The notes under the pieces: generated by a model
What the model was told of the DNA's origin: nothing
Seen by the model: only the letters and a program-made list of their open reading frames with translations
Databases searched by the model: none
Made by a program: the position numbers and the translations under genes
Assembly (NCBI RefSeq): GCF_002270355.1
Contig: NZ_NJFZ01000012.1
Coordinates: 1-64,000, forward strand
Length of the DNA stretch: 64,000 nt
DNA from: Flectobacillus sp. BAB-3569
GTDB taxonomy: Bacteria; Bacteroidota; Bacteroidia; Cytophagales; Spirosomataceae
Direction: 5' to 3'
Shown here: in pieces, positions 1 through 64,000 of the stretch
Layout: the number at the start of each line of letters is the position of its first letter
How positions within the stretch are numbered: the first letter of the stretch is position 1

Positions 1-315
1 TTGAGTGCCTCCAAAATCCCATTCCGTACGGTCTATGCTGACTACTACTCGTTGGTGTGGCACAAAACCCATGAAGAATACTCCCAACTGTAAATAATCA
101 AAGGATACCTTTTGAAAAAAATCTTGTATCCTTCGCTCTATAGAGGCGACTTTGGCTTTGCCTTTTATCTTGGCTGCTATCTGTGAAAAATGTACCGAAC
201 GACTCTCTATGAGACCTTCTACTATATCACAAATAAACTCCTGTCGCTTTTTATGCTTGACAATGCCTAAGCTTCTAAGTATTTCATATATATTTGTAGA
301 TGGACTCTGTGCCAC
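1..315 (-). CDS. IS4-family transposase, N-terminal part (runs off window), GTG start
   Basis: The first 105 codons of the transposase described at 12652-13731 are present and continue past the left edge. The only difference from the complete copy is the first base of the start codon: GTG here, ATG there. The protein sequence is otherwise the same over the shared part, including the region leading up to the first catalytic Asp. GTG can initiate, so the copy may still be active, perhaps less strongly translated. This is an inference; the effect on transposition is unknown. Confidence 0.88.
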   Translation of the reverse strand, partial: MAQSPSTNIYEILRSLGIVKHKKRQEFICDIVEGLIESRSVHFSQIAAKIKGKAKVASIERRIQDFFQKVSFDYLQLGVFFMGFVPHQRVVVSIDRTEWDFGGTQ

Positions 316-406
316 AGAAAAAGCTGTTTTTTTGTTTGTGTCGTAACTACAAAAATCAGCTTTTTCGCTTTTTTATCCAATCACAAGAAAACACTCGGGT
401 CGAGTA
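1..406 (-). mobile_element. IS4-family insertion sequence, copy A, cut by the left window edge
   Basis: This stretch matches 13417-13822 base for base except at position 315 (C here, T at 13731). It is therefore the promoter-proximal end of a second, same-strand copy of the IS at 12648-13822. The match stops after the terminal sequence cgagta, and the flank then differs (aaatttaag here, ctttagaac at the other copy), which fixes the IS end at or near 406. The remainder of the element lies outside the window. Confidence 0.93.
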
Positions 407-439
407 AAATTTAAGTTGGCAATAAAACCTTTTTAATCG

Positions 440-1435
440 ATGAAAAAAATCCCTTTTATTATTTTGCTACTCTGCGCTGTTTTTTACCAAAATATAGTTT
501 GGGCGCAATCCTCAGAAATCAAACCTCGTATGCGTGTCATCGTTGACAATGACTTTAGTGGTGACCCCGATGGACTGTTTCAAATGGCGCACTTATTGTT
601 ATCGCCGTCGGTTGAAATTCGTGGAATTATTGGTTCGCATTTGAGTGTAAAAGATGGTTTTGATCCTTCTACCACACAAGCCGAAAATGCAGCAAAAAAA
701 GCTAAAGAACTGCTGAAAATCATGAATTTGGAAGAAAAATTGGCTGTAGTGGCAGGCTCTAACACAGGTATGACTGACGAGAATACGCCTGTAAAAAGTG
801 CTGGTGTAGATTTGATTATCAACGAAGCATTGCGCACCGACACTAAACAACCTCTTTATGTACTTTGTGGCGCAGGGCTCACAGAGATAGCTTCGGCGCT
901 ATTAACAAAGCCCGAAATTGCGGATAAAATCACCTTGATTTGGATTGGTGGTCCAGAACATTCCGATATTGCGTTACCACCTCCTGGTTATTCAAAAGTA
1001 GAATATAACCTCAATATTGACCCAAAGGCTGCCATGGCTGTCTTTAACAAAACGGCGGTAAAACTGTGGCAAATTCCAAGAAACGTATATCGTCAGGCGC
1101 TGTTTCCCTATTCGCATTTGGTGACTAAAGTCAAACCTCAAGGTAAGTTAGGGGAATATTTGTACAAGGAACTCCATAGGCTCATGAGTCGCGTTGGGCG
1201 CATTGGCGAAACATATATTTTGGGCGATAGCCCATTAGTGCTTTTTACTGCGCTACAATCTTATTTTGAAGCTGATCCATCTTCGAGTTTTTATGCGGTA
1301 AAACAGGCTCCAAAAATCAATTCGGATGGACAATATCAATATAATCACGAGGGAAGAAATATTCGTGTTTATACTCAAATTGATAACTACTTGATGTTTA
1401 GTGACTTTTTGGCCAAATTAGAGATGAATAAATAA
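440..1435 (+). CDS. Exported nucleoside hydrolase-like protein
   Basis: 331 aa with a signal peptide (KK, then a hydrophobic stretch, cleavage after WAQ near residue 23). Just after it, residues 36-44 read DNDFSGDPD, the calcium-binding aspartate cluster of the inosine/uridine-preferring nucleoside hydrolase family. The usual form is DxDxxxDD, so one Asp is displaced by a proline. Family members cleave the N-glycosidic bond of ribonucleosides; the export signal suggests periplasmic nucleoside scavenging. An IWIGGPEH segment near residue 175 also fits the fold. It is a stand-alone gene starting 34 bp after the IS end, so the IS may have displaced its promoter. Substrate cannot be told from sequence. 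Confidence 0.85.
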   Translation: MKKIPFIILLLCAVFYQNIVWAQSSEIKPRMRVIVDNDFSGDPDGLFQMAHLLLSPSVEIRGIIGSHLSVKDGFDPSTTQAENAAKKAKELLKIMNLEEKLAVVAGSNTGMTDENTPVKSAGVDLIINEALRTDTKQPLYVLCGAGLTEIASALLTKPEIADKITLIWIGGPEHSDIALPPPGYSKVEYNLNIDPKAAMAVFNKTAVKLWQIPRNVYRQALFPYSHLVTKVKPQGKLGEYLYKELHRLMSRVGRIGETYILGDSPLVLFTALQSYFEADPSSSFYAVKQAPKINSDGQYQYNHEGRNIRVYTQIDNYLMFSDFLAKLEMNK

Positions 1436-1592
1436 TCGACGATAGGCAGTAAGCTAAAAGTTCATAGTCACAGGGAATTAATGCAGTATTATTTGGCAAT
1501 AGGTCTCCAAAAACCTAAAATCAACGATTTTTTACAATTTCTGGAAAAATCAAATGCTGAATTTTGTGCTATCAAACTTAAAACAAAACATT

Positions 1593-1982
1593 ATGTTTAC
1601 GGTAAAACAAATCAAAGAAGCACATGCAAAGGTAAAATCTGGTGCAGAATTTCCATCCTACATTCAAGAAATCAAGTCATTCGGCGTTGTAGGCTTTGAA
1701 ACTTGGGTATTTGATAGCCATACGAACTACTGGGGTAAGGATAACTTCGAAACCTCGTCTGAGGCTGTTTACGATGCTCTAGTAATTGAAGACGAATGTA
1801 CTCCGAGCATTTTTGCAGAAGACCTCAAAGCGCATCAAGCAGGCAAAACTGATTATTTCCAATTTTGTAAAGATTGTGCCAAATCTGGCATTGAAAAATG
1901 GATTGTCTCACTTGAAGATATGACTTGCATATATTACGACAAAAAAGGAAATCAGATTTTGGTAGAAACGATTCCTAGCTAA
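1593..1982 (+). CDS. DUF1398 family protein
   Basis: 129 aa when started at the ATG that gives MFTVKQIKEAHAKVKSG, which is the usual N-terminus of the DUF1398 (YbcV-like) family. An in-frame ATG 39 bp upstream adds a poorly conserved leader and was not chosen. Characteristic features are the SYIQEIKSFGV segment and the later motif around Tyr-Gly-Lys-Asp. It is cytoplasmic, with no signal or membrane segment. The family has no established function. It lies 157 bp after the nucleoside hydrolase and faces the GH20 gene convergently. Confidence 0.82.
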   Translation: MFTVKQIKEAHAKVKSGAEFPSYIQEIKSFGVVGFETWVFDSHTNYWGKDNFETSSEAVYDALVIEDECTPSIFAEDLKAHQAGKTDYFQFCKDCAKSGIEKWIVSLEDMTCIYYDKKGNQILVETIPS

Positions 1983-2028
1983 TAGAAAAGTGCTATTTGA
2001 GTGGCTGCTTGATTATTCTAAAATTTAT

Positions 2029-2074
2029 ATTCTAGCTGTAGAGACGCAAAGCATCGTATATCTACAGCTAGAAT
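2029..2074. repeat. Inverted repeat, dispersed family 3, copy 1
   Basis: A 14-bp arm at 2029-2042 (attctagctgtaga) is repeated in inverted form at 2061-2074, with an 18-nt loop containing gacgcaaagc. The right arm and loop recur in altered form at 53646-53676. It lies between the convergent ends of the DUF1398 and GH20 genes, so it may also help terminate transcription. Confidence 0.75.
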
Positions 2075-2105
2075 TTATCTGTCACTAGACAAAATTGAAG
2101 TTCCT

Positions 2106-2155
2106 AGTTCAAGACTCAGTCTTGGACTCACTTTTTCAACAGTTTAAAACTGTTT
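2106..2155. repeat. Two-hairpin dispersed repeat, family 2, copy 1
   Basis: Hairpin one is agttcaagact at 2106-2116 paired with agtcttggact at 2118-2128, allowing G-T pairs. Hairpin two is aacagttt/aaactgtt at 2139-2155. The same pair of hairpins in the same order and spacing recurs at 30278-30333. It is intergenic between convergent genes. Confidence 0.8.
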
Positions 2156-2258
2156 TACAAAATTCAGTAAAAAGGTCTAAATTAGGCACCCTTCTGACAC
2201 TGAAATTATTCCATTCACCGATATACTAATAACGAATAACTCCCTAAATACGAGCTAA

Positions 2259-4811
2259 TTAATTTTTAATTTCGATACTTCTCCCTCCTCTTCCATTAGG
2301 AGTAAACACCTTTAATTTGATTGTTCCTTTCTCCGAAATTGGCTCAGTGTATAACTTGCTTTGTACTGTAGGTTCGGTTCCATCTATAGTATAGCGAATT
2401 TCAAATGAAGGCATCTGGATATTGGCATATACCTTACCATTTTCCACTTTTGCACCAGCCGTAGGAATTCTAAACTGATAGCCTCCCGATAATGCCTCTA
2501 TTTTAGGAAGTTCTCTTTGCGAAATCGTATTTACAAACACATTCCAAGCTTCTTGATATTGCTTTTTGGACAACTGAGTATCGGCAGTTTGCGCCCATTG
2601 AGGGTCAGGAGCCCAAGCTCTTTCTACCAATCCTAGCATTTTTGGCAGCAACATATATTCCAATCTTTCTGGTGACTTAACATTTTCACTCCAAAGCAAA
2701 CCTTGTATGCCTACGATATTACTTTTCCCAAAATCTGTTAGTCTGTCTTTACCAATAAAATAACTTTGCTCAATCGGATTTCCTCTTCTGTCCTCTGTTG
2801 AATTTTTGAAATAATCAAAAGGGATAAAATAAAATGGCTTATCAACATCCACAAAACCACCCCAGTAATAGCCAGGCTCTTCGTAAGTTTTTTGGTATGA
2901 CAAATCAAAATACATATTGCTGACACAAGATAAGACCACTTTATAGCCTGCATTTGCCAAGCGATATGGTAAATCTTCATTACCCCAACCAATCATATTA
3001 TTCCAAACATTTACCTGAAAACCTTCATTGGCCAAACGAGGATTAGGAATCATCGTTTTTTGTCCCATCAATTGCGTTTTACGCATGGCGATTTCTTCCC
3101 AACCAGACAAAAACAGCCCTTTCTTTTTCAAGAATGTGTTGATTTTCCCAAAATAGTAATACCATAAATCATCGATATTGTCAACCGTTGGGTCTGCATT
3201 TACCAACGCCTGACAAAGTGGTGACTGTTCCCAAACACCAGCAGGCACTTCGTCTCCACCAAAGTGGATAGTTGTCAATGGTGCGCCAGCGTCTTTGTAC
3301 ATAGCAATAATTTCGTCGGTTACTTTTTCGAGAAAAGTGTACACTGATGGACGAGCTACACAAATAACATTGTCCGTCCAAAGTTGAGCTGTACGATATT
3401 GTGACTTGTCATCTGGGTCACGAAGCCAATATTTTTCGGCTTCTTCCATATTTCCTTGCGCTTTATATTTCTCATATCGAGCGTCCATAGCTTTGATAGA
3501 AGCACGGGCATGCCCAGGAGATTCCACTTCAGGAATGATTTGAATATGTCGCTCGGTGGCATATTTCAAGATATCAATAAACTCGGCTCTGCTATAAAAA
3601 CCACTTCCTGAACTTTGTCCAACATTTGGACCAGCCCCGAATGATGCAGGAAGAAAGTTTTTGCTATCTAAGGAATGTCCACGATTGGCACCGACTGTTG
3701 TTAATTCAGGTAAACCAGTGATTTCTAATCGCCAGCCTTCATCGTCGATAAAGTGTAAATGCAGTACATTTAGTTTGTAGGTTGACATTAAGTCCAAAAC
3801 TCGCTTTAGCTCGGCAGGTTTTTGGAAATTTCTTGCCACATCCAGCATCAAACTTCTAAAACCAAAACGAGGAGCATCTTCTACCTTCAAACATGGAATC
3901 TGGATTTTTTCCACGCTATTTTTCCAAACTGCCACAGGAAATAAGTTCTTAAGCGATTGAATAGCATAAAAAGCTCCTTTTTTGCTTGAAGCACTAATGG
4001 TGATTTGTGTTGGAGCAACAATCAAATGATATGCTTCTTCTGCCAAGTCTGCTTGCTTTTTAAATACAATTGCATTGGTACTTGCCTGAGAAGTTTCTGA
4101 TAATTTTTTACCTAAAACCTTTTGCAAATCCTCCTGAAAATAATTGATTTCATGTTGCCATTCTGAGGGTGCAACCATAGAAGTTGTGGCATTTACCTCA
4201 AAGTTTCCATTGCTTTTTTGATAAAATTGTGGCGTTGGAAAAATCGGGGGCAAATCACTAGCATTGAGTGGATGAATTAAGGTATTTTTCTCATACAATT
4301 GTGCAGAGGTCAAATAGCCAACTTTATCCTCTGTAGGAGCAATTACTTTGTATTTCTGAATCGTTTTTCCTTCCTCAGGCTTTTGCTCGTTGACCCAATA
4401 TAAGCCAAATGGTGCATCAGCAATATTGACAAAAATTTCGGAAGAGATAAAGCTAATATCTAATGTCTTCCCAGCTTCAAGGCCAGCAAAATTAGCTTTG
4501 GGACTCAATCTAAAAATATCTCCATTGACATGCTCAATCGAAACATTTGATGAAATAGCATTAGGGTCAATATCTCGGATATAGTTAAAATACAAACTCC
4601 AACCTGATTTTGGGAGTGCTTGTTTGCCTGTATTTTTTAGGGTAAAAACAGAGACATACTGTCTCTTTCCTTCAAAAGCATTATCGGTAACTTTCCACGA
4701 AATCTCTAGTTGTTCCGAATTAAAAAGAGGTACCTTTTTTTGCGCTTTTCCTTCTATACACATCGTAAATAGAAGCGAAAAAAGCAGCCAAGTCATTGAT
4801 ATTTTTTTCAT
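2259..4811 (-). CDS. Beta-N-acetylhexosaminidase, glycoside hydrolase family 20
   Basis: 850 aa with an N-terminal signal peptide ending near GKAQ (residue 24). Order of parts: a chitobiase/hexosaminidase N-terminal beta-sandwich (about 30-165), a GH20b-like domain (about 185-315), the GH20 TIM barrel (about 315-700), and a C-terminal Ig-like domain with a YTIDGTEPT motif. Catalytic Asp520-Glu521 lie in IHFGGDEV, the family signature; LHFIDDEGWRLEI near residue 353 is a further barrel motif. GH20 enzymes release terminal GlcNAc or GalNAc from glycans, chitin oligomers or peptidoglycan fragments by substrate-assisted catalysis. Here it probably acts in the periplasm or at the cell surface. No SusC/D-type genes are nearby. 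Confidence 0.95.
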   Translation of the reverse strand: MKKISMTWLLFSLLFTMCIEGKAQKKVPLFNSEQLEISWKVTDNAFEGKRQYVSVFTLKNTGKQALPKSGWSLYFNYIRDIDPNAISSNVSIEHVNGDIFRLSPKANFAGLEAGKTLDISFISSEIFVNIADAPFGLYWVNEQKPEEGKTIQKYKVIAPTEDKVGYLTSAQLYEKNTLIHPLNASDLPPIFPTPQFYQKSNGNFEVNATTSMVAPSEWQHEINYFQEDLQKVLGKKLSETSQASTNAIVFKKQADLAEEAYHLIVAPTQITISASSKKGAFYAIQSLKNLFPVAVWKNSVEKIQIPCLKVEDAPRFGFRSLMLDVARNFQKPAELKRVLDLMSTYKLNVLHLHFIDDEGWRLEITGLPELTTVGANRGHSLDSKNFLPASFGAGPNVGQSSGSGFYSRAEFIDILKYATERHIQIIPEVESPGHARASIKAMDARYEKYKAQGNMEEAEKYWLRDPDDKSQYRTAQLWTDNVICVARPSVYTFLEKVTDEIIAMYKDAGAPLTTIHFGGDEVPAGVWEQSPLCQALVNADPTVDNIDDLWYYYFGKINTFLKKKGLFLSGWEEIAMRKTQLMGQKTMIPNPRLANEGFQVNVWNNMIGWGNEDLPYRLANAGYKVVLSCVSNMYFDLSYQKTYEEPGYYWGGFVDVDKPFYFIPFDYFKNSTEDRRGNPIEQSYFIGKDRLTDFGKSNIVGIQGLLWSENVKSPERLEYMLLPKMLGLVERAWAPDPQWAQTADTQLSKKQYQEAWNVFVNTISQRELPKIEALSGGYQFRIPTAGAKVENGKVYANIQMPSFEIRYTIDGTEPTVQSKLYTEPISEKGTIKLKVFTPNGRGGRSIEIKN

Positions 4812-4948
4812 ATGTAATTATAGAATTGAAAAATTGGGTAAAATAAAATGGTTCTATTGGGCTGTCGGCAAAATGAATTTATGGTTTTCTGAGAGATATA
4901 TTCAAACTATTAATCTACCTCATTGGGCATTAACACGTTAGTAATATT

Positions 4949-5377
4949 TTACGCTCGGTGATAATCTGGCCTCCAGTTTTGAATAGCTTGTTTGATATCT
5001 TTGGCAGAAAGAGACTCCTTCGTTGCGCGATCGACTAGGGCTATTAGTTCCTCGTTAGGTGCAAATCTTAAGGCGATAATTTGTCCCATTCGCAAATTTG
5101 ATGGCAAAAGTTTGCCTGTCAGTACAAAGTAGCGCAAATTTTCTTCTGCTCGAATGGCTCTATCTTGTGCACGTAACGCAAAAACTCTTGCGTACCAAAA
5201 CACCCCTAAAAGCGCGCTAATAGTCAAAAGAAGCGTCAGGGATAGCGATGTCTTCTCTCCAATATTTTTTACAGTATAAATAATCGCAGTGATTAGGGCA
5301 CCAAGAAGCAATACTGAGGTAATGACATGATAACCAATTACATACTTGGAATGATTTTGAAAATTTTGTTCTTGCAT
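4949..5377 (-). CDS. DUF6526 family membrane protein
   Basis: 142 aa from the ATG giving MQEQNFQNHSKYV, the normal family start; upstream in-frame codons add an unrelated leader. Two transmembrane helices occupy roughly residues 15-38 and 48-66. They are followed by a conserved cytoplasmic tail containing FALRAQDRAIRAEENLR and, near the end, IKQAIQNWRPDYHRA. These blocks match the DUF6526 family of Bacteroidota, whose function is not known. It lies downstream of the histidine kinase on the same strand but is separated from it by a terminator, so it is probably transcribed separately. Confidence 0.8.
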   Translation of the reverse strand: MQEQNFQNHSKYVIGYHVITSVLLLGALITAIIYTVKNIGEKTSLSLTLLLTISALLGVFWYARVFALRAQDRAIRAEENLRYFVLTGKLLPSNLRMGQIIALRFAPNEELIALVDRATKESLSAKDIKQAIQNWRPDYHRA

Positions 5378-5469
5378 GGGTGGTATTTTGTTAAAATGAT
5401 TTTTGTACATCAAACTTAAAGACTTTCCGATTGAAAACAAAAATTCACAGACCAGAGCATACAAATAAA

Positions 5470-5494
5470 AAAGGCTATCTCTTTTGGAGATAGC
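5470..5494 (-). terminator. Intrinsic terminator after the hybrid histidine kinase
   Basis: An 11-bp stem (aaggctatctc / gagatagcctt) with a 3-nt loop. Read on the minus strand it is followed by a T-rich tract (tttttatttg), 20 bp past the kinase stop codon. Confidence 0.85.
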
Positions 5495-5514
5495 CTTGCA
5501 ATAGAATGCTTATT

Positions 5515-8500
5515 TTAGCCATTAAGAATCTGATAAATGAGCGGCTTTATTACTTCAATTTCAGCATCAAACTCGCTTAAAAGCTCGTTAAATTTTTCCT
5601 TATCAAATACTTTTAAACTTTCTATTTTTCCTGCCTTGGTACCAAGCTCTCGCATCCCTGCCGAAAGCGCAGTCCCTTTCATTTTATGACCTAGTTTGTT
5701 GAGCGCAATTAGGTTACCATCATCAATTAGCGTTTGGAATTGACCTGTAATAGTTTCAAACTGCATCAATACCATTTCTAGTACCTCTTTAGCAAGTTCG
5801 GGGTCTTCTCCCATTCTTTTAGACAAATCGGCAAAATCTAAATGTTGGGTATCAATCGAACTAAGTAAGGCTGTTTCAATTGGATTATTCATATTCTGTT
5901 CTATCTTGAGCCATTTTTTTAGCGCTCGTTCGAGGGTATCCCTCACGAATGGCTTCATTATATAATCGTCCATGCCAGCCTCTAAGCATCGGGTTTGCTC
6001 GCCCTTAACTGTACCTGCTGTGAGCGCAACGATTGGGGTGTGTTTAATAAATTCTTTACTTCGAATAATTTGGGTCGCTTCATAGCCGTTCAACTCAGGC
6101 ATCTGAATATCCATCAATATCAAATTAGGTGCGTGTTTTTCGTACATCTCAACGGCCTCTCGTCCATTTTCGGCCGTGATAATATGTGCATCTGGTAGCA
6201 CAGCCTTTAGGACAGTCAATGCCAAAAACATATTTACATTATTATCTTCTGCAATCAGAATTGTGTAATCACCCGATTTCATCAGATTATTGGCATTATT
6301 TACTCTGTCAAAATTAAGGCTATTATCCTTAGAACGTCCACTTATTTGAAGTATTGCCTCATATAGCTTATGAATGGTAATTGGCTTCACCATTCTCTTT
6401 CCAACGTTCAAAGCTTCACAGGTCTTAATGACGAAATCATCATCTGAAGAACTATGTAAAAGCATAATTGGCATATCCAAACCTAGCTCTTGACGAATAA
6501 TTCTGATGGTCTCCAAGCCGTCTATTTCAGGCATATGGTAGTCCATAATAATCAGCTCAGCATCCTCTGGTTTTTCCTTCAAGAATTGGATAGCTTTTGT
6601 ACCAGACTCAACAGATTTGGCATAAATACCAGATATACCCAGCATTTCTTCTAAAATGGCACGGTTACTTCCATTATCATCTACCACCAACACGTGCGAG
6701 AAGGTACCTTGTAAATCAAAGGCAATGTTTTCATCTTCATAACTTTCAAAAGCCACATCGAAGAAAAACGTACTTCCTTTGTCCAATTCACTTTCCAATT
6801 GTAGTTGACTACCCATCAAGGACAACAATTTATTTGAAATTGTTAATCCTAAACCTGTTCCACCAAATCTTCTCGTAACCGAGGCGTCTTCCTGAGAAAA
6901 GGCCTCAAAAATTTTCACAATATTTTTTTGCGCAATTCCAATACCTGTATCCCTTACCGAAAACCTAAGAATATTATGATTGAGCTCTACAGCCTCCACA
7001 AGTTCTACCTTTAACTCTATCTCACCATGATGGGTAAACTTAACTGCATTGCCCAAAAGGTTGACTAAAATTTGTCTTAAACGCACTGCATCTGCATTCA
7101 GGTATCTCGGAATAGCAGGCGAAATATGAAGCAATACCTCTAAGTCTTTTTGATGCGCTTGATAGCTTACTAAATCCACCACCTGACTTCCTAATTCGAA
7201 AACATCGATATGTTCAAATGAAAGTTCGAGTTTGCCTGCTTCTATTTTAGAGAAATCAAGAATGTCATTAATAACATCCAACAGTGAATGTGCCGAGTGA
7301 TGAATTGTTGACACATACTGCTTCTGCATTTCGTTCAGACCCGTGCGAATTAATAAGTCAGTAAACCCAATCACACCGTTGAGTGGCGTCCGAATTTCGT
7401 GACTCATATTTGCCAAGAATTCAGATTTGGCTCTACTCGCTGCCTCGGCATGTTCTCTTGCATTGTGCAATTGTTGCTCTATTTGCTTACGAGAAGTAAT
7501 ATCTCTCACCACCGCCTGAATCAATTGCTCACCTTCAATATTGAGTTTTGACAATAAAACCTCTGCCAAAAAGGTTTCATCAGTATCCTCTTTCTGACAA
7601 ATCCACTCAAATTGATGGTTTTGATTTTGAAGGCATTGTAACACATGTTCATTCAGCGTTTCGGCAATATTTTCAGTATCTTTTTGAAAACTGGCAGACA
7701 AATCTAACGCCGATTTTTGACAAAGAGATTCTTTTGATTTAGCTCCGAAAAGTCGAATAGCTGCAGGATTACAATCAAGACATCTATATTGAGAAAGTAC
7801 CAAAACCGCATCACTCGTGGAGTCATACAAAGCACGAAACTTGGCTTCCGAACGAACAATCTCTAATTCTGCTTCTTTTTGTTTAGTAATATCGTGTAAA
7901 TAACCATGCCAAATTACCCCATCATCCACACGTTCTGGTGTGGATTCGCTACGTACCCAAATTTTGCCTTTTTGAGGTAATACCAAACGAAAGTCAATAG
8001 ATTTCACTCCTAACGTTTGATAGGACTCTTCGATAGCTCCCAGTAAACCTGTTAGGTCTTTGGTATGAATTCTTGAAAAAGCCTCCTCATAACTGGTTTC
8101 CTTATATTTTACCGAAGTTTCAAACAAGTCAAATAAAGATTCTGAACAATACACAATGGTCATACGCCCATTGTTGTAACGTTTTAGCTGGTATAATCCG
8201 CCTGGAACTTGATTAGAAAGCTTTTTAAAGAGTTTATTGGCATTTCTAATTTCAACTTCACTTTCTTTTTCTTTGGTAATGTCTTTAAAAGTACCGTAAA
8301 GTCTTTTACATTTTTTCCCCTCAAATTCTCCTTCTCCAATGATTCGTATCCATTTTTTATTACCTGTAAAAGTCTCAATACTTAGTTCTATGTCGAATGG
8401 AATACCAGTCTCTACTGTTGACTTGAGCGCTTCAAATAAAATAGATTTACTTCTTGGTTCCTTATAAAAACTCAAACTACCTTCCACATCCAAGTCAAAG

Positions 8501-9087
8501 TCGGCAGGTACTTCCAATATCTCTCTTGCTTCCTTCGTCCATTTCATTTGATAGCCAGGCAACTCAATTTGCCAAGCACCAATGCTAGCCATTTGGCTAC
8601 TTTTTGTAACGATTTCTTTGGATAACTGTAATTGTCCTTCGTTGTCTCCCCACTGACTCGTGAGTACTAAATTCGTTTGGATTTTTTGTTGAATTTTGAG
8701 GGAAGTAATATTTTCGAAGTGAACAATGATTTCCTTTTCATCGGCATTGTCATTCCAACCACATTTTGCTCGTATCCAGATCAAATCACCAAAAAAATGT
8801 TTGGCTCTAAACTCCAAAACAAGCACAGGTTGTAGGGTTTCAACAAACTGCTTTAAAGATATTCTAGATTCTTCTTTATCTTCAGGATGGAATGCTTCGG
8901 GATGATGAGCCAAATTTTGCACACTCTCATAACCCAAAAATTTGACTAATTGGGGTGCAAACCAAAAGCTATCAAGATTATTAATTGAGCAAGTCCATAA
9001 ATCTTTAATAAAAAACTCATAGACAAACTCTGAAAATCCTGTAGTTGAAGTCAGATGAGTGTCGTTATGTTGATTGAATTGATTCAT
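5515..9087 (-). CDS. Hybrid sensor histidine kinase with four PAS-like, two receiver and one Hpt domain
   Basis: 1190 aa from the ATG at 9087; a GTG five codons upstream is less likely. No membrane segment is seen, so it is a cytoplasmic sensor. Order: PAS-like modules (about 10-115, 160-280, 285-405, 415-540), HisKA with phospho-acceptor His near 563 in MSHEIRTPLNGVIG, HATPase with DTGIGI and GGTGLGL, receiver 1 (VVDDNGSN; Asp in IIMDYHMP), receiver 2 (AEDNNVN; Asp in ILMDIQMPELNGYEA), and a C-terminal Hpt domain with His in LGHKMKGTALS. This is a complete internal His-Asp-Asp-His relay. No response regulator with an output domain is adjacent, so its final target lies elsewhere. Several PAS linkers end in DITKxKE. 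Confidence 0.96.
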   Translation of the reverse strand: MNQFNQHNDTHLTSTTGFSEFVYEFFIKDLWTCSINNLDSFWFAPQLVKFLGYESVQNLAHHPEAFHPEDKEESRISLKQFVETLQPVLVLEFRAKHFFGDLIWIRAKCGWNDNADEKEIIVHFENITSLKIQQKIQTNLVLTSQWGDNEGQLQLSKEIVTKSSQMASIGAWQIELPGYQMKWTKEAREILEVPADFDLDVEGSLSFYKEPRSKSILFEALKSTVETGIPFDIELSIETFTGNKKWIRIIGEGEFEGKKCKRLYGTFKDITKEKESEVEIRNANKLFKKLSNQVPGGLYQLKRYNNGRMTIVYCSESLFDLFETSVKYKETSYEEAFSRIHTKDLTGLLGAIEESYQTLGVKSIDFRLVLPQKGKIWVRSESTPERVDDGVIWHGYLHDITKQKEAELEIVRSEAKFRALYDSTSDAVLVLSQYRCLDCNPAAIRLFGAKSKESLCQKSALDLSASFQKDTENIAETLNEHVLQCLQNQNHQFEWICQKEDTDETFLAEVLLSKLNIEGEQLIQAVVRDITSRKQIEQQLHNAREHAEAASRAKSEFLANMSHEIRTPLNGVIGFTDLLIRTGLNEMQKQYVSTIHHSAHSLLDVINDILDFSKIEAGKLELSFEHIDVFELGSQVVDLVSYQAHQKDLEVLLHISPAIPRYLNADAVRLRQILVNLLGNAVKFTHHGEIELKVELVEAVELNHNILRFSVRDTGIGIAQKNIVKIFEAFSQEDASVTRRFGGTGLGLTISNKLLSLMGSQLQLESELDKGSTFFFDVAFESYEDENIAFDLQGTFSHVLVVDDNGSNRAILEEMLGISGIYAKSVESGTKAIQFLKEKPEDAELIIMDYHMPEIDGLETIRIIRQELGLDMPIMLLHSSSDDDFVIKTCEALNVGKRMVKPITIHKLYEAILQISGRSKDNSLNFDRVNNANNLMKSGDYTILIAEDNNVNMFLALTVLKAVLPDAHIITAENGREAVEMYEKHAPNLILMDIQMPELNGYEATQIIRSKEFIKHTPIVALTAGTVKGEQTRCLEAGMDDYIMKPFVRDTLERALKKWLKIEQNMNNPIETALLSSIDTQHLDFADLSKRMGEDPELAKEVLEMVLMQFETITGQFQTLIDDGNLIALNKLGHKMKGTALSAGMRELGTKAGKIESLKVFDKEKFNELLSEFDAEIEVIKPLIYQILNG

Positions 9088-9402
9088 ATAGATTTGAAGC
9101 ACGAAGTGTATTGGTTAACAAAATACGGTGCTGAAAAAGCCCATTCGAAAATTTCGTATCGAGGTATTAGTGGTTGTATGATTACGAAATCTTGCTTAGG
9201 TAATATCTACGAAAAAGCCATTCGTTTGGACGCATTTGATTAACAAAATTTTCTACTAAAGGCAAGCGCTATTAATTTTCAAATGTAAGGTATCTTGAAA
9301 AAATAGTCACACTCCATTATTTGACACAAAAATTTCATTCCAAAGTTCAACATAATTCAGTTTTCACTTCATAACCAATCCGCTATAAGCAAAGCAAAAA
9401 AG
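9088..9402. other. Intergenic region upstream of the hybrid kinase
   Basis: 315 bp between the start of the kinase and the end of the helicase gene, both on the minus strand. It must carry the kinase promoter and the helicase 3' end. I see no convincing open frame, hairpin or promoter consensus that I could place with confidence. Confidence 0.5.
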
Positions 9403-12308
9403 TTAAATTTTGGAAAGATACTGATAGAGTTTTCCTGAGGGTGCAGTTGGATTTTTCTGAAAAACCCCAGCATTCCCTATCACTACAAAACTACTCTTAG
9501 CCCTTGATACAGCTACATTTAGCATATTCGGACGATTTTTTCTATCAAAAAAGAATACTTCTGCATCGTCTGGGGCATATACAGGAGAAAACAAAATAAT
9601 TTCTCTCTCTGCACCTTGTAAAGCATGAACCGTGCCTATTTTCATGAGGTGAGTATCTATCCCTATTTTTTTAGTTTTTTGTATAAAATTTTTCGTTGAC
9701 CTCTAAAGGGTGTTATGATGCCAACTAACTCTTCAATGCGCTTATATTGTTTTGCTTTCTCCGTATAATGCCTTTCAATAGTACCTTTGTTAGCCAATAA
9801 CCAACGACAAATTTCGTCCGCCTCCTCTTCGTTAAATCTTTCCTTATTCCTCACCGTCGAAGTACTTGGTTGGTCTAGCAATACCATTGGAGGGAAAATT
9901 TGTTGGGAGACATTAGACAACTTCATAGGCTTCAAAAGTCCTTTGTAAGCCAAATCGTTACAATAGCTAATAATGGCAGGATGACAACGACGATGCTCCA
10001 ACAGCATAATTCCCTTTTGTTCACTAATCGGATCAAAAACGTCTGTCGCTTCCAAAGCCATTTTCATAATTGAGCCACTGGACGCTGTAAAACCTCTTTC
10101 TTGCAACTTGCTTAAAAACGTATCTTGTTCATTTTCAATCAATTCGTTTTTCAGTAAATTCCCTAAATCTATTTTAAAAATAGTATTCCAAACTGGCTCA
10201 ATTTGCTGAATATCACCAACGATGACAGCTTGTTTGGCCAAACCAAAGCTTGCTAAACCCACCTCTGGACTTACTTGTCCTGCTTCATCAACGATTAGAA
10301 AATCAACAAATTCTAACATGGGTGGTGTTTCCCATTTTTTACTCCCGTCTTCATTTTCTCCTGCAAATTTGAGATAAGAGAAAAAACGAGGCGCCATAAA
10401 AAAGGTACTTACAAAACAAGGTGTAAGCATGGCACGGGTACGCCACATAAGTTTACGACCAGCCAACCCTTTGTTGGGCGACTCATTTTTGAGCTGGTCG
10501 GAGATAGCTTCTATCCAACGTCCTTCCCAATAATGGATTGCCAACAAAAAGGCTTTATATCTAATTTGAGTATCTACTTCATCAAAAAAATATTGATTAC
10601 GACTATTAAACTGTCGGAGTTTCAAAAAATCCTTTTCCCAAACTTTTTCCTCATCTGTACAAGGATTCGAAAAAATACCGTACTGACGCTTCCATTTTTC
10701 CCAAATAGCCCAAGCTTTTATGACTTCTTGAATCAACTTTAATTTTGTTTCAAAAAAACTTTTTAAACGACTTCTGGATGTATCTTTTAGTGGTTCTAAA
10801 TTCAAAACCGTTTGTCGAATCATCGGTCTGGCAGTAGCCTGAATATGATACAGTTGGTCTTCAATGCTATTTTCGATGGCTAACCAGTAATCCTGATTTT
10901 CTTCCAAATCAGCCCAGTGCTTGGGGTCTATTGATCGCTGGGTAAATTCTGCCATTTTTTCACAAACGATTTTCCATAAAATCCTGCCTTCTTCGAGTGA
11001 TTTTTGGAGATTTTTAATCTCAGTTTGTAACCAAAAATAAGCTTCCGAAATATCATCAGTTCGCTTGTGTGTATAGCGCTCGACCATGTTGAGGAAATAC
11101 CTTTCAGCTTTTTCGACATAGGCCTCTTCTTCCAGCCGAGCAAATAGCCCCGAATCGTCCAATTTCATATAATTGATATGGACGAGTTCTTTTTCGGTTT
11201 TATTTCTTGCAGGCAAATAGGTAGCATATCCTTCCAAATCAGGCAGCCAGCGATCTTGCAAATCCTGAAAACGTTCGGCGCGCTGCGGTTTAAAACTCTC
11301 AATAATATTCAACACAGCCTGATTATTGGCAGAACAAGCCAACATAATCGCAGGGTCTTGTCCTTGAATGGCAGTTTGCACTACTTGGTTGGCAACAATG
11401 CTCTGAATTAGGGTTGTTTTACCAGTTCCTGGAGGGCCATTTACCGCAAATACACTCGATTTACGTTCTAGGCTGAGCGTTGCCAAGGCATTTCGTTGCG
11501 AAATACTCAAGGGAAAAGCACCGCCCATTTGACCCAAATGTTGTAAATGAGTTTCTAACCATTGAGCAATTTTTACGGGAGAGGTAAGCTTTTTTTGTTC
11601 CTTCAATCCAATCATATCCTTCAGTAAAGAAGGTAATTGCTTGGCATTTTCGAGGTGCTCATACAAGGATACAATGGCGGCGCCCGCTTGCATATCCTTT
11701 TCGGGAACAACAATCGTAGTTTCATAAACCACACGATAATCGTCCTCAGAAAACTCTTCTATGGATTGTTCTCTCAAAGCGAAAAAGCTTTCTTCGAGAT
11801 ATTCTACATAATTTTCCCAACGTAAAAAAGTATTTCTGTCTTTGGATAAAAGTTCTTCGAGCGAATCTAATTGGCAGAAAACGAAATCAGTATCTTCATT
11901 CCCCACTGGACTCATCCATTCACGAGGAACTACTGGAAAGTATTCATCCACAATCGAAAAGTGACCTCCGCGATGAAGTAAAATCGGAAACCAAAAAGGA
12001 TAAATAGGTTTTGGTGTAAAAAATAGGTGCTCCTCTCGCTGGGGTTCAAGATAGCAAGGCGCAACCAGCAACTGTAGCACTTCAGGACGTTCCCATTTGG
12101 GATCTTTGTCTGAGCGAATACCTTTTTCGTGGTTGCGTTTTTTTTCTTGTTCCTGAAAAAATGTTTCGCATACTTGTTCATCAATCATTCCCAAGCGCCA
12201 GACATCGGCAGAAAAACGAAGCTTTTCGTTTACTTCTACATCAATATTTGCCTTCATGGCTTGCGCCAAACACGTTTTCCAGTATGCTAATAATTTTTTT
12301 TCAATCAT
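9403..12308 (-). CDS. Superfamily 1 (Upf1/Dna2-like) AAA helicase, frame broken near the C-terminus
   Basis: About 968 aa if one base is added. The ATG at 12308 (MIEKKLLAYW) was chosen over an upstream start that adds a leader without homology. Walker A GPPGTGKTT is near residue 291; Walker B IVDEAGQ is near 672, followed by IVGDIQQIEPV. The C-terminal RecA domain carries VGIITPFRGQR before the break, and GTVHALQGAERE and LNVAVSRAKSSFVVIGN after it. These motifs are contiguous in the family, so the two pieces are one gene. The frame breaks at a run of seven A on the coding strand (9666-9672 on the plus strand); an eighth A would give KKLKKIGIDTHLMKIGTVH. Nucleic-acid unwinding is expected, but cellular role is unknown. 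It is an orphan gene beside the IS. Confidence 0.88.
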
Positions 12309-12647
12309 GGTTGGTTGTAGTCCTCGGTAAGAAATAAGAAAACAAAGGTAAAGGCTAAGAAGCAAAGTGAAAAGTGTATCAGAACAAAGTAATTTGCGTC
12401 CATCAGTATTTAGTTTTAGTGTAGAATTAGGAGAAATGATTGCAAAGCATTAGTTATCAATCTATTACATCCATAAAAGTCGGTTCGAAGTTATTTTTAA
12501 AGGTAACAATCTCATATCCAACAATATACATCCAAAACCCATCATTCAAAACTCCAAACTTATTTGTCTTTTACAAAATATTTTATTCAAAAAATAGTTA
12601 TATTAGTAATACGAATGTAATTTTGTTTAGATTCCATTCTGAATGAT
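12309..12647. other. Intergenic region between helicase and IS copy B
   Basis: About 340 AT-rich bases. It contains the helicase promoter region and the left flank of the IS. No gene fragment related to the one on the other side of the IS (13829-14026) could be recognised here. Confidence 0.5.
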
Positions 12648-13822
12648 TACACTACCCGATTGTTTTAAGATTTATTAAAATTCGTTGAATAGCTAATTGA
12701 ATGGCCTTGGTAAAAGGTTCAATCATTTTCTGTTTATAGAACTCTCTTATCAAGTTAAGTCCTCTTCTAAATACGCTATATTGCGGGTATCCATGCTTTT
12801 TTCTTTTGACAGGATTACATTTTACATCTTCGATTCCCGTTGCCCAACACAAGGTATAAGCTATAGCAACGATAGCCAATAACTTTCTGTATTTCTCAAT
12901 AGATTGTAGGCAAGAGGATTCAATATGAAAGCCCCTATCTTTCAAGGCATGGAAAAAAGTCTCAATAGCCCATCGACGTTGATAGCTTTCTTGGAGTTGT
13001 CTATATGGCAAAGTTCCTACCAATAACAAGAGTTTTTGGTCTTTACCGTAGCTTAGTGATAGATTGACTCGTACATTATCCACGACTACGTTTTCTGCAT
13101 AATAGCTCTTTTTATCCTGCAATAACTCTTCTGCCGTGGCAGTAGAGCCATCTATGAGCGTAATCTTATGACTGGCAGGGACACGTACACAAAAGTTTAT
13201 GCCTTGTTTTTGTAGCCATGCCCACCATTTATTACCAACAAACTCTCTGTCCATAACCAGTAGTGCAATCCTATCCGTACCTATGATAGCAATGATAGAC
13301 TTCAATAACGCTATTCTATCATTTGTATGACTATTCCCACTATTATTGTCCAACATCTCAAAGTATATAGGTATAGCCATTTTGCCGATGCTCACGACTG
13401 CACACAAAATATTGATTTGAGTGCCTCCAAAATCCCATTCCGTACGGTCTATGCTGACTACTACTCGTTGGTGTGGCACAAAACCCATGAAGAATACTCC
13501 CAACTGTAAATAATCAAAGGATACCTTTTGAAAAAAATCTTGTATCCTTCGCTCTATAGAGGCGACTTTGGCTTTGCCTTTTATCTTGGCTGCTATCTGT
13601 GAAAAATGTACCGAACGACTCTCTATGAGACCTTCTACTATATCACAAATAAACTCCTGTCGCTTTTTATGCTTGACAATGCCTAAGCTTCTAAGTATTT
13701 CATATATATTTGTAGATGGACTCTGTGCCATAGAAAAAGCTGTTTTTTTGTTTGTGTCGTAACTACAAAAATCAGCTTTTTCGCTTTTTTATCCAATCAC
13801 AAGAAAACACTCGGGTCGAGTA
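12648..13822 (-). mobile_element. IS4-family insertion sequence, copy B, complete
   Basis: About 1175 bp. Ends carry imperfect inverted repeats: 12648 onward reads tacactacccgattgtttt, and the reverse complement of the right end reads tactcgacccgagtgtttt. The transposase stop codon lies inside the left repeat. Right end set by comparison with copy A at 1-406. No target-site duplication of 3-12 bp is visible: the left flank ends ctgaatgat and the right flank begins ctttagaac. Confidence 0.9.
12652..13731 (-). CDS. IS4-family DDE transposase
   Basis: 359 aa. First catalytic Asp in SIDRTEWDFGG, second in LLVMDREFVG, and the Glu within the IS4 YREK signature (Y, two residues, R, three residues, E, six residues, K) in YQRRWAIETFFHALK. 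All three catalytic residues are present and the frame is intact, so it should be active. ATG start, against GTG in copy A. Catalyses cut-and-paste movement of the element. The N-terminal part (IKGKAKVASIERRIQDFF) is probably the end-binding domain. Confidence 0.96.
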   Translation of the reverse strand: MAQSPSTNIYEILRSLGIVKHKKRQEFICDIVEGLIESRSVHFSQIAAKIKGKAKVASIERRIQDFFQKVSFDYLQLGVFFMGFVPHQRVVVSIDRTEWDFGGTQINILCAVVSIGKMAIPIYFEMLDNNSGNSHTNDRIALLKSIIAIIGTDRIALLVMDREFVGNKWWAWLQKQGINFCVRVPASHKITLIDGSTATAEELLQDKKSYYAENVVVDNVRVNLSLSYGKDQKLLLLVGTLPYRQLQESYQRRWAIETFFHALKDRGFHIESSCLQSIEKYRKLLAIVAIAYTLCWATGIEDVKCNPVKRKKHGYPQYSVFRRGLNLIREFYKQKMIEPFTKAIQLAIQRILINLKTIG

Positions 13823-13828
13823 CTTTAG

Positions 13829-14026
13829 AACAACTTATTTTACAAAAAAATAGAGAAAAAGTTAACCTGTAATCAGGAAGATTGGGATCATATACCTGTA
13901 GTATTGCTATCTGATCGGAAATTTGCGCTAAGCATTGACGATGCTTTCGTGAAGGATTTAATCAATTTTCCAGGATTTAAGGTTACAGCTTATAAACGGC
14001 CAGAACATCTGCCATATGAATACTAG
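13829..14026 (+). pseudogene. C-terminal fragment of an unidentified protein cut by the IS
   Basis: From just beyond the IS right end there is an open frame of 65 codons without a start that ends at a TAG. It includes NQEDWDHIPVVLLSDRKFAL and ends FKVTAYKRPEHLPYEY. The codon use and composition look like real coding sequence. An in-frame stop at 13826 lies at the IS junction. I do not recognise the family. The missing N-terminal part is not found on the other side of the IS, which suggests deletion or recombination at the IS rather than simple insertion. Confidence 0.6.
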
Positions 14027-14151
14027 CCCATACTTTATTTAATAGTGTCCAAACCTTTAATTAAAATAATGGTGCTCCTTTGAATTCTATCTAAAGAAAA
14101 TTATATACATCTATTCGAAAATTCTGTAACAATTCTCCCCACCACATCTTC

Positions 14152-14159
14152 TAATTTTG
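14152..14159 (+). promoter_or_regulatory. Possible -7 promoter element for copA
   Basis: TAATTTTG fits the Bacteroidota -7 consensus TAnnTTTG, 22 bp before the chosen copA start. No good -33 TTG was found at the right distance, so support is weak. Confidence 0.3.
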
Positions 14160-14180
14160 TGTCAAAGAAATTTATATGAC

Positions 14181-16385
14181 ATGGGAAATTTAGAGGAACA
14201 TACTATAATTCATATTCAAGTCCCTGTGACAGGCATGACCTGTGCAGCCTGCGCTTTGAGTGTAGAGAAAGTCTTAAAAAAGCAGGAGGGTGTTGAAAAT
14301 TGTGCTGTCAATTTTGCGAACGAAACCGTTCAATTGACGATTGATAGCGATAAAACTTCTGTAGAAAAACTTCAATCGAAGGTGCAATCGGTCGGCTATG
14401 ATTTGATTTTGCCTTCAGATGATACCCGAACTCAAGTTGAAGCATATAAAACTCAAAAACATGATTCTTTAAAACGCAGAGCTATTGGTTCGGCAATTTT
14501 GGGCATACCTGTTTCTATACTAGGTATGTTTTTTATGAACGAACCGTGGGTTCCTTGGGTTTCTTGGATTTTGTCTACACCAGTAGTTTTATATTTTGGG
14601 AAAAACTTCTTTTTCAACGCATGGAAACAAGCGCTTCATCGTAGTGCCAACATGGATACCCTCGTGGCGGTTAGCACAGGTGTCGCCTACTTTTTTAGCG
14701 TTTTTACAACACTTTTTCCTGAGTTTTGGCACCATAGAGGCTTGCATGTTCATATCTATTTTGAGGCATCTGCCATCGTGATTGTTTTTGTATTGATAGG
14801 AAAACTATTAGAAGAAAATGCCAAATCCAATACCTCTTCCGCCATTAAAAAGCTTATAGGTTTTCAACCTAAAACGGTTTGGCTCATCGTTAATGGCGAA
14901 GAACAACAAGTGCCTATAGACGAAATTCGAGTAGGGGATAGGGTGGTTGTTAAACCTGGGGAACGTATTGCCGTGGACGGAAAAGTCCTATTCGGACATA
15001 GCTTTGTTGACGAAAGTATGATTTCGGGCGAACCTATTCCAGTAGAAAAGTCGAAGGGAACAAAAGTCTTTTCTGGAACTATCAACCAACAAGGAACTTT
15101 GAAGTTTTTAGCTGAAAAAGTAGGCTCAGAAACCTTATTATCCCAAATTATCAAGCGAGTACAAGAGGCGCAAGGCAGTAAAGCGCCCATTCAAAAACTG
15201 GTTGATAAAATTGCCAGTGTCTTTGTGCCTGTCGTATTAGGAATAGCGATGATCTCCTTCATTTCATGGATGGTTTTTGGTGGAACGAATGCTTTTTCCT
15301 ATGCGCTAATTACCTCTGTTTCGGTGTTAGTGATTGCGTGTCCCTGCGCATTAGGACTGGCAACCCCTACGGCAATCATGGTCGGAATAGGCAAAGCAGC
15401 CGAAGAGGGAATGCTTATCAAGGATGCTGAAAGTCTGGAATTAGCACATCGTTTGGATACCATAGTTTTGGATAAAACAGGTACTTTAACAGAAGGAAAA
15501 CCAAGTATCAAAGACAGTTTTGGATTAGAGGACAGTCACATAATTGACCTATTTTTGAGTGTAGAACAAGCCTCCTCTCATCCTTTAGCACAAGCTATTA
15601 TTCCATTTTTGAAAGAAAAAAATGGTGAAACTCAAACTTTGACCCATTTTGAAAATGTTGTAGGGAAAGGAGTAAAAGCTGTTTTGGAAGAAACAACCTA
15701 TTTTTTAGGAAGTGTCAAATGGATGCGGGAATTAGGGATATATCAAGAAAATCAATTATATCATAATTGGCAAAACTTAGGATATACCACTGTGTTTTTA
15801 GCAAATGAGAAAGAAATAATAGCTGGAATTGCCTTAGAGGATACGATAAAAGCGGATGCTAAAAAAGCGATTGAGACACTCCAAGAGGCTGGTATCGAGA
15901 TAGTCATGCTAACGGGAGATAATCTTAAAACTGCTCAAAAGGTGGCGCTTGAACTTGGAATAACACAATTTAAAGCAGAAGTGTTGCCGAGTGATAAATC
16001 TAAGATTGTCAGAGAGTTTCAACAAAAAGGTAATGTTGTCGGAATGGTGGGTGATGGTATTAATGACTCAGAAGCTTTGGCACAAGCGGATGTCAGTATA
16101 GCGATGAGTAAAGGTTCGGATGTAGCGATGGACGTAGCCAAAATTACCTTGATTTCAGATCAATTAACCAAAATTTCAGAAGTAATAAACTTATCTAAAA
16201 GAACGCAGTCCATTATTCAGCAAAATTTATTTTGGGCTTTTATTTATAACATCATCGGAATTCCGATAGCTGCTGGCGTGTTGTTTCCGATCAATGGTTT
16301 CTTGATGAACCCGATGTTGGCAGGCGCTGCCATGGCATTTAGTTCTGTATCAGTAGTTACAAATTCTTTAAGATTGAAAAAGTAA
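14181..16385 (+). CDS. copA: Copper-exporting P1B-type ATPase
   Basis: 734 aa from the ATG at 14181 (MGNLEEH); the alternative eight codons upstream adds no conserved residues. One N-terminal HMA domain with GMTCAAC (Cys21, Cys24), then eight expected membrane helices, with the metal-binding CPC at about residues 387-389 (CPCALGLATPTA). The phosphorylation motif DKTGTLTEG has Asp near 431, and the GDGINDSEAL hinge is near 623. CPC and the HMA motif mark the Cu(I)/Ag(I) subgroup. It exports cuprous ion from cytoplasm to periplasm. The small HMA protein 48 bp downstream is probably co-transcribed. The HMA-AraC regulator type often found with copA is about 28 kb away at 44.6 kb. Confidence 0.96.
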   Translation: MGNLEEHTIIHIQVPVTGMTCAACALSVEKVLKKQEGVENCAVNFANETVQLTIDSDKTSVEKLQSKVQSVGYDLILPSDDTRTQVEAYKTQKHDSLKRRAIGSAILGIPVSILGMFFMNEPWVPWVSWILSTPVVLYFGKNFFFNAWKQALHRSANMDTLVAVSTGVAYFFSVFTTLFPEFWHHRGLHVHIYFEASAIVIVFVLIGKLLEENAKSNTSSAIKKLIGFQPKTVWLIVNGEEQQVPIDEIRVGDRVVVKPGERIAVDGKVLFGHSFVDESMISGEPIPVEKSKGTKVFSGTINQQGTLKFLAEKVGSETLLSQIIKRVQEAQGSKAPIQKLVDKIASVFVPVVLGIAMISFISWMVFGGTNAFSYALITSVSVLVIACPCALGLATPTAIMVGIGKAAEEGMLIKDAESLELAHRLDTIVLDKTGTLTEGKPSIKDSFGLEDSHIIDLFLSVEQASSHPLAQAIIPFLKEKNGETQTLTHFENVVGKGVKAVLEETTYFLGSVKWMRELGIYQENQLYHNWQNLGYTTVFLANEKEIIAGIALEDTIKADAKKAIETLQEAGIEIVMLTGDNLKTAQKVALELGITQFKAEVLPSDKSKIVREFQQKGNVVGMVGDGINDSEALAQADVSIAMSKGSDVAMDVAKITLISDQLTKISEVINLSKRTQSIIQQNLFWAFIYNIIGIPIAAGVLFPINGFLMNPMLAGAAMAFSSVSVVTNSLRLKK

Positions 16386-16433
16386 CATAAGGAGAATGAT
16401 TTTCGAAAAGATTAAATAACACAAACAATAATC

Positions 16434-16646
16434 ATGGAAAAATTACAATTTAAAACGAACATCAATTGTGGTAACTGTGTAAGCAAAGTAAGCCCATTTT
16501 TAAATCAGGTGGAAGAAATCGAAAACTGGAAGGTTGACACCTCAACTCTTGAGAAAATATTGACCGTTGAGGGAGAAGACCTTTCAATTGATAAAATCAA
16601 AGAAGTGGTAGAATCTGCAGGTTTTGAGATAACCAATATTGCTTGA
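16434..16646 (+). CDS. Small heavy-metal-associated (HMA) domain protein, probable copper chaperone
   Basis: 70 aa, the size of CopZ/Atx1-type chaperones. The metal-binding loop is NINCGNCVSKV (Cys12 and Cys15, CxxC), and the predicted fold is beta-alpha-beta-beta-alpha-beta. The usual Met before the motif is replaced by Ile-Asn, as in many Bacteroidota homologues. It lies 48 bp after copA on the same strand and probably passes Cu(I) to the CopA HMA domain or CPC site. Confidence 0.85.
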   Translation: MEKLQFKTNINCGNCVSKVSPFLNQVEEIENWKVDTSTLEKILTVEGEDLSIDKIKEVVESAGFEITNIA

Positions 16647-16655
16647 CACTAAAAA

Positions 16656-16709
16656 TTAGGATAAAATCCTAAGAATTTGTGAGTGCTGGATAGGAATCCA
16701 GCACTAGCG
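16656..16709. repeat. Two-hairpin dispersed repeat, family 1, copy 1
   Basis: Hairpin one: ttaggat-aaa-atcctaa (16656-16672). Hairpin two: agtgctggat-agga-atccagcact (16682-16705), a perfect 10-bp stem, followed by agcg. It starts 10 bp after the HMA gene stop. It defines the family seen at 31051, 34681, 36960, 38856, 41282 and 42508. Confidence 0.92.
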
Positions 16710-16775
16710 AAGGCTTTTTTGATAAACTTATCCCAAAAATCGAGATGTCGCCATCATTTGTGCAATAGACAACTT

Positions 16776-16815
16776 TTCCTCTTAGGGTGCGACTTAAGTC
16801 GCACCCTAAGAGGAA
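16776..16815. terminator. 40-bp perfect palindrome, probable bidirectional terminator
   Basis: The sequence reads the same on both strands over 40 bp (arm ttcctcttagggtgcgactt), which gives a stem of up to 20 bp with essentially no loop. It lies 3 bp from the end of the minus-strand beta-lactamase gene and downstream of the plus-strand HMA gene, a position that suits termination from both sides. T tracts are short (ttttcc / ttatt), so termination is inferred from position and structure. Confidence 0.7.
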
Positions 16816-16818
16816 TAA

Positions 16819-17580
16819 TTATTCTTTTGGCTTAAATAATCTTGCTGTATAATCCAACAACTTTTGATCGCCTGCATCTCCATGCCCAGGCACTATAATT
16901 TTAACTTTTGGATAACGGGCTTTTACTTCTAAAACGGTTGAAGACCATGCCTTCAAATTTGCATCCCCGAGGTATCCTCTCGTGGCTCCCAATTCCTTGA
17001 TTAAGCATCCGCCAAACATAATCTCATCTTTTGGGAAATATCCGACTACATTATCAACTGTGTGTCCTTCTCCGACAAACTTTACTGTAACTTTTTCATC
17101 ACCTAACGCCAGCGAAAGTGAGTCTTTGAAGCCATTTTGAGGTAAAATTGAATCGTTTTCCTTTGCCAGTGTAATGGTTTTTTCATTGGCATAAGACGGT
17201 ATTTGATATTTCTCAAATATTCCTAAACCTCCCAAACAATCATCATGAAAATGTGTAGGAATAATCGCTTTAATCTTACATTTTTGGTTTTCAGTCAACC
17301 ATAGAATGAGTTCTTCAGAACCTTTATCATCCGTCGGTGTATCGAAAATGATTGCCTCTTTGTCGTCCACTACCACAAGACCATTACAAGGCACATTACC
17401 AAAATCATTCGTTTTGAGATAGGAGATATGCTGATATGAATTTGGTGCCAGTTGAAGAATGATTAGTTTATCAGATTTATAGACCTGACGCGTATCAAAA
17501 TCTTTCTTTTTTAAAGAGGTACATTGAAATGTGAAAGCACATAAAAGAATAAAGCCTGCGGTTCTAAGAATGGAGTTCAT
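16819..17580 (-). CDS. Subclass B1 metallo-beta-lactamase (lipoprotein)
   Basis: 253 aa with a lipoprotein signal (FTFQC, Cys20). All six B1 zinc ligands are visible: His110, His112 and Asp114 in THFHDDCLGG, His173 in GEGHTVDN, Cys192 in GGCLIKE and His233 in PGHGDAGD. Lys195 matches the substrate-binding lysine after the Cys. B1 enzymes hydrolyse penicillins, cephalosporins and usually carbapenems in the periplasm; the lipid anchor would tie it to a membrane. It is a single gene divergent from an Imm11-like gene, with no mobile element immediately adjacent (the IS is 3 kb away), so it is probably a chromosomal environmental enzyme. Activity and spectrum are untested. It matches no named allele that I can recall. 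Confidence 0.9.
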   Translation of the reverse strand: MNSILRTAGFILLCAFTFQCTSLKKKDFDTRQVYKSDKLIILQLAPNSYQHISYLKTNDFGNVPCNGLVVVDDKEAIIFDTPTDDKGSEELILWLTENQKCKIKAIIPTHFHDDCLGGLGIFEKYQIPSYANEKTITLAKENDSILPQNGFKDSLSLALGDEKVTVKFVGEGHTVDNVVGYFPKDEIMFGGCLIKELGATRGYLGDANLKAWSSTVLEVKARYPKVKIIVPGHGDAGDQKLLDYTARLFKPKE

Positions 17581-17728
17581 GTTGTTGCATATAATTTTTA
17601 CAAAGCAACGAAATTTGTGTGTTTATTAGTATTATAGAGGCATATTTGCCATTGTTGGACAAAAGACCACAACTTGCTAAATTTAAACAAATAGTAAACC
17701 CTTAAATAGTGCCAAAATATTCACAGCT

Positions 17729-18399
17729 ATGAAATATTACATTTTTGCACCATCAATGAATAAAAAAGAGGTTGGTCATTACCACCAAACTGAAGATGTA
17801 GTGTTCCCTATCAAGCTACATGAGCCCCCATATAGTGGTAGATTTACAAAAGGAGAATTCCTTGATTTTAATCCAGAGGTACAAATAACCCTTCACAAGA
17901 AAGCTTTCTTAACAGATTTTATAGATGGTAGTCCACAAGGATTCGGGATTTTTTTAAATGACAAAGTGAAGGAGCTATTAAAAGGTTTTCATTTACCCCC
18001 TCATAAATATCATCCAATTAAAGTTATGCATAAAGGAGAACAAATAGCAGGATATTACTGGCTTCATTTTTTGTTGATTTGTATCAATTTATAGACCGAG
18101 AGATGAGTTTCTATGAACTAATTGATCAGAGTACAAAAGAGGTATCCCTAAATGGTAAGATTGAATCAGAAGGTCAAATGTATCAGATTTTTAAAAAATA
18201 TGGAGGTGATTTTCGAATAAATATCAAATACCACTTCATGAGTCAAATGCCTAAATATGATTTGTTTGCCAATAATATTCATGTGGGTTATAAATATATG
18301 TCCGAAAAATTGGTTGATATGATTAAAGAGAAGCAAATTACTGGTTATGATTTTGTAGAGGCTAAAAATCTATTTTTTGAGATAGAAGAAAATGAGTAA
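17729..18399 (+). CDS. Imm11 (DUF1629)-like protein, frame broken
   Basis: About 223 aa if one T is added to the six-T run at 18067-18072, which would give YYWLHFFVDLYQFIDREMSF, a natural continuation. The N-terminal piece starts MKYYIFAPSMNKKEVGHY and the C-terminal piece ends FVEAKNLFFEIEENE; order and motifs (vserl-like KVKELL, YHPIKV, SEKLVDMIKEKQITGYDF) resemble the Imm11/DUF1629 family, known as immunity proteins of polymorphic toxin systems. No cognate toxin is adjacent. The gene at 34752-35450 shares the MKYY start and overall plan. The family call is from memory of motif layout and is moderate. Confidence 0.6.
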
Positions 18400-18528
18400 G
18401 TAGTTCATAGTTTTGCCATTGTTGTTTTTTATCAACAATGAAAGAAAAGACCAGCAAATACTGAAAATCTTTAATATTAGGCACTCACTTAGGCAGTTTT
18501 AAGAATTGTATCCCTTTCCTTAAAAACT

Positions 18529-19047
18529 ATGATTTTATTTAACACACTCAAACACCATTTACCCAGCATTATAGATTTTATTGCAAATCATACCGTAGAT
18601 TCGGAGGTGAATTTGTCGAAATTGGGCGATTCGTTGATGGATTTATACATAGGTCGTTTATCCTTAGATGCAATTTTTGAAGAGACATTATATTTTTTAA
18701 AAGAGCAGGGGATTACTTCTGAGGAGGATTATCGAGTCTTTTTGGAGAAACATCAGGGTTATGCAACCTTTCAGTTATCGGATACTTCCAAGTGGGTATT
18801 TTTATGGGGTAATGAGCCTGAGCGATATGTGCATATTCACCCCGCAAGATATTCCCCCTTCACTATACGTATCAAGTCAGCCACGCTTAAAACTGCGGTG
18901 TTGCTTAAAATTCGTAATGTACAGCAGTTTGATACTGATTCAATTAATACTGCAAGAAAAAGTATTGGGTTGTCACCAATCAAAAAGATGGAGAAGGCCA
19001 CCAACATTATTGAAGCCATGACTTTGTTGGAAACTACACAGGCGTAG
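18529..19047 (+). CDS. Hypothetical cytoplasmic protein
   Basis: 172 aa, not recognised. The N-terminal half is acidic and helical (FNTLKHHLPSIIDFIANH). The C-terminal half contains a conserved-looking block WGNEPERYVHIHPARYSPFTIR followed by a TLKTAVLLK motif, which suggests a structured domain. No signal peptide or membrane helix. It lies 129 bp after the Imm11-like gene on the same strand and convergent with the acyltransferase fragment. Coding status is supported by length, composition and an ATG start. Confidence 0.65.
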   Translation: MILFNTLKHHLPSIIDFIANHTVDSEVNLSKLGDSLMDLYIGRLSLDAIFEETLYFLKEQGITSEEDYRVFLEKHQGYATFQLSDTSKWVFLWGNEPERYVHIHPARYSPFTIRIKSATLKTAVLLKIRNVQQFDTDSINTARKSIGLSPIKKMEKATNIIEAMTLLETTQA

Positions 19048-19130
19048 CTAAATTTACTTTAGTTACATTCTCATATTTTGTTACTCACCAGACTAACAAT
19101 GGTTAAATTATTTAATTATTACGACATGAC

Positions 19131-19619
19131 CTATTTGGCGATATATTCGAAGAAAAGCGACCAACCAACGCTATCTAGGGGGTGCATTTCTTGCCAACCA
19201 CGAATATCCATTGAAAGCGGTATGGGTAAAATGGTGTACCCGATTAGCATTACAACGATGAGTTTCCATAGTGGAATCGTATGAATCATCGGCCAAATCG
19301 TGGAGTCGGTAAAATAGAAGGTAATGCCACCAAGAGTCATACCTAAAATGACAAGAGGCTGAAGTCTTATCAACCTGCGACGGAAAAAGCCCTTAAACGT
19401 TAATGTGTCCCACCTGTCATCGTAGGCATATCCAATGACAAAACCCGAAAGGAGAAAGAAGAAATCAACCGCCAAGTAGCCATGGTTTACGATGTTGTCA
19501 AGGTGGTTGCTGGCAAGTGGTTCGGCAAGGTGAAAGAATACGACAATAATAGCCGCTACTCCACGAAGCCCATCAATAATTTGAAAGTGAGGCTTCGTAC
19601 TCAAATTGTGGTTGTTCAT
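19131..19619 (-). pseudogene. Acyltransferase 3 family protein, truncated after about 162 residues
   Basis: The frame opens like a normal membrane acyltransferase 3 (OafA-type): FQIIDGLRGVAAIIVVFFHL with the family Arg-His-type start, then GYLAVDFFFLLSGFVI, then RRRLIRLQPLVILG and VGWSLFFEYIA. Members are usually 350-400 aa with about ten helices. Here a stop follows EYIAK and no later helices are found downstream, where an unrelated plus-strand gene begins. It is thus a real C-terminal loss, not a one-base slip. Without the second half it is unlikely to transfer acyl groups. Confidence 0.75.
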
Positions 19620-20096
19620 TTGATTTTATGTTTGATTATCAATTGATTATAGAATTTGGGTTTATTTTAAAGAATAGGGTGTTATCTACTTTTAGAATAA
19701 TTCTGGGGATAGGTTGGAATAACTAAATTTCGGACCATGCCCTAAAATTGTTCTTGAAAAATTTAATATCAAACCACCGATTGTCATGGTTGGTAAGTCT
19801 TTGAATACCATGATTTTGATTAATAAAGCACAGTATTATAGGAGAATAAGTAGGATGGGAATTCTGGTTTTCATAGATATTGAATGTTTCAGGTTTTAGA
19901 GATTGTAAACTTTAGGACACTATCAAAAATACATCAGAAGTAGAGTAGGTTCTGTATTATCTTGTATTGGTTTAGATTAGTTTTGACATATCCTGTGTTG
20001 GCATTAGGTATTGTAAGAAATACCCTGTAAAAGTAAGCGCTTTTTAGAAGAACTTTGATTATGAATGCTTGTTATGTTCTGATGTTCTACCAAAGT
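19620..20096. other. Gene-poor region with possible decayed sequence
   Basis: 477 bp with no acceptable gene. Short open frames exist on both strands but all have many stops nearby and no recognisable motif. The run of stops and the neighbouring broken acyltransferase suggest decayed coding sequence, but I cannot name a source. Confidence 0.4.
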
Positions 20097-20840
20097 TTAA
20101 TTGATAATTTCTCCGTTATTGTTATCAAGTTTTTTCCTAAACTTCTGTATTTCCTCAGGACTACGACGATTCCATTCTTTTATTTCTCCAATGATTTTCA
20201 GTGGAGCTTCCGAACGATAGGAGCGAGTTGGATTCCCAGGGAATTTTTTATCTGTGAGATTGGGGTCATTTTCAAAGTTACCTGTAGGTTCTACCATGAA
20301 AACTCTCTCGACACCATCACCTTTTGCTAATGCTGCTGCCAAACCAGCCCCATCTACCAAGGCAGTAAAATAAATATGATTCATTTTAAGATTACTTTGG
20401 TAATTGGACTTTCCCCCAGCCACTAAGAAATCGCCAATTGATAAGTCCGCTCTTGTGCCATGGTAAAAAGGGCCATTGTCTGATGGGCTACATCGATGTG
20501 TCTCAGAATGAGTACGATACTCTTTCGCTTTGTCAAGTTCGCCCGATGCTTCGTAACATTTGGCAAGAGTTTGGTATAAAGATGGCAATGCCGTATTTAC
20601 CGCTGGACTATTTGCTTTTAGGGCAAAGGATAAAGTTGATTCCAACCAAGACAACTTTTGATGCTTGTCTTCTTGAAGTTTGGCGATATAGTAGGAGCTA
20701 AGATACTTTTCAAAGTCATTACTTGCCTCATTCCAAGCTTGAGTATAAGTATTTAAGGCTTTTTCGAGGTTATTTTGAGCTTCTAATTCCATGCCTTGTA
20801 GGCATAATTTGACAATTGGGTTGAAGGGTGAAAACTCCAT
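20097..20840 (-). CDS. TPR-like domain fused to rifampin ADP-ribosyltransferase (Arr)
   Basis: 247 aa. Residues 1-115 form paired helices of TPR type (KALNTYTQAWNEASNDFEKY; TLAKCYEASGELDKAKEY). Residues 125-225 are a complete Arr domain: FYHGTRADLSIGDFL with catalytic His127, IYFTALVDGAGLAAALAKG, VFMVEPTG, and the signature DPNLTDKKFPGNPTRSYRS. Arr enzymes transfer ADP-ribose from NAD+ to the C23 hydroxyl of rifampin. They are normally about 140 aa, so the TPR part is extra. It may simply be domain fusion, or it may direct the enzyme to another target. It heads a run of minus-strand genes. Activity on rifampin is not shown here. Confidence 0.88.
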   Translation of the reverse strand: MEFSPFNPIVKLCLQGMELEAQNNLEKALNTYTQAWNEASNDFEKYLSSYYIAKLQEDKHQKLSWLESTLSFALKANSPAVNTALPSLYQTLAKCYEASGELDKAKEYRTHSETHRCSPSDNGPFYHGTRADLSIGDFLVAGGKSNYQSNLKMNHIYFTALVDGAGLAAALAKGDGVERVFMVEPTGNFENDPNLTDKKFPGNPTRSYRSEAPLKIIGEIKEWNRRSPEEIQKFRKKLDNNNGEIIN

Positions 20841-20868
20841 AGTTGTAAAGGGTTATGATTTTGATTTA

Positions 20869-21261
20869 TCACTTATGATTCTGCCAAATCAGAAATGGAA
20901 AATCTACATTTTTAATAAGTATAAGATCGTATTGGTAGGTTCCATGCACAATTTTTGAGACTCCTACTCCGCAGATAAAGAATGGAGGGTTCTTGACGCT
21001 AATACCCTTGATTTTGGCCTGTGGAAAGCCAAATGGTAAATCATCCTGCATAGAAAAGCTTTTACAATTTTTGATAATTATAGAATCATTTGGCTGTAGT
21101 TGAAAGTAGTGTTCTTCAAATTCTAGGGAATCGAGTTGATACCCTGTTTTATTGTATACGCTAATTTCAGGCCTATTTTTAGTTTCCTCAAACAAGTACA
21201 GAAATAAAGTAGCTGGGATTGCGATCAAAAATGAAAAAGTAAATCGAAAGTTGTAAAGCAT
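20869..21261 (-). CDS. Hypothetical membrane-anchored protein
   Basis: 130 aa. One N-terminal hydrophobic helix (about residues 6-24) acts as anchor or uncleaved signal; the remaining hundred residues form a small beta-rich domain likely in the periplasm (ISVYNKTGYQLDSLEFEEHYF). It ends 28 bp before the Arr fusion and starts 11 bp after the next gene upstream, so all three are probably one operon. I do not recognise a family. Confidence 0.6.
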   Translation of the reverse strand: MLYNFRFTFSFLIAIPATLFLYLFEETKNRPEISVYNKTGYQLDSLEFEEHYFQLQPNDSIIIKNCKSFSMQDDLPFGFPQAKIKGISVKNPPFFICGVGVSKIVHGTYQYDLILIKNVDFPFLIWQNHK

Positions 21262-21272
21262 TTGACTCTCAT

Positions 21273-21992
21273 TTATTGTTTAGCATCCAATATAAACTTT
21301 CTTTGCACTTTTAACTGATTGCTTGGGATATGGAAGGTTTGCACCCTGTTTAGATCGTCTGTAAGTTGTATTTTAATATCAAAAACAGAGGCAAGGTTTA
21401 TCTTAAAACTGCCTTTTGCGTTAGTGCGCAATGTTTGGATTGTTTGAGTTTGCCGTAAGCCAAATAGGGGCTGTCTAAGATAACTGATTTCAACGATGTT
21501 GTATATGGTATCTTTTTTAGCAAAATTTCTCATGAGAATTTCGGTCATCACTGTATTTCTTTTCTCAGGAAGACTTGGTAATCTGTCTCCTACGAAATAG
21601 GGAATTAGAAATAACCCCAATACGGCAATAAGGTTAAAGGGTGTTTTATGATAGACTAATTTTGATTTAAGAAGTAGAAACCATAGTACGGATGAAGCTA
21701 CCAAGAATAGGAGAAAACCATAAAAAGGATGAATGAATACACCTAAATGCCAAGATATATAGGCTAAATTCAAATTCAGACAGGATAGCAATACTCCAAT
21801 AAAAGCAGCTTCTGAAAATTGAATTTTACCTAAAATCTTTGTTAAAATTGTAATCAGGAGGCTATTCCCCAATAAGAAAATATAGGCACCATCAGAAATG
21901 AGAAGTAAGGAGATATGTATAAGTGGAAGAATAACTAGGCAATTGCAGATGAATAATAAAATTGAAAACTTAAATAAGTGCTTGGTATCCAT
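21273..21992 (-). CDS. Hypothetical multi-pass membrane protein with periplasmic C-terminal domain
   Basis: 239 aa. About five or six hydrophobic helices fill residues 10-150, and the last ninety residues are soluble, with alternating hydrophobic residues typical of a beta-sandwich (SFKINLASVFDIKIQLTDDL). No catalytic motif is visible. It probably forms an operon with the 130-aa protein (11-bp gap) and the Arr fusion. Confidence 0.6.
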   Translation of the reverse strand: MDTKHLFKFSILLFICNCLVILPLIHISLLLISDGAYIFLLGNSLLITILTKILGKIQFSEAAFIGVLLSCLNLNLAYISWHLGVFIHPFYGFLLFLVASSVLWFLLLKSKLVYHKTPFNLIAVLGLFLIPYFVGDRLPSLPEKRNTVMTEILMRNFAKKDTIYNIVEISYLRQPLFGLRQTQTIQTLRTNAKGSFKINLASVFDIKIQLTDDLNRVQTFHIPSNQLKVQRKFILDAKQ

Positions 21993-22050
21993 GGTTGCTT
22001 ATAAAGTTAAAATGCCTTACTTGAAAAAATAGGTGGTAAAAAATCAACTA

Positions 22051-22344
22051 TTACTCAATAGAGCCATTTTTCAATCTGTACCGAACTGGCTTGGTCTTCG
22101 TTCTTTCGATAATTCCTCTTGCTTCTAAATCAAGTTTTACAACCTCTCCATACCATTGCACACCACCTTCGAAAGTATCTTTTACTTCCTGATACAATTT
22201 TTCCATTAAATCGGTATGTGTTAATTCTGAAACTTGTAAAATAGAAAGTAATGTAGTTTTGATGGTTTGATATTTTTGCAACAAAATCTTTTTATTTGAT
22301 TTTGTTGGGTCTGGATGCATTGTTTGAATCTTTTCGGTTTCCAT
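22051..22344 (-). CDS. DUF6958-like small protein, probable winged-helix fold
   Basis: 97 aa. Typical blocks are MHPDPTKSNKKI near the N-terminus, KYQTIKTTLLSIL, and near the end WYGEVVKLDLEARGIIERTKTKPVRYRL, which reads like a winged-helix recognition segment. This layout fits DUF6958-type proteins, whose function is unknown. DNA binding is possible but not shown. No membrane segment. Confidence 0.6.
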   Translation of the reverse strand: METEKIQTMHPDPTKSNKKILLQKYQTIKTTLLSILQVSELTHTDLMEKLYQEVKDTFEGGVQWYGEVVKLDLEARGIIERTKTKPVRYRLKNGSIE

Positions 22345-22373
22345 AATTTTGCTATTTTAATTAGAGGCTGGGT

Positions 22374-22988
22374 TTATTTTAGATGAAAATCTGCTTTTTG
22401 GACAAAATGCTCAATACTGATTACCAGCAATATATTTCCAATAATGGTGACCTTTTGCATGATGGCCAGTATAGCCCAATCGCCTGTGCCGTACAAAAAT
22501 AAGCTATAATAGAAAACAAGCATTGATAACACACAGCCTATTTTTAATAAGTGGATAGAAGTTTTGAATGAAAATATAGTAATATAAAATAAGCCCAACA
22601 ATGTTAGCGTGCTTGTTATTGCTACCATGCTATCGTGTAAAGGTGTCGCTATCAAAAAATTGAATAGAATATCGCTATATCCAACGATTTTCAAAACCAA
22701 AGTGGCTTGTTTATCGCTGATTTTCTTGGACATATTGATAAAAAATACGCCATTTCCCAACGAATAAAATATCATTCCGGAAATGGCCCATATCCTTCCT
22801 AAGTTCGGTAATCCATTCAGAGAGTTTTCTTGAAATAGATTACTGAAAAAATTTCTTGACCAATCGAAGCCGATCGTGTTTTTTTCTTGAATCGTTCCAC
22901 CAGCATATTGAAGTGTAGCGATTAGTATAAGAATTGAGGCTATTGCTAAAGACAATAAAACTGCATATTTTTTTAAGAAGTATCTCAT
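22374..22988 (-). CDS. Hypothetical integral membrane protein
   Basis: 204 aa with about six transmembrane helices. The first helix is preceded by a basic start (MRYFLKK). A loop after helix one carries FDWSRNFFSNLF, a pattern similar to DUF998-like membrane proteins where an SN or DxSxN motif sits near helix one, but the resemblance is too weak to name. It lies 29 bp before the DUF6958-like gene on the same strand, so the two are probably co-transcribed. Confidence 0.6.
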   Translation of the reverse strand: MRYFLKKYAVLLSLAIASILILIATLQYAGGTIQEKNTIGFDWSRNFFSNLFQENSLNGLPNLGRIWAISGMIFYSLGNGVFFINMSKKISDKQATLVLKIVGYSDILFNFLIATPLHDSMVAITSTLTLLGLFYITIFSFKTSIHLLKIGCVLSMLVFYYSLFLYGTGDWAILAIMQKVTIIGNILLVISIEHFVQKADFHLK

Positions 22989-23052
22989 TTTAGTTCATGA
23001 AGAGCTTGGTTGACAGAGGTTTAAATATAAAAAAACAACAGGATAATTGATT

Positions 23053-23841
23053 TTATACTGTCCAAAGTGAGCCCATCGAGTAGGTTTTGGCTTTGCCACT
23101 AATGATGACTCTTTCTCCAAGGTTTTGACAATAAAGTGTTCCAACCCTTTCCGAAATCTGAGATGCCTTAAGTATGTTTTTACCTAGTCTTTCTGCCCAA
23201 AATGGAATCAAAGAACAATGGGCAGAACCAGTTACTGGGTCTTCGAGAATAGAGGCTTGTGGGGTAAAAAATCTGGATACAAAATCATCATTTGTTCCCA
23301 CCGCCGTAACAATTACTCCACCTGGGTCGAGGTTAACCAAGTCAAATTGTTGCCTGTTAATCTTGATGTTCTTAACGTCTTCCTCGCTCTCATAGACAAG
23401 TAAATAGTCCCTCGATTTATAAACCTCCTTTGGTTGAATATTTAAAGATTGGGCAATTATTGCAGGTAATTCGGCTTTAATCGGCATTCTCGAGGGAAAA
23501 TCCATTCGATATAAATCACCATCAACCTCTATTTTTAATTCTCCACTTAAGGTTTCAAACAAAATAGTGTTGGAAGGATAGTTAAGTATTGTTTTGAGAC
23601 AATGCGCTGTAGCCAAAGTTGCATGACCGCATAAATCCATTTCGATTTCTGGAGTAAACCACCTTAAATGAATAGCATCCTTTTTAGGAACAAAAAAAGC
23701 AGTTTCTGCCACCGCATTTTCTTGAGCGATTTTCTTGAGTATGTCGTCGGGTAACCATGTTTCTAATGGTACAACGCATGCAGGATTACCTCCAAAAACT
23801 TGGTCAGTAAAAGCATCTATCTGATATAAGTTTAGTTTCAT
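23053..23841 (-). CDS. PhzF family isomerase/epimerase-like protein
   Basis: 262 aa, full length for the PhzF family, which has two diaminopimelate-epimerase-like halves. The start MKLNLYQIDAFTDQVFGGNPA is the family signature. Glu46 in NAVAETAFF is the catalytic acid used by PhzF. Later motifs are DLCGHATLATAHCL and DPVTGSAHCSL, the two conserved substrate-pocket loops. No phenazine genes are nearby, so this is one of the many PhzF homologues with an unknown, probably cytoplasmic, substrate. Confidence 0.92.
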   Translation of the reverse strand: MKLNLYQIDAFTDQVFGGNPACVVPLETWLPDDILKKIAQENAVAETAFFVPKKDAIHLRWFTPEIEMDLCGHATLATAHCLKTILNYPSNTILFETLSGELKIEVDGDLYRMDFPSRMPIKAELPAIIAQSLNIQPKEVYKSRDYLLVYESEEDVKNIKINRQQFDLVNLDPGGVIVTAVGTNDDFVSRFFTPQASILEDPVTGSAHCSLIPFWAERLGKNILKASQISERVGTLYCQNLGERVIISGKAKTYSMGSLWTV

Positions 23842-23916
23842 AATTGAGTCAACTAAATCCTTTTGATTTTGTCATTATTGGCCTTTAGACCAGCAATTTG
23901 GTTAAGCTTTAGAAAG

Positions 23917-24591
23917 TTAATGATTTTCGAATCTAATAGATTTCAGATATGACATCGAGTTTTGAAAGAAATCATGTGTATGCTGATTATCTCGTTTGTA
24001 AGCAATTTCAAATCTGAATTCCAACAGGCTCCCATGTCGGCTGGTTTGAGCGATAAGTAGTTTTATCCATCTACATTGCTTTGAATTATAACCCTTTAGT
24101 CCAAACACAGAGAAGGTATAATTGTTTATTTTGGTGATAGTTTCAAGCTTTATTTGGCTACACTCTGTGCATATTTCGCGCCATAAATTATGATTTCTCC
24201 TTAAGTTCCAATGCAAATTTACAATACTTATCGAGTCTTCAATCGGTAGATTTTCAAGGAATAAAGGATGTTTTATCGTAAATCTTTCAATCGAATCTTG
24301 TGGTTCTTCTACTGAAATAAATCCAGTTTCATTTAAAATAGGAAAATGCTTTGGTTGTGCTCGATACTTTATGTGATGACAAGAGGGACAATCCGAATAA
24401 TCAATCCAGTGAAATACTGTATCATATCGCTCTGGTAAGGAAATTGAAATTTTTCCCAAAGGTTGAGGAAGTTCAAAAGGAACTTTTTGGGAGTTTTCGG
24501 AAAATTCATTCGCTGTATTTTTTGTGTTTTCATTCCTACAGGCAGACATAAAGCAGACAATCAAAACTGCTAATGATAATTTTGAATCCAT
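23917..24591 (-). CDS. Hypothetical lipoprotein
   Basis: About 224 aa starting at the ATG giving MDSKLSLAVLIVCF; an ATG eight codons upstream is also possible. The lipobox is CFMSAC, predicting a lipid-anchored periplasmic protein. It contains a CPSCHH segment (YSDCPSCHHIKY) that could bind metal or haem-like ligand, but only one CxxC is present. No family recognised. Confidence 0.6.
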   Translation of the reverse strand: MDSKLSLAVLIVCFMSACRNENTKNTANEFSENSQKVPFELPQPLGKISISLPERYDTVFHWIDYSDCPSCHHIKYRAQPKHFPILNETGFISVEEPQDSIERFTIKHPLFLENLPIEDSISIVNLHWNLRRNHNLWREICTECSQIKLETITKINNYTFSVFGLKGYNSKQCRWIKLLIAQTSRHGSLLEFRFEIAYKRDNQHTHDFFQNSMSYLKSIRFENH

Positions 24592-24694
24592 CCAAACTAA
24601 AAACCTCATTCCCAAAATTATTTATGATTTTAAAATCCAATTTTAGCACTATCTCAATGACTTAAATAAGAGTAACGAAATCAAAGCAGAATAT

Positions 24695-25369
24695 CTATTC
24701 TACAATTTTAAAATATGGAATTAATGAGTTTTTCACCACATTAGAAAAAGAATCGTAGATAAAATCAAAGAAACTGTCTTCCTCTTTTTCTTGAGCGTGT
24801 CTCCGACTTTGCTTTGTAGAAACACTTTGTTGAGGTATTGATTTGCTCTTTTTTATTGCTTCTTCGCTCGTAATTACAATTAATTCGGCAGCATCTGGAT
24901 CGTCTAAACTTTTATCACTTTTACTTACGTGAAGGTTGAGCCAGATTCCGTCTGGTCCAATAACACTTTTGGTAGTACCATTATCATAAATCGTTACCTG
25001 AGTTCCATTGCTGGAGGTGATAACGTTATTGAGACCATAGTGACTTATAATCGACATCGAACCATCGGGATTGATTATACTCGATTGAATACCTTGTTTG
25101 TAAACGGTAGTAACTCTACCATCTGGATGCGTAATTATTTTGGTTGAGGGAGTATCCATTACCGTACTCATTCTTCCATTGGGGTGAATAATTGATTTCA
25201 TTTGACCGTTGTAATGAATTACTGTATGTACCCCATCAGGATGTATAATGGTGATGACTCCTTGTCTGAAATTATTTGAATAATTTTCTGAAGGAAAACC
25301 CTCAGCGAAATAAGAAACAAAAGGACTTAACGACGTCAATAGGGTAAGAGCTAAAATGGTATTTTTCAT
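24695..25369 (-). CDS. Exported protein with HPDG-type short repeats
   Basis: 224 aa with a signal peptide ending around residue 22. Residues 35-150 carry about nine copies of an 8-21 residue unit built on a beta strand and the turn HPDG, HPNG, NPDG, GPDG or YDNG (for example TIIHPDG, SIIHPNG, KIITHPDG, SVIGPDG). This is expected to form a repeating beta structure. The tail is charged and low in order. A single gene between a lipoprotein and the M23 peptidase. Function unknown; such repeats suggest a structural or surface role. Confidence 0.65.
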   Translation of the reverse strand: MKNTILALTLLTSLSPFVSYFAEGFPSENYSNNFRQGVITIIHPDGVHTVIHYNGQMKSIIHPNGRMSTVMDTPSTKIITHPDGRVTTVYKQGIQSSIINPDGSMSIISHYGLNNVITSSNGTQVTIYDNGTTKSVIGPDGIWLNLHVSKSDKSLDDPDAAELIVITSEEAIKKSKSIPQQSVSTKQSRRHAQEKEEDSFFDFIYDSFSNVVKNSLIPYFKIVE

Positions 25370-25454
25370 GTTTTGAATAAGTGTTTTAATTATGGAATTT
25401 TAAAATTGAATATAGGGTAATGTCTTCGAGTTTTCTCAAAACAGATGCCGCTTA

Positions 25455-25997
25455 CTATTCATGATGGCGGTTGGAGAAATATTCGTTCAAATATACGGTT
25501 GGGTCTAAAAAAGTCATTTTTCTCCATCCTTGGCGACTTTTATCAATTCTCCAAGGATAAGGAATTATGGTTTCAATAGAATAATGCAGATGCGGGCTTT
25601 TGCCTGAAGCATTGCCAGAATCCCCAACTGTTCCAATCACAGATTGATGGTTTACAAAATTTAGAACATGAACCGTAATTTTGTCCAAATGTGCATAATA
25701 ATGAAGCCTCCATTTTGGTCCGAGTACAAATACGATTTTTCCCCCTATGGGAATTTCGCCCTGATATAACACAATACCCTTAGTAGCAGAAAAGACTTTT
25801 GTCCCCTTTTTAGCAAAAATATCTACCCCTTTATGAGTGACCGATTTTCCCCATGGATAATACCAAAAGGATTGTTGGTTGTAGCTATCCTTTGTGGCTT
25901 CTGCAACAGGCATTTTGAGGTTTTGAGGAATACAGAACCCGATGACAATAATGGTTGCGATATATAAAAATGATTTAGAGAGTTTTATTTTTTGCAT
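25455..25997 (-). CDS. M23 family (LytM-type) metallopeptidase
   Basis: 180 aa with an N-terminal membrane anchor (about residues 10-24). Zinc and catalytic residues are all present: His55 and Asp59 in THKGVDIF, His103 in YYAHLD, and His136-x-His138 in HLHYS. M23 enzymes cut peptide cross-links in peptidoglycan. The region around GTVGDSGNASG is the usual loop before the last motif. It is a short form with no extra binding domain, so it probably acts at the inner membrane on the cell wall or as a regulator. Confidence 0.9.
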   Translation of the reverse strand: MQKIKLSKSFLYIATIIVIGFCIPQNLKMPVAEATKDSYNQQSFWYYPWGKSVTHKGVDIFAKKGTKVFSATKGIVLYQGEIPIGGKIVFVLGPKWRLHYYAHLDKITVHVLNFVNHQSVIGTVGDSGNASGKSPHLHYSIETIIPYPWRIDKSRQGWRKMTFLDPTVYLNEYFSNRHHE

Positions 25998-26029
25998 TGG
26001 AGAAAAGGTGGAATATCAAATCTTTGTAA

Positions 26030-27496
26030 CTAGATGTTCTTCTGGTGAGGTGTTATACTTGCTTTTTTGAAACGCTTTAACTCATTTTCAAACTCTTCGA
26101 CTATGGAATTATACATTTTGGTAGATTTTTTTGCATCTTTTACAGCCATTTCTTGATAAAGAATAGCCTCTTTTGTCTTGCCCAATGCAAATAACAAGTG
26201 AGCATAGGTGTCCAATTGTTCTGGTGCTTTCCAAAGATTTATAGAAAACCTTGAAAATTTTAAAGCAGTTGTTAAACTCGAAGCTTTTTTAGTTGATTGA
26301 TAAATTTTCCAAGCAATTTTATTTAAATCTTTTGAGTACGCTTCGTTATAGTCTCTACCAAGTTGCTTTATCATTTTCAACTTATTTTTTCCATTTTCCT
26401 TCATCGCAGCTTTTCTTTCATCATCATTAGAGTACATTCTAAGATTTGAAACAAAATCAGACTGAAGCAAATGTAAATCCAAATACTCTTTCTGCTTAGA
26501 CCAGTATCTCCTGAGAATATTATTACCATATCTTGTACCATAATCAATAATATTCAATGTGTCATTTATCCATTTATAATATTCAAATGCAGACTTTAGT
26601 TGCTCCTGTATAAATTCATTTTGTAAATAGCTATTTGTGCTTAGTGTTTCTGCCAATGAAATAGCACAAGAACGTGAAAAAGCATTTTGATTCATCATTA
26701 GCGCATTTTCAAATTCAATTTTATCTGGGTTTTCTTTTGCATTTTCTAGTACTCTTTGAGCAATCACTCTGTTGAGCATTTTTCTTTGATCTTGAAAAGA
26801 ACTATCCTTTGGTTCATGCAAGAAACTTTGTACTATACGATCTTTGGTAGTAATATATTCTACCTCTATAAATTGATATAAATCGTTCGTAAGGTTTTCC
26901 TCCATTGAGGCATATTTATTGAGCAATTTAAGTGAGCTTAATTTTAGAAGGAACCGTTTTTTTATAATCTGGAGTAATTCTTCCTTAGAAACTGTATTAG
27001 TATACAACTTTTGTTCAAAGGAAATCCGATTCTGGTTATTTGCATTTATGCTATCTTTAATCTCTTGGATAATATTTTTTGAAATCTCTTGACCTTGTAA
27101 ATAAGTCTTTAAGTAAGCTAAACAGGTACTATCGGGTGAAAACACGTAAAAATCAGGCGTAAAATCCAGAATTAACTCGCTTCGGAATTCTTTTTCATCC
27201 TTTTTATCGCTGTTAATTTCTAAAGGAAAAAGAACAAAATCTTTAGTGAAAATATTCTTTTCACCAGATACACGTAATAGAGAATCTAACAGATAATCAT
27301 CTGTATTTTGTTTATTAGTCTTACTTAAATAAATTGAAGTTGAATCATAACGATAGATCAATAAATTCTTATTTGATTTTTTAGCCTTTATGAAGGCGTC
27401 ATTAAGGTTTTTTTCGAAAGATGGTGTTTGTGCTAATGCTGTAATCGAAGCAATTAGGGTTGTAACAAATGTTATGATTTTGAAATAGGTTGACAT
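26030..27496 (-). CDS. Hypothetical exported protein: thioredoxin-like region plus TPR-like helices
   Basis: 488 aa with signal peptide (cleavage after ALAQ near residue 23). Residues 30-150 resemble a thioredoxin-like fold (NKNLLIYRYDS; FTPDFYVFSPDSTCLAY) but lack a CxxC pair, so it is not a redox enzyme. The rest is helical, ending in a TPR-like pair (YAHLLFALGKTKEAILYQEMAV). Probably a periplasmic binding or scaffold protein. It ends 33 bp before the M23 gene on the same strand. Confidence 0.6.
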   Translation of the reverse strand: MSTYFKIITFVTTLIASITALAQTPSFEKNLNDAFIKAKKSNKNLLIYRYDSTSIYLSKTNKQNTDDYLLDSLLRVSGEKNIFTKDFVLFPLEINSDKKDEKEFRSELILDFTPDFYVFSPDSTCLAYLKTYLQGQEISKNIIQEIKDSINANNQNRISFEQKLYTNTVSKEELLQIIKKRFLLKLSSLKLLNKYASMEENLTNDLYQFIEVEYITTKDRIVQSFLHEPKDSSFQDQRKMLNRVIAQRVLENAKENPDKIEFENALMMNQNAFSRSCAISLAETLSTNSYLQNEFIQEQLKSAFEYYKWINDTLNIIDYGTRYGNNILRRYWSKQKEYLDLHLLQSDFVSNLRMYSNDDERKAAMKENGKNKLKMIKQLGRDYNEAYSKDLNKIAWKIYQSTKKASSLTTALKFSRFSINLWKAPEQLDTYAHLLFALGKTKEAILYQEMAVKDAKKSTKMYNSIVEEFENELKRFKKASITPHQKNI

Positions 27497-27692
27497 TTTT
27501 CTGATTTATCTTTTGTACAATTATTCATGATTTTGAAGGTAATTGTCTGGTTTTGTAAAAGTCTATGGTATTACAAAATAAATATTTCACTTTTCAAATG
27601 TTTAGTTATTCCTACATTATGAATAACTGACTCTTATGAACGTAACCTACAGAAAACTGATTTGTAGCATCACCATATAATTTCGGAATTGT

Positions 27693-28898
27693 TTAATTTT
27701 TTACTTCCACATCAACGAGTTTATACCCATTTGAGGTTCTAAGAAATTCAAATCTTTCCTGATAATCAAGTTCAAAATTGATATCAAATTCAGATGGTTT
27801 CCAATTTGCATCTACCTGAGGAAAACTCTTTAGAGTAAGTGCTTCTTTTCTTTTTATATAGTAGTCGATGGTAATTAAAAAAGTAGGAAACTTCTCTTTT
27901 TGGTGGCGACCGCATGCGTCAAAATATTTTTTATAAATAGGTTTTTCTGAGTTCATGAACATTAAATCCACATTCATTATATGGATTTCTTTTACAGCAT
28001 TGGCTTGAAATCGTTCGGGTGTAACTATTTTGCGGACAAAAGTATTGAAATTTTTTTGATGGGGATTACTCGTCCCTAATTTCAACGATTCAATTTGTAA
28101 ATCTGAAAAGAACAGCCGTTTCAAACTCTCTTTATTCGTGGATTTTAGGGCGGGCAAAAACTCCGTATCAAACCAATGTCTGAACTCTTTTTGATAGTCT
28201 ATAAATGAATAGGTATTCCCATTTTTCCCCTTAATAGTAAACCAAATACTCGTGTCTAAGTCGGCTTGATTTGTTTTTAATGAATACCAATTAATATTAT
28301 CTGGAAGGTTATGAAGACTATCAGCCAAAATCTCATTTTTATCGTTAATTAAAACTTTGATTCCTCCTTTCCAAGCTAGATGTTCACAGTTTAGTGTATC
28401 CTCCTTTTCATCCCAGCACGTACGTTTTGCATTTATAAGTGCTCTGGACACACCATTATAAAACGGCGTTGCATAATTATAAATGGCAGGTATGACAGCT
28501 TTCCCATTTTTATCTAAAAAGCCAATTCTGTCATTTTTCTTGTTCTGGAATCGGATTTTGCCTTCACTTTCACAATCAACAGCATAGTCTAAAATATATA
28601 AGCTGTCTAAACCAACTTTTTTCCCATTTTTAAGGAGATAATAAGTCTTGTAATCATGTAAGGTTTCTTCTTTTACCGAGATGATATTGTAAAATGAGTC
28701 AGCTTGGGTAAAATATTTTTCGAACTTGGCGGGAATTTTAATTTTACCTTTTAAATCTTTGTAGCCGTATAAATTCTTGGCTCTATCATGATAGCGTATC
28801 CAAACGTCGTTTTTTTGTCCTAATGCTAATCCATGGTAAAGCATAACAATACTGAAGACTATGATAAATTTTACTACTTTGACACCTAGATTTCGCAT
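27693..28898 (-). CDS. WG-repeat exported protein
   Basis: 401 aa with a signal peptide (cleavage near LALGQ). Residues 35-170 carry degenerate WG-type repeats (YGYKDLKGKIKIPAKFEKYF; IGFLDKNGKAVIPAIYNYA), a beta-structured repeat frequent in Bacteroidota exported proteins. The C-terminal half, from about 230, is a separate alpha-beta domain without a recognised family. A 12-bp inverted repeat lies about 60 bp upstream (28961-29000). Repeats of this kind are thought to bind other proteins; the role here is not known. Confidence 0.75.
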   Translation of the reverse strand: MRNLGVKVVKFIIVFSIVMLYHGLALGQKNDVWIRYHDRAKNLYGYKDLKGKIKIPAKFEKYFTQADSFYNIISVKEETLHDYKTYYLLKNGKKVGLDSLYILDYAVDCESEGKIRFQNKKNDRIGFLDKNGKAVIPAIYNYATPFYNGVSRALINAKRTCWDEKEDTLNCEHLAWKGGIKVLINDKNEILADSLHNLPDNINWYSLKTNQADLDTSIWFTIKGKNGNTYSFIDYQKEFRHWFDTEFLPALKSTNKESLKRLFFSDLQIESLKLGTSNPHQKNFNTFVRKIVTPERFQANAVKEIHIMNVDLMFMNSEKPIYKKYFDACGRHQKEKFPTFLITIDYYIKRKEALTLKSFPQVDANWKPSEFDINFELDYQERFEFLRTSNGYKLVDVEVKN

Positions 28899-28960
28899 AA
28901 TTATGTTGGATTTGAAGCATCGAGATTAATCGGGACGGAAAGATAGAACTATTTGTGAAT

Positions 28961-29000
28961 ACTTAAGTAGATGAAAAAGCATATTTCTATCTACTTAAGT
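28961..29000. promoter_or_regulatory. 12-bp inverted repeat, operator or terminator
   Basis: acttaagtagat at 28961-28972 and its exact reverse complement at 28989-29000, 16-nt loop. It sits between the start of the WG-repeat gene and the end of the HExxH gene, so it could be an operator of the first or a terminator of the second. Flanking T tracts are weak. Confidence 0.55.
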
Positions 29001-29183
29001 TAGTGGGCAAAATAAATTTTAATCTTATAGCTTTTGGCTTTCGGCTATGGGCATTCGGCAAAATATATCTATCGTTACTGAAAACATTTTAACACTCTTT
29101 GTCTTTTGCCTGTTGCCTAAACAAATAACTTAAATCTTATTCAGCACGATTACATAATCACAATTGGAAACATATTTGAGGTT

Positions 29184-30224
29184 CTACTGCTTTTCCTGCA
29201 AGATATCCTCCAAAGTGATTTTTCCGTCTTTAAACAGTCTTGATTTGTAATCAATGCCTAGTTTGTCGAGGAGGCGAGCCATATTGAAACCCGTTGCATA
29301 GAAGTATGTAGTTTTGTTACTCAGATACAACCATTGATCCTTTTGAAGATTATAGTTCTTGAATTTTGCAAATGATTTGAAAGAGCTGTCAGATTTTAAT
29401 AAGCTTTCATCTGGTTTTCTTTGGGTAAAATGATTGTATAATGAGAACTCAACATATCTTGCGGTACCTTCCATGGTTTCATAACACTTTTCAAATTTGT
29501 CGATATCAAACTTGAATACCTTTTGGAATTTTTGCCTTCTTTGCTTTCTTTTAACCCAAAAATCACGAAGGATTTTAGCAGTTTTAATGTTATCTTTTTC
29601 TGAGATAGCCTCCAACAAAAACCTATTTTCGAGATCAATAGATTCTTTAAACCAAGGAACGGTTTTGTAAAAAGCACTCAAACTATCTGGTTGGATTTGT
29701 ACGATTTCTTTTTCATAATACTCCATATAGGGTTTGTGCTTATATTGAAAACCGTGAAAATATTCGTGGATAATCATGGTGGTCCATTCATCCGTGGATC
29801 CAACATCAGGGATGGTTTTGACAGTCTCCTCGAAGCTACTACACATCATAAAAGGCGAATGGTAATTAAACTCAGGGGTAGGGTCGCCCAAAGTCATACC
29901 TGTCTCCATGTGAAAGGGAGAATCATCCACTCTTTTTTGAGTTTTGTAAATTTTAACTTTACCATCCTCCATTAAAAGTTCAGACTTGAATGTTTTTAGA
30001 AATTTTTCGGTGGGATTTGCTATATACGAACTAGAATCTGTAAAATAAACCAATGGAACATCATATTGAGGAGCATTGAATGTCTTCCACGTTTCAGCTT
30101 CCACGGTTTGTTTTAAATGATATACAAATAAGATTCTATCAAAAATCTTTTGTTCGGGATTCTGTTTTTCTTTTTGGCAGCCAATGAGGTTTAATGCTAT
30201 CAAAAAGAGGATGATTTTATTCAT
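29184..30224 (-). CDS. Lipoprotein with HExxH metallopeptidase motif
   Basis: 346 aa, lipobox LIGC (Cys16). Residues 153-157 read HEYFH, an HExxH zinc-binding motif set in MIIHEYFHGFQYKH. About 95 residues later MEGTARYVEF provides Glu252 as a likely third ligand, the arrangement of gluzincin-type peptidases. The fold family was not recognised. If active, it would be a zinc peptidase anchored in the outer or inner membrane. No propeptide or inhibitor gene is evident nearby. Alternative: a non-enzymatic relative. Confidence 0.68.
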   Translation of the reverse strand: MNKIILFLIALNLIGCQKEKQNPEQKIFDRILFVYHLKQTVEAETWKTFNAPQYDVPLVYFTDSSSYIANPTEKFLKTFKSELLMEDGKVKIYKTQKRVDDSPFHMETGMTLGDPTPEFNYHSPFMMCSSFEETVKTIPDVGSTDEWTTMIIHEYFHGFQYKHKPYMEYYEKEIVQIQPDSLSAFYKTVPWFKESIDLENRFLLEAISEKDNIKTAKILRDFWVKRKQRRQKFQKVFKFDIDKFEKCYETMEGTARYVEFSLYNHFTQRKPDESLLKSDSSFKSFAKFKNYNLQKDQWLYLSNKTTYFYATGFNMARLLDKLGIDYKSRLFKDGKITLEDILQEKQ

Positions 30225-30277
30225 AATATATTTGATTGGAGGTTTTGGAGTACGAGGTCGATGATATTTTCTGAGTT

Positions 30278-30333
30278 AAAACACTAGTTCAAGACTTAGT
30301 CTTGGACTAGTGTTTTCAGCAGTTTTAAAACTG
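30278..30333. repeat. Two-hairpin dispersed repeat, family 2, copy 2
   Basis: Hairpin one pairs aaacactagttcaagact (30278-30295) with agtcttggactagtgttt (30298-30315), with two mismatches or G-T pairs. Hairpin two is the perfect 14-bp palindrome cagttttaaaactg (30320-30333). Same order as the copy at 2106-2155. It lies about 40 bp past the stop codon of the 30374 gene. Confidence 0.82.
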
Positions 30334-30373
30334 AAACAGGCACAAAATACCCTTCTGGTTGGTAATTTGTTTT

Positions 30374-30931
30374 CTATGCTACATCTTTTTGATATAGCGC
30401 ATTAATTCTTGGTTGGATAATCCAAATGCCAATGAAGAAAAACCATATCAGGAAAAAATCCCCCAAGCAATCGCCAAAGCTTACCTTTTCCTGTCTTTCT
30501 ACCGTTTTTATCACCTTCGTTACAAAATATAAGCAGTAGAAAACACAAAACATCGAAATTAAGTGAAGAGGAAAAATCAAAGTGAATAGCATAAAATTAG
30601 GTTCCCTCAACTGAGACATGTTAAAAATAAAAATGCATATAAATCCGATATAAATGATAGGAAAAACCAAAAAGGATTTGAAAAGCACTAGATTCATTTT
30701 TACAGAGGGAGGTAATTTATGATGTAAATTTGTTCCAACCGAATAAAACCAACCAAAATAAATACAGGCGAATACAATAGTTAAAATAGGAAATAGATAG
30801 TTGAATAAAATAATATTATCGGGCTTATCCATTCCAAGTATAAATACAATTCCGAGTATTTGAATAATAATAGGTAGGCCGAAGGTAATGGCGAAAAGTT
30901 GCCAATGTTTAAGTGTAAGAAATATTTTCAT
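30374..30931 (-). CDS. Hypothetical integral membrane protein
   Basis: 185 aa with about five hydrophobic helices covering most of the chain. A short cytoplasmic loop ERQEKVSFGDCLGDF precedes the last helix, and the tail IIQPRINALY resembles other Bacteroidota membrane proteins of unknown role. No catalytic motif seen. Monocistronic by position. Confidence 0.6.
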   Translation of the reverse strand: MKIFLTLKHWQLFAITFGLPIIIQILGIVFILGMDKPDNIILFNYLFPILTIVFACIYFGWFYSVGTNLHHKLPPSVKMNLVLFKSFLVFPIIYIGFICIFIFNMSQLREPNFMLFTLIFPLHLISMFCVFYCLYFVTKVIKTVERQEKVSFGDCLGDFFLIWFFFIGIWIIQPRINALYQKDVA

Positions 30932-31050
30932 TTGAGTTACGGTTAAAATTGATTTTTAATCGGTAGAAGTATTAATTTCTGCACTAATTTAGAAAAATTA
31001 ACGAATGAATTGATAACAGAATCAGCGAAATAATTATGGCTATACAAATC

Positions 31051-31140
31051 GGATAAAATCCTAAGAAATGGTCGGTGCTGGATAGGAATCCAGCACCAGT
31101 GGGTGAATGCAGCACTAGCGGTTTAGTCGTAATCCAGCAC
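31051..31140. repeat. Two-hairpin dispersed repeat, family 1, copy 2, with extra partial unit
   Basis: ggataaaatcc hairpin (31051-31061) then ggtgctggat-agga-atccagcacc (31074-31097), followed by a partial second unit (gcagcactagcg and atccagcac up to 31140). It ends 10 bp from the stop codon of the 31150 gene. Confidence 0.88.
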
Positions 31141-31149
31141 AGACAATAC

Positions 31150-32214
31150 TTAGTTTTGCCAAGGACCGCTTCGTTTTACCTGATAAAATCTTGTTTGATC
31201 AAAATTATAGAGTCCTTGACCAGTACCCCACCATACTTTACCAGATTTATCTTGGAACATGCTTTGCACACAGCAGGTAAACCCGTTTGCCGAAGTAAAT
31301 ACACTAAATGCTTTAGGGTTTGGTAATGAAATGGATGGATTATATCTGGTGTTGCTACCTCTGGCAGTTATCCAGATAATCCCTGATTTCTCTATCAATA
31401 TGCCCCAAAACTCAGTTCCTCCTAAGCCATCTTTAGCGGTATATTCTGTAAATGTTTTACCGTCATATTTACAGATTCCATTTTTGAACACAAACCACAT
31501 ATTGCCTGCTGGATCTTGCGCAATTCCTCCTGCATAGTTTTCTCCTAGTTGGGCTTTTTCATTAAAATTTGTGATTGTTTTTCCATCATATTTAAAAACT
31601 CCTTGATTGGACGTCGCAAACCAAATATTTCCTGATTTATCTTCAAATATATCGGCTGTGTTGATTTCTGGTAGTAATGAAAATACACTAAAGCTAGGCT
31701 TCCCTTGTTGGTCAGCCTCGGCATCATATTGATACACACCTCGATGAGTGCCTACCCAAATTTTACCAGATTTATCCACTAGGATACTTCTGCGACTGAT
31801 ATCTATTTGCTGAAGTCCGTCTTTTTGATTGAAGTTTCGAAAGGTTTTGCCATTATATTGATAAACACCTTGGTCTGTTCCAAACCACATATTCCCTTGA
31901 TGGTCTTCCTTGATGGCAAAAACGCTATTTGAGATAAATCCTTCTTGGGTTGAAAAGTATTGCAAGTTTTTTTTGTCATAGCGAACTACACCATCACCGA
32001 TGGTGCCAAACCACAAATTACCTTTCGAATCTTGAAAAATACTTCTGATGTACTGACTTACCAATGTGGTATCAAAATCAGGGGCCAATCCAGTTGTTTT
32101 GAAGGATTTTACGACGGTTGGAGCTGAGTTATTTTCTTGCGTTTTTAATTGCCCAAAACAAGAGGATAAAAGTATGAATAGGCTAAATGTGATTGTTGTT
32201 TTGAAAGAAATCAT
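31150..32214 (-). CDS. Two-component-regulator propeller lipoprotein
   Basis: 354 aa, lipobox LSSC (about Cys19). About seven repeats of roughly 40-45 residues, each with a core of the form DKSGNIWFAT ... GVFKYDGKTITNF, which is the Reg_prop blade of two-component-regulator propellers. Here no kinase or output domain follows, so it is a free-standing periplasmic beta-propeller anchored by lipid. In hybrid sensors such propellers bind glycans; the ligand here is unknown. The neighbour upstream is a membrane protein on the same strand, 150 bp away. Confidence 0.82.
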   Translation of the reverse strand: MISFKTTITFSLFILLSSCFGQLKTQENNSAPTVVKSFKTTGLAPDFDTTLVSQYIRSIFQDSKGNLWFGTIGDGVVRYDKKNLQYFSTQEGFISNSVFAIKEDHQGNMWFGTDQGVYQYNGKTFRNFNQKDGLQQIDISRRSILVDKSGKIWVGTHRGVYQYDAEADQQGKPSFSVFSLLPEINTADIFEDKSGNIWFATSNQGVFKYDGKTITNFNEKAQLGENYAGGIAQDPAGNMWFVFKNGICKYDGKTFTEYTAKDGLGGTEFWGILIEKSGIIWITARGSNTRYNPSISLPNPKAFSVFTSANGFTCCVQSMFQDKSGKVWWGTGQGLYNFDQTRFYQVKRSGPWQN

Positions 32215-32368
32215 ACAGGTTTTGAAGATAAGAGGTTTATTACTTACTTAACTGCATTCAAGTTAACTAAGTAATTATTTCTTTTCAACAAAAGCTCCAT
32301 AATATTGGAAAACTTCGAGCTGTTGTAATGGCAAAATATATAGAGCACCGTTTATCGATTAAATTAAG

Positions 32369-33139
32369 TTAGGAAAAGCTTTTTAGAAAAGACTTTCCCT
32401 GTAAAGCCTGAATAAGTGTGCTTATAGAGAGAAGCCCGTATATGAGGGCAAGCTCTATTGTAAGTTTGGTGTCTTTTAAGAAATAAAATGAAAGGATTGG
32501 TAATATTTGTAAAGCATGCATCCCGATAAAGTGTGCAACTCTCAAATCCCCCACCGTTTTACTCCATGCAATAATCCATAAATTTGAGTTATCGTTAAGC
32601 GCTCCTACACTATGATTGAGTCGTGAGCCCATAGCAAAACCTTCAAATGAGAAAATCACAAAGAGTACAATGCCCAGTCTGATTGCCCAAAGGTAATATG
32701 TAGGTAACATTGGGAAGTCATTTTTGAAAAATAAAAAACCGACATATGCTGTGTATAGCGTAACAACAGTGGCGGCAATGGCCATTAGACCATACAGTAT
32801 CGTATAAACTGGCGTCGATAAGTTATAGTGTGAAAGTTGCCCTTTACTTGCTTGTAATGTAATATAAATAAGTTCAAAGCTCCATAGAACTACGACAGTC
32901 CAGTTGAACAAACTCAAATTAAAATTGGGTAAATAATGACAATACCATGCCATCGTCCATGAATATACGCCCAATGAAATAGCAAATTTAAAAGGTTTGT
33001 ACCATGCGCTTATGCCGTAGATTTTCAATGAAGAAATTGCCGATAACAATAAAAATACAACTCCAAACCAAAGGCAGACTTGACCAAAATAAAATAAGAC
33101 CTCATTTCGATTCTTTATTTCTTGAATAAATTCCATCAT
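32369..33139 (-). CDS. Hypothetical seven-helix membrane protein
   Basis: 256 aa with about seven transmembrane helices. Polar residues cluster in GSRLNHSVG near 175 and DLRVAHFIGMHALQ near 205, where two or three His could bind metal or haem. The pattern resembles uncharacterised Bacteroidota membrane proteins. It lies 23 bp downstream of the serine hydrolase gene and is probably in its operon. Confidence 0.6.
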   Translation of the reverse strand: MMEFIQEIKNRNEVLFYFGQVCLWFGVVFLLLSAISSLKIYGISAWYKPFKFAISLGVYSWTMAWYCHYLPNFNLSLFNWTVVVLWSFELIYITLQASKGQLSHYNLSTPVYTILYGLMAIAATVVTLYTAYVGFLFFKNDFPMLPTYYLWAIRLGIVLFVIFSFEGFAMGSRLNHSVGALNDNSNLWIIAWSKTVGDLRVAHFIGMHALQILPILSFYFLKDTKLTIELALIYGLLSISTLIQALQGKSFLKSFS

Positions 33140-33162
33140 ATTTTTAGACTCGCTAAGATTTA

Positions 33163-34236
33163 TTAATTTTTTATCATGCTGGGTTTTTGGCCCTTACTTA
33201 CTAAATAGAATTGCTCTGACATGCCATAAAGGTTCGTCCCATCGGTATTATTTAAGACAATAATGCAGCGCTGGTCCTCGAGGGTATGTATCCAATTTGA
33301 GTTTGCACCTAGAATTCCACCAGTGCGATAAATAAAGGGTTTGTTGAATGTCCCATATCCATCGGCGTACCATACGCCAAAAGCAGCATTCCCAAGTTTT
33401 GGGTTTGGTTTGATAAGTAGTTTTGTGTTAGCGGTGCTGAGTAATTTCTCTTGAAAAATCCCTTGATCAAATTTGAATAAATCTTCCGCACTTGAATACA
33501 TGGCACCCGCACCAAAGAAATTTTCGGCAAAATACGGTTCATCTTTCTTGAAGGTTTTGGTGCTGTCATTGATAGAATAGGAATCTACTAAATCTTTGGG
33601 CTTGTGTTTATCACTGATCAATCCAGAATGACTTATTTTTAAAGGTATTAGGATTTGCTCTTGGAGGACTTTCAAGAAGGATTTTTGGGTGATATTCTCA
33701 ATTATTTTAGTCAAAATTATATACTCAACATTGCTGTAGATACTTTTCTCCCCTGGTTTCTCGACGATATCTTCACTACAATATTGATTTATAAAATCAT
33801 CGAGAGACAACCGCTTCTTGTAGGGTTGCATGCCAATATTACCCAATTTGTCAGGAATTCCTGAGCTGTAGGTTAGTAAATTTTCGATGGTTGCTACATT
33901 TTTTGCATTGCCTTTGTAAGTTGGGAAATATTTGCCGAAAGGGGTCTTCAAATCTATTTTACCTTTTTCGTAAAGTTGTAAAATCAAAACTGCCGTAAAT
34001 GCTTTAGTCATAGAGGCTATTCTGAAAGTTGAAAATTTAGAAATTTTTGAATTAGTCTCTCGGTTAGCAATACCAATGCCTTGTAAAAACTCTATTTTAC
34101 CACCCTTCGATACAAGTACCGTTCCATTAAAGTTTTGCTTAGTTTGGTAATAGTTTAGCACCTCATCAAAGGTTTCTTGTTGTCCAAATGTACATGATGT
34201 AATCAGAATCAGGAGGCAAATTGAAAGATATTTCAT
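33163..34236 (-). CDS. Serine hydrolase of the beta-lactamase/PBP4-like (class C fold) family, lipoprotein
   Basis: 357 aa with lipobox ITSC (Cys15). Ser75-x-x-Lys78 in ASMTKAF is the nucleophile motif, and Tyr167-Ser-Asn169 in SIYSNVEY the second catalytic element. The third motif region reads YRTGGILG in place of KTG or HTG, so Arg-Thr-Gly may do that job. Proteins of this family are esterases, DD-peptidases or D-amino-acid peptidases; few are true beta-lactamases. It is anchored in the periplasm and lies 23 bp before the seven-helix membrane protein. Confidence 0.85.
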   Translation of the reverse strand: MKYLSICLLILITSCTFGQQETFDEVLNYYQTKQNFNGTVLVSKGGKIEFLQGIGIANRETNSKISKFSTFRIASMTKAFTAVLILQLYEKGKIDLKTPFGKYFPTYKGNAKNVATIENLLTYSSGIPDKLGNIGMQPYKKRLSLDDFINQYCSEDIVEKPGEKSIYSNVEYIILTKIIENITQKSFLKVLQEQILIPLKISHSGLISDKHKPKDLVDSYSINDSTKTFKKDEPYFAENFFGAGAMYSSAEDLFKFDQGIFQEKLLSTANTKLLIKPNPKLGNAAFGVWYADGYGTFNKPFIYRTGGILGANSNWIHTLEDQRCIIVLNNTDGTNLYGMSEQFYLVSKGQKPSMIKN

Positions 34237-34311
34237 TGGAAAGGGAGTTATATGAGCATGGAAAAGATAAAGTTAATACCTCATAATTTCAGTGCATTAT
34301 AGACAAATTGT

Positions 34312-34667
34312 TTAACTTCGATTTTGCTTGAGATGTGCTAAGTAATCGAGAGCACTGTTCTGGTTATAGTCCTTTCCATCTAGCTGCTCTTTTATTAGAT
34401 ACGTACCGCAATTTTGTAGCCTAATATTTTTGCCAGTCGGAATTAAATTTAACTCTGAACAAGTAACACATTCAACCAACAACCAGTTTGTTTGTACGGC
34501 ATGGTCATCTATGTCTTTGATAATGAACTCAATCATACTACTACATCCAGTGCATACTTGTTCAATTATTTCTACTTTTTTTGAGACTCAAACATTTCTT
34601 GTAAATATGAAATGGTGTCAAGGGTGGATCCATAGAGCCATTGGTTTAAATCTTCATTGATGTCCAC
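34312..34667 (-). CDS. Hypothetical protein with two CxxC pairs, frame broken
   Basis: About 118 aa if one base is added to the seven-base run at 34576-34582. The upstream piece (GTG at 34667, or ATG at 34595) reads DINEDLNQWLYGSTLDTISY and, after the fix, MFESQKKVEIIEQVCTGCSSM. The rest follows with ECVTCSE. CTGC and CVTC together look like a treble-clef or zinc-ribbon site. As written only the last 74 residues remain open. Function unknown; neighbours are an Imm11-like gene and a serine hydrolase. Confidence 0.6.
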
Positions 34668-34680
34668 CTCTACTAAAGGT

Positions 34681-34732
34681 TTGGGATAAAATCCCAAGAA
34701 AAAGAGTACATGAGAGGTATCCAGCACCAGCG
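34681..34732. repeat. Two-hairpin dispersed repeat, family 1, copy 3 (degenerate)
   Basis: ttgggat-aaa-atcccaa (34681-34697), both arms changed together relative to copy 1. The left arm of hairpin two is decayed but ggtatccagcaccagcg (34716-34732) remains. It ends 20 bp from the stop of the 34752 gene. Confidence 0.75.
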
Positions 34733-34751
34733 ACCGCATGAACACCATCTC

Positions 34752-35450
34752 TCATAATTTATCAAAGATCTCACAAACGAATTCAGAGCTGTATCTATCG
34801 ATGCCACTTACGTTATGAAGACTCAAAATTTCTTTTAATCGTTCTGATATACCTAGTGGATTTCTAAAATGATAAAAATTTAAACCATTTAGGTTAAAAT
34901 TGATTATATCAAATTTCATAGAACTATCATGAATAAATAATTTCTTTGCAGTTATATTCATATCTGAATTTTCTCTACTAATTCTCTTTAAGTCTTCTAA
35001 ATCCCTAACTTCTATTGCTAAGTGCTCATCTTCTCTTTTATAGGAAGGTCCTAATAAAAAACGAGACATCTGAAAATTGATCTCACTTAAATAGTCATAT
35101 TTTTGTATTGTGACGTAATAAAATTTATCAGAAATCTGTGAAAACTCTTTCCAATTTTGCTGTTCCTTACCAACAAAAACAGCAATTTCATAGAATTTTA
35201 GGTTATCAATGTTATATTTTTCCAGAATATTTTTCACTCCTTCATTTATAACAAAGCTACCATCCCCAATATCTGTATCCATCATGAATTCATAGAACTC
35301 TGACGTATATACTCCTATCGGTTTTACAAATTTGGTTTCAGTGTTTTTGCCATAAAAAAGATCCACACGATCTACTGCATGAATATAAGTATGTTCAGCA
35401 ACAACAGGAAGAAAAAAGGGAGCTTTATCAAACAATGCGTAATATTTCAT
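34752..35450 (-). CDS. Imm11 (DUF1629)-like protein
   Basis: 232 aa, starts MKYYALFDKAPFFLP like the broken homologue at 17729. The N-terminal third is beta-rich; the C-terminal part has KKLFIHDSSMKFDIINF, then ISERLKEIL and NVSGIDRYSSEFVCEI, the order expected for Imm11-type immunity proteins. Cytoplasmic, no signal. Sequence identity between the two copies appears low, so they would answer different toxins. No toxin gene found next to it. Family assignment is tentative. Confidence 0.5.
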   Translation of the reverse strand: MKYYALFDKAPFFLPVVAEHTYIHAVDRVDLFYGKNTETKFVKPIGVYTSEFYEFMMDTDIGDGSFVINEGVKNILEKYNIDNLKFYEIAVFVGKEQQNWKEFSQISDKFYYVTIQKYDYLSEINFQMSRFLLGPSYKREDEHLAIEVRDLEDLKRISRENSDMNITAKKLFIHDSSMKFDIINFNLNGLNFYHFRNPLGISERLKEILSLHNVSGIDRYSSEFVCEIFDKL

Positions 35451-35483
35451 ATTTTAATTTAATGTTGTTCGCTTACTTTTACC

Positions 35484-35999
35484 CTACAAAGTCAACCCAT
35501 CAAGCAACCTTTCTCTATATTTAATCTCCTCTTGAATTTTTACAATTTGTGCAGTCCAGAAGGCTGCCACAATATTTATGTTGAAGATAATCGACGCATC
35601 TTGATTGTTCCAATTGAAGGCTAACATTGAGAAGCCACTGTTCATAACCAACTTAAATGATTGAGTATAGTCAACGCCGATTGAGATCAGAATTCCAGAA
35701 ACTAAAGTGGATCCAAATCCAGCTATAGTAAAATTGATATTTTGTGGGATTTGACAAATTAATGAAAGTAAAAGACCTCTTTTAACTTTACCTGTTATTA
35801 ATTGCTGACCAGAAAAAATAGTGAATAAATTAAACACCATAAGCGTTGCTGCCAAAAAATAGATGTAACTGACTGGTGACTCACTTTTGATAATTGAATA
35901 AATAGATAAGAGTGTGCCGAAAAAGCCTCCAATGATTTGATAATAGGCTCGTCTTTCGATTTTTGATTTTGTGTCCTTTGTTAAAATAGAATCAGTCAT
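35484..35999 (-). CDS. Hypothetical four-helix membrane protein
   Basis: 171 aa from the ATG giving MTDSILTKDTKSKIERR; an upstream in-frame codon adds a leader without support. Four hydrophobic helices (roughly residues 22-40, 46-64, 73-100, 105-145). The C-terminus, KIQEEIKYRERLLDGLTL, is charged and probably cytoplasmic. It is 33 bp upstream of the Imm11-like gene on the same strand and could be co-expressed. Family not recognised. Confidence 0.6.
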   Translation of the reverse strand: MTDSILTKDTKSKIERRAYYQIIGGFFGTLLSIYSIIKSESPVSYIYFLAATLMVFNLFTIFSGQQLITGKVKRGLLLSLICQIPQNINFTIAGFGSTLVSGILISIGVDYTQSFKLVMNSGFSMLAFNWNNQDASIIFNINIVAAFWTAQIVKIQEEIKYRERLLDGLTL

Positions 36000-36064
36000 C
36001 GAATGGGTAAAAATATTTTTTGGGTTACCTTCAAAATTACATAGAAGCAACTTTGTAAAACTAC

Positions 36065-36925
36065 CTAATAATTTAGAAAAAACATATCTGAGGTGTGTTT
36101 ATCAATCTTGCCATCTTCCGAATAATTTCGCTGTACTCTTTCGGGCAAATTGAATTGGCTTTTATGAATTGTCCCGCGGTAGCTATTAGAATAATACAAA
36201 TACAAATTGCTCCTTAACTTTAATCGAATATCTGTTTCAAAATCACCTTTATAACGAATTATTCTGGTTAAAATCAAATCATTTGGCAAGAGTTCAATAG
36301 GTGCACGGCTATAATCACACCTTGGAAAAATCCAATATTCAATAGGTCTCCAGTTACCTAATTCATCCTTGGCTTCTTGAATCATCGTCAGTTTTTTATC
36401 TTGTTGTTCAAGTAAGATTTTTTCAACTCCTGCATTACAAATGATTACTGGAATTGCTTGTATCAAATTCCTTTTTCTTGAAATCCATTTGTTGTAATCC
36501 CTAATCGTGGCAAGGCTGTCGATTTCTGTACTTTTTTCAAGGAATTGCGGGGCAGGAGGAATGGAATCAAAATCTTCAAACATACCCAGATTTTGTGTCG
36601 GACATACGGTGATTTGTAGTCCTGTTTTAAGGGCATCTTGTTTGAAAGGAGGTTTGCTTGCTGGTTGTCTGCAAAGCAAAATGCTGTTCAGACTAAAATG
36701 TAGGCTATCCGAGAGTGTACCAGAAAATAGGATTAAGTTTTCTGGAAATGTCATACTTGTTGCTTCAAATCGATTTCGACCTTCTCGAAATTTATCCAAG
36801 ATATTAGGTATCCATGAAGATGGATAATCATTTGGGTTGGCGATGTAGTTATCTTGTAAACAGGAGCTTAGAAGAAGTGCCAATGGATAGATAATAGTTT
36901 TCAAGGTGTTAGATTTTTGTTTCAA
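36065..36925 (-). CDS. Hypothetical lipoprotein
   Basis: 286 aa, lipobox LLSSC (Cys22). A soluble domain follows with no recognised motif; several Cys (ILLCRQP, ITVCPT, VIICNA, PRCDYS) could form disulfides in the periplasm. Ends ERVQRNYSEDGKIDKH. Monocistronic or with the membrane protein 65 bp downstream. Confidence 0.6.
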   Translation of the reverse strand: MKQKSNTLKTIIYPLALLLSSCLQDNYIANPNDYPSSWIPNILDKFREGRNRFEATSMTFPENLILFSGTLSDSLHFSLNSILLCRQPASKPPFKQDALKTGLQITVCPTQNLGMFEDFDSIPPAPQFLEKSTEIDSLATIRDYNKWISRKRNLIQAIPVIICNAGVEKILLEQQDKKLTMIQEAKDELGNWRPIEYWIFPRCDYSRAPIELLPNDLILTRIIRYKGDFETDIRLKLRSNLYLYYSNSYRGTIHKSQFNLPERVQRNYSEDGKIDKHTSDMFFLNY

Positions 36926-36959
36926 GGATTTCAGAATTTAACTTCCACAGTTATTAAAA

Positions 36960-36985
36960 GTGCTGGACTAACTACCAGCACTAGC
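36960..36985. repeat. Dispersed repeat, family 1, copy 4 (second hairpin only)
   Basis: gtgctgg ... ccagcac stem with an 8-nt loop, followed by tagc. The first hairpin is missing. About 40 bp from the stop of the 37023 gene. Confidence 0.75.
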
Positions 36986-37022
36986 ATTGAAGAATTTAAC
37001 CCAACTGTTTTCAATGGGATAA

Positions 37023-38539
37023 TTATTGAATTTTTAATTTCGACACACCCATATATGTTGGAAAGCCTAGACCTCGGTAGTCAAAACAGGCAATTGCAAT
37101 AATATTGTCTTTTAAAACCACATTAGATGTATTATCTGATATAATATTTGAGTTTTGTTTATTAAATGTATGTAGAATAGCACCATTATGAAATACTATC
37201 ACACCATGTTTCCCCCATGCCATCCAAATATTATCATATTTATCAATAATGAAGCTGTCCAATCCTGAATCTGGCATGCCAGTCATTGTAGAATAATCGA
37301 AATAGGTAAAATTGTCATTTTCATATTTTACAATCCCTGACCAATGTGAAATCCAAATTACCCCTTGAGAATCTATTTGGATGGTTTCAAAATCAGTGTA
37401 TTTTAATGAATGATTAACTTTCTTAAAAGTCCCATCGTATTTTAACAAAGATTTTGCAGTGATTAGGTAGATATTATTTGTAGTGACGACAAAATCAATA
37501 AAAACTTCATTCTGATTCGTCGCTAATAGTGTCCATTTAAAGTTTTCTAATTTATAAATCGAAGTTGTTGTTGAGCAAAAAAGTTGATTGTCAAATATAC
37601 GTAACGATTTAATGTCGTTATTGGGTAGATTATATTTAGTGGTGTCTTTGCCACTAATGTTTATGATACCATTGGTAGTTCCAACCCAAATTGAATGATC
37701 AAACTCTAGAATATTATTTATTTGTTGTGCTTGAAACTTTGAAAAATCAATGATAATTTCTTTCCCATTTTGAATTTTAACTAGCTCCGCAAATCCTCCA
37801 TATTTGTTATTTGCACACCAGATATTTCCGTTTACATCTAAATTTATCATTTTAAAATTTAGATCTCTTGTATTTTCCCATTTGTTCGACATTTTTTGCA
37901 AATCTGAAGAGCTTGGTTTGCTGACTTTAATAACAAAAGTATAAACAGCACTAGAACCATCTTCTGCTGTAATCGTATATGCGACAGGGGCGGTGAAATC
38001 TTGTTGACTACTAGAAGCAGGGTTTATACTGGCTTTGTCTGAAATATTTATTTTAGGGCTCAAGCTTGAAATATTTGTACCGTATGGTACGACAGCACTT
38101 AATGTCTGTTTAATCGTATCTATGTCTATTTTAATTTCTTGATTATCAATAGGTAAGATGCCTGAGTTGATGACTTTTTCTTTACTTTTAGGAGGCCCAA
38201 ATACAATAATGACACTATAATTTACAGTGCTTCCATCTTCGGCGGTTACCTTATAAATTATATTTTTTGAAAAATCTTGAGGTTCATTTGAGGCAGGTGA
38301 AATTATTGAATTTTCAGAATGAGTAATCAAAGGCGCAAGTTGATTTACTTCTGAGCCAAAGGGTAAATAAAGTGTAATGGTATTTTTAACGCTATCAATG
38401 GAGGCTTGGTATCGTTGATTTGAAATTGAAATCTCAAAGGATACAATTTTTTTAGCAGAACTTTTTGTGGGTTCAGTAATTACTTTCTCACATGAAAAAA
38501 TAATTATTGAAAAAAAAACAGTAATAGTACGTTCTTCAT
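37023..38539 (-). CDS. Lipoprotein with repeated DUF5018-like domains and a propeller, frame broken at the signal peptide
   Basis: About 505 aa if one base is added to the nine-base run at 38510-38518, where the signal peptide then reads MKNVLLLFFFSIIIFSCEK with a lipobox Cys. Two tandem 80-residue domains follow, with matching ends (INPASSSQQDFTAPVAYTI and ISPASNEPQDFSKNIIYKV, each then TAEDGS). This is the DUF5018-like module common in Bacteroidota surface lipoproteins. From about residue 210 there are propeller blades (NGNIWCANN, DNIWMAWGKHGV). As written, translation from the ATG stops after 11 codons, leaving the rest without its signal. Likely a glycan-binding surface lipoprotein. Confidence 0.72.
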
Positions 38540-38855
38540 CTTATGGTGGAGTGTGAAATGATACAAGTGTATATTGTTATGTAATTGAATCAACCAAATG
38601 TGTGTCAAATTGCCTGCACTGCATTTAGTTGGATTCGTGAATTCCGATGAGTTTGCAAGATCATGAAGGATTTAGAGAATGGTAGATTTTAGGTATTCCG
38701 TTTTGAAACTCCCGACACCCGTTACTATTCATGAGAATTGTAAAGATACTGTTAATCAGTTTATCTTGCGAGAAAACTAATAATTAATCTACAATTTGGA
38801 TTAGAAGGGATTCGACCCCGAAAGTGCTATAGAACGCATTCAAAATTTTTTTGTT
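38540..38855. other. Intergenic region without a gene
   Basis: Upstream region of the lipoprotein gene, 316 bp. No open frame with supporting features. A short ggggtcgaatccc-like stretch (minus strand, 38807-38820) was considered as a tRNA T-arm and rejected. Confidence 0.45.
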
Positions 38856-38908
38856 TTGGCTTGAAGCCTTAGAAAAAATGAGTGCTGGATAGGAATCCAG
38901 CACTAGCG
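38856..38908. repeat. Two-hairpin dispersed repeat, family 1, copy 5
   Basis: Hairpin one is a variant (ggcttgaagcc, 38858-38868). Hairpin two is agtgctggat-agga-atccagcact (38881-38904), identical to copy 1, then agcga. It is 30 bp from the stop of the 38938 gene. Confidence 0.9.
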
Positions 38909-38937
38909 ATGAGTTTATTCAACCGAAGCGAAAAAGT

Positions 38938-39356
38938 TTAAATATCTTTATTTCTAAAAGCTTTGAAAACGCCAAAAGCGAAGGTCAGAAAACTGATCAA
39001 AAACGTAGTCAAACCACCTAACAATAACACAATAATTGCATATTCGACTACATTATAATTTTTGATTAGTTGTTCCAAATTGAAGGAAATGGCTAAAAGA
39101 ACCCATCCAAAATTAAAAAGACTCCAATGCCAAAATCCTATCTTTTGATTTACACGTTTTCCTGTTTTTTTAGTACAAAATAGATTAGCGCCATCAATCC
39201 TGAAATGAGGCTAAATGAGATGGAGATGGGAAGATATCCTATTACGTAAAAGGAATCGTGTAAGATAATATCAAATGTTCGCGAGGCAAATATAGTACCA
39301 AGACCCAATAAAAGCGTTGAAGTAATGGCAAATAAAGAATAAGGTGTAAATTTCAT
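38938..39356 (-). CDS. Small four-helix membrane protein, frame broken
   Basis: 139 aa if one base is added to the seven-base run at 39165-39171. The first half (MKFTPYSLFAITSTLLLG) has two helices and the motif TFDIILHDSFYVIGY, similar to the HDTYFV-type motif of short Bacteroidota proteins related to the start of haem-copper oxidase subunit I. After the break GKRVNQKIGFWHWSLFNFG continues with two more helices and a charged end FKAFRNKDI. As written the first frame stops at 68 residues. Function unknown. Confidence 0.65.
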
Positions 39357-39574
39357 CTGACAGAATGGGTTGAGGAATTAATAAGAACTTTGGAAAATTA
39401 GCAATAAATATCGAAATGGGAATCTGTCTAGTGTTGAGAACGAATAATTTAATAAATAGGTGATTTGTTAGTAACAGACAGTAAAAAAGCCATCAACCTC
39501 CTCAATTTATTGAAATGCTTCCTCTTTTTTACTGCCTAAAACTGTTGCGTGTAAAAGGTATTTATTATCTCCTA

Positions 39575-40297
39575 TTAATTTATGAGGGCAAACTGTCGTA
39601 AATTACTTTCAATATAGTCACTCATCGCCTTGTCCCACTGGAGTCTGCACTCGTCTGAATAAAAATAGTCATTTAGCTCTTCTGGAGAATCTAGTAGTTC
39701 AAGACTTTTCAAATAGGCTCTGTGTCTTTGGTTTTTACTCAGAATAGTAGTTTGAGATAAGCTAAGGTACCAATTCATTTTTAAACTATTTTTCTTAAGT
39801 TCTGCTAGGAAATTATCATAGAGTTTCAAAAGCTCTGTCTGATTTAGCTCAACCATCACTTGTCTGACCGCATTCAAATGTTCGCCCTTGTTATGTAAAA
39901 ATTGGTTCACCCCACCATTATCTACTTCTCCCGAAAATGCTAAAAAGGACCAAAAGATTTTTTGTCCTCTGGTAAGCTCTTTCCAAAATAGATTTGAATT
40001 CTCTTTTCCTTTATGTTTTTGAGTTAGGTTATCGAATAGCAATTCCATGTATTCTGTTACTCGATTGTCGTATTCATCATAGGATTCCCACTGATATGTG
40101 GTTTGAATATTTTCAAGTTGTTGTTTTGAAATGGTTACAAAATGAATCAATTCATTTTGATTCCCTTTTTCAATATCGAAAAGACGTACCATTACAAAAT
40201 ATTTTTTTAGAAACTCCCAAATGAAACTACCTATATAATACGCTAATACTAGATTTAGAAGCCAATTTAACCAATCAAACTCTGCTACTTGAGACAT
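39575..40297 (-). CDS. DMP19 (DUF4375)-like protein with N-terminal membrane helix
   Basis: 240 aa. One hydrophobic segment at residues 11-30 (LLNLVLAYYIGSFIWEFL). The soluble part contains FLAFSGEVDNGGVNQFLHN followed by a helical block, the DMP19/DUF4375 signature (NGG.xQF). DMP19-type proteins are reported as DNA mimics or as immunity-type proteins; the role here is not known. It begins a series with DUF4259 and Abi-type genes downstream and upstream on the same strand. Confidence 0.7.
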   Translation of the reverse strand: MSQVAEFDWLNWLLNLVLAYYIGSFIWEFLKKYFVMVRLFDIEKGNQNELIHFVTISKQQLENIQTTYQWESYDEYDNRVTEYMELLFDNLTQKHKGKENSNLFWKELTRGQKIFWSFLAFSGEVDNGGVNQFLHNKGEHLNAVRQVMVELNQTELLKLYDNFLAELKKNSLKMNWYLSLSQTTILSKNQRHRAYLKSLELLDSPEELNDYFYSDECRLQWDKAMSDYIESNLRQFALIN

Positions 40298-40461
40298 AAG
40301 AAATAAGTGTGTTTATCGTGATTTATGTTGAATAATAAGATACTCTATTTAGGTACTAAAGATATTTCTTTTGTATCGCAGACCAAAACTACTTTAATAT
40401 TGAATTGTATTTTTAATCTCCAATAGGTTTTTATTGATAGAAAACGCTTGAAATTCTTTAG

Positions 40462-41229
40462 TTACTTAATCATTGGGATGAGGTGTATTAATACATTGCT
40501 AAAGTTATGAGAAAACACTCCCAACAAAATACTCCTGCTTTGAACAGTTAGCCAACCATACAAATAACCATAGAAAAAGGTGCCTAACCCCATTAGGTAA
40601 TCAAAATTTACGTCTAGTTCTTCTGTAATCTGAACTCCATGAACCAAACCAAATAACAGTCCATTTAGGATGAGACTTGGATTTCTAATAGATAGGTTGA
40701 AAAAAGAAATTCTTTCTTTTAAGGCATTCAGCATAATACCTAAAAAGACAGCTCTAAACATGACTTCTTCATCAATCCCTGGCATCGTTGACTCGTACAA
40801 TAATGTTTCGAAGTCATATTCTGTTTTTGGATTAAAATAAGAGAAGAAAGCTAATAAAATAGGTAAGCTTGCTACTATGAGTGGTCTTTTGAGAAAAATT
40901 GATTCCTTTTTAAATCCAATAAAATCAAATGGTTTTAGCCTTTCTCTAATTAGGTAATATATGCAAGTTCCAAAAGTAATTGTAAAGATTTTACCTGTCC
41001 AATTCCATTTACTATGTATGATTTGTATATGCTGAGTTTGGGTTGGAGCTTTCAATAAAATTTGATAGACCCAAAAGATAAGCACAAGGATAATAATGGA
41101 CTTTACTTTCGTTTGGTTTTTTGCCAAAAGTAGGAGAAATGGAAATAAAATTAAAGCTGGCAAAATGCTTTCTAAGAGGATTCTAGTTAAGCCTAAGAAC
41201 GTGTAGTAATTAGAAAAATATAGTGCCAA
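40462..41229 (-). CDS. CPBP family intramembrane metalloprotease
   Basis: 255 aa with about seven helices. All three family motifs are present: Glu154-Glu155 and Arg159 in DEEVMFRA, His197 in FGLVHGVQ, and His241 with Asn245 in SHNFSN. This family includes CAAX-type proteases and bacteriocin self-immunity proteins. In a region rich in immunity-like genes either role is possible; substrate is unknown. Confidence 0.88.
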   Translation of the reverse strand: MALYFSNYYTFLGLTRILLESILPALILFPFLLLLAKNQTKVKSIIILVLIFWVYQILLKAPTQTQHIQIIHSKWNWTGKIFTITFGTCIYYLIRERLKPFDFIGFKKESIFLKRPLIVASLPILLAFFSYFNPKTEYDFETLLYESTMPGIDEEVMFRAVFLGIMLNALKERISFFNLSIRNPSLILNGLLFGLVHGVQITEELDVNFDYLMGLGTFFYGYLYGWLTVQSRSILLGVFSHNFSNVLIHLIPMIK

Positions 41230-41281
41230 GGTGATTTGAGGGATTGAGATTAATAGATATAACCAAAGAGAAATAGAGTAT

Positions 41282-41332
41282 AGGCTTGAAGCCTTAGAAA
41301 AATGAGTGCTGGATAGGAATCCAGCACTAGCG
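41282..41332. repeat. Two-hairpin dispersed repeat, family 1, copy 6
   Basis: aggcttgaagcctt hairpin, then agtgctggat-agga-atccagcact and agcg. The spacing and sequence closely match copy 5. It ends 9 bp from the stop of the DUF4259 gene. Confidence 0.9.
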
Positions 41333-41340
41333 AGGAGATA

Positions 41341-41760
41341 CTATTTATTCAATCTTTCAATGAGTTTTTCTATCCCTTTTCTCCAAAAAGGATAATCCTC
41401 TTCATTCTCTTGCCAAAGTTCCTTAGGTTCAGAATCCTCTCCGAGTAATTTTTCTAAGGCAATCACCGCCTTCTCTTTTAGGTCAGACAGGTCTATGTTT
41501 GGATTTCTGTCAGGAAAAGAGTCAACGTCTAATATTTCGCCCGTTTCACTTTCAGAGAACTTTGTGCCGTTTGTCTGACTGTCAATATAAGTGGCAGAAA
41601 CAATAACCGCATTTCCTTCCGTGGAGTCAATAAAGTCAGATTCTAAGGCAGTTTCTAAGGCATCTTCAATTAGTTCTTTTGGATTTTCGGATGCTTCGAT
41701 TTCGTCCATAAAATCAAAGGCATCATCATCTTCATAATACTTGAATCCCCAAGCTCCCAT
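41341..41760 (-). CDS. DUF4259 domain protein
   Basis: 139 aa, strongly acidic. The start MGAWGFKYYEDDDAFDFMDEI is the DUF4259 signature, followed by IEDALETALESD and a last helix RKGIEKLIERLNK. Cytoplasmic. DUF4259 proteins are small and often found near immunity genes; no molecular function is known. Confidence 0.85.
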   Translation of the reverse strand: MGAWGFKYYEDDDAFDFMDEIEASENPKELIEDALETALESDFIDSTEGNAVIVSATYIDSQTNGTKFSESETGEILDVDSFPDRNPNIDLSDLKEKAVIALEKLLGEDSEPKELWQENEEDYPFWRKGIEKLIERLNK

Positions 41761-41930
41761 AAATTTTTGAGTTAAATTGTTAAAGGTTATATTGTTTTAA
41801 ATTTTGCAAAAGAATGCTTTCATAAATAGGATATACAGTGAAGTTCTTTGTTAGAAAGGATACAACACACTTAGTTTTTCCAATTATACCATTCTAACTC
41901 GATTGCTTCCTGAAAATAGGCTTTAAATTT

Positions 41931-42341
41931 TTACATACTAGGGTCAGTGAACTTAATGATAGTGTATGAACTATCCCAAGCAATTATTTCAATCTTTGCC
42001 TGCTCCACCTGTAGATTACCATTTTTCCATATTTGACCATTCCCATCAGCAAAAGGTAAATCAATTTGTGAAGGCTCAATTTCTTGAGTTTTAAGGAGTC
42101 CGACAAATACGCCCCAAATTATTTGAATTTCTGTTTTACGTAGAACATTCATTTCTTCTGCAGAGATTAAAAACCAGTCTTTGTCATGATTAATTGGTAG
42201 ATATTTTAGTTGGTCAGTGTTCAACTCTAAATCTGAGATTAGCCACTTTAGATTACTAATTTCATCCTGAATAGGCTCCAACAAAACTTTTAAATTTGTA
42301 TGAAATTTGAGTTTACGGGTATTTCTGATTATCCAATTCAC
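41931..42341 (-). CDS. Hypothetical protein
   Basis: 136 aa, cytoplasmic. N-terminal part with LLEPIQDEISNLKWLISDLE, then INHDKDWFLISAEEMNVL and IQIIWGVFVGLL, then a beta-rich end (IEIIAWDSSYTIIKF). The layout suggests an alpha-beta immunity-type protein (SMI1/Imm-like size) but no family signature is seen. Stands between the DUF4259 and Abi genes. Confidence 0.6.
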   Translation of the reverse strand: MNWIIRNTRKLKFHTNLKVLLEPIQDEISNLKWLISDLELNTDQLKYLPINHDKDWFLISAEEMNVLRKTEIQIIWGVFVGLLKTQEIEPSQIDLPFADGNGQIWKNGNLQVEQAKIEIIAWDSSYTIIKFTDPSM

Positions 42342-42507
42342 AATTATGCATGTCGGTTTAAGGTTGTAAAAATCGTTTTTTTTACTGTAGATTTTTGTTT
42401 AAAATGAAATACTATAAAACTCAAATCAACCCTTCCTTGAAGTTTTTCAATTAACAAAATATAGAAAATTCTACATTTCATTTGGGTTCAGAATGGCTTT
42501 GTCCAAA

Positions 42508-42556
42508 TTTAGGATAAAATCCTAAAGAAATTGATTGCTGGATTGGAATCCAGCAA
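42508..42556. repeat. Two-hairpin dispersed repeat, family 1, copy 7
   Basis: tttaggat-aaa-atcctaaa (42508-42526), then ttgctggat-tgga-atccagcaa, with compensating changes at both ends of the second stem (t/a replacing g/c). It ends 15 bp from the stop of the Abi gene. Confidence 0.88.
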
Positions 42557-42570
42557 AAGTAAAGATGATG

Positions 42571-43278
42571 TTATATTTTCAGACCTTTGGTTACAGTCGC
42601 ATTTATTTTGTCGATATCCTTAATCCAATTTATTAGCTCAGGATCTATCCACTTCAAAAGATTTAAAATTGAATTGTAGACACCTATAGTAATAGAAAAG
42701 TCAATCGACACCCCAACAAAACAAATGGGTTCATTATGGTTAATTCTATTTCTAAATTGTCGAACTTTTGTAAGTTCATTTAATACTTGAGTTCTACCAT
42801 AACCAGAGGGAAGATGTTTAAAAAGTTTTATTGGTCGACCTTTCAATATTTTGTAATGGTGATTTTCAAATAAGTCCGTCCAAAAGCCAAAGGTTTGTTC
42901 AGAGATTACCCGCCCACTTGTAATAGCAATTCCTCTTTTTCGTAATTTATCTTCTGCGCTCTTAACAGAATTTAGGATAAACCTGTTTGTTGTAATTTTA
43001 CCAGTCTTTTTATTGGTATGTGTGAGTAGTGGATCAACCATAAAACCATTTTTTTGGTTGATTATCCAGTTAGGGTCTGCGAAATGGGTTGTTAATTGGT
43101 CATTTACTCCATTTCGGAGCACTACCTCCAAACAACCTAATAAAGGATGAAAAGCCTGAGCTACTTTGAGATTTGCCTTATAAAGTTTGATACATCTTTT
43201 TGTGTCATTAGCACAAGCAATTAAGTACCTACCAGTTCTAGGTGAAGAAAAATAGGTCGTAAAACTTACATATTTCAT
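42571..43278 (-). CDS. Abi-type (Abi_2, HEPN) abortive-infection-like protein
   Basis: 235 aa from the ATG giving MKYVSFTTYFSSPRTGRYL, which matches the start of Abi_2 (AbiD/AbiF) proteins; an upstream start adds a leader overlapping a hairpin. Arg176 to His181 in FRNRINHNEP is the R-x4-H motif of HEPN ribonucleases. Further family features are LRNGVNDQL and FWTDLFENHHYKI. Members cleave RNA and stop phage growth by dormancy. No partner gene is obvious, as in many solo Abi_2 genes. Activity is inferred. Confidence 0.82.
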   Translation of the reverse strand: MKYVSFTTYFSSPRTGRYLIACANDTKRCIKLYKANLKVAQAFHPLLGCLEVVLRNGVNDQLTTHFADPNWIINQKNGFMVDPLLTHTNKKTGKITTNRFILNSVKSAEDKLRKRGIAITSGRVISEQTFGFWTDLFENHHYKILKGRPIKLFKHLPSGYGRTQVLNELTKVRQFRNRINHNEPICFVGVSIDFSITIGVYNSILNLLKWIDPELINWIKDIDKINATVTKGLKI

Positions 43279-43369
43279 TGATATTTTTACGAAAAAGGTG
43301 ATATATTTGTACTGTGATGCTTGGTAAAGCCTCTTGTCTTCAGATAACGTAACCAAGTTTAAGAATTTA

Positions 43370-43393
43370 AGACTCGCTTTTAGCGAGTCTTTT
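43370..43393. terminator. Intrinsic terminator-like hairpin
   Basis: aagactcgc-ttttta-gcgagtctt, a 9-bp stem; on the plus strand followed by ttttctttta, on the minus strand by aaattctt. It lies after the stop of the minus-strand 43425 gene and 90 bp before the Abi start, so it could end the former or attenuate the latter. Confidence 0.65.
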
Positions 43394-43424
43394 CTTTTAT
43401 GGATATTTCTGTTGCTCTTTGTTC

Positions 43425-43703
43425 TTAGTTATTCTTAATGGTAAATTTCAAGTTGTTTTGTTCGATGAAATTATATCCGATATCAATAGTTTTCTCTTTG
43501 CGCTTGAATAGTTTACCATCAGTCAACAATACTTCTTTTTTACCTTCAGCGTTCCAAAATTTAATCATATACTTTGGCTCAAACCTCGCCTTAACTACTT
43601 TTCCTCTAAGAATTTCTGTCAACAGGTAAAAGCTTTCAGATTTGGTTAGGTCACAACTTTGTTTTTTAGTTTCGAAAAGTATGGGCTGGATTGGCATAAT
43701 CAT
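43425..43703 (-). CDS. Hypothetical small protein coupled to DUF6438 gene
   Basis: 92 aa, cytoplasmic, not recognised. Start ATG overlaps the TGA stop of the upstream lipoprotein gene (ATGA at 43700-43703), which indicates translational coupling. Contains KARFEPKYMIKFWNAEGKKE, a beta hairpin-like stretch. An ATG two codons later is also possible. Confidence 0.6.
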   Translation of the reverse strand: MIMPIQPILFETKKQSCDLTKSESFYLLTEILRGKVVKARFEPKYMIKFWNAEGKKEVLLTDGKLFKRKEKTIDIGYNFIEQNNLKFTIKNN

Positions 43704-44523
43704 ACCTTTTTTTGAAAGGGTTTTAGCCTGATATGTTGATATAAATATCTAATTGATGTATATGCCCAAATTAACAAGGGTGGAGATTGACGTCCGTTAT
43801 CTGTAATTGATTTAATAATTTTTTGGTTTTTAATAAAAGTAACTGTTATTGTCTCATCATCTGTCAAATTTGCTTCATAATTATTCCTTATGTTCTTTAG
43901 GTCAGCCTTTTTAAAATTTTCTTCAATATTGGAATAGTCCTCCGCTGTAATCTTAGAATAAAACATTCCTTGTACTGTAGTGTTAAATTTACCCAAAAAT
44001 AACACATCTCCGTTTTTTCAATGCTAATATCTAGTTGAGGACAAGGTCCCATACAGCCCGAGGTTGAGACTATAATTTTATCATAATTTTCATTGGGATC
44101 GATTTTATATTTTGCTCTTACAAACTTTGAAAATACGCTATCTCTAACTTGAACTGTCAAAGTGTCTTCAATTATCGAAACGATTTTTTGGATGTACCAT
44201 TTGTTTCCTGACAAATCAAATATCTTCAGTTTATTTCCATCGATTTTATAACGTGTTCTGTTTCCAAGATAATAGATCTTTGTTCGGTCGTGATCAAACT
44301 TCTTATAAAACCCGAATTTATTTTCACAAGTATTGTTTGGGAAGAAAATAAATCCTAAAGGAATTGGGAGAGGAGGAGGTAAATTATCATTATTTGATAA
44401 TCTAGCATCTACCTCTTTTACAAAAGTCCATTCTCCAATAATATCCTTTCTAAGTTTACCAGACTTTTTTGTCTCACAAGAAAGTAGAACCAGAATCGCC
44501 AGAATTATTTTTATGCTTTTCAT
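43700..44523 (-). CDS. DUF6438 lipoprotein, frame broken
   Basis: About 274 aa if one base is added to the six-base run at 44013-44018. The lipobox is LVLLSC, from the ATG at 44523 (or 44529). The first part is a lipocalin-like region (IIGEWTFVKEVDA, YYLGNRTRYKIDGNKLKIF). The second is the DUF6438 signature SGCMGPCPQLDISIEKNGDV, the last residues restored by the fix, followed by GMFYSKITAEDY. The break falls inside this signature, so one gene is almost certain. Periplasmic; function unknown. Coupled by ATGA to the 92-aa gene. Confidence 0.78.
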
Positions 44524-44626
44524 TTTCATCTGTTTACCTGTAATAGGTGATATTCGTGTATACGAACTTTTTATATTCTCTGGTAAGTAAATAATGCATT
44601 CTAAAACTTTCATATTTGATTCAAAT

Positions 44627-45166
44627 TCACTTCCCCTCCCTCCTAAACTCACTAGGTGTAACACCTTTCACTTTCTTAAATTGATTTGATAGATGCTGTA
44701 CACTGCTGTATCCTAATTGGTTGGCTATTTCGCTAATATTGAGTTGGTTGTAGGTGAGGAGTTCGCTGGCTTTTTGGATTTTTTGTTCTATCAAATATTG
44801 CTCAATCGTCTGATGTTCAGATTCTGAAAATAGCTGACTGAGCACTTTGTAGTCCTTTCCTATTTTATCAGCCAACAATACTGAGAACTTTAGAGTTGTA
44901 TCTACGGGTATTTCGGTTTGTAAATAATCGGTGATAAATGCCTTGATTTGACTGATAGTTTGTGCTTGCTTATCGGCCAATATCTCAAAACCAAATTCCT
45001 CCAACTTTGTGAAGATATGTTGTTGCTCTTCAGAGGTCAAAGATTGAGCGGTTTCGACCAAACCTAATTCTACCGTTACTGGAAATACGTTGGCTTGTTC
45101 AAACACTTGTCGAACAACGTATTTGCAGCGGTCACAAACCATATTTTTTATATATACCTTTGTCAT
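44627..45166 (-). CDS. AraC-type regulator with N-terminal heavy-metal-associated domain
   Basis: 179 aa from the ATG giving MTKVYIKNMVCDRCKYVV. Residues 1-70 are an HMA-like domain with CDRC (Cys11, Cys14), and the last hundred are an AraC helix-turn-helix pair (NISEIANQLGYSSVQHLSNQF, GVTPSEFRR). The fusion suggests a copper or other metal-responsive activator. It is divergent from a methyltransferase gene with 74 bp between them, where an inverted repeat lies. Similar regulators in Bacteroidota are found beside copA; here the copA operon is about 28 kb away. Confidence 0.85.
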   Translation of the reverse strand: MTKVYIKNMVCDRCKYVVRQVFEQANVFPVTVELGLVETAQSLTSEEQQHIFTKLEEFGFEILADKQAQTISQIKAFITDYLQTEIPVDTTLKFSVLLADKIGKDYKVLSQLFSESEHQTIEQYLIEQKIQKASELLTYNQLNISEIANQLGYSSVQHLSNQFKKVKGVTPSEFRREGK

Positions 45167-45214
45167 ATCTTGATTAAAATGGTTCCTTGTAGGAGATTCC
45201 GTCACTAAATTAAT

Positions 45215-45233
45215 GCCTATCTCGTTAATAGGC
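45215..45233. promoter_or_regulatory. Inverted repeat in the divergent intergenic region
   Basis: gcctat-ctcgtta-ataggc with 6-bp arms, 7 bp upstream of the methyltransferase ATG. Position suggests an operator for the HMA-AraC regulator or a translational element. Inference only. Confidence 0.4.
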
Positions 45234-45240
45234 TCATTGG

Positions 45241-45867
45241 ATGAAAAACAAAAATTTTGACTTTATCGCTCCCTATTATGACTTTTTAAGTAAACTAATC
45301 TTTGGTGACAGGCTACGTATAGCCCAAATCAGTCTTTTGTCCAAGATACCAAAACATCAACGGATACTTTTGGTAGGTGGTGGTACAGGTTGGATTTTAC
45401 CCGAATTACTTCAGATTTGCGAGCCTTCTGAAATAGTATATGTCGAAAAATCTGCCGAAATGATTTCTTCGAGCAAAAAACAGGTATCCACCAACAGCCC
45501 TATTGTATGGGTATGTGGGGGAGAAGAGCAGTTTCAAGAATATGGAAGTTTTGACATCGTTTTTACACCATTTTTCTTAGATTTATTTCCTGAGCCATGG
45601 CTTGATAAACATATTGTTTCACCCTTGATTTCTGTTCTTAAGCCATCAGGATTTTGGTTATTGGTGGATTTTTTCCCAACCTCTCATTTGTTTTTTACTT
45701 TCCTTACCAAAATAATGTACACTTTTTTTAGAATGGTTAGCGGTGTAACCAATGCTGAATTGGCTGACTATCCTAAATTGTTATCGCAAAATAAGCTCAC
45801 ACTCACGCATTCCGAGGAATGGATGAATGGCTATGTAAAAGCCCAAGTATGGCAAAAAGGGGATTAA
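45241..45867 (+). CDS. Class I SAM-dependent methyltransferase
   Basis: 208 aa. Motif I LLVGGGTGW at residues 42-50, an acidic residue after the second strand (VYVEKS), and motif post I (FDIVFTPFFLDLFPEPW). The start NKNFDFIAPYYDFLSKLIFG is typical of small-molecule or quinone methyltransferases. Substrate unknown. It is divergent from the HMA-AraC gene, so may be metal-regulated. Confidence 0.85.
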   Translation: MKNKNFDFIAPYYDFLSKLIFGDRLRIAQISLLSKIPKHQRILLVGGGTGWILPELLQICEPSEIVYVEKSAEMISSSKKQVSTNSPIVWVCGGEEQFQEYGSFDIVFTPFFLDLFPEPWLDKHIVSPLISVLKPSGFWLLVDFFPTSHLFFTFLTKIMYTFFRMVSGVTNAELADYPKLLSQNKLTLTHSEEWMNGYVKAQVWQKGD

Positions 45868-46211
45868 GGGTTTGAAAACGATTTTGCTAAAATCATGTCG
45901 GATATTATAAGGCGTTGGGCGAAATAAAACTCAATTTCGTATAAAAGCGGTCAGTAAGTTTCCTGAAATTTAGTAAGTTGGACAAATTAAACAAAGAATA
46001 CGGAGTTTTGAGTAGGGAGTTTTGAGTTTTAAAATTGACTAAATAGATAGCGTAATTAGAAGAAAAAGTAAAAAAGAAACTTTACAATGATGGTATGGCG
46101 TGGGTTGAGTTTATTATTTACTATACTCAATTCGAAACTCATCATTCATCATTCAAAACTTATATAATAGACCCTCAAATTAAAAGACCAAATAAATAGT
46201 TACATTCAAAT
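45868..46211. other. Intergenic region upstream of the RND operon, with short repeats
   Basis: 344 bp without a gene. It carries a direct repeat ggagttttgagt at 46002-46013 and 46016-46027, and a tcatcattcatcattcaaaact stretch near 46139 that reads as a loose reverse complement of the same motif (tttgag/ctcaaa), so the whole may fold into a long weak hairpin. The operon promoter must lie after this. Confidence 0.45.
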
Positions 46212-47270
46212 ATGAAGACACATTTCTCTCCACTAACCCCAAAGGTTGCAGTAGCATTGTGCTTACTGATGGCTGGTTGTCATAGCAAGAAAAAAGAGGA
46301 ATCAGGCAAGAAAGAAGATAAGCCTGTAATCGTAGATGTCGTAGTGGCTTATCCAGAGTCAGTTGCCAACGTTATTGAGGCAAACGGTTCGGTGGTTGCA
46401 AATGAATACGTAGAACTACATCCTGAAATTAGTGGACGCCTAACTTTCCTCAATGTTCCAGAAGGTACAACTGTTGCCAAAGGTACAATCATTGCCAAAA
46501 TTTATGATGGCGATTTGCAGGCACAATTGCTAAAGCAAAAGGTGCAGTTGGAATTGGCTGAGAAAACAGAACAACGTTTGTCGAAATTATTGGCAGTAAA
46601 TGGTATCAATCAAGCCGATTTTGATGCAGCCTTGAATACCGTTAATTCCTTAAAAGCCGATATGGTATATACGCAGGCTCTTTTAGAGAAAACTGTCCTA
46701 AAAGCTCCTTTTGCTGGTACAGTTGGTTTGAGAAAAGTAAGTAATGGTGCCTACGTAACTCCAACGACCATTATTGCTACGATTCAACAAACTTCTGTGC
46801 TAAAAGTTGACTTTACTTTACCTGAAGAATATTCTACTGCAATCAAAAAAGGCTCTGTTGTAGATGTGGAAATAGATGCTGGAGGCAAAACCCGTTGCAA
46901 AGCAAATGTTATTGCTGTAGAGCCACAAATCAATTTGACTACTCGAAATATTCAAGTGCGTGCAATTCTTCAAAAATGCAATGCCAACCCAGGAACATTT
47001 GCTAAGGTTTATATTAATAGTGCTGTAGATAAAAACAGTATTATGATTCCAACCAATGCAGTAATTCCAGATGATAAAAATAAGAAATTGGTATTAGTGA
47101 AAAATGGTAAAGCCGTATTTACAGATGTAACAACGGGGGTACGTACAGAAGAATTTGTAGAAATTAAAAGTGGTGTAAGTATGGGTGATACTGTGGTAGT
47201 TGGTGGAGTATTGTTTGCTCGTGACGGAAAAGAGGTAAAAGTAAGAAAAGTTGAGAGATCAGATAAATAA
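46212..47270 (+). CDS. RND efflux periplasmic adaptor (membrane fusion protein)
   Basis: 352 aa, lipobox LMAGC (Cys23), so it is a lipoprotein like AcrA. Order: lipoyl-type half (VELHPEISGRLTFLNVPEGTTVAKG), alpha-hairpin with LNTVNSLKADMVYTQALLEKT, second lipoyl half (LKAPFAGTVGLRKVSNGAYV), beta-barrel, and membrane-proximal domain (VVVGGVLFARDGKEV). Connects the inner-membrane pump to TolC. First gene of an operon: the pump follows after 79 bp. Confidence 0.94.
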   Translation: MKTHFSPLTPKVAVALCLLMAGCHSKKKEESGKKEDKPVIVDVVVAYPESVANVIEANGSVVANEYVELHPEISGRLTFLNVPEGTTVAKGTIIAKIYDGDLQAQLLKQKVQLELAEKTEQRLSKLLAVNGINQADFDAALNTVNSLKADMVYTQALLEKTVLKAPFAGTVGLRKVSNGAYVTPTTIIATIQQTSVLKVDFTLPEEYSTAIKKGSVVDVEIDAGGKTRCKANVIAVEPQINLTTRNIQVRAILQKCNANPGTFAKVYINSAVDKNSIMIPTNAVIPDDKNKKLVLVKNGKAVFTDVTTGVRTEEFVEIKSGVSMGDTVVVGGVLFARDGKEVKVRKVERSDK

Positions 47271-47349
47271 TCAATTTACGCTGAAACAATACCCCGTGAT
47301 TCATCCAAACAACAGTATGATTTGTTTACTAAAGCATTAGATTAATTTT

Positions 47350-50300
47350 ATGAATATTTCAGAATTATCACTAAAGAGACCCATCTTTGCTACCGTGATG
47401 AATATCTTGATTGTACTTTTTGGTGCAGTAGGGTTTTCATTTTTGTCGGTGAGGGATTATCCTGCGATTGACCCCCCGATTGTGACGGTTTCGACTTCTT
47501 ATACAGGTGCTAACCCCGACATTATCGAAAACCAAATTACCGAACCTCTCGAAAAAGAGATTAATGGTATCCCTGGGATTCGCTCTATTACCTCTTCAAG
47601 TACGCTTGGTCGTAGTACGATTACGGTCGAATTTAACCTCGGCTCTGACCTTGAAGCTGCTGCCAGTGACGTGCGTGACAAGGCTGCGCAAGCCTCTCGT
47701 AACCTTCCACAGGATATTGATGCTCCTCCAGTGGTTTCGAAAGCCGATGCCAACTCTGATTTTATCTTATTGTTGGCGATTCAGAGTAAGTCAAAAAGCT
47801 TATTAGAATTAAGTGATTATGCGGAAAACGTTTTACAACAACGTTTCCAAACTATCAATGATGTAAGTGGGATTAATATTTTAGGTCAAAAACGTTACGC
47901 AATGCGTTTGTGGTTGAAGCCTGATTTGATGAACTCACACAACATTTCATTTACTGATTTACAGACTTCCCTTTCTCGTGAAAACGTAGAGATTCCAGCA
48001 GGTAAAATTTATGGTGCTGGAACAGAAATGACGATACGTGCCATGGGGCGTTTGACTTCAGAGCAACAATTCCGTGATTTGATTATTCGTCAGGATGCAG
48101 ATGGAATTGTCCGCTTGGGAGATATCGCTGAAATTGAATTAGGACCTGAAAACTTAGAAACTTCTTGGAAATTCAATGGTGTTCCTGCGGTTGGTATGGC
48201 GCTTGTTCCTCAACCAGGTGCAAATTATATTGATATCGCAGATGAGTTTTACAAAAGATTAGAAGAAATCAAAAAGGAAAACAAATCGGATATTGAGTTT
48301 AAACTATTGATAGATAACACCAAAAACGTTCGTAACTCCTTGAAAGAGGTAGAAGAAACTTTGATTATTTCATTAGGCTTGGTAATCATCGTTATTTTCT
48401 TGTTCTTCCGTGATTGGCTTATTGCTATTCGTCCTTTGGTCGATATCCCAATTTCATTGATTGCCACTTTCTTTGTGATGTACTGGGCAGGTTTCTCAAT
48501 CAACGTATTGACTTTATTGGGTATCGTATTGGCAACAGGTTTGGTAGTGGATGATGGTATTGTTGTTACCGAAAATATTTTCCGTAAACTCGAAGAAGGT
48601 ATGCCAATTCGAAAGGCGGCTTTGGAGGGTAGTAAGGAAATCTTCTTTGCCGTTATTTCTACATCCCTGACCTTGGCGGTTGTGTTTTTACCAGTGATTT
48701 TCTTGCAAGGTTTTGTAGGTAGCTTATTCCGTGAATTTGGTATCGTGGTAGCAGGTGCTGTATTAATTTCGGCCTTTGTTTCACTAACCATCACACCAGT
48801 ACTTAATGTAGTCATGAGTCGCAAGAAGCATTCTTATGGCTGGTTCTATCTTAAGACAGAACCATTCTTTGTGGAAATGGAAAATGGCTACAAGAAAATG
48901 CTAAAAGGATTTATGAATATCCGTTGGATGGCATGGGTCATAGTAGTAGTTTGTGCAGGAATCATTTGGTTTATCGGAAAAGATATTCAGTCTGAGATTG
49001 CACCAATGGAAGATAAAAGCTCTGTACGTTTTACCATTACGGCACCAGAAGGTTCGAGTTTTGACTTTACAAAAAATGTAGCAGAGGAACTAACGACTTA
49101 CCTCAACGATTCGGTGCCAGAAATGGACTTTGTATTTAATGCAGTGCCAGGTTTTGGGGGTAGTGGTGGTACCAACTCTTCGATTGCTCGTGTAGGTTTA
49201 GTGCCTCCAACCGAACGTAAGAGAAGCCAGCAAAAAATTGCTAAAGACCTCAACGAGAAGCTTTCACAGTTTAACAATGCACGTATTTTTGCGGTACAAG
49301 AACAAACTATTTCAGTAGGTTCTGGTTCAAGAAGCTCATTGCCAGTTCAGTTTGTAATTCAGAACGTAGACTTGAACAAGATTAAAACGGTATTGCCAAA
49401 ATTCTTGGAAGAGGCTCGTAATGAAAAAACTTTCCAGAACGTTGACGTAAACTTGAAGTTTAATAAACCCGAACTCTTAATGACCTTTGATCGTATCAAA
49501 ATCAAAGATTTAGGTTTGACCACACAAGATGTCGTTTCAGCAGTACAAGGCGCATTTTCTGGTCGTCGTTTGGCATACTTTACAATGAACGGACGCCAGT
49601 ACCAAGTAATCGGACAAGTGGAAAGAACAGATCGTAAGCAACCTTTGGATATCACAAATGTATATGTCACTAATTCTCGTGCTGAGAGAATTCCGTTGAG
49701 TGCCGTTGTGAAGTTAGAAGAAAGTAGTAACCCTTCTACTATTTATCACTTCAATCGTCTGAAATCTGCGATTGTATCTGCTTCCTTAGCAGAGGGTAAA
49801 ACCATTGGTGACGGTGTGAAAGCGATGCAGAAAATTGCAGGTAAAACTTTAGATAATACTTTCCAAACAGCGCTTAATGGTCCTTCACGTGACTATGCTG
49901 AAAGTTCATCAAATACCAGTTTCGCTTTCGGTTTGGCATTAGTGTTGATTTATTTGCTTTTGGCAGCACAGTTTGAAAGCTTTAAAGATCCATTGACCAT
50001 CATGTTGACGGTACCTTTGGCATTGGCAGGAGCGTTGTTAAGTTTGTGGATTTTTAATCAAACCTTGAATATCTTCTCTCAAATCGGTATGATTATGTTG
50101 ATTGGTTTGGTGACTAAAAATGGTATTCTAATTGTTGAATTTGCCAATCACAAACGTGCCGAAGGTTTATCAATTTTCGAAGCCGTAGTAGAAGCCTCTG
50201 CTCAACGTTTGCGTCCAATTTTGATGACTAGTTTGGCAACTTCTTTGGGTGCTTTACCAATTGCTATGTCTCTAGGTGCTGCTGCTACCAGCCGTATTCC

Positions 50301-50439
50301 TTTGGGTATTGTAGTGGTAGGCGGTATTTTATTCTCGCTAATTCTAACGCTTTTGGTGATTCCTGCAGTTTATACCTTTATTTCAGGTAAAAAGGATCAT
50401 CAACCAGAGCCAGACGAGGAGGAAGCATTACAAGCTTAG
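47350..50439 (+). CDS. RND (HAE1-type) multidrug efflux pump, inner membrane
   Basis: 1029 aa, the length of AcrB/MexB. Starts ELSLKRPIFATVMNILIVLFG, the family start, and has two sets of six helices separated by periplasmic porter loops. TM4 has the proton-relay Asp pair in GLVVDDGIVVTENIF; the second half has the matching LIGLVTKNGILIVEF. Drives proton-coupled export of hydrophobic or amphiphilic compounds through TolC. The substrate range cannot be predicted. Confidence 0.96.
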   Translation: MNISELSLKRPIFATVMNILIVLFGAVGFSFLSVRDYPAIDPPIVTVSTSYTGANPDIIENQITEPLEKEINGIPGIRSITSSSTLGRSTITVEFNLGSDLEAAASDVRDKAAQASRNLPQDIDAPPVVSKADANSDFILLLAIQSKSKSLLELSDYAENVLQQRFQTINDVSGINILGQKRYAMRLWLKPDLMNSHNISFTDLQTSLSRENVEIPAGKIYGAGTEMTIRAMGRLTSEQQFRDLIIRQDADGIVRLGDIAEIELGPENLETSWKFNGVPAVGMALVPQPGANYIDIADEFYKRLEEIKKENKSDIEFKLLIDNTKNVRNSLKEVEETLIISLGLVIIVIFLFFRDWLIAIRPLVDIPISLIATFFVMYWAGFSINVLTLLGIVLATGLVVDDGIVVTENIFRKLEEGMPIRKAALEGSKEIFFAVISTSLTLAVVFLPVIFLQGFVGSLFREFGIVVAGAVLISAFVSLTITPVLNVVMSRKKHSYGWFYLKTEPFFVEMENGYKKMLKGFMNIRWMAWVIVVVCAGIIWFIGKDIQSEIAPMEDKSSVRFTITAPEGSSFDFTKNVAEELTTYLNDSVPEMDFVFNAVPGFGGSGGTNSSIARVGLVPPTERKRSQQKIAKDLNEKLSQFNNARIFAVQEQTISVGSGSRSSLPVQFVIQNVDLNKIKTVLPKFLEEARNEKTFQNVDVNLKFNKPELLMTFDRIKIKDLGLTTQDVVSAVQGAFSGRRLAYFTMNGRQYQVIGQVERTDRKQPLDITNVYVTNSRAERIPLSAVVKLEESSNPSTIYHFNRLKSAIVSASLAEGKTIGDGVKAMQKIAGKTLDNTFQTALNGPSRDYAESSSNTSFAFGLALVLIYLLLAAQFESFKDPLTIMLTVPLALAGALLSLWIFNQTLNIFSQIGMIMLIGLVTKNGILIVEFANHKRAEGLSIFEAVVEASAQRLRPILMTSLATSLGALPIAMSLGAAATSRIPLGIVVVGGILFSLILTLLVIPAVYTFISGKKDHQPEPDEEEALQA

Positions 50440-50490
50440 ATTTCACTCATACAAACGAATTAGTTCCTATTCATGTGAATTGAAATAATA

Positions 50491-51792
50491 ATGAAAAAAA
50501 GACTTTCTTATATCTTTTTAGCGACTTGTCTTCCAACTTGGATGATGGCTCAAGACCGCGTGACTCTGTCAGATGCGGTAAATACTGCGCTAAAGAATAG
50601 TTTGGATATACAAATTGCCAAAAATGCCTTAAATATTGCTACCATCAATAATAATAGAGGTGTAGCAGGGGCTTTGCCAACGGTAAATGGTAGTGCAACC
50701 AATACCCAACAGGTAACAAGTTTGAACCAGGAGTTGAGTAATGGAACCTCAACAAATCGACCAAATGTGGCAGCTAATAACACTAACGTAAATATTACGG
50801 GAACAATGGTGTTGTATAATGGCAACAGAATTATGACCACCAGAAAGCGATTGGACGAACTTCAAAAACTTAGTCAAACTCAGTTGAATAGTGTTATTCA
50901 AGGAATTTTGGCTGATGTAATGTTGAAATATTATGCGGTAGTTCAGCAACAAAATTTTTCAACAACTCTTGAAAAATCTTTGGAGGTTTCTAAGCAACGT
51001 TTGTCAATTATTGAATCAAGACGCTCAGTTGGGATGTCAAATGATGCTGATTTGATTCAAGCAAAATTGGATGTCAACTCGCAACTTCAGTCTATTCAGT
51101 CTCAAAAGTTGGTGATAGAACAAGCCAAAACCGACTTGTTAAGGGCAATGACCCAACAGACAGAATCAAATATCGTGATTCAAGATACCATTTTGGTAGA
51201 TGCGAAATTAGACTGGGATGCGCTGAAAACAAGTATCAACTCGCATCCTGACATTATGGCGGCTGATCAACAGATTACGATTAATCAATTTTTAGAAAAA
51301 GAGACGAAAGCACGTTTGTCTCCAACACTTAATCTAAACGCTGGGGTAAGCTATATTAGAAGTCAAAATGCGGCAGGTTTTACTTTGTTGAACCAAACTT
51401 ATGGACCTTCTCTTGGACTGAATTTGACTGTTCCAATTTACACGGGTTCTGTAAACTCTCGTCAGGTGCAAATTGCGGGTATCAATACTCAAACTGCGAG
51501 AATCCAAAAGGAAACGCTTATTCAAAATTATCAGGCCAATGCTACAAAAGCGTGGCAATCTTACACGAATGCCTTGAAATTGTTGGAAACCGAAAAGCAA
51601 AACTATGAATTGGCGAGTAACTTGCTTAAAGTGGTGATGAACCAATTCAAGCTCGGTCAAGCAACGATTGTGGATGTGAAATTAGCTCAGCAAAGTTTCG
51701 AAAACTCTGGCTATCGTTTGAATAATTTGAGTTACTCGGCGAAACTAGCTGAAATTAATTTGAAGCAATTGGCGTACAAACTTGAATTATAA
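50491..51792 (+). CDS. TolC family outer membrane efflux protein
   Basis: 433 aa with a signal peptide ending after MMAQ (residue 20). Two OEP repeats with coiled-coil hairpins (QRLSIIESRRSVGMSNDADLIQAK; LLKVVMNQFKLGQATIVDVK). It ends KLAEINLKQLAYKLEL. Third gene of the RND operon, 51 bp after the pump. Forms the trimeric outer-membrane duct. Terminator follows. Confidence 0.95.
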   Translation: MKKRLSYIFLATCLPTWMMAQDRVTLSDAVNTALKNSLDIQIAKNALNIATINNNRGVAGALPTVNGSATNTQQVTSLNQELSNGTSTNRPNVAANNTNVNITGTMVLYNGNRIMTTRKRLDELQKLSQTQLNSVIQGILADVMLKYYAVVQQQNFSTTLEKSLEVSKQRLSIIESRRSVGMSNDADLIQAKLDVNSQLQSIQSQKLVIEQAKTDLLRAMTQQTESNIVIQDTILVDAKLDWDALKTSINSHPDIMAADQQITINQFLEKETKARLSPTLNLNAGVSYIRSQNAAGFTLLNQTYGPSLGLNLTVPIYTGSVNSRQVQIAGINTQTARIQKETLIQNYQANATKAWQSYTNALKLLETEKQNYELASNLLKVVMNQFKLGQATIVDVKLAQQSFENSGYRLNNLSYSAKLAEINLKQLAYKLEL

Positions 51793-51812
51793 TTCTTTCT
51801 GAGTGATAAAAG

Positions 51813-51842
51813 AAAAGCCCTTCGTGATGGAGGGCTTTTTTG
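51813..51842 (+). terminator. Intrinsic terminator of the RND operon
   Basis: aaagccct-tcgtgatgg-agggcttt followed by T5-6, 20 bp after the TolC stop codon. It may also end the convergent DUF2892 gene from the other side. Confidence 0.88.
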
Positions 51843-51846
51843 TTTT

Positions 51847-52047
51847 CTATTTCTTGCAAGTAGATATGCCCAAAATGGTATAAAGTGGACAAAAACTGAC
51901 TAAACTTGTCACAAAAAATACACCAGCAATGACCAGTGCTATGATGCCAATGGTACCTGTGAGCGTTCCAGTAAAGTACAATACAGCAACAATGATCGCA
52001 ATTATGACACGAATTAATTTGTCGGTACTTCCCATGTTCTTTTTCAT
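51847..52047 (-). CDS. DUF2892 family small membrane protein
   Basis: 66 aa. Starts MKKNMGSTDKLIRVIIAIIVAV, the DUF2892 signature, with two transmembrane helices and a CPLYTILGISTCKK end. Such domains also occur fused to rhodanese proteins (YgaP); the free-standing form has no known function. Confidence 0.85.
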   Translation of the reverse strand: MKKNMGSTDKLIRVIIAIIVAVLYFTGTLTGTIGIIALVIAGVFFVTSLVSFCPLYTILGISTCKK

Positions 52048-52171
52048 CGTATGAAATATTTAGTTGAATATAAGAGGGTTTGAATTGATGTCATAAATAT
52101 CCCGATTATTCCAATGTCATACAGTGATAATTGTTACATAAAAACCTGTTTTTGAGAAGTTTATTCTAAAT

Positions 52172-52915
52172 TTAGTACGCTTCTATCTTACCAGCTTTCC
52201 ACTCGTAAGGAATATCTTTAACGATAAATCCACTGGCTAATTGAAATTGGTTCTTCGTTAGTTGGTTAATATACTCGCTGGAAAAATCTTGAATTTTTAT
52301 GGGTTTAGGCTCCCAAAATGATCTTTTTCCTTCCACAATTATTACTTCTCGATTAACATCATCCACCGAAAATGTAAATGGTAATGGTCCCGCAAAGCGT
52401 CTGGCTTCTTTCCAATCGGCAAAAGGAGAGTTTGAAGGTAATACAATATTTGATGCATCCTCCTCATGATACTGTATTTTAAAACCTCCAAGTTTAGATT
52501 GAAAAAGTATACTATTTTGTCGTGTAGTATTCTGAATATAAATGGTTTCGTATTTGTAGTTGGTGAAAATATTTCCCAGAAACTCCATTTTTCTTTTATC
52601 CGTTTCTGATTTCAGAATAAACAAACCTCGTAAGTTTTTGCCTTTTTTGTTAGTATATCTCACAAAAATCCTATAACCAATAAGTGTAAAATCATTTCCT
52701 AAAAAAGCTGGGAATCCTTTGGGGCGAAGATGTTTTGTCTCTACCAAAGCCATGGCTACAAATCCCCAATGGTTTTGAAACGTATCAAGCTGTAATGGCG
52801 CTGGAATTAATTTCTCCAGCATACTCTTTTCAACGGCACAAGTAACAACTACTGACTTATTGAAAAATGCTTCTACAGGAAAAGGATGTGATTGAAGCTT
52901 TTTGAAGATATTCAT
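52172..52915 (-). CDS. DUF2071/acetoacetate decarboxylase-like protein
   Basis: 247 aa. Features fit the DUF2071 (YqjF-like) or acetoacetate-decarboxylase-like beta-barrel fold: PAPLQLDTFQNHWGFVAMALVETKHLRP near the N-terminus, GYRIFVRYTN in the middle, then RGLFILKSETDK. No decarboxylase lysine can be assigned. It overlaps the DoxX-like gene by 4 bp (ATGA), so both are translated as a pair. Confidence 0.72.
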   Translation of the reverse strand: MNIFKKLQSHPFPVEAFFNKSVVVTCAVEKSMLEKLIPAPLQLDTFQNHWGFVAMALVETKHLRPKGFPAFLGNDFTLIGYRIFVRYTNKKGKNLRGLFILKSETDKRKMEFLGNIFTNYKYETIYIQNTTRQNSILFQSKLGGFKIQYHEEDASNIVLPSNSPFADWKEARRFAGPLPFTFSVDDVNREVIIVEGKRSFWEPKPIKIQDFSSEYINQLTKNQFQLASGFIVKDIPYEWKAGKIEAY

Positions 52916-53295
52916 ATTTGCTTGCCGATAGGTTTAAATACAAAGGCATGTAGATAGATCAGTAGACAAAAAATTGAGGCAAAAAGGAGATTCCATGCAC
53001 CCCATAATAGCCATTCTTGAGCTAACGCAAATTCCAGAAGGTTCATCGTCATCACGATCACGATTTGAAAAATCGCGATAAATTTCGCTTGAATATTCAG
53101 ATAAATAATGATTCCCAAGCATATTTCCAGTACACCAATGAGGATAGTTAGTTCATGACTATAGGTAGCTCCTAGGATAGTTTCAACGATCTGTTCATGT
53201 CTAGGAACTTGCCCTAAAATTTTACAATAAAGCCCATTCAGTAGCCAAACGGTAGCAATAAAATGACGAAAATAGTCGTGAAGAGCTTGTGTCAT
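52912..53295 (-). CDS. DoxX-like integral membrane protein
   Basis: 127 aa from the ATG giving MTQALHDYFRHFIATVWLLNGLYCK; an upstream start exists but adds charged residues before helix one. Four helices, with TVWLLNGLYCKILGQVPRHEQIV typical of the DoxX-like/DUF4345 group. Overlaps the DUF2071 gene by 4 bp. DoxX-type proteins are membrane partners of redox or stress proteins; here not known. Confidence 0.72.
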   Translation of the reverse strand: MTQALHDYFRHFIATVWLLNGLYCKILGQVPRHEQIVETILGATYSHELTILIGVLEICLGIIIYLNIQAKFIAIFQIVIVMTMNLLEFALAQEWLLWGAWNLLFASIFCLLIYLHAFVFKPIGKQI

Positions 53296-53575
53296 GGCGG
53301 AGTTTCTTTTTATGGGTGGCAAGAAGACTAATTTTGATACAAAAAAACTGAACTTCGGATATAGATAAAAAACGTTGTTTCGTAAAGTAATTGTAATTTA
53401 CCTGATTTATTGAGATTCAGAAAGAAATTTCTCAAACGATTTTCTGCATTAAAGGTTATTATGATTCCTTAAACCATAGAATGAGTTAATAAATATTGAG
53501 AAATAATGAAGAGTTTTACTGGTAGAGAGGCAATACTTTGTGTCTAAAGCCAGTTGAAACCTCGTAATTTTTCAA

Positions 53576-53613
53576 CAAAAAGCGGTAGAAAAATATCTTT
53601 CTACCGCTTTTTG
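53576..53613. terminator. Intrinsic terminator, usable on both strands
   Basis: aaaaagcggtagaaa / tttctaccgcttttt, 15-bp stem with a 6-nt loop (aatatc), T tract on both strands. It is about 300 bp after the serine hydrolase end, which is far for its own terminator, and upstream of the DoxX-like gene. Confidence 0.8.
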
Positions 53614-53645
53614 TTTCTACTATACCAAAATTTACTTAGCCTAAG

Positions 53646-53676
53646 ACGCAATCATTGCGTTTCTACAGCTAGAATA
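53646..53676. repeat. Dispersed repeat, family 3, copy 2
   Basis: gacgcaatcattgcgtttctacagctagaat: the right part tctacagctagaat is the same 14 bp as at 2061-2074, while the left part has become a small gacgcaat-c-attgcgt hairpin in place of the long arm. Confidence 0.7.
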
Positions 53677-53919
53677 CAAATGTTAAATAATCACTCATTC
53701 ACTCATTCTCAATTCACTCAATTTAAAATAAACCAGCTTAAGTAATCGTGCAGAATTATATTTAAGTTTTGTGTTTTAGGGACAAGGCAACAGGCACAAG
53801 GCATAGAGTGTTCAAATGTTTTTTATTGCCCACAGCCATGCTTTTTTCTAAAACCCACCGCCGAAAGCCGATATCTGAAAGCCCCAAGCATAATCTTAAA
53901 TCTTATTTTGCATGATTAC

Positions 53920-55437
53920 TTACAAAACCCTAAAATGATATTCCTGAATCAAGGCTGGTGTTTCTGGTGAAAGTGTCAAGCTGATTTCGCATTTACCTTT
54001 TTCTCCCTCCACGATGAAACTACCTCTCAGTTTGTTTTGAGGTTTAATCGGATGAATTTTGACCACCTTGCCAATTTTTTCTTGGAAGTTTTTGGTATCT
54101 TTTCCTAAAATTGACATCGGGTAATCGTCGAAAAAGTTTATAGCAAAAATATTCATACTCTTAGCATTTTCCCAATTTTTGACAGCATCTACCAACTGTA
54201 CATATCTCTCTTCTAATACCTTAGCAGGTTGAATAGGATAACGTTCAAGTTTGGTTGTAGCCAAAAGCGTGTCTAAAATTTGAATGTTGATATAGCTCAT
54301 TGGTGAGTAAGTATTATTGGCAAAAGAAACAACGCCTAAACCATAATCTTGTAAGATATACCAATGACTTCCGAAGCCCGGCAGCCCTCCGCTATGTCCT
54401 ACCATTCGACGACCTTCACAGTCAACAGAGGTACGTAAACCGTATCCATATGCACTTACCATCGCACATTTTTTCCCTGATTGATATTGGTAGTTGGCGT
54501 TGAGGTTATTAAACTGCCAAGGTTTTTGCATTTCCCGTACCGAACTCCTTTTAATAGGTCCCACTTCGGGGGCATCACTTGTTGGCCAAGCAGCTTGATG
54601 AAAGGCCACATATTTGCCATAATCCTCCATAGTCGTGATAAGTCCGCCCATAGCGCCATAAACGCCATCGTGTTCTAGTGGTTGTGGAATCCACTTGCCA
54701 TCTAACCAACGGTAGCCTAAGGCTAGTTCTTTTTGTGGAACTTTCGTGTATTCCCAATAAGTATGATTCATACCCAAAGGCTTCAAAATTTGCTGGTTGA
54801 TGTATTCCTGATAGGCTATTCCTGATACTTTTTTGATGATAGCACCCAATAGCGCAAAACCTAAATTGCTGTATTCGTATTCAGTATCAACGGCGGTTGA
54901 GAAGCTAATTCCTTTTTTCAAGAAATCCGTAAACTCTTTTTCTGAAATACCTAACTGTCTATCACCCCATGGATTGTCTTCAGGAAAACCAGCCGAGTGT
55001 GTAAGAAGGTTTCTGACCGTAATAGTAGGTGAATCTTTTGTAGCATATTTCTGATTTTTCATTTCAGGTACATATTTCCAAACTGGGTCGTCCATCTGAA
55101 GCTTGCCTTCATCACGAAGTTTGACGATGGCCATAGCCGTCAAGCTTTTGGTCATACTTGCAATTCTAAAAGCAGATTGTGGTGTAGCAGGAATATTTTG
55201 TTCAAGATTCGCCATGCCGACTCCTTTGGCATGAATCAATTTACCATCTAAAACGATACCGTAGCTCATGCCGGGGAAATGATTTTTTTCAGCATATTCT
55301 TTAAATAATTGGTCTACCAAAGGAAGTGCTTGTGAAACTTGCTGTTTTCTTTCTTCAAATGTTTGTGCTTGAGTTTGGAAAAATAATCCTAGACCCAAGG
55401 CTATTCCTAGAATTCGTTGATGAGGTAAGTTGCGCAT
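53920..55437 (-). CDS. Exported serine hydrolase of the class C beta-lactamase fold
   Basis: 505 aa with a signal peptide (cleavage after TQAQ, residue 25). Ser94-x-x-Lys97 in ASMTKSL is the nucleophile motif, YEYSNLGFAL gives the Tyr-Ser-Asn motif, and GHSGGLPGFGSHW the third (His-Ser-Gly) motif. After residue 400 there is an extra small domain ending GEKGKCEISLTLSPETPA. Family members include esterases, DD-peptidases and D-stereospecific peptidases; true beta-lactamase action is less likely. Separate from the GH106 gene by a terminator. Confidence 0.88.
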   Translation of the reverse strand: MRNLPHQRILGIALGLGLFFQTQAQTFEERKQQVSQALPLVDQLFKEYAEKNHFPGMSYGIVLDGKLIHAKGVGMANLEQNIPATPQSAFRIASMTKSLTAMAIVKLRDEGKLQMDDPVWKYVPEMKNQKYATKDSPTITVRNLLTHSAGFPEDNPWGDRQLGISEKEFTDFLKKGISFSTAVDTEYEYSNLGFALLGAIIKKVSGIAYQEYINQQILKPLGMNHTYWEYTKVPQKELALGYRWLDGKWIPQPLEHDGVYGAMGGLITTMEDYGKYVAFHQAAWPTSDAPEVGPIKRSSVREMQKPWQFNNLNANYQYQSGKKCAMVSAYGYGLRTSVDCEGRRMVGHSGGLPGFGSHWYILQDYGLGVVSFANNTYSPMSYINIQILDTLLATTKLERYPIQPAKVLEERYVQLVDAVKNWENAKSMNIFAINFFDDYPMSILGKDTKNFQEKIGKVVKIHPIKPQNKLRGSFIVEGEKGKCEISLTLSPETPALIQEYHFRVL

Positions 55438-55512
55438 ATTTTAGTGTTGAGTTTTTCTCTAAAATAGCTTTTTAGGTGTTGAAAAACAAATAATTTAGCC
55501 GATTCAAAAACA

Positions 55513-55537
55513 AAGCCCTTCTTGGTGAAGAAGGGCT
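55513..55537 (-). terminator. Intrinsic terminator of the GH106-like gene
   Basis: aagcccttctt-ggtg-aagaagggctt, perfect 10-11 bp stem; on the minus strand followed by tgtttttg. 138 bp past the stop of the GH106-like gene. Confidence 0.82.
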
Positions 55538-55600
55538 TGTAAACTGAATTATGTAGCAAAAAGTGGAAAAATACGGTTCGATTTGGGATTTCAGATTTGA

Positions 55601-55639
55601 GATTTCGGATTCTGTTTTTGTAAAATCATATCCGAAATC
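55601..55639. repeat. Inverted repeat in the intergenic region
   Basis: gatttcggat (55601-55610) and its exact reverse complement atccgaaatc (55630-55639), with imperfect extension on both sides (gggatttcagatttga / ccatatctaaaatccgcc). Lies between the GH106 stop and its terminator. Confidence 0.55.
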
Positions 55640-55675
55640 CCATATCTAAAATCCGCCATACTCATTGACTTGTTT

Positions 55676-58251
55676 TTAGTAAAGTATTTGAACTGGGCCT
55701 AATAAGCCAGAGGGTTCGGGTTCCCAAGTCGATGGCTCTAGGGCTTTATATTGAATATCGACGATATTAATGTCCTTGAATTTCTTCCAGTTATGTGATT
55801 GTTTGTCGATATATCGCATTCTGTTGGCTGAAAGATTTTTTACTTCAATTTCTAAATGATTCTTTTCTTTTAACAACTTGGTAGGAATTGCTACTTGGAA
55901 CGGCAAACACCAAAGTGTTCCTAAACTTTGACCATTTAAGGTTACTTTTGCCGACTCACGAACATTACCAAGGTTCAAGTAAATTACGCTTTCTTTTACA
56001 GATTTCCAGTCAAAATCTACCGAATATTTGGCAGTTCCTGTAAAATATTGATTCGTAGAATCTCCAACGCTCGTCCAAGAGTCTAGTCTCGTAGTTTGGT
56101 AAGATTTTGGTAAAAATGGTTGCCCCTCCAAAAAGTCAACTTTCCATGTTCCATTGATTTCTACTTTATGCGTAGGTTGGGCAGTCAAATTTTTAGCAAT
56201 AATCTGAGCAGGTTTTTGTCAAAAAATTGAACAAAACGACTTTCTCCTGCCAAAAGGGCTAATTTGATTTCGGTATAAGCTCCTTTCTTATTTAAAGAGA
56301 TATATTCCTTTGTTTGATGGAGCGGGTCATATATTTCCACAGCTTCGCCCTTAGCACCCAGTAATAAATTACCTTCTTGAAACTTTTGAGAGAAATTACT
56401 GATAAAGTATAAGGTGCCTTTGCTATTTTTCTTCTTGATAAAAGAAATTCCTTTGCTCGCCATTTCCTCTGAGGTAATTCCAAGTTTTGCTAAGGCATTT
56501 GGAAGGGTAGAAATATCGGTAGTCTTTAAGCTTGCATTGAATTTGGCTAATAATGCTTCGTTTGATTCCCAATTTCTAAAGCCCGCAGTATTGGCAGGCA
56601 ATTGGTCAATAAACAAAATTGGAGCCCCCTGCTTTTGTAATGTTTGCAAGGCTTTGAGGGTTTCTGTAGGTAAATATTGTGTTTTCGGGATGACGATGGT
56701 CTTGTAAGTCAACCCTCCATGACTTTGTAGTTTTCCGTTTGCATATTTTAACTGAGTCAACTGTAAATCAGAAATATAGTCATAGTTGAAACCTTTCGAT
56801 TGTAAAAGTTTAGCAACTTGTCCAAACGAATTATTGAATAAAAGTTCCTGTGCATTGGCATGTACAGATAACAAATGTACATGTTCTTTTCCTCCCGCAT
56901 CGTGCCAAATATCGTGGATAGGGAAGTAGAGTAATACATCATTTTGTGCTTTTGATTCTTGCAAAAGTGCCTGACAACGAGCAATATACTCATTCAAAAA
57001 GTGTAATTCATTCCAGAAATGACTTTGTTGGTTGAAGTTAGTAGACGCATAAAATAACCAACCCGGATATGCATCTTGCGGAGGAGAGTAAGGCACACCA
57101 TGATAGAAAATGTGATTGATACCCGAAGTCAAAGACTCATCAATAATGGGTTTTACCTGTGATAGTGACACCTTAAAATGGTCTGCCAACCAAGTTGCGG
57201 TTTCTGAGCCCACAAATTTTTTATTTTCTGTATTAGCCGCTGAGGTGGCAAATTTTATTACCAAAGGATCTGGAATACCGTATCTAGTTTCTTCAAATTT
57301 GGGGTCTCTTCTGAAATTTGGAATGTCAAAATATTTTGTTCCAAAGTATTCAGTTTCTGGTACATCCGAAAGTGCATATAAGTCGAGCATATTGCCAGGA
57401 GAACCATGAGCTTCGTTTCTTGAAATTTTGCCCATTTTCCTAACGCCTTCTGCCCAAGTTTTAGTAAAGGCCTCTCTGCACAAGTCAGCAATCGTGGCAT
57501 TATAGTCACCAAAAATTCTTTTTTCGAGAAGATCTTTTGTTTCTGTTTTTGCCAAAGTACTCAAGTAAGGCGTTAAATCATATCCACGTCTTTTCTGAAA
57601 TTCCTCTAAAAAATTACTTGTCCAGTTGGCACCATACACTTCGTATGAGTCGTTGTAAAGCGCACGTACTCCATATTCTGGTGACTGGAATAGTGTTTGA
57701 AAAGGCTTCATATAATGTTCTAACGCTTCCTTGTTGAAGTGGTCGAGAACTAAACCTTCACCCCCGGGAGCGGCACGTTTGACTTTTTGTTTAGTCGGTA
57801 ATGCTCTGACGCTAGTTTTTCCATTTTCTGTAAAAACTTCAAAATATTTAGCTGCCTCATTTTCACTTACTTGCTTTCCGCCAAATGGCCAACCAGTACC
57901 CATGGTCATATCTATTCCCAATCCTAAGTTGTTGGCTTCTTTTACAGTAAATGCCAACATTTGATTCCATTTAGGACTCAAAAAATCTAGGTTGTTGGCG
58001 TCGTTTCCTTTTACACCATAAATCGGTATAATATGCAAACCGCCAAAGCCTGCTTGAGCATAATCTTGTAAGTTTTTACGGATACCTGCTTCATCTACTG
58101 CACTGCCCATCCACCACCAATACGCCCAAGGCTTATGCGTATCATACTTTTGTGCATTTGTAGTAAACATTCCAATCAGAAAAAAAGTTATCAGCAAACA
58201 AACCCTTCTAAAGTTGGCCAATCTTTGATTTTCTAATTTTGTAAAAGACAT
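55676..58251 (-). CDS. GH106-like glycosidase (alpha-L-rhamnosidase type), exported, frame broken
   Basis: About 858 aa if one base is added at the run at 56213-56217, giving FVQFFDKKPAQIIAKNLTAQPTHKV across the join. Signal peptide ends around FTTNAQ. Start used gives MSFTKLENQ; one at 58260 is also possible. Catalytic domain motifs: AYWWWMGSAVDEAGI, LHIIPIYGVKG, LGIDMTMGTGWPFGG, APGGEGLVLDHF, and a C-terminal beta-sandwich (NGTWKVDF, FTGTAKYSVDF, LGNVRESAKVTLNG). This is the GH106 pattern, whose members release L-rhamnose from pectic and other glycans. No transport genes of a utilisation locus are adjacent. Confidence 0.82.
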
Positions 58252-58576
58252 AATTTTCATTTTTGATATGATTATTTTAATTTTTTCAAGATACATAGAT
58301 AGAAAATAAAAACAACACAAGCATCCTGTAGCATACTGGAACTAAGATTAAAATCACATCTTTTGAAACAAGCTCAAATTATGGTTCTAAAGCTTGAGAA
58401 ATAAATAAATACAAAATACCGATTACATATTTAACGGAATATTTATTCTAGAAATTTTAGATATAAAATTGTTTTTTCTACTTTTATTGTACATATTTAG
58501 CACACAAAGAAAAATTATAGTTATTGCCATATCGAATTACCCATAAAATTTACAAATATACCCTTAAGATTATCCT
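58252..58576. other. Divergent intergenic region
   Basis: About 325 bp between the GH106-like gene (minus) and the aminotransferase (plus). It must carry both promoters. Very AT-rich; no clear consensus or hairpin seen. Confidence 0.45.
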
Positions 58577-59745
58577 ATGTTTGATGACTCAACTGTAAAT
58601 GTAGGCATCCTAAAAGAGCGTGCCTATAACTTACGCTGGGCGACAGTTCCTGAAGGCGTGATACCGTTAACCGCGGCGGATCCAGACTTCCCGAGTGCAC
58701 CACAAATAGCAGATGCCCTAACCAAGTTTATCAAAGACCGCTATTTATGTTATGGTCCACCCGAAGGACTTCCTCAGTTTAAAGAAAGTGTTGCCCAATT
58801 TTTTCACAACAAACGAAACGTTCCAGCCAAACCCGAATTTACCTTTCCTGTAGACAGTGCGGCTTTTGGAATTTATGTCATTTGCAAAGCCTTCCTTGAA
58901 AAAGGTGACGAGGCGATTATTTTTAACCCTGTTGATTTCCTTTTTAAATACTCAATTGAAACGGTTGGTGCCAGTGCCATTTCTTATGGTATTCCTCCAG
59001 GTCAAGAGTTTGTAGATTTTTGGGAGCTAGAAACCCTAATTACTCCCAAAACAAAATGATTTGCCTTTGCAATCCTCTTAATCCAACGGGCAAAGTTTTT
59101 ACTCCAGAGGAGTTAAGAATTTTGGGCGAGGTAGCGTGTAAGCACAATCTTATTATTTTATCAGATGAAATCTGGAGTGATATTGTGTATCAACCATACA
59201 CATTTACCAGTATTGCTAGTCTTGATGAAAGTATCCGTCAACGAACCATTATCGTGACGGGATATAGCAAATCCTATGGTTTAGCAGGTTTGCGCATTGG
59301 TTCGCTGGTGGCATTTAATCAAAACCACGCTGATACTCTTTTCAGAGCTTCTTTACATCAATCTACGGTTCATGGAGCAAACGTTTTAGGGCAGATTGCT
59401 GCAACCACTGCCTTAAACGAATGTGGACCTTGGCTAGAGGGCTTTATTCAGCATCTCCAACAGATGCGTGATTTATGTGTATCTGAACTCAATGCAAGTA
59501 AGGGGGTGTCATGTATCGCACCACAAGGTTGTTATGTCGCATTTGCAGATATTACAGGCACTGGAAAAACCAGCGCCGAAATACAAGCATACTTACTAGA
59601 AACAGCCAAAGTAGCAGTTGTTCCGGGTTTACCACAATGGTTTGGAACAGGAGCAGAGGGTTATATCAGGTTAAGTTTTGCCACATCTAATGGAATTCTT
59701 TCTAACGCACTTAATTATATAAAAACCGCACTTAATTACTTATGA
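58577..59745 (+). CDS. PLP-dependent aminotransferase class I/II (fold type I), frame broken
   Basis: About 389 aa if one A is added to the four-A run at 59053-59056, which joins ITPKTK to MICLCNPLNPTGKVF, the family motif. Start MFDDSTVNVGILKERAYNLRW. Catalytic Lys lies in TGYSKSYGLAGLR; the PLP-phosphate Arg/Ser region is GLRIG; the substrate Arg is in GYIRLSFA. The second piece also has its own ATG overlapping the TGA of the first (ATGA), so reinitiation could make two polypeptides. The reaction is amino transfer or C-S lysis of MalY type, not settled. It overlaps the next gene by 4 bp (ATGA at 59742). Confidence 0.82.
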
Positions 59746-61673
59746 AAGTTGTAATAATTGGTGGGGGAGTGGCTGGATTGTCACTTGGCCTGTTGTTAAA
59801 CAAACAAAATATTGAAGTAGTCATTAATGAAAAAATGACCGAATTTCATACCCGAGGTCACGCTTTTCTCATGCATCTCGACGGATGGTCTATCCTAGAA
59901 GAGCTGAGTGAAGGAAAAAATATTCCTCTACCGGGTATCGAAATTGGGGAATTTAATTTTAATAAAAGCAATGGAGAACCCGTAAAGCGTCAAAAGCTCA
60001 ATCTTTGGCGTTGTATTAGGAGAAAAGACTTAATTGCATTTTTGAATCAATTGATTCCTGAAGGACTTATCAAAACGGGTCGTGTTTTTTCACATTTTAT
60101 TTATGAAAATGGCAAGGCAGTTGCGGCTCAGTTCAGCAATGGAGAAATAGAGTATGGTGATATTTTTGTAGGTGCGGATGGCAGTAATTCGTCAGTTCGT
60201 GAAGCCATATTGGGATCTGTTGAGTTTACAAAAGTAGAAGTAAAGGAAGTTGTGGGTTTGTGTAAAAACGAAACTTTGGCCTCTAAGTTACCCAACGTAT
60301 TTACCAAATTTCAGAGCGATACCAGAGGCATAAGTTTTGGTATGATTCCTGTGTCAGCCTCTGATTTTGTTTGGTTTATGCAATATAATGCCGTAGAAGC
60401 AGATTGTTGTGACAAGTCAACACCTGAGCAATTAAAGGCTTTTTGTGATTTTCAATTGAGTGATTTTCCTCCAATTGTTAATGAATTGCTTGCTACCAAC
60501 GACTATTCAACGAGCTATATTTGGAATACAAGAGATTTTGGACTATTGCCTAAATTCCATGAAGGAAATGTCGTATTGATAGGCGATGCTGCCCATTTGG
60601 CTCTGCCATTTACGAGTGCAGGAACCACCAATGCCATCATCGATGCAAAAACATTGACAGATTTGTTGCTAAAAATTGGCAATTCTGAGTTGGCTTTTGA
60701 GCAATATTATGCCTCTCGTAAAGATGAGATTTCTAAACATATCTATTTGGGGAGAGAGTTAAAAGAGCTCTTTATGCACCCAGAAAAAATAGATGGTGAT
60801 AAAATGGTGGTACCGCTGATTTCTAAAAAAGAATCAGATGTTAAAGGAGATAAACCACTAAAGGTGCAATATTTTACCGACCCTATTTGTTCAACTTGCT
60901 GGGTGGTTCAACCGATGTTACGTAGGTTGAAATTGGAGTATGGTGAATATTTCGATATTGACTATCGTATGGGAGGACTTTTACCCTCCTGGACAGACTA
61001 TCAACGTGGACCAATTACTCAGCCTTCAGACGTTGCATCGCATTGGGAGGAAGTGTGCATGATTCATGGCATACCACTAGATGGAGATATTTGGTTAGAA
61101 GATCCACTGCCTTCATCTTATCCACCTTCTATCGCTTTTAAAGCAGCTCAGATGCAAGACGGAGACTTAGCCATTTTGTTTTTGAGAAGAATCAAAGAGA
61201 TGCTATTCTTAGAAAAAAAGAATATTGTAGATCTCAATTATTTAGAAAATGCAGCTTTTGAAGTAGGGCTAGATTCAGCCAAATTTATCAAAGATTACGA
61301 AACAAAAGCGCAAGAGGCATTTCGAAATGATTTGATTTTGGCACAAAATATGGAAGTTGGCGTATTCCCAACCTTGATTTTTACTAATCAAGACAACAAA
61401 ACAATTATTGCAAAAGGGTATCAAGAATATGAGTATTTCGAAGACATTATTCATCAATTAATTCCTAATGCACAGAAAAGAAATTTGAATACAGATCCTG
61501 TTTTCTTATTCAGTTGTTTTTCGACTATGACCAATAAAGAGTTTTCATTTTTGAGTGAAAAATCGGTAGAAGATACTGAAAAAACCTTGGACGATTTGTA
61601 CGAAAGAGGATACATTGACAAATTTGAGAGCAAAAATGGTATAATCTGGAAGAGTAAGTTAGCGGATTATTAA
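59742..61673 (+). CDS. FAD-dependent monooxygenase fused to DsbA-like domain and C-terminal winged helix
   Basis: 643 aa. Residues 1-360 are a flavin monooxygenase of the PHBH/TetX type: GGGVAG at 7-12, GADGSN near 145, GDAAHLALPFTSAG near 280 (second FAD motif). Residues 370-590 are a DsbA/YjbH-like thioredoxin fold with a CSTC pair (Cys383, Cys386) in FTDPICSTCWVVQP and VFPTLIFTN near 545. The last sixty residues (FSTMTNKEFSFLSEKSVEDTEKTLDDLYERGYID) look like a winged helix. Fused monooxygenase and dithiol domains are unusual. It is coupled to the aminotransferase by an ATGA overlap, so the two probably act on one pathway. Confidence 0.85.
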   Translation: MKVVIIGGGVAGLSLGLLLNKQNIEVVINEKMTEFHTRGHAFLMHLDGWSILEELSEGKNIPLPGIEIGEFNFNKSNGEPVKRQKLNLWRCIRRKDLIAFLNQLIPEGLIKTGRVFSHFIYENGKAVAAQFSNGEIEYGDIFVGADGSNSSVREAILGSVEFTKVEVKEVVGLCKNETLASKLPNVFTKFQSDTRGISFGMIPVSASDFVWFMQYNAVEADCCDKSTPEQLKAFCDFQLSDFPPIVNELLATNDYSTSYIWNTRDFGLLPKFHEGNVVLIGDAAHLALPFTSAGTTNAIIDAKTLTDLLLKIGNSELAFEQYYASRKDEISKHIYLGRELKELFMHPEKIDGDKMVVPLISKKESDVKGDKPLKVQYFTDPICSTCWVVQPMLRRLKLEYGEYFDIDYRMGGLLPSWTDYQRGPITQPSDVASHWEEVCMIHGIPLDGDIWLEDPLPSSYPPSIAFKAAQMQDGDLAILFLRRIKEMLFLEKKNIVDLNYLENAAFEVGLDSAKFIKDYETKAQEAFRNDLILAQNMEVGVFPTLIFTNQDNKTIIAKGYQEYEYFEDIIHQLIPNAQKRNLNTDPVFLFSCFSTMTNKEFSFLSEKSVEDTEKTLDDLYERGYIDKFESKNGIIWKSKLADY

Positions 61674-61695
61674 AATAATATATTTCTTAGTATAG

Positions 61696-61747
61696 AATCC
61701 ATCTTCGGTGTAATCGAAAAATTTCGGTGTCTGAAGGTGGATTTTTT
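61696..61747 (+). terminator. Intrinsic terminator of the aminotransferase-monooxygenase operon
   Basis: aatccatcttcgg pairs with ctgaaggtggatt, with G-T pairs, followed by tttttatttg. It lies 23 bp after the stop codon. Confidence 0.72.
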
Positions 61748-61821
61748 ATTTGTATATTAAAAATGTTCAATTTTTAATATATATTGCTCAAAAATAATGC
61801 TTTATAATCTAAACAGTTTCT

Positions 61822-63132
61822 ATGTCGAAAATTTTACTTCTTTTAACATTACTCTTTCCAGTTATTTTCACTTACGGACAATCTATTCCAGCTACAAAGA
61901 GTAGCATTGTTAGTGTAAGAGTTAAAGAGTATAATAAATTGATTAAAAATGCCAAGCTCAAGCATTTGAAGAAAAAATATCTGAAAGCCTCAAAAGACTA
62001 TATAAAGGCTTTGGAGTTGTGTATAAACAGAGATACTATTGACTGGATAAAAGATCAAATTATTCTGAACAATCAACTTAGCAATAAAAAGAATGTTTCA
62101 AATCTTGATACTAGAAAAAAAGCTTCAAATCTAGCATTCGACTATGGACACTATATTGTTGCATACAATACGCTCAAGATTGACAGCAGTTCCACAATTT
62201 TCAAAAACAAAAGCTTATATTCTAAACGAGCTCTTTCGAAGTTCATCCATGGAGCTATCAAGCATAAAGCATTTGCTTCTGGGAATATTACACTTGATAC
62301 TGTTCAACATGATTTTCCGAAGGATTCTTCCAAATTTTTTATAGAGCTAAGGAGTAAGATTGCTTTTCGAAAAGCAAAGGTTGAAGGTTCTATCAAAGAC
62401 TTAATTAGTAAAACTCCTAATTATAACAAAACACCTGAACAAGATTTAAGAGATTCATTACGAGCACTTGATTCCTTGTTTCAAAATAAAATTCTTACTC
62501 AAAATAATTTTCATCGCTACAGGAAATTTCCTCTACATGTAAACCTGTTAATAGGGAATGAAATACAACTTCCAGAAGTCATAAAGACATCAGGTAACTC
62601 ACTACTGATTACATCGGATAATCTAAATCTATATCAAGGTATTGAAATTAGCCTAGGACGTTTGGGAGCCACATTTAGGTACGGTTTGTCGATGCGATTG
62701 GCTAAAGGTAACTTTTCGACGTACTACCATGACACACTTTTAGAACGAAATATAAAGCTTGAACGATTTGAGTACTCTTCAAAAGCAGTTGGATTCAACT
62801 TATATATTACCCCTTTCAAAAATTATTTCAGGGCTTACAACCTTGGGGTTGTTGCAGGAGTTGAATATCATAAGTTTGATAAACTCATGTACACACAAAA
62901 GCTAAATACTTCTGATGTTTTGAATCAATCTGTTTTTTTGGAACAAACCAGAGTAGATTTTGGCTTGATGTATGCCTACAAATGGCCTAAATCTGGAGGT
63001 ATGCAAGTTTTTGCTAGATATTCTTACGGCCTTGGTAACCTCATTAATAACAGACCTAACTCTTTACTAGAACCTGTAAAAGACTCAAAATTGAACACTA
63101 TTAAAACAGGCCTATTAATCACTATATTCTAA
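61822..63132 (+). CDS. Exported outer-membrane-type protein
   Basis: 436 aa with a signal peptide (cleavage after TYGQ, residue 20). The first third is basic and helical (SKDYIKALELCINRD). The remainder, from about 225, alternates polar and hydrophobic residues and ends GLLITIF, with a terminal Phe as in outer-membrane beta-barrels (LEISLGRLGATFRYG; FARYSYGLGNL). Not a recognised family. The stop is next to the start of the lipoprotein gene (TAA AATG), so the two are probably one unit. Confidence 0.68.
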   Translation: MSKILLLLTLLFPVIFTYGQSIPATKSSIVSVRVKEYNKLIKNAKLKHLKKKYLKASKDYIKALELCINRDTIDWIKDQIILNNQLSNKKNVSNLDTRKKASNLAFDYGHYIVAYNTLKIDSSSTIFKNKSLYSKRALSKFIHGAIKHKAFASGNITLDTVQHDFPKDSSKFFIELRSKIAFRKAKVEGSIKDLISKTPNYNKTPEQDLRDSLRALDSLFQNKILTQNNFHRYRKFPLHVNLLIGNEIQLPEVIKTSGNSLLITSDNLNLYQGIEISLGRLGATFRYGLSMRLAKGNFSTYYHDTLLERNIKLERFEYSSKAVGFNLYITPFKNYFRAYNLGVVAGVEYHKFDKLMYTQKLNTSDVLNQSVFLEQTRVDFGLMYAYKWPKSGGMQVFARYSYGLGNLINNRPNSLLEPVKDSKLNTIKTGLLITIF

Positions 63133-63133
63133 A

Positions 63134-64000
63134 ATGACTAGACTTATACTACAATTAAGCTTTTTGGTAGGAATTCTCATCGGTTGTAAGCCTATACAAT
63201 TAGATGAAGCATTTCCTGAGCGAACCACCTTTCATATTCCAGATGGAGTATCGTTAAGAACGGAGGATCGTTCTTGTGTTATCAAATACAGCAGCGAGGA
63301 GTTGATTAAATTATATTTTCAAAAAAAGAGAATTTAATAAGTAATGATTTGCTTTTTAAAGCTGCTGAACTTTTTAACAAAATCAATCCCTCGATTAACC
63401 TACAACCAACACCCTATATTTTTGAAAGTAATGTTTATTTTTCGGTTGGAAATGCCTCATTGGCAAATGATCCTTCAGGTGCAACGTATGACTCTGGAGT
63501 ATACCCTCTAGCTTGGAATGAAATTGTATATAAAGGACTTAATTGGAGGAGTGATTTTGCTTTTAGAGCTTTTACCTTAAAAACTTTTGACGCCGAACGT
63601 CGTTATCAAAGTTATATATTTACACTAGGACGAATGCTTGGTTTGCCTGAAAACAGTAATAAACAGTCATGGATGTATCCTTATTATGAAGCAGGAGTAA
63701 AAAAAGAATTCACTCAGGATGAATTAAGCTTTCTACAACAGATTACTAGTCAATGTACAACTGGCGATGAGGTAACAAGTACTAGTTCTCCAAATATTTT
63801 AGCGGATGGGACAGTAGGGTTAAGTGTTAATTTTAAATTTTCTAAAGATTTCAAGATCAAAAAGGTAGGAGTTATCATTTCAGAAAATCCTGATTCCTTG
63901 AATGTAAACCATTCGGACTATTATTGTGAGAAGGTAACTTCGACCACTGGAACTGTTATTCTGTCAACTCAAACCTTAAACGCAAATACTACCTACTATT
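63134..64000 (+). CDS. Lipoprotein with degenerate matrixin-like motif, frame broken, runs off window
   Basis: Lipobox LIGC (Cys18) in the first piece. The frame breaks at the seven-A run at 63321-63327; an eighth A restores reading into ENLISNDLLFKAAELF and through the window end. In the second piece FTLGRMLGLPENSNKQSWMYPYY has the layout of a matrixin HExGHxLGLpHs...MYP zinc site, but the His, Glu and His are Phe, Thr and Arg, so it should not bind catalytic zinc. After it come FN3-like strands (LSVNFKFSKDFKIKKVGVIIS; TLNANTTYY). Probably a surface lipoprotein partner of the preceding barrel. Confidence 0.68.

Follow-up and report, generated by a model that had tools for sequence, protein, structure and literature searches.

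A candidate three-part module of a PLP enzyme, a class A flavin monooxygenase and a YjbH-family protein in Bacteroidota

The window analysed here, a stretch of 64,000 nucleotides from Flectobacillus sp. BAB-3569, carries a PLP-enzyme gene (AT) followed directly by a gene that joins a class A FAD monooxygenase (FMO) and a YjbH-family protein in one chain (Table 1). Because the parts have been joined repeatedly in different layouts and their genes are tightly coupled, AT, FMO and YjbH very probably work together. We rate the chances as about even that they form a previously undescribed PLP/FMO/YjbH system, in which YjbH would serve as a dedicated thiol-redox oxygenase subunit outside Spx–ClpXP, present as a C-terminal fusion, an N-terminal fusion or an operon gene, and recruited at least twice independently.

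Table 1. Coordinates of the PLP-enzyme and fusion genes and of their parts in the window.
Feature	Position	Strand	Description and basis
AT gene, first piece	58577–59059	+	160 aa; PF00155; stops early at frameshift
AT gene, second piece	59020–59745	+	other frame; PF00155; homology from about 59044–59047
FMO–YjbH fusion gene	59742–61673	+	643 aa; ORF list, Pfam, alignments
Class A FAD monooxygenase (FMO) domain	59742–60821	+	residues 1–360 (to about 365); PF01494, 21-row alignment
Short linker	60822–60857	+	residues 361–372; variable among relatives (alignment, substitution counts)
Thioredoxin-like (DsbA-type) part of YjbH-family domain	60858–61457	+	residues ~373–572; PF13743, 6ghb alignment
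CSTC motif	60888–60899	+	residues 383–386; sequence and alignment
C-terminal winged-helix-like part of YjbH	61497–61661	+	residues ~586–640; 6ghb alignment to 637

Domain composition of the fusion protein

The open reading frame of the fusion, the position of its CSTC motif and the 4-nt ATGA overlap of its start with the upstream AT stop, all reported in the first-pass annotation, were borne out by the ORF list, the translation and the alignment. The FMO domain matched PF01494 (FAD_binding_3) at 68.1 bits against a Pfam cut-off of 22 and contains GGGVAG (residues 7–12), GADGS (144–148) and GDAAH (281–285), with PFTSAGTTNA standing three residues past GDAAH. Residues G7, G9, G12, D146, G147, G281 and D282 are invariant in all 21 rows of the FMO-domain alignment, window included. 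The PF01494 match combined with the GxGxxG, DG and GD motifs places the domain among the class A flavin monooxygenases, with predicted FAD binding and activity.

Its FAD-binding motifs and PF01494 match are shared with PHBH-type enzymes such as 6-hydroxynicotinate 3-monooxygenase, salicylate hydroxylase, HpxO and TetX; it differs from them in the PFTSAGTTNA-like stretch behind GDAAH and in its fusion to YjbH. None of the best 25 of 88 NCBIfam matches of the fusion rose above its cut-off, and a tetracycline destructase (TetX) assignment was rejected, NF033476 reaching 47 bits, far under the cut-off of 550. Solved-structure relatives of the FMO come from a single-sequence search, and a profile of the 21 FMO domains gave no match against solved structures at E 1e-25.

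The remainder of the chain matched Thioredoxin_5 (PF13743) at residues 377–567 with 160.3 bits against a Pfam cut-off of 27. Residues 24–291 of the 298 in the chain of PDB 6ghb (Geobacillus YjbH; UPF0413 protein GK0824, 298 aa) align to fusion residues 370–637 at E 5.8e-45. Because 6ghb aligns across both the DsbA-like and the winged-helix parts, these belong to one known family, and by alignment the chain is an FMO plus a complete YjbH/SpxH-type protein (residues 370–643), in two parts. The gene had been described as a triple fusion; the joining in one chain is real, but three separate domains are ruled out, since the YjbH alignment covers the last two. The likeness to YjbH/SpxH (PF13743; GK0824, 6ghb/6gho) takes in the near-full-length alignment, the thioredoxin-like part, CxxCW and the C-terminal part, whereas the protein here is fused behind an FMO and has W-x-x-QP in place of the WGIEP of standalone relatives.

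The winged-helix-like part showed its helix–strand order in the best-scored stretch of a structure prediction that was otherwise poor (mean pLDDT of the fusion 36.8, five-row alignment); the AT prediction, from a four-row alignment, was likewise poor (mean pLDDT 53.1). A winged helix at the C-terminus would suit control of the operon by a sensor of redox state or of a ligand, a role proposed earlier for this protein, and in two loci AT is preceded by genes for a histidine kinase and a small response regulator (L068, 8801–10704, by Pfam; L078, 2565–4939, by eye). The winged-helix-like part nevertheless sits inside the YjbH-aligned stretch and the FAD-binding motifs are invariant across the alignment, so the proposal is not supported and a sensor of this kind is very unlikely.

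The upstream PLP-enzyme gene

A PLP-enzyme gene does lie directly upstream of the fusion, as the label 'aminotransferase' had implied, but it is not intact in the window and occupies two ORFs in different frames. Both pieces match PF00155 above the Pfam cut-off, and the second carries the NPLNPTGK, SDEIWSD and SKSYGLAGLRIG motifs. The apparent frameshift near 59057, whether genuine or an error of the draft, amounts to a length difference of one base within an A-rich stretch. Relatives have a single AT ORF of 386–410 aa in the matching place (that of L067 is cut by the contig end), including two relatives with an intact AT whose fusion protein is 97% identical to that of the window. No second AT copy was found in the window's genome at E 1e-75. 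A neighbouring gene on the minus strand (55676–58320) is likewise split, into 55676–56188 and 56185–58320, and corresponds to one 873-aa ORF in L006; together with the AT break, this amounts to two frameshifts within about 3 kb of the window.

In an alignment of 25 intact AT proteins, with the window and L067 left out, every row shares (Y/F)N-x-RW, IP(L/F)TAADPD, (D/N)P-x-DFLF and SDEIW(S/A)DI, and every row has the PLP lysine motif SK-x4-AG. AT is a class I/II PLP enzyme whose best profile matches include the PatB/MalY C-S lyases (TIGR04350) and GntC-like enzymes (NF041364), but it lies under both cut-offs. The intact AT of L011 scored 220.6 bits on TIGR04350, below the cut-off of 340, against 391 bits for the true PatB of the window's genome, and membership of the PatB C-S lyase family was rejected on this score; C-S lyase chemistry of AT is not established for the same reason. 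The motifs (D/N)P-x-DFLF, SDEIW and AG(L/F)R of AT contrast with IPVYGPF, SDEIH and AGLG in the genome's own PatB, which reads SDEIHCDL at the SDEIW(S/A)DI position. AT thus reads, from its motifs and scores, as a separate PLP-enzyme subfamily.

Distribution of the fusion and coupling to AT

The fusion was found in all five genomes of the genus, the window's own included, and in 8 of 222 genomes of the family (Spirosomataceae); its occurrence among relatives is far beyond chance. With the FMO part as query, matches were obtained in 6/390 genomes of the order sample (three with fusion-length frames), 13/395 of the class sample (11 fusion-length frames, two solo) and 4/395 of the phylum sample (two fused), these samples overlapping in genomes and having the window's own among them. 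The set examined comprised 19 proteins from 19 genomes, window included. Among named relatives, Flectobacillus longus (L006) comes closest, with 97% identity over the fusion.

AT stands directly upstream on the same strand at 19 of 19 fusion loci, counting the broken AT of the window and the AT of L067. The two genes overlap by 4 nt at 16 loci and by 1 nt in L076, and are separated by 2 nt in L067 and by 51 nt in L053. The CxxC is kept in 17 of the 19 proteins, L073 and L074 having lost the second Cys (CSAS). Behind the CxxC, W-x-x-QP follows in 19/19 fusions and WGIEP in 29/30 standalone YjbH relatives. The earlier view of an uncommon, real architecture coupled to a PLP enzyme is supported, and the PMC literature searched yielded no account of the fusion, in agreement with the claim that no such system had been described.

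These data also bear on whether faulty sequencing or assembly produced the fusion. The window does contain the AT frameshift and the split neighbouring gene, and relatives with the two halves as separate genes, which the first-pass annotation had named as grounds for doubting the join near codon 365, do exist. The fusion nevertheless stands as a full-length open frame in 19 genomes, whose FMO parts are as little as 44% identical to that of the window, and comparison of the window with its closest relatives shows strong purifying selection on both sides of the join. An error at the join is ruled out by the 19 genomes, and we assign an artefactual origin of the fusion a negligible probability.

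Beyond the phylum, the survey covered plasmid records and near-exact patterns, with distant fusions outside its reach. Near-exact peptide patterns against 84,980 prokaryote genomes yielded four loci, all of this fusion group, and the two fusions used as queries against plasmid records gave no single place covering 80% of the query. AT retrieved many general PLP enzymes from the plasmid records, the best at 38.9% identity, from Persicobacter, adjoining an FMO. No recurrent gene neighbours besides AT, FMO and YjbH were seen over the fusion and solo-FMO loci viewed. PADLOC returned no match for the fusion or an intact AT, and an anti-phage defence role was rejected on that basis. In L082, the opposite strand upstream of AT (2867–4670) encodes an old-yellow-enzyme family protein (PF00724) and a regulator of the cyclic-nucleotide-binding type.

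Alternative arrangements of the three parts

A reversed fusion was found in one genome (G734, locus L103), where a 657-aa YjbH–FMO protein with PF13743 at residues 10–189 and PF01494 at 299–628 is followed by AT after 4 nt. The order FMO then AT recurs in L083, in L084 and on a Persicobacter plasmid (L085). In the family around G1078, FMO matches occurred in 94 of 271 genomes, in frames of 362–408 aa, none of them fused. Twenty-six loci of this family were viewed (L083, L084 and L113–L136), L113–L124 being the best 12 matches with 1.5 kb on each side and L125–L136 chosen to spread over identity; AT lies directly downstream of FMO in all 26.

Four of these loci (L127, L134, L135 and L136) carry a separate yjbH upstream of FMO–AT, and its products are about 48% identical to the YjbH domain of the window. 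Tryptophanase, called by NCBIfam in L083 and by blastp elsewhere, is encoded directly upstream of FMO–AT in 15 loci (L083, L084, L113, L115–L124, L131 and L132), and the remaining seven have neither gene. Tryptophanase there occupies the slot where the four other loci carry yjbH. Solo FMOs of the fusion clade (L049, L050, L051, L072 and L078) also follow AT. AT–FMO pairs without an adjoining YjbH are thus common (L049, L050, L051, L078, L085 and 22/26 loci of the G1078 family), which suggests that YjbH is not always needed or can act in trans.

Phylogenetic analysis of the YjbH and FMO parts

In a YjbH tree of 19 fusion and 30 standalone sequences without L103, one branch separates the two sets (support 100/99); with L103 added, it groups with the 19 fusions (100/99). 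When the four operon YjbHs were included, they joined the standalone proteins (99/100), apart from the fusions, and in that tree the fusions are no longer one side of a branch (two changes), owing to the very long L103 row. The L103 YjbH forms a very long branch, placed among the fusion YjbHs in one tree and apart in another; because of the first placement, it need not represent a separate recruitment. Since the separate operon YjbHs belong to another YjbH branch than the fusions, the trees indicate that YjbH has been tied to AT–FMO in at least two separate events, and it is joined to FMO in both orders.

In the FMO tree, solo FMOs nest among fused ones and the starred branches force at least three changes; starred support was obtained for L072 and L050/L051, and L049 and L078 each join a single fusion with support under 95/80. 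This nesting, together with the separation of fusion from standalone YjbHs, points to one likely C-terminal fusion followed by repeated loss of the YjbH part. Downstream of the solo FMO of L072, at about 4082–4408, lie remnants about 75% identical to residues 1–29 and 216–270 of the YjbH part of L074, and by these remnants L072 is a half-done loss of the YjbH part. Its nearest kin, L073 and L074, already have CSAS in place of the CxxC, and each of the three loci also has a neighbouring gene for a standalone YjbH with CSSC.

In comparisons of the window with L010/L011, dN was 0.022–0.028 for FMO and 0.003–0.006 for the YjbH part at dS of 0.93–1.26; as dS is near saturation, the corresponding dN/dS ratios of about 0.02–0.03 and 0.003–0.005 are rough. 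The AT pieces gave dN of 0.014–0.054 and dN/dS of about 0.03–0.06. Against L012, L013 and L018, dS was saturated and dN was again lower in the YjbH part. The YjbH part is thus the least changing part between the window and its nearest kin.

This conservation bears on a reading in which AT–FMO would form a route for aromatic amino acids (for instance transamination plus ring hydroxylation of a compound derived from tryptophan or tyrosine) and YjbH would be a stabilising, non-catalytic passenger. That many FMO matches are aromatic hydroxylases is consistent with such a route, as is the tryptophanase that precedes FMO–AT in more than half of the G1078-family loci, and the many pairs without YjbH and the Cys loss in L073/L074 suit a passenger. 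Set against these are the slow change of the YjbH part near the window, the CxxC kept in nearly all fusions and the joining of YjbH to the AT–FMO pair in three layouts, and we regard a passenger role as rather unlikely.

Proposed function of the YjbH part

YjbH is known mainly as an Spx protease adaptor in Firmicutes, and Spx carries an N-terminal CxxC. The genes described here link a full YjbH-type protein to an oxygenase, in several layouts, and a PF03960 (ArsC/Spx) search found no CxxC-bearing Spx-type protein in the window's genome, its only match having a single-Cys start, PNCDTV, without CxxC. This makes a YjbH role beyond Spx control testable, and one two-part protein suffices for testing it. 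Because the YjbH part changes least and the only ArsC/Spx match has no CxxC, classical Spx adaptor work of the fusion YjbH part appears unlikely.

In a broader adaptor role, the YjbH part would deliver a client (FMO, AT or some stress regulator) to ClpXP depending on redox state, while AT–FMO make or degrade a metabolite. The near end-to-end alignment with Geobacillus YjbH fits such a role, published work assigns YjbH a protease-adaptor function towards Spx (PMC7253607), and PLSDB names one standalone YjbH relative a ClpXP adapter. Against it, the sole PF03960 protein of the genome has no N-terminal CxxC, and relatives at about 30% identity over the YjbH part are also present in haloarchaea (plasmid records), an occurrence that makes Spx adaptor work unlikely as the family's sole role; moreover, a client carrying its own adaptor would be prone to destruction. 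We therefore consider an adaptor function improbable. In Listeria, the Cys motif of YjbH is described as needed for the nitrosative stress response and for some protein contacts (PMC7253607).

Our reading of the whole is tentative and, in our estimate, falls a little short of even probability: a three-part cytosolic enzyme module of Bacteroidota made up of AT, a class A FMO and a YjbH that is tethered to FMO as thiol-redox partner of the oxygenase pathway. AT would transaminate an amino-acid-type substrate or cleave it by C-S beta-elimination, and FMO would oxygenate AT's compound or AT's product. The CxxC of YjbH may reduce or trap an intermediate reactive towards thiols (a sulfenate, a mixed disulfide or a quinone-like species) or keep pathway thiols reduced. 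The YjbH part would then partner an enzyme rather than act as an adaptor for Spx, and the module could serve in breakdown or detoxification of a thiol-reactive compound, either aromatic or sulfur-containing. As first suggested for this locus, a combination of thiol, flavin and PLP chemistry is plausible. The retained CxxC, AT upstream of every fusion, the reversed fusion with its AT and the separate yjbH–FMO–AT operons argue for the module; the common YjbH-free AT–FMO pairs, the two fusions without the second Cys, the restriction of the reversed fusion to one genome and the broken AT of the window argue against it. The analysis also names a PLP-enzyme subfamily and an FMO subfamily that go together.

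Neighbours of standalone YjbH proteins

The argument from quinone and thiol stress rests on the neighbours of standalone YjbHs. Standalone Bacteroidota YjbHs resemble the fusion part, the paralogue in the window's own genome (L002) being 52% identical, but they fall on the other side of the tree and differ in context. An HxlR-type gene (HxlR being the Pfam name of what we take to be DUF24) lies upstream on the opposite strand at 25 of 27 standalone loci, L002 included, by phmmer, with three tested by Pfam; the 27 loci are part of the standalone matches of the family search plus the genus, viewed within 1.5 kb. At L023 and L027, the standalone YjbH gene and the HxlR-type gene are separated by a further gene. 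In the ORF lists of the fusion loci, we noticed no HxlR gene next to any fusion. In B. subtilis, the MarR/DUF24 regulators HypR, YodB and CatR are described as sensing HOCl, quinones and diamide through an N-terminal Cys (PMC6943732), and the title of a reference cited there names HxlR as a DUF24 member. Standalone YjbH and its HxlR-type regulator are likely a thiol-stress pair of their own. The haloarchaeal YjbH-family genes L109 and L112 adjoin annotated glutathione S-transferase genes in both records, and also AzlC/AzlD transporters.
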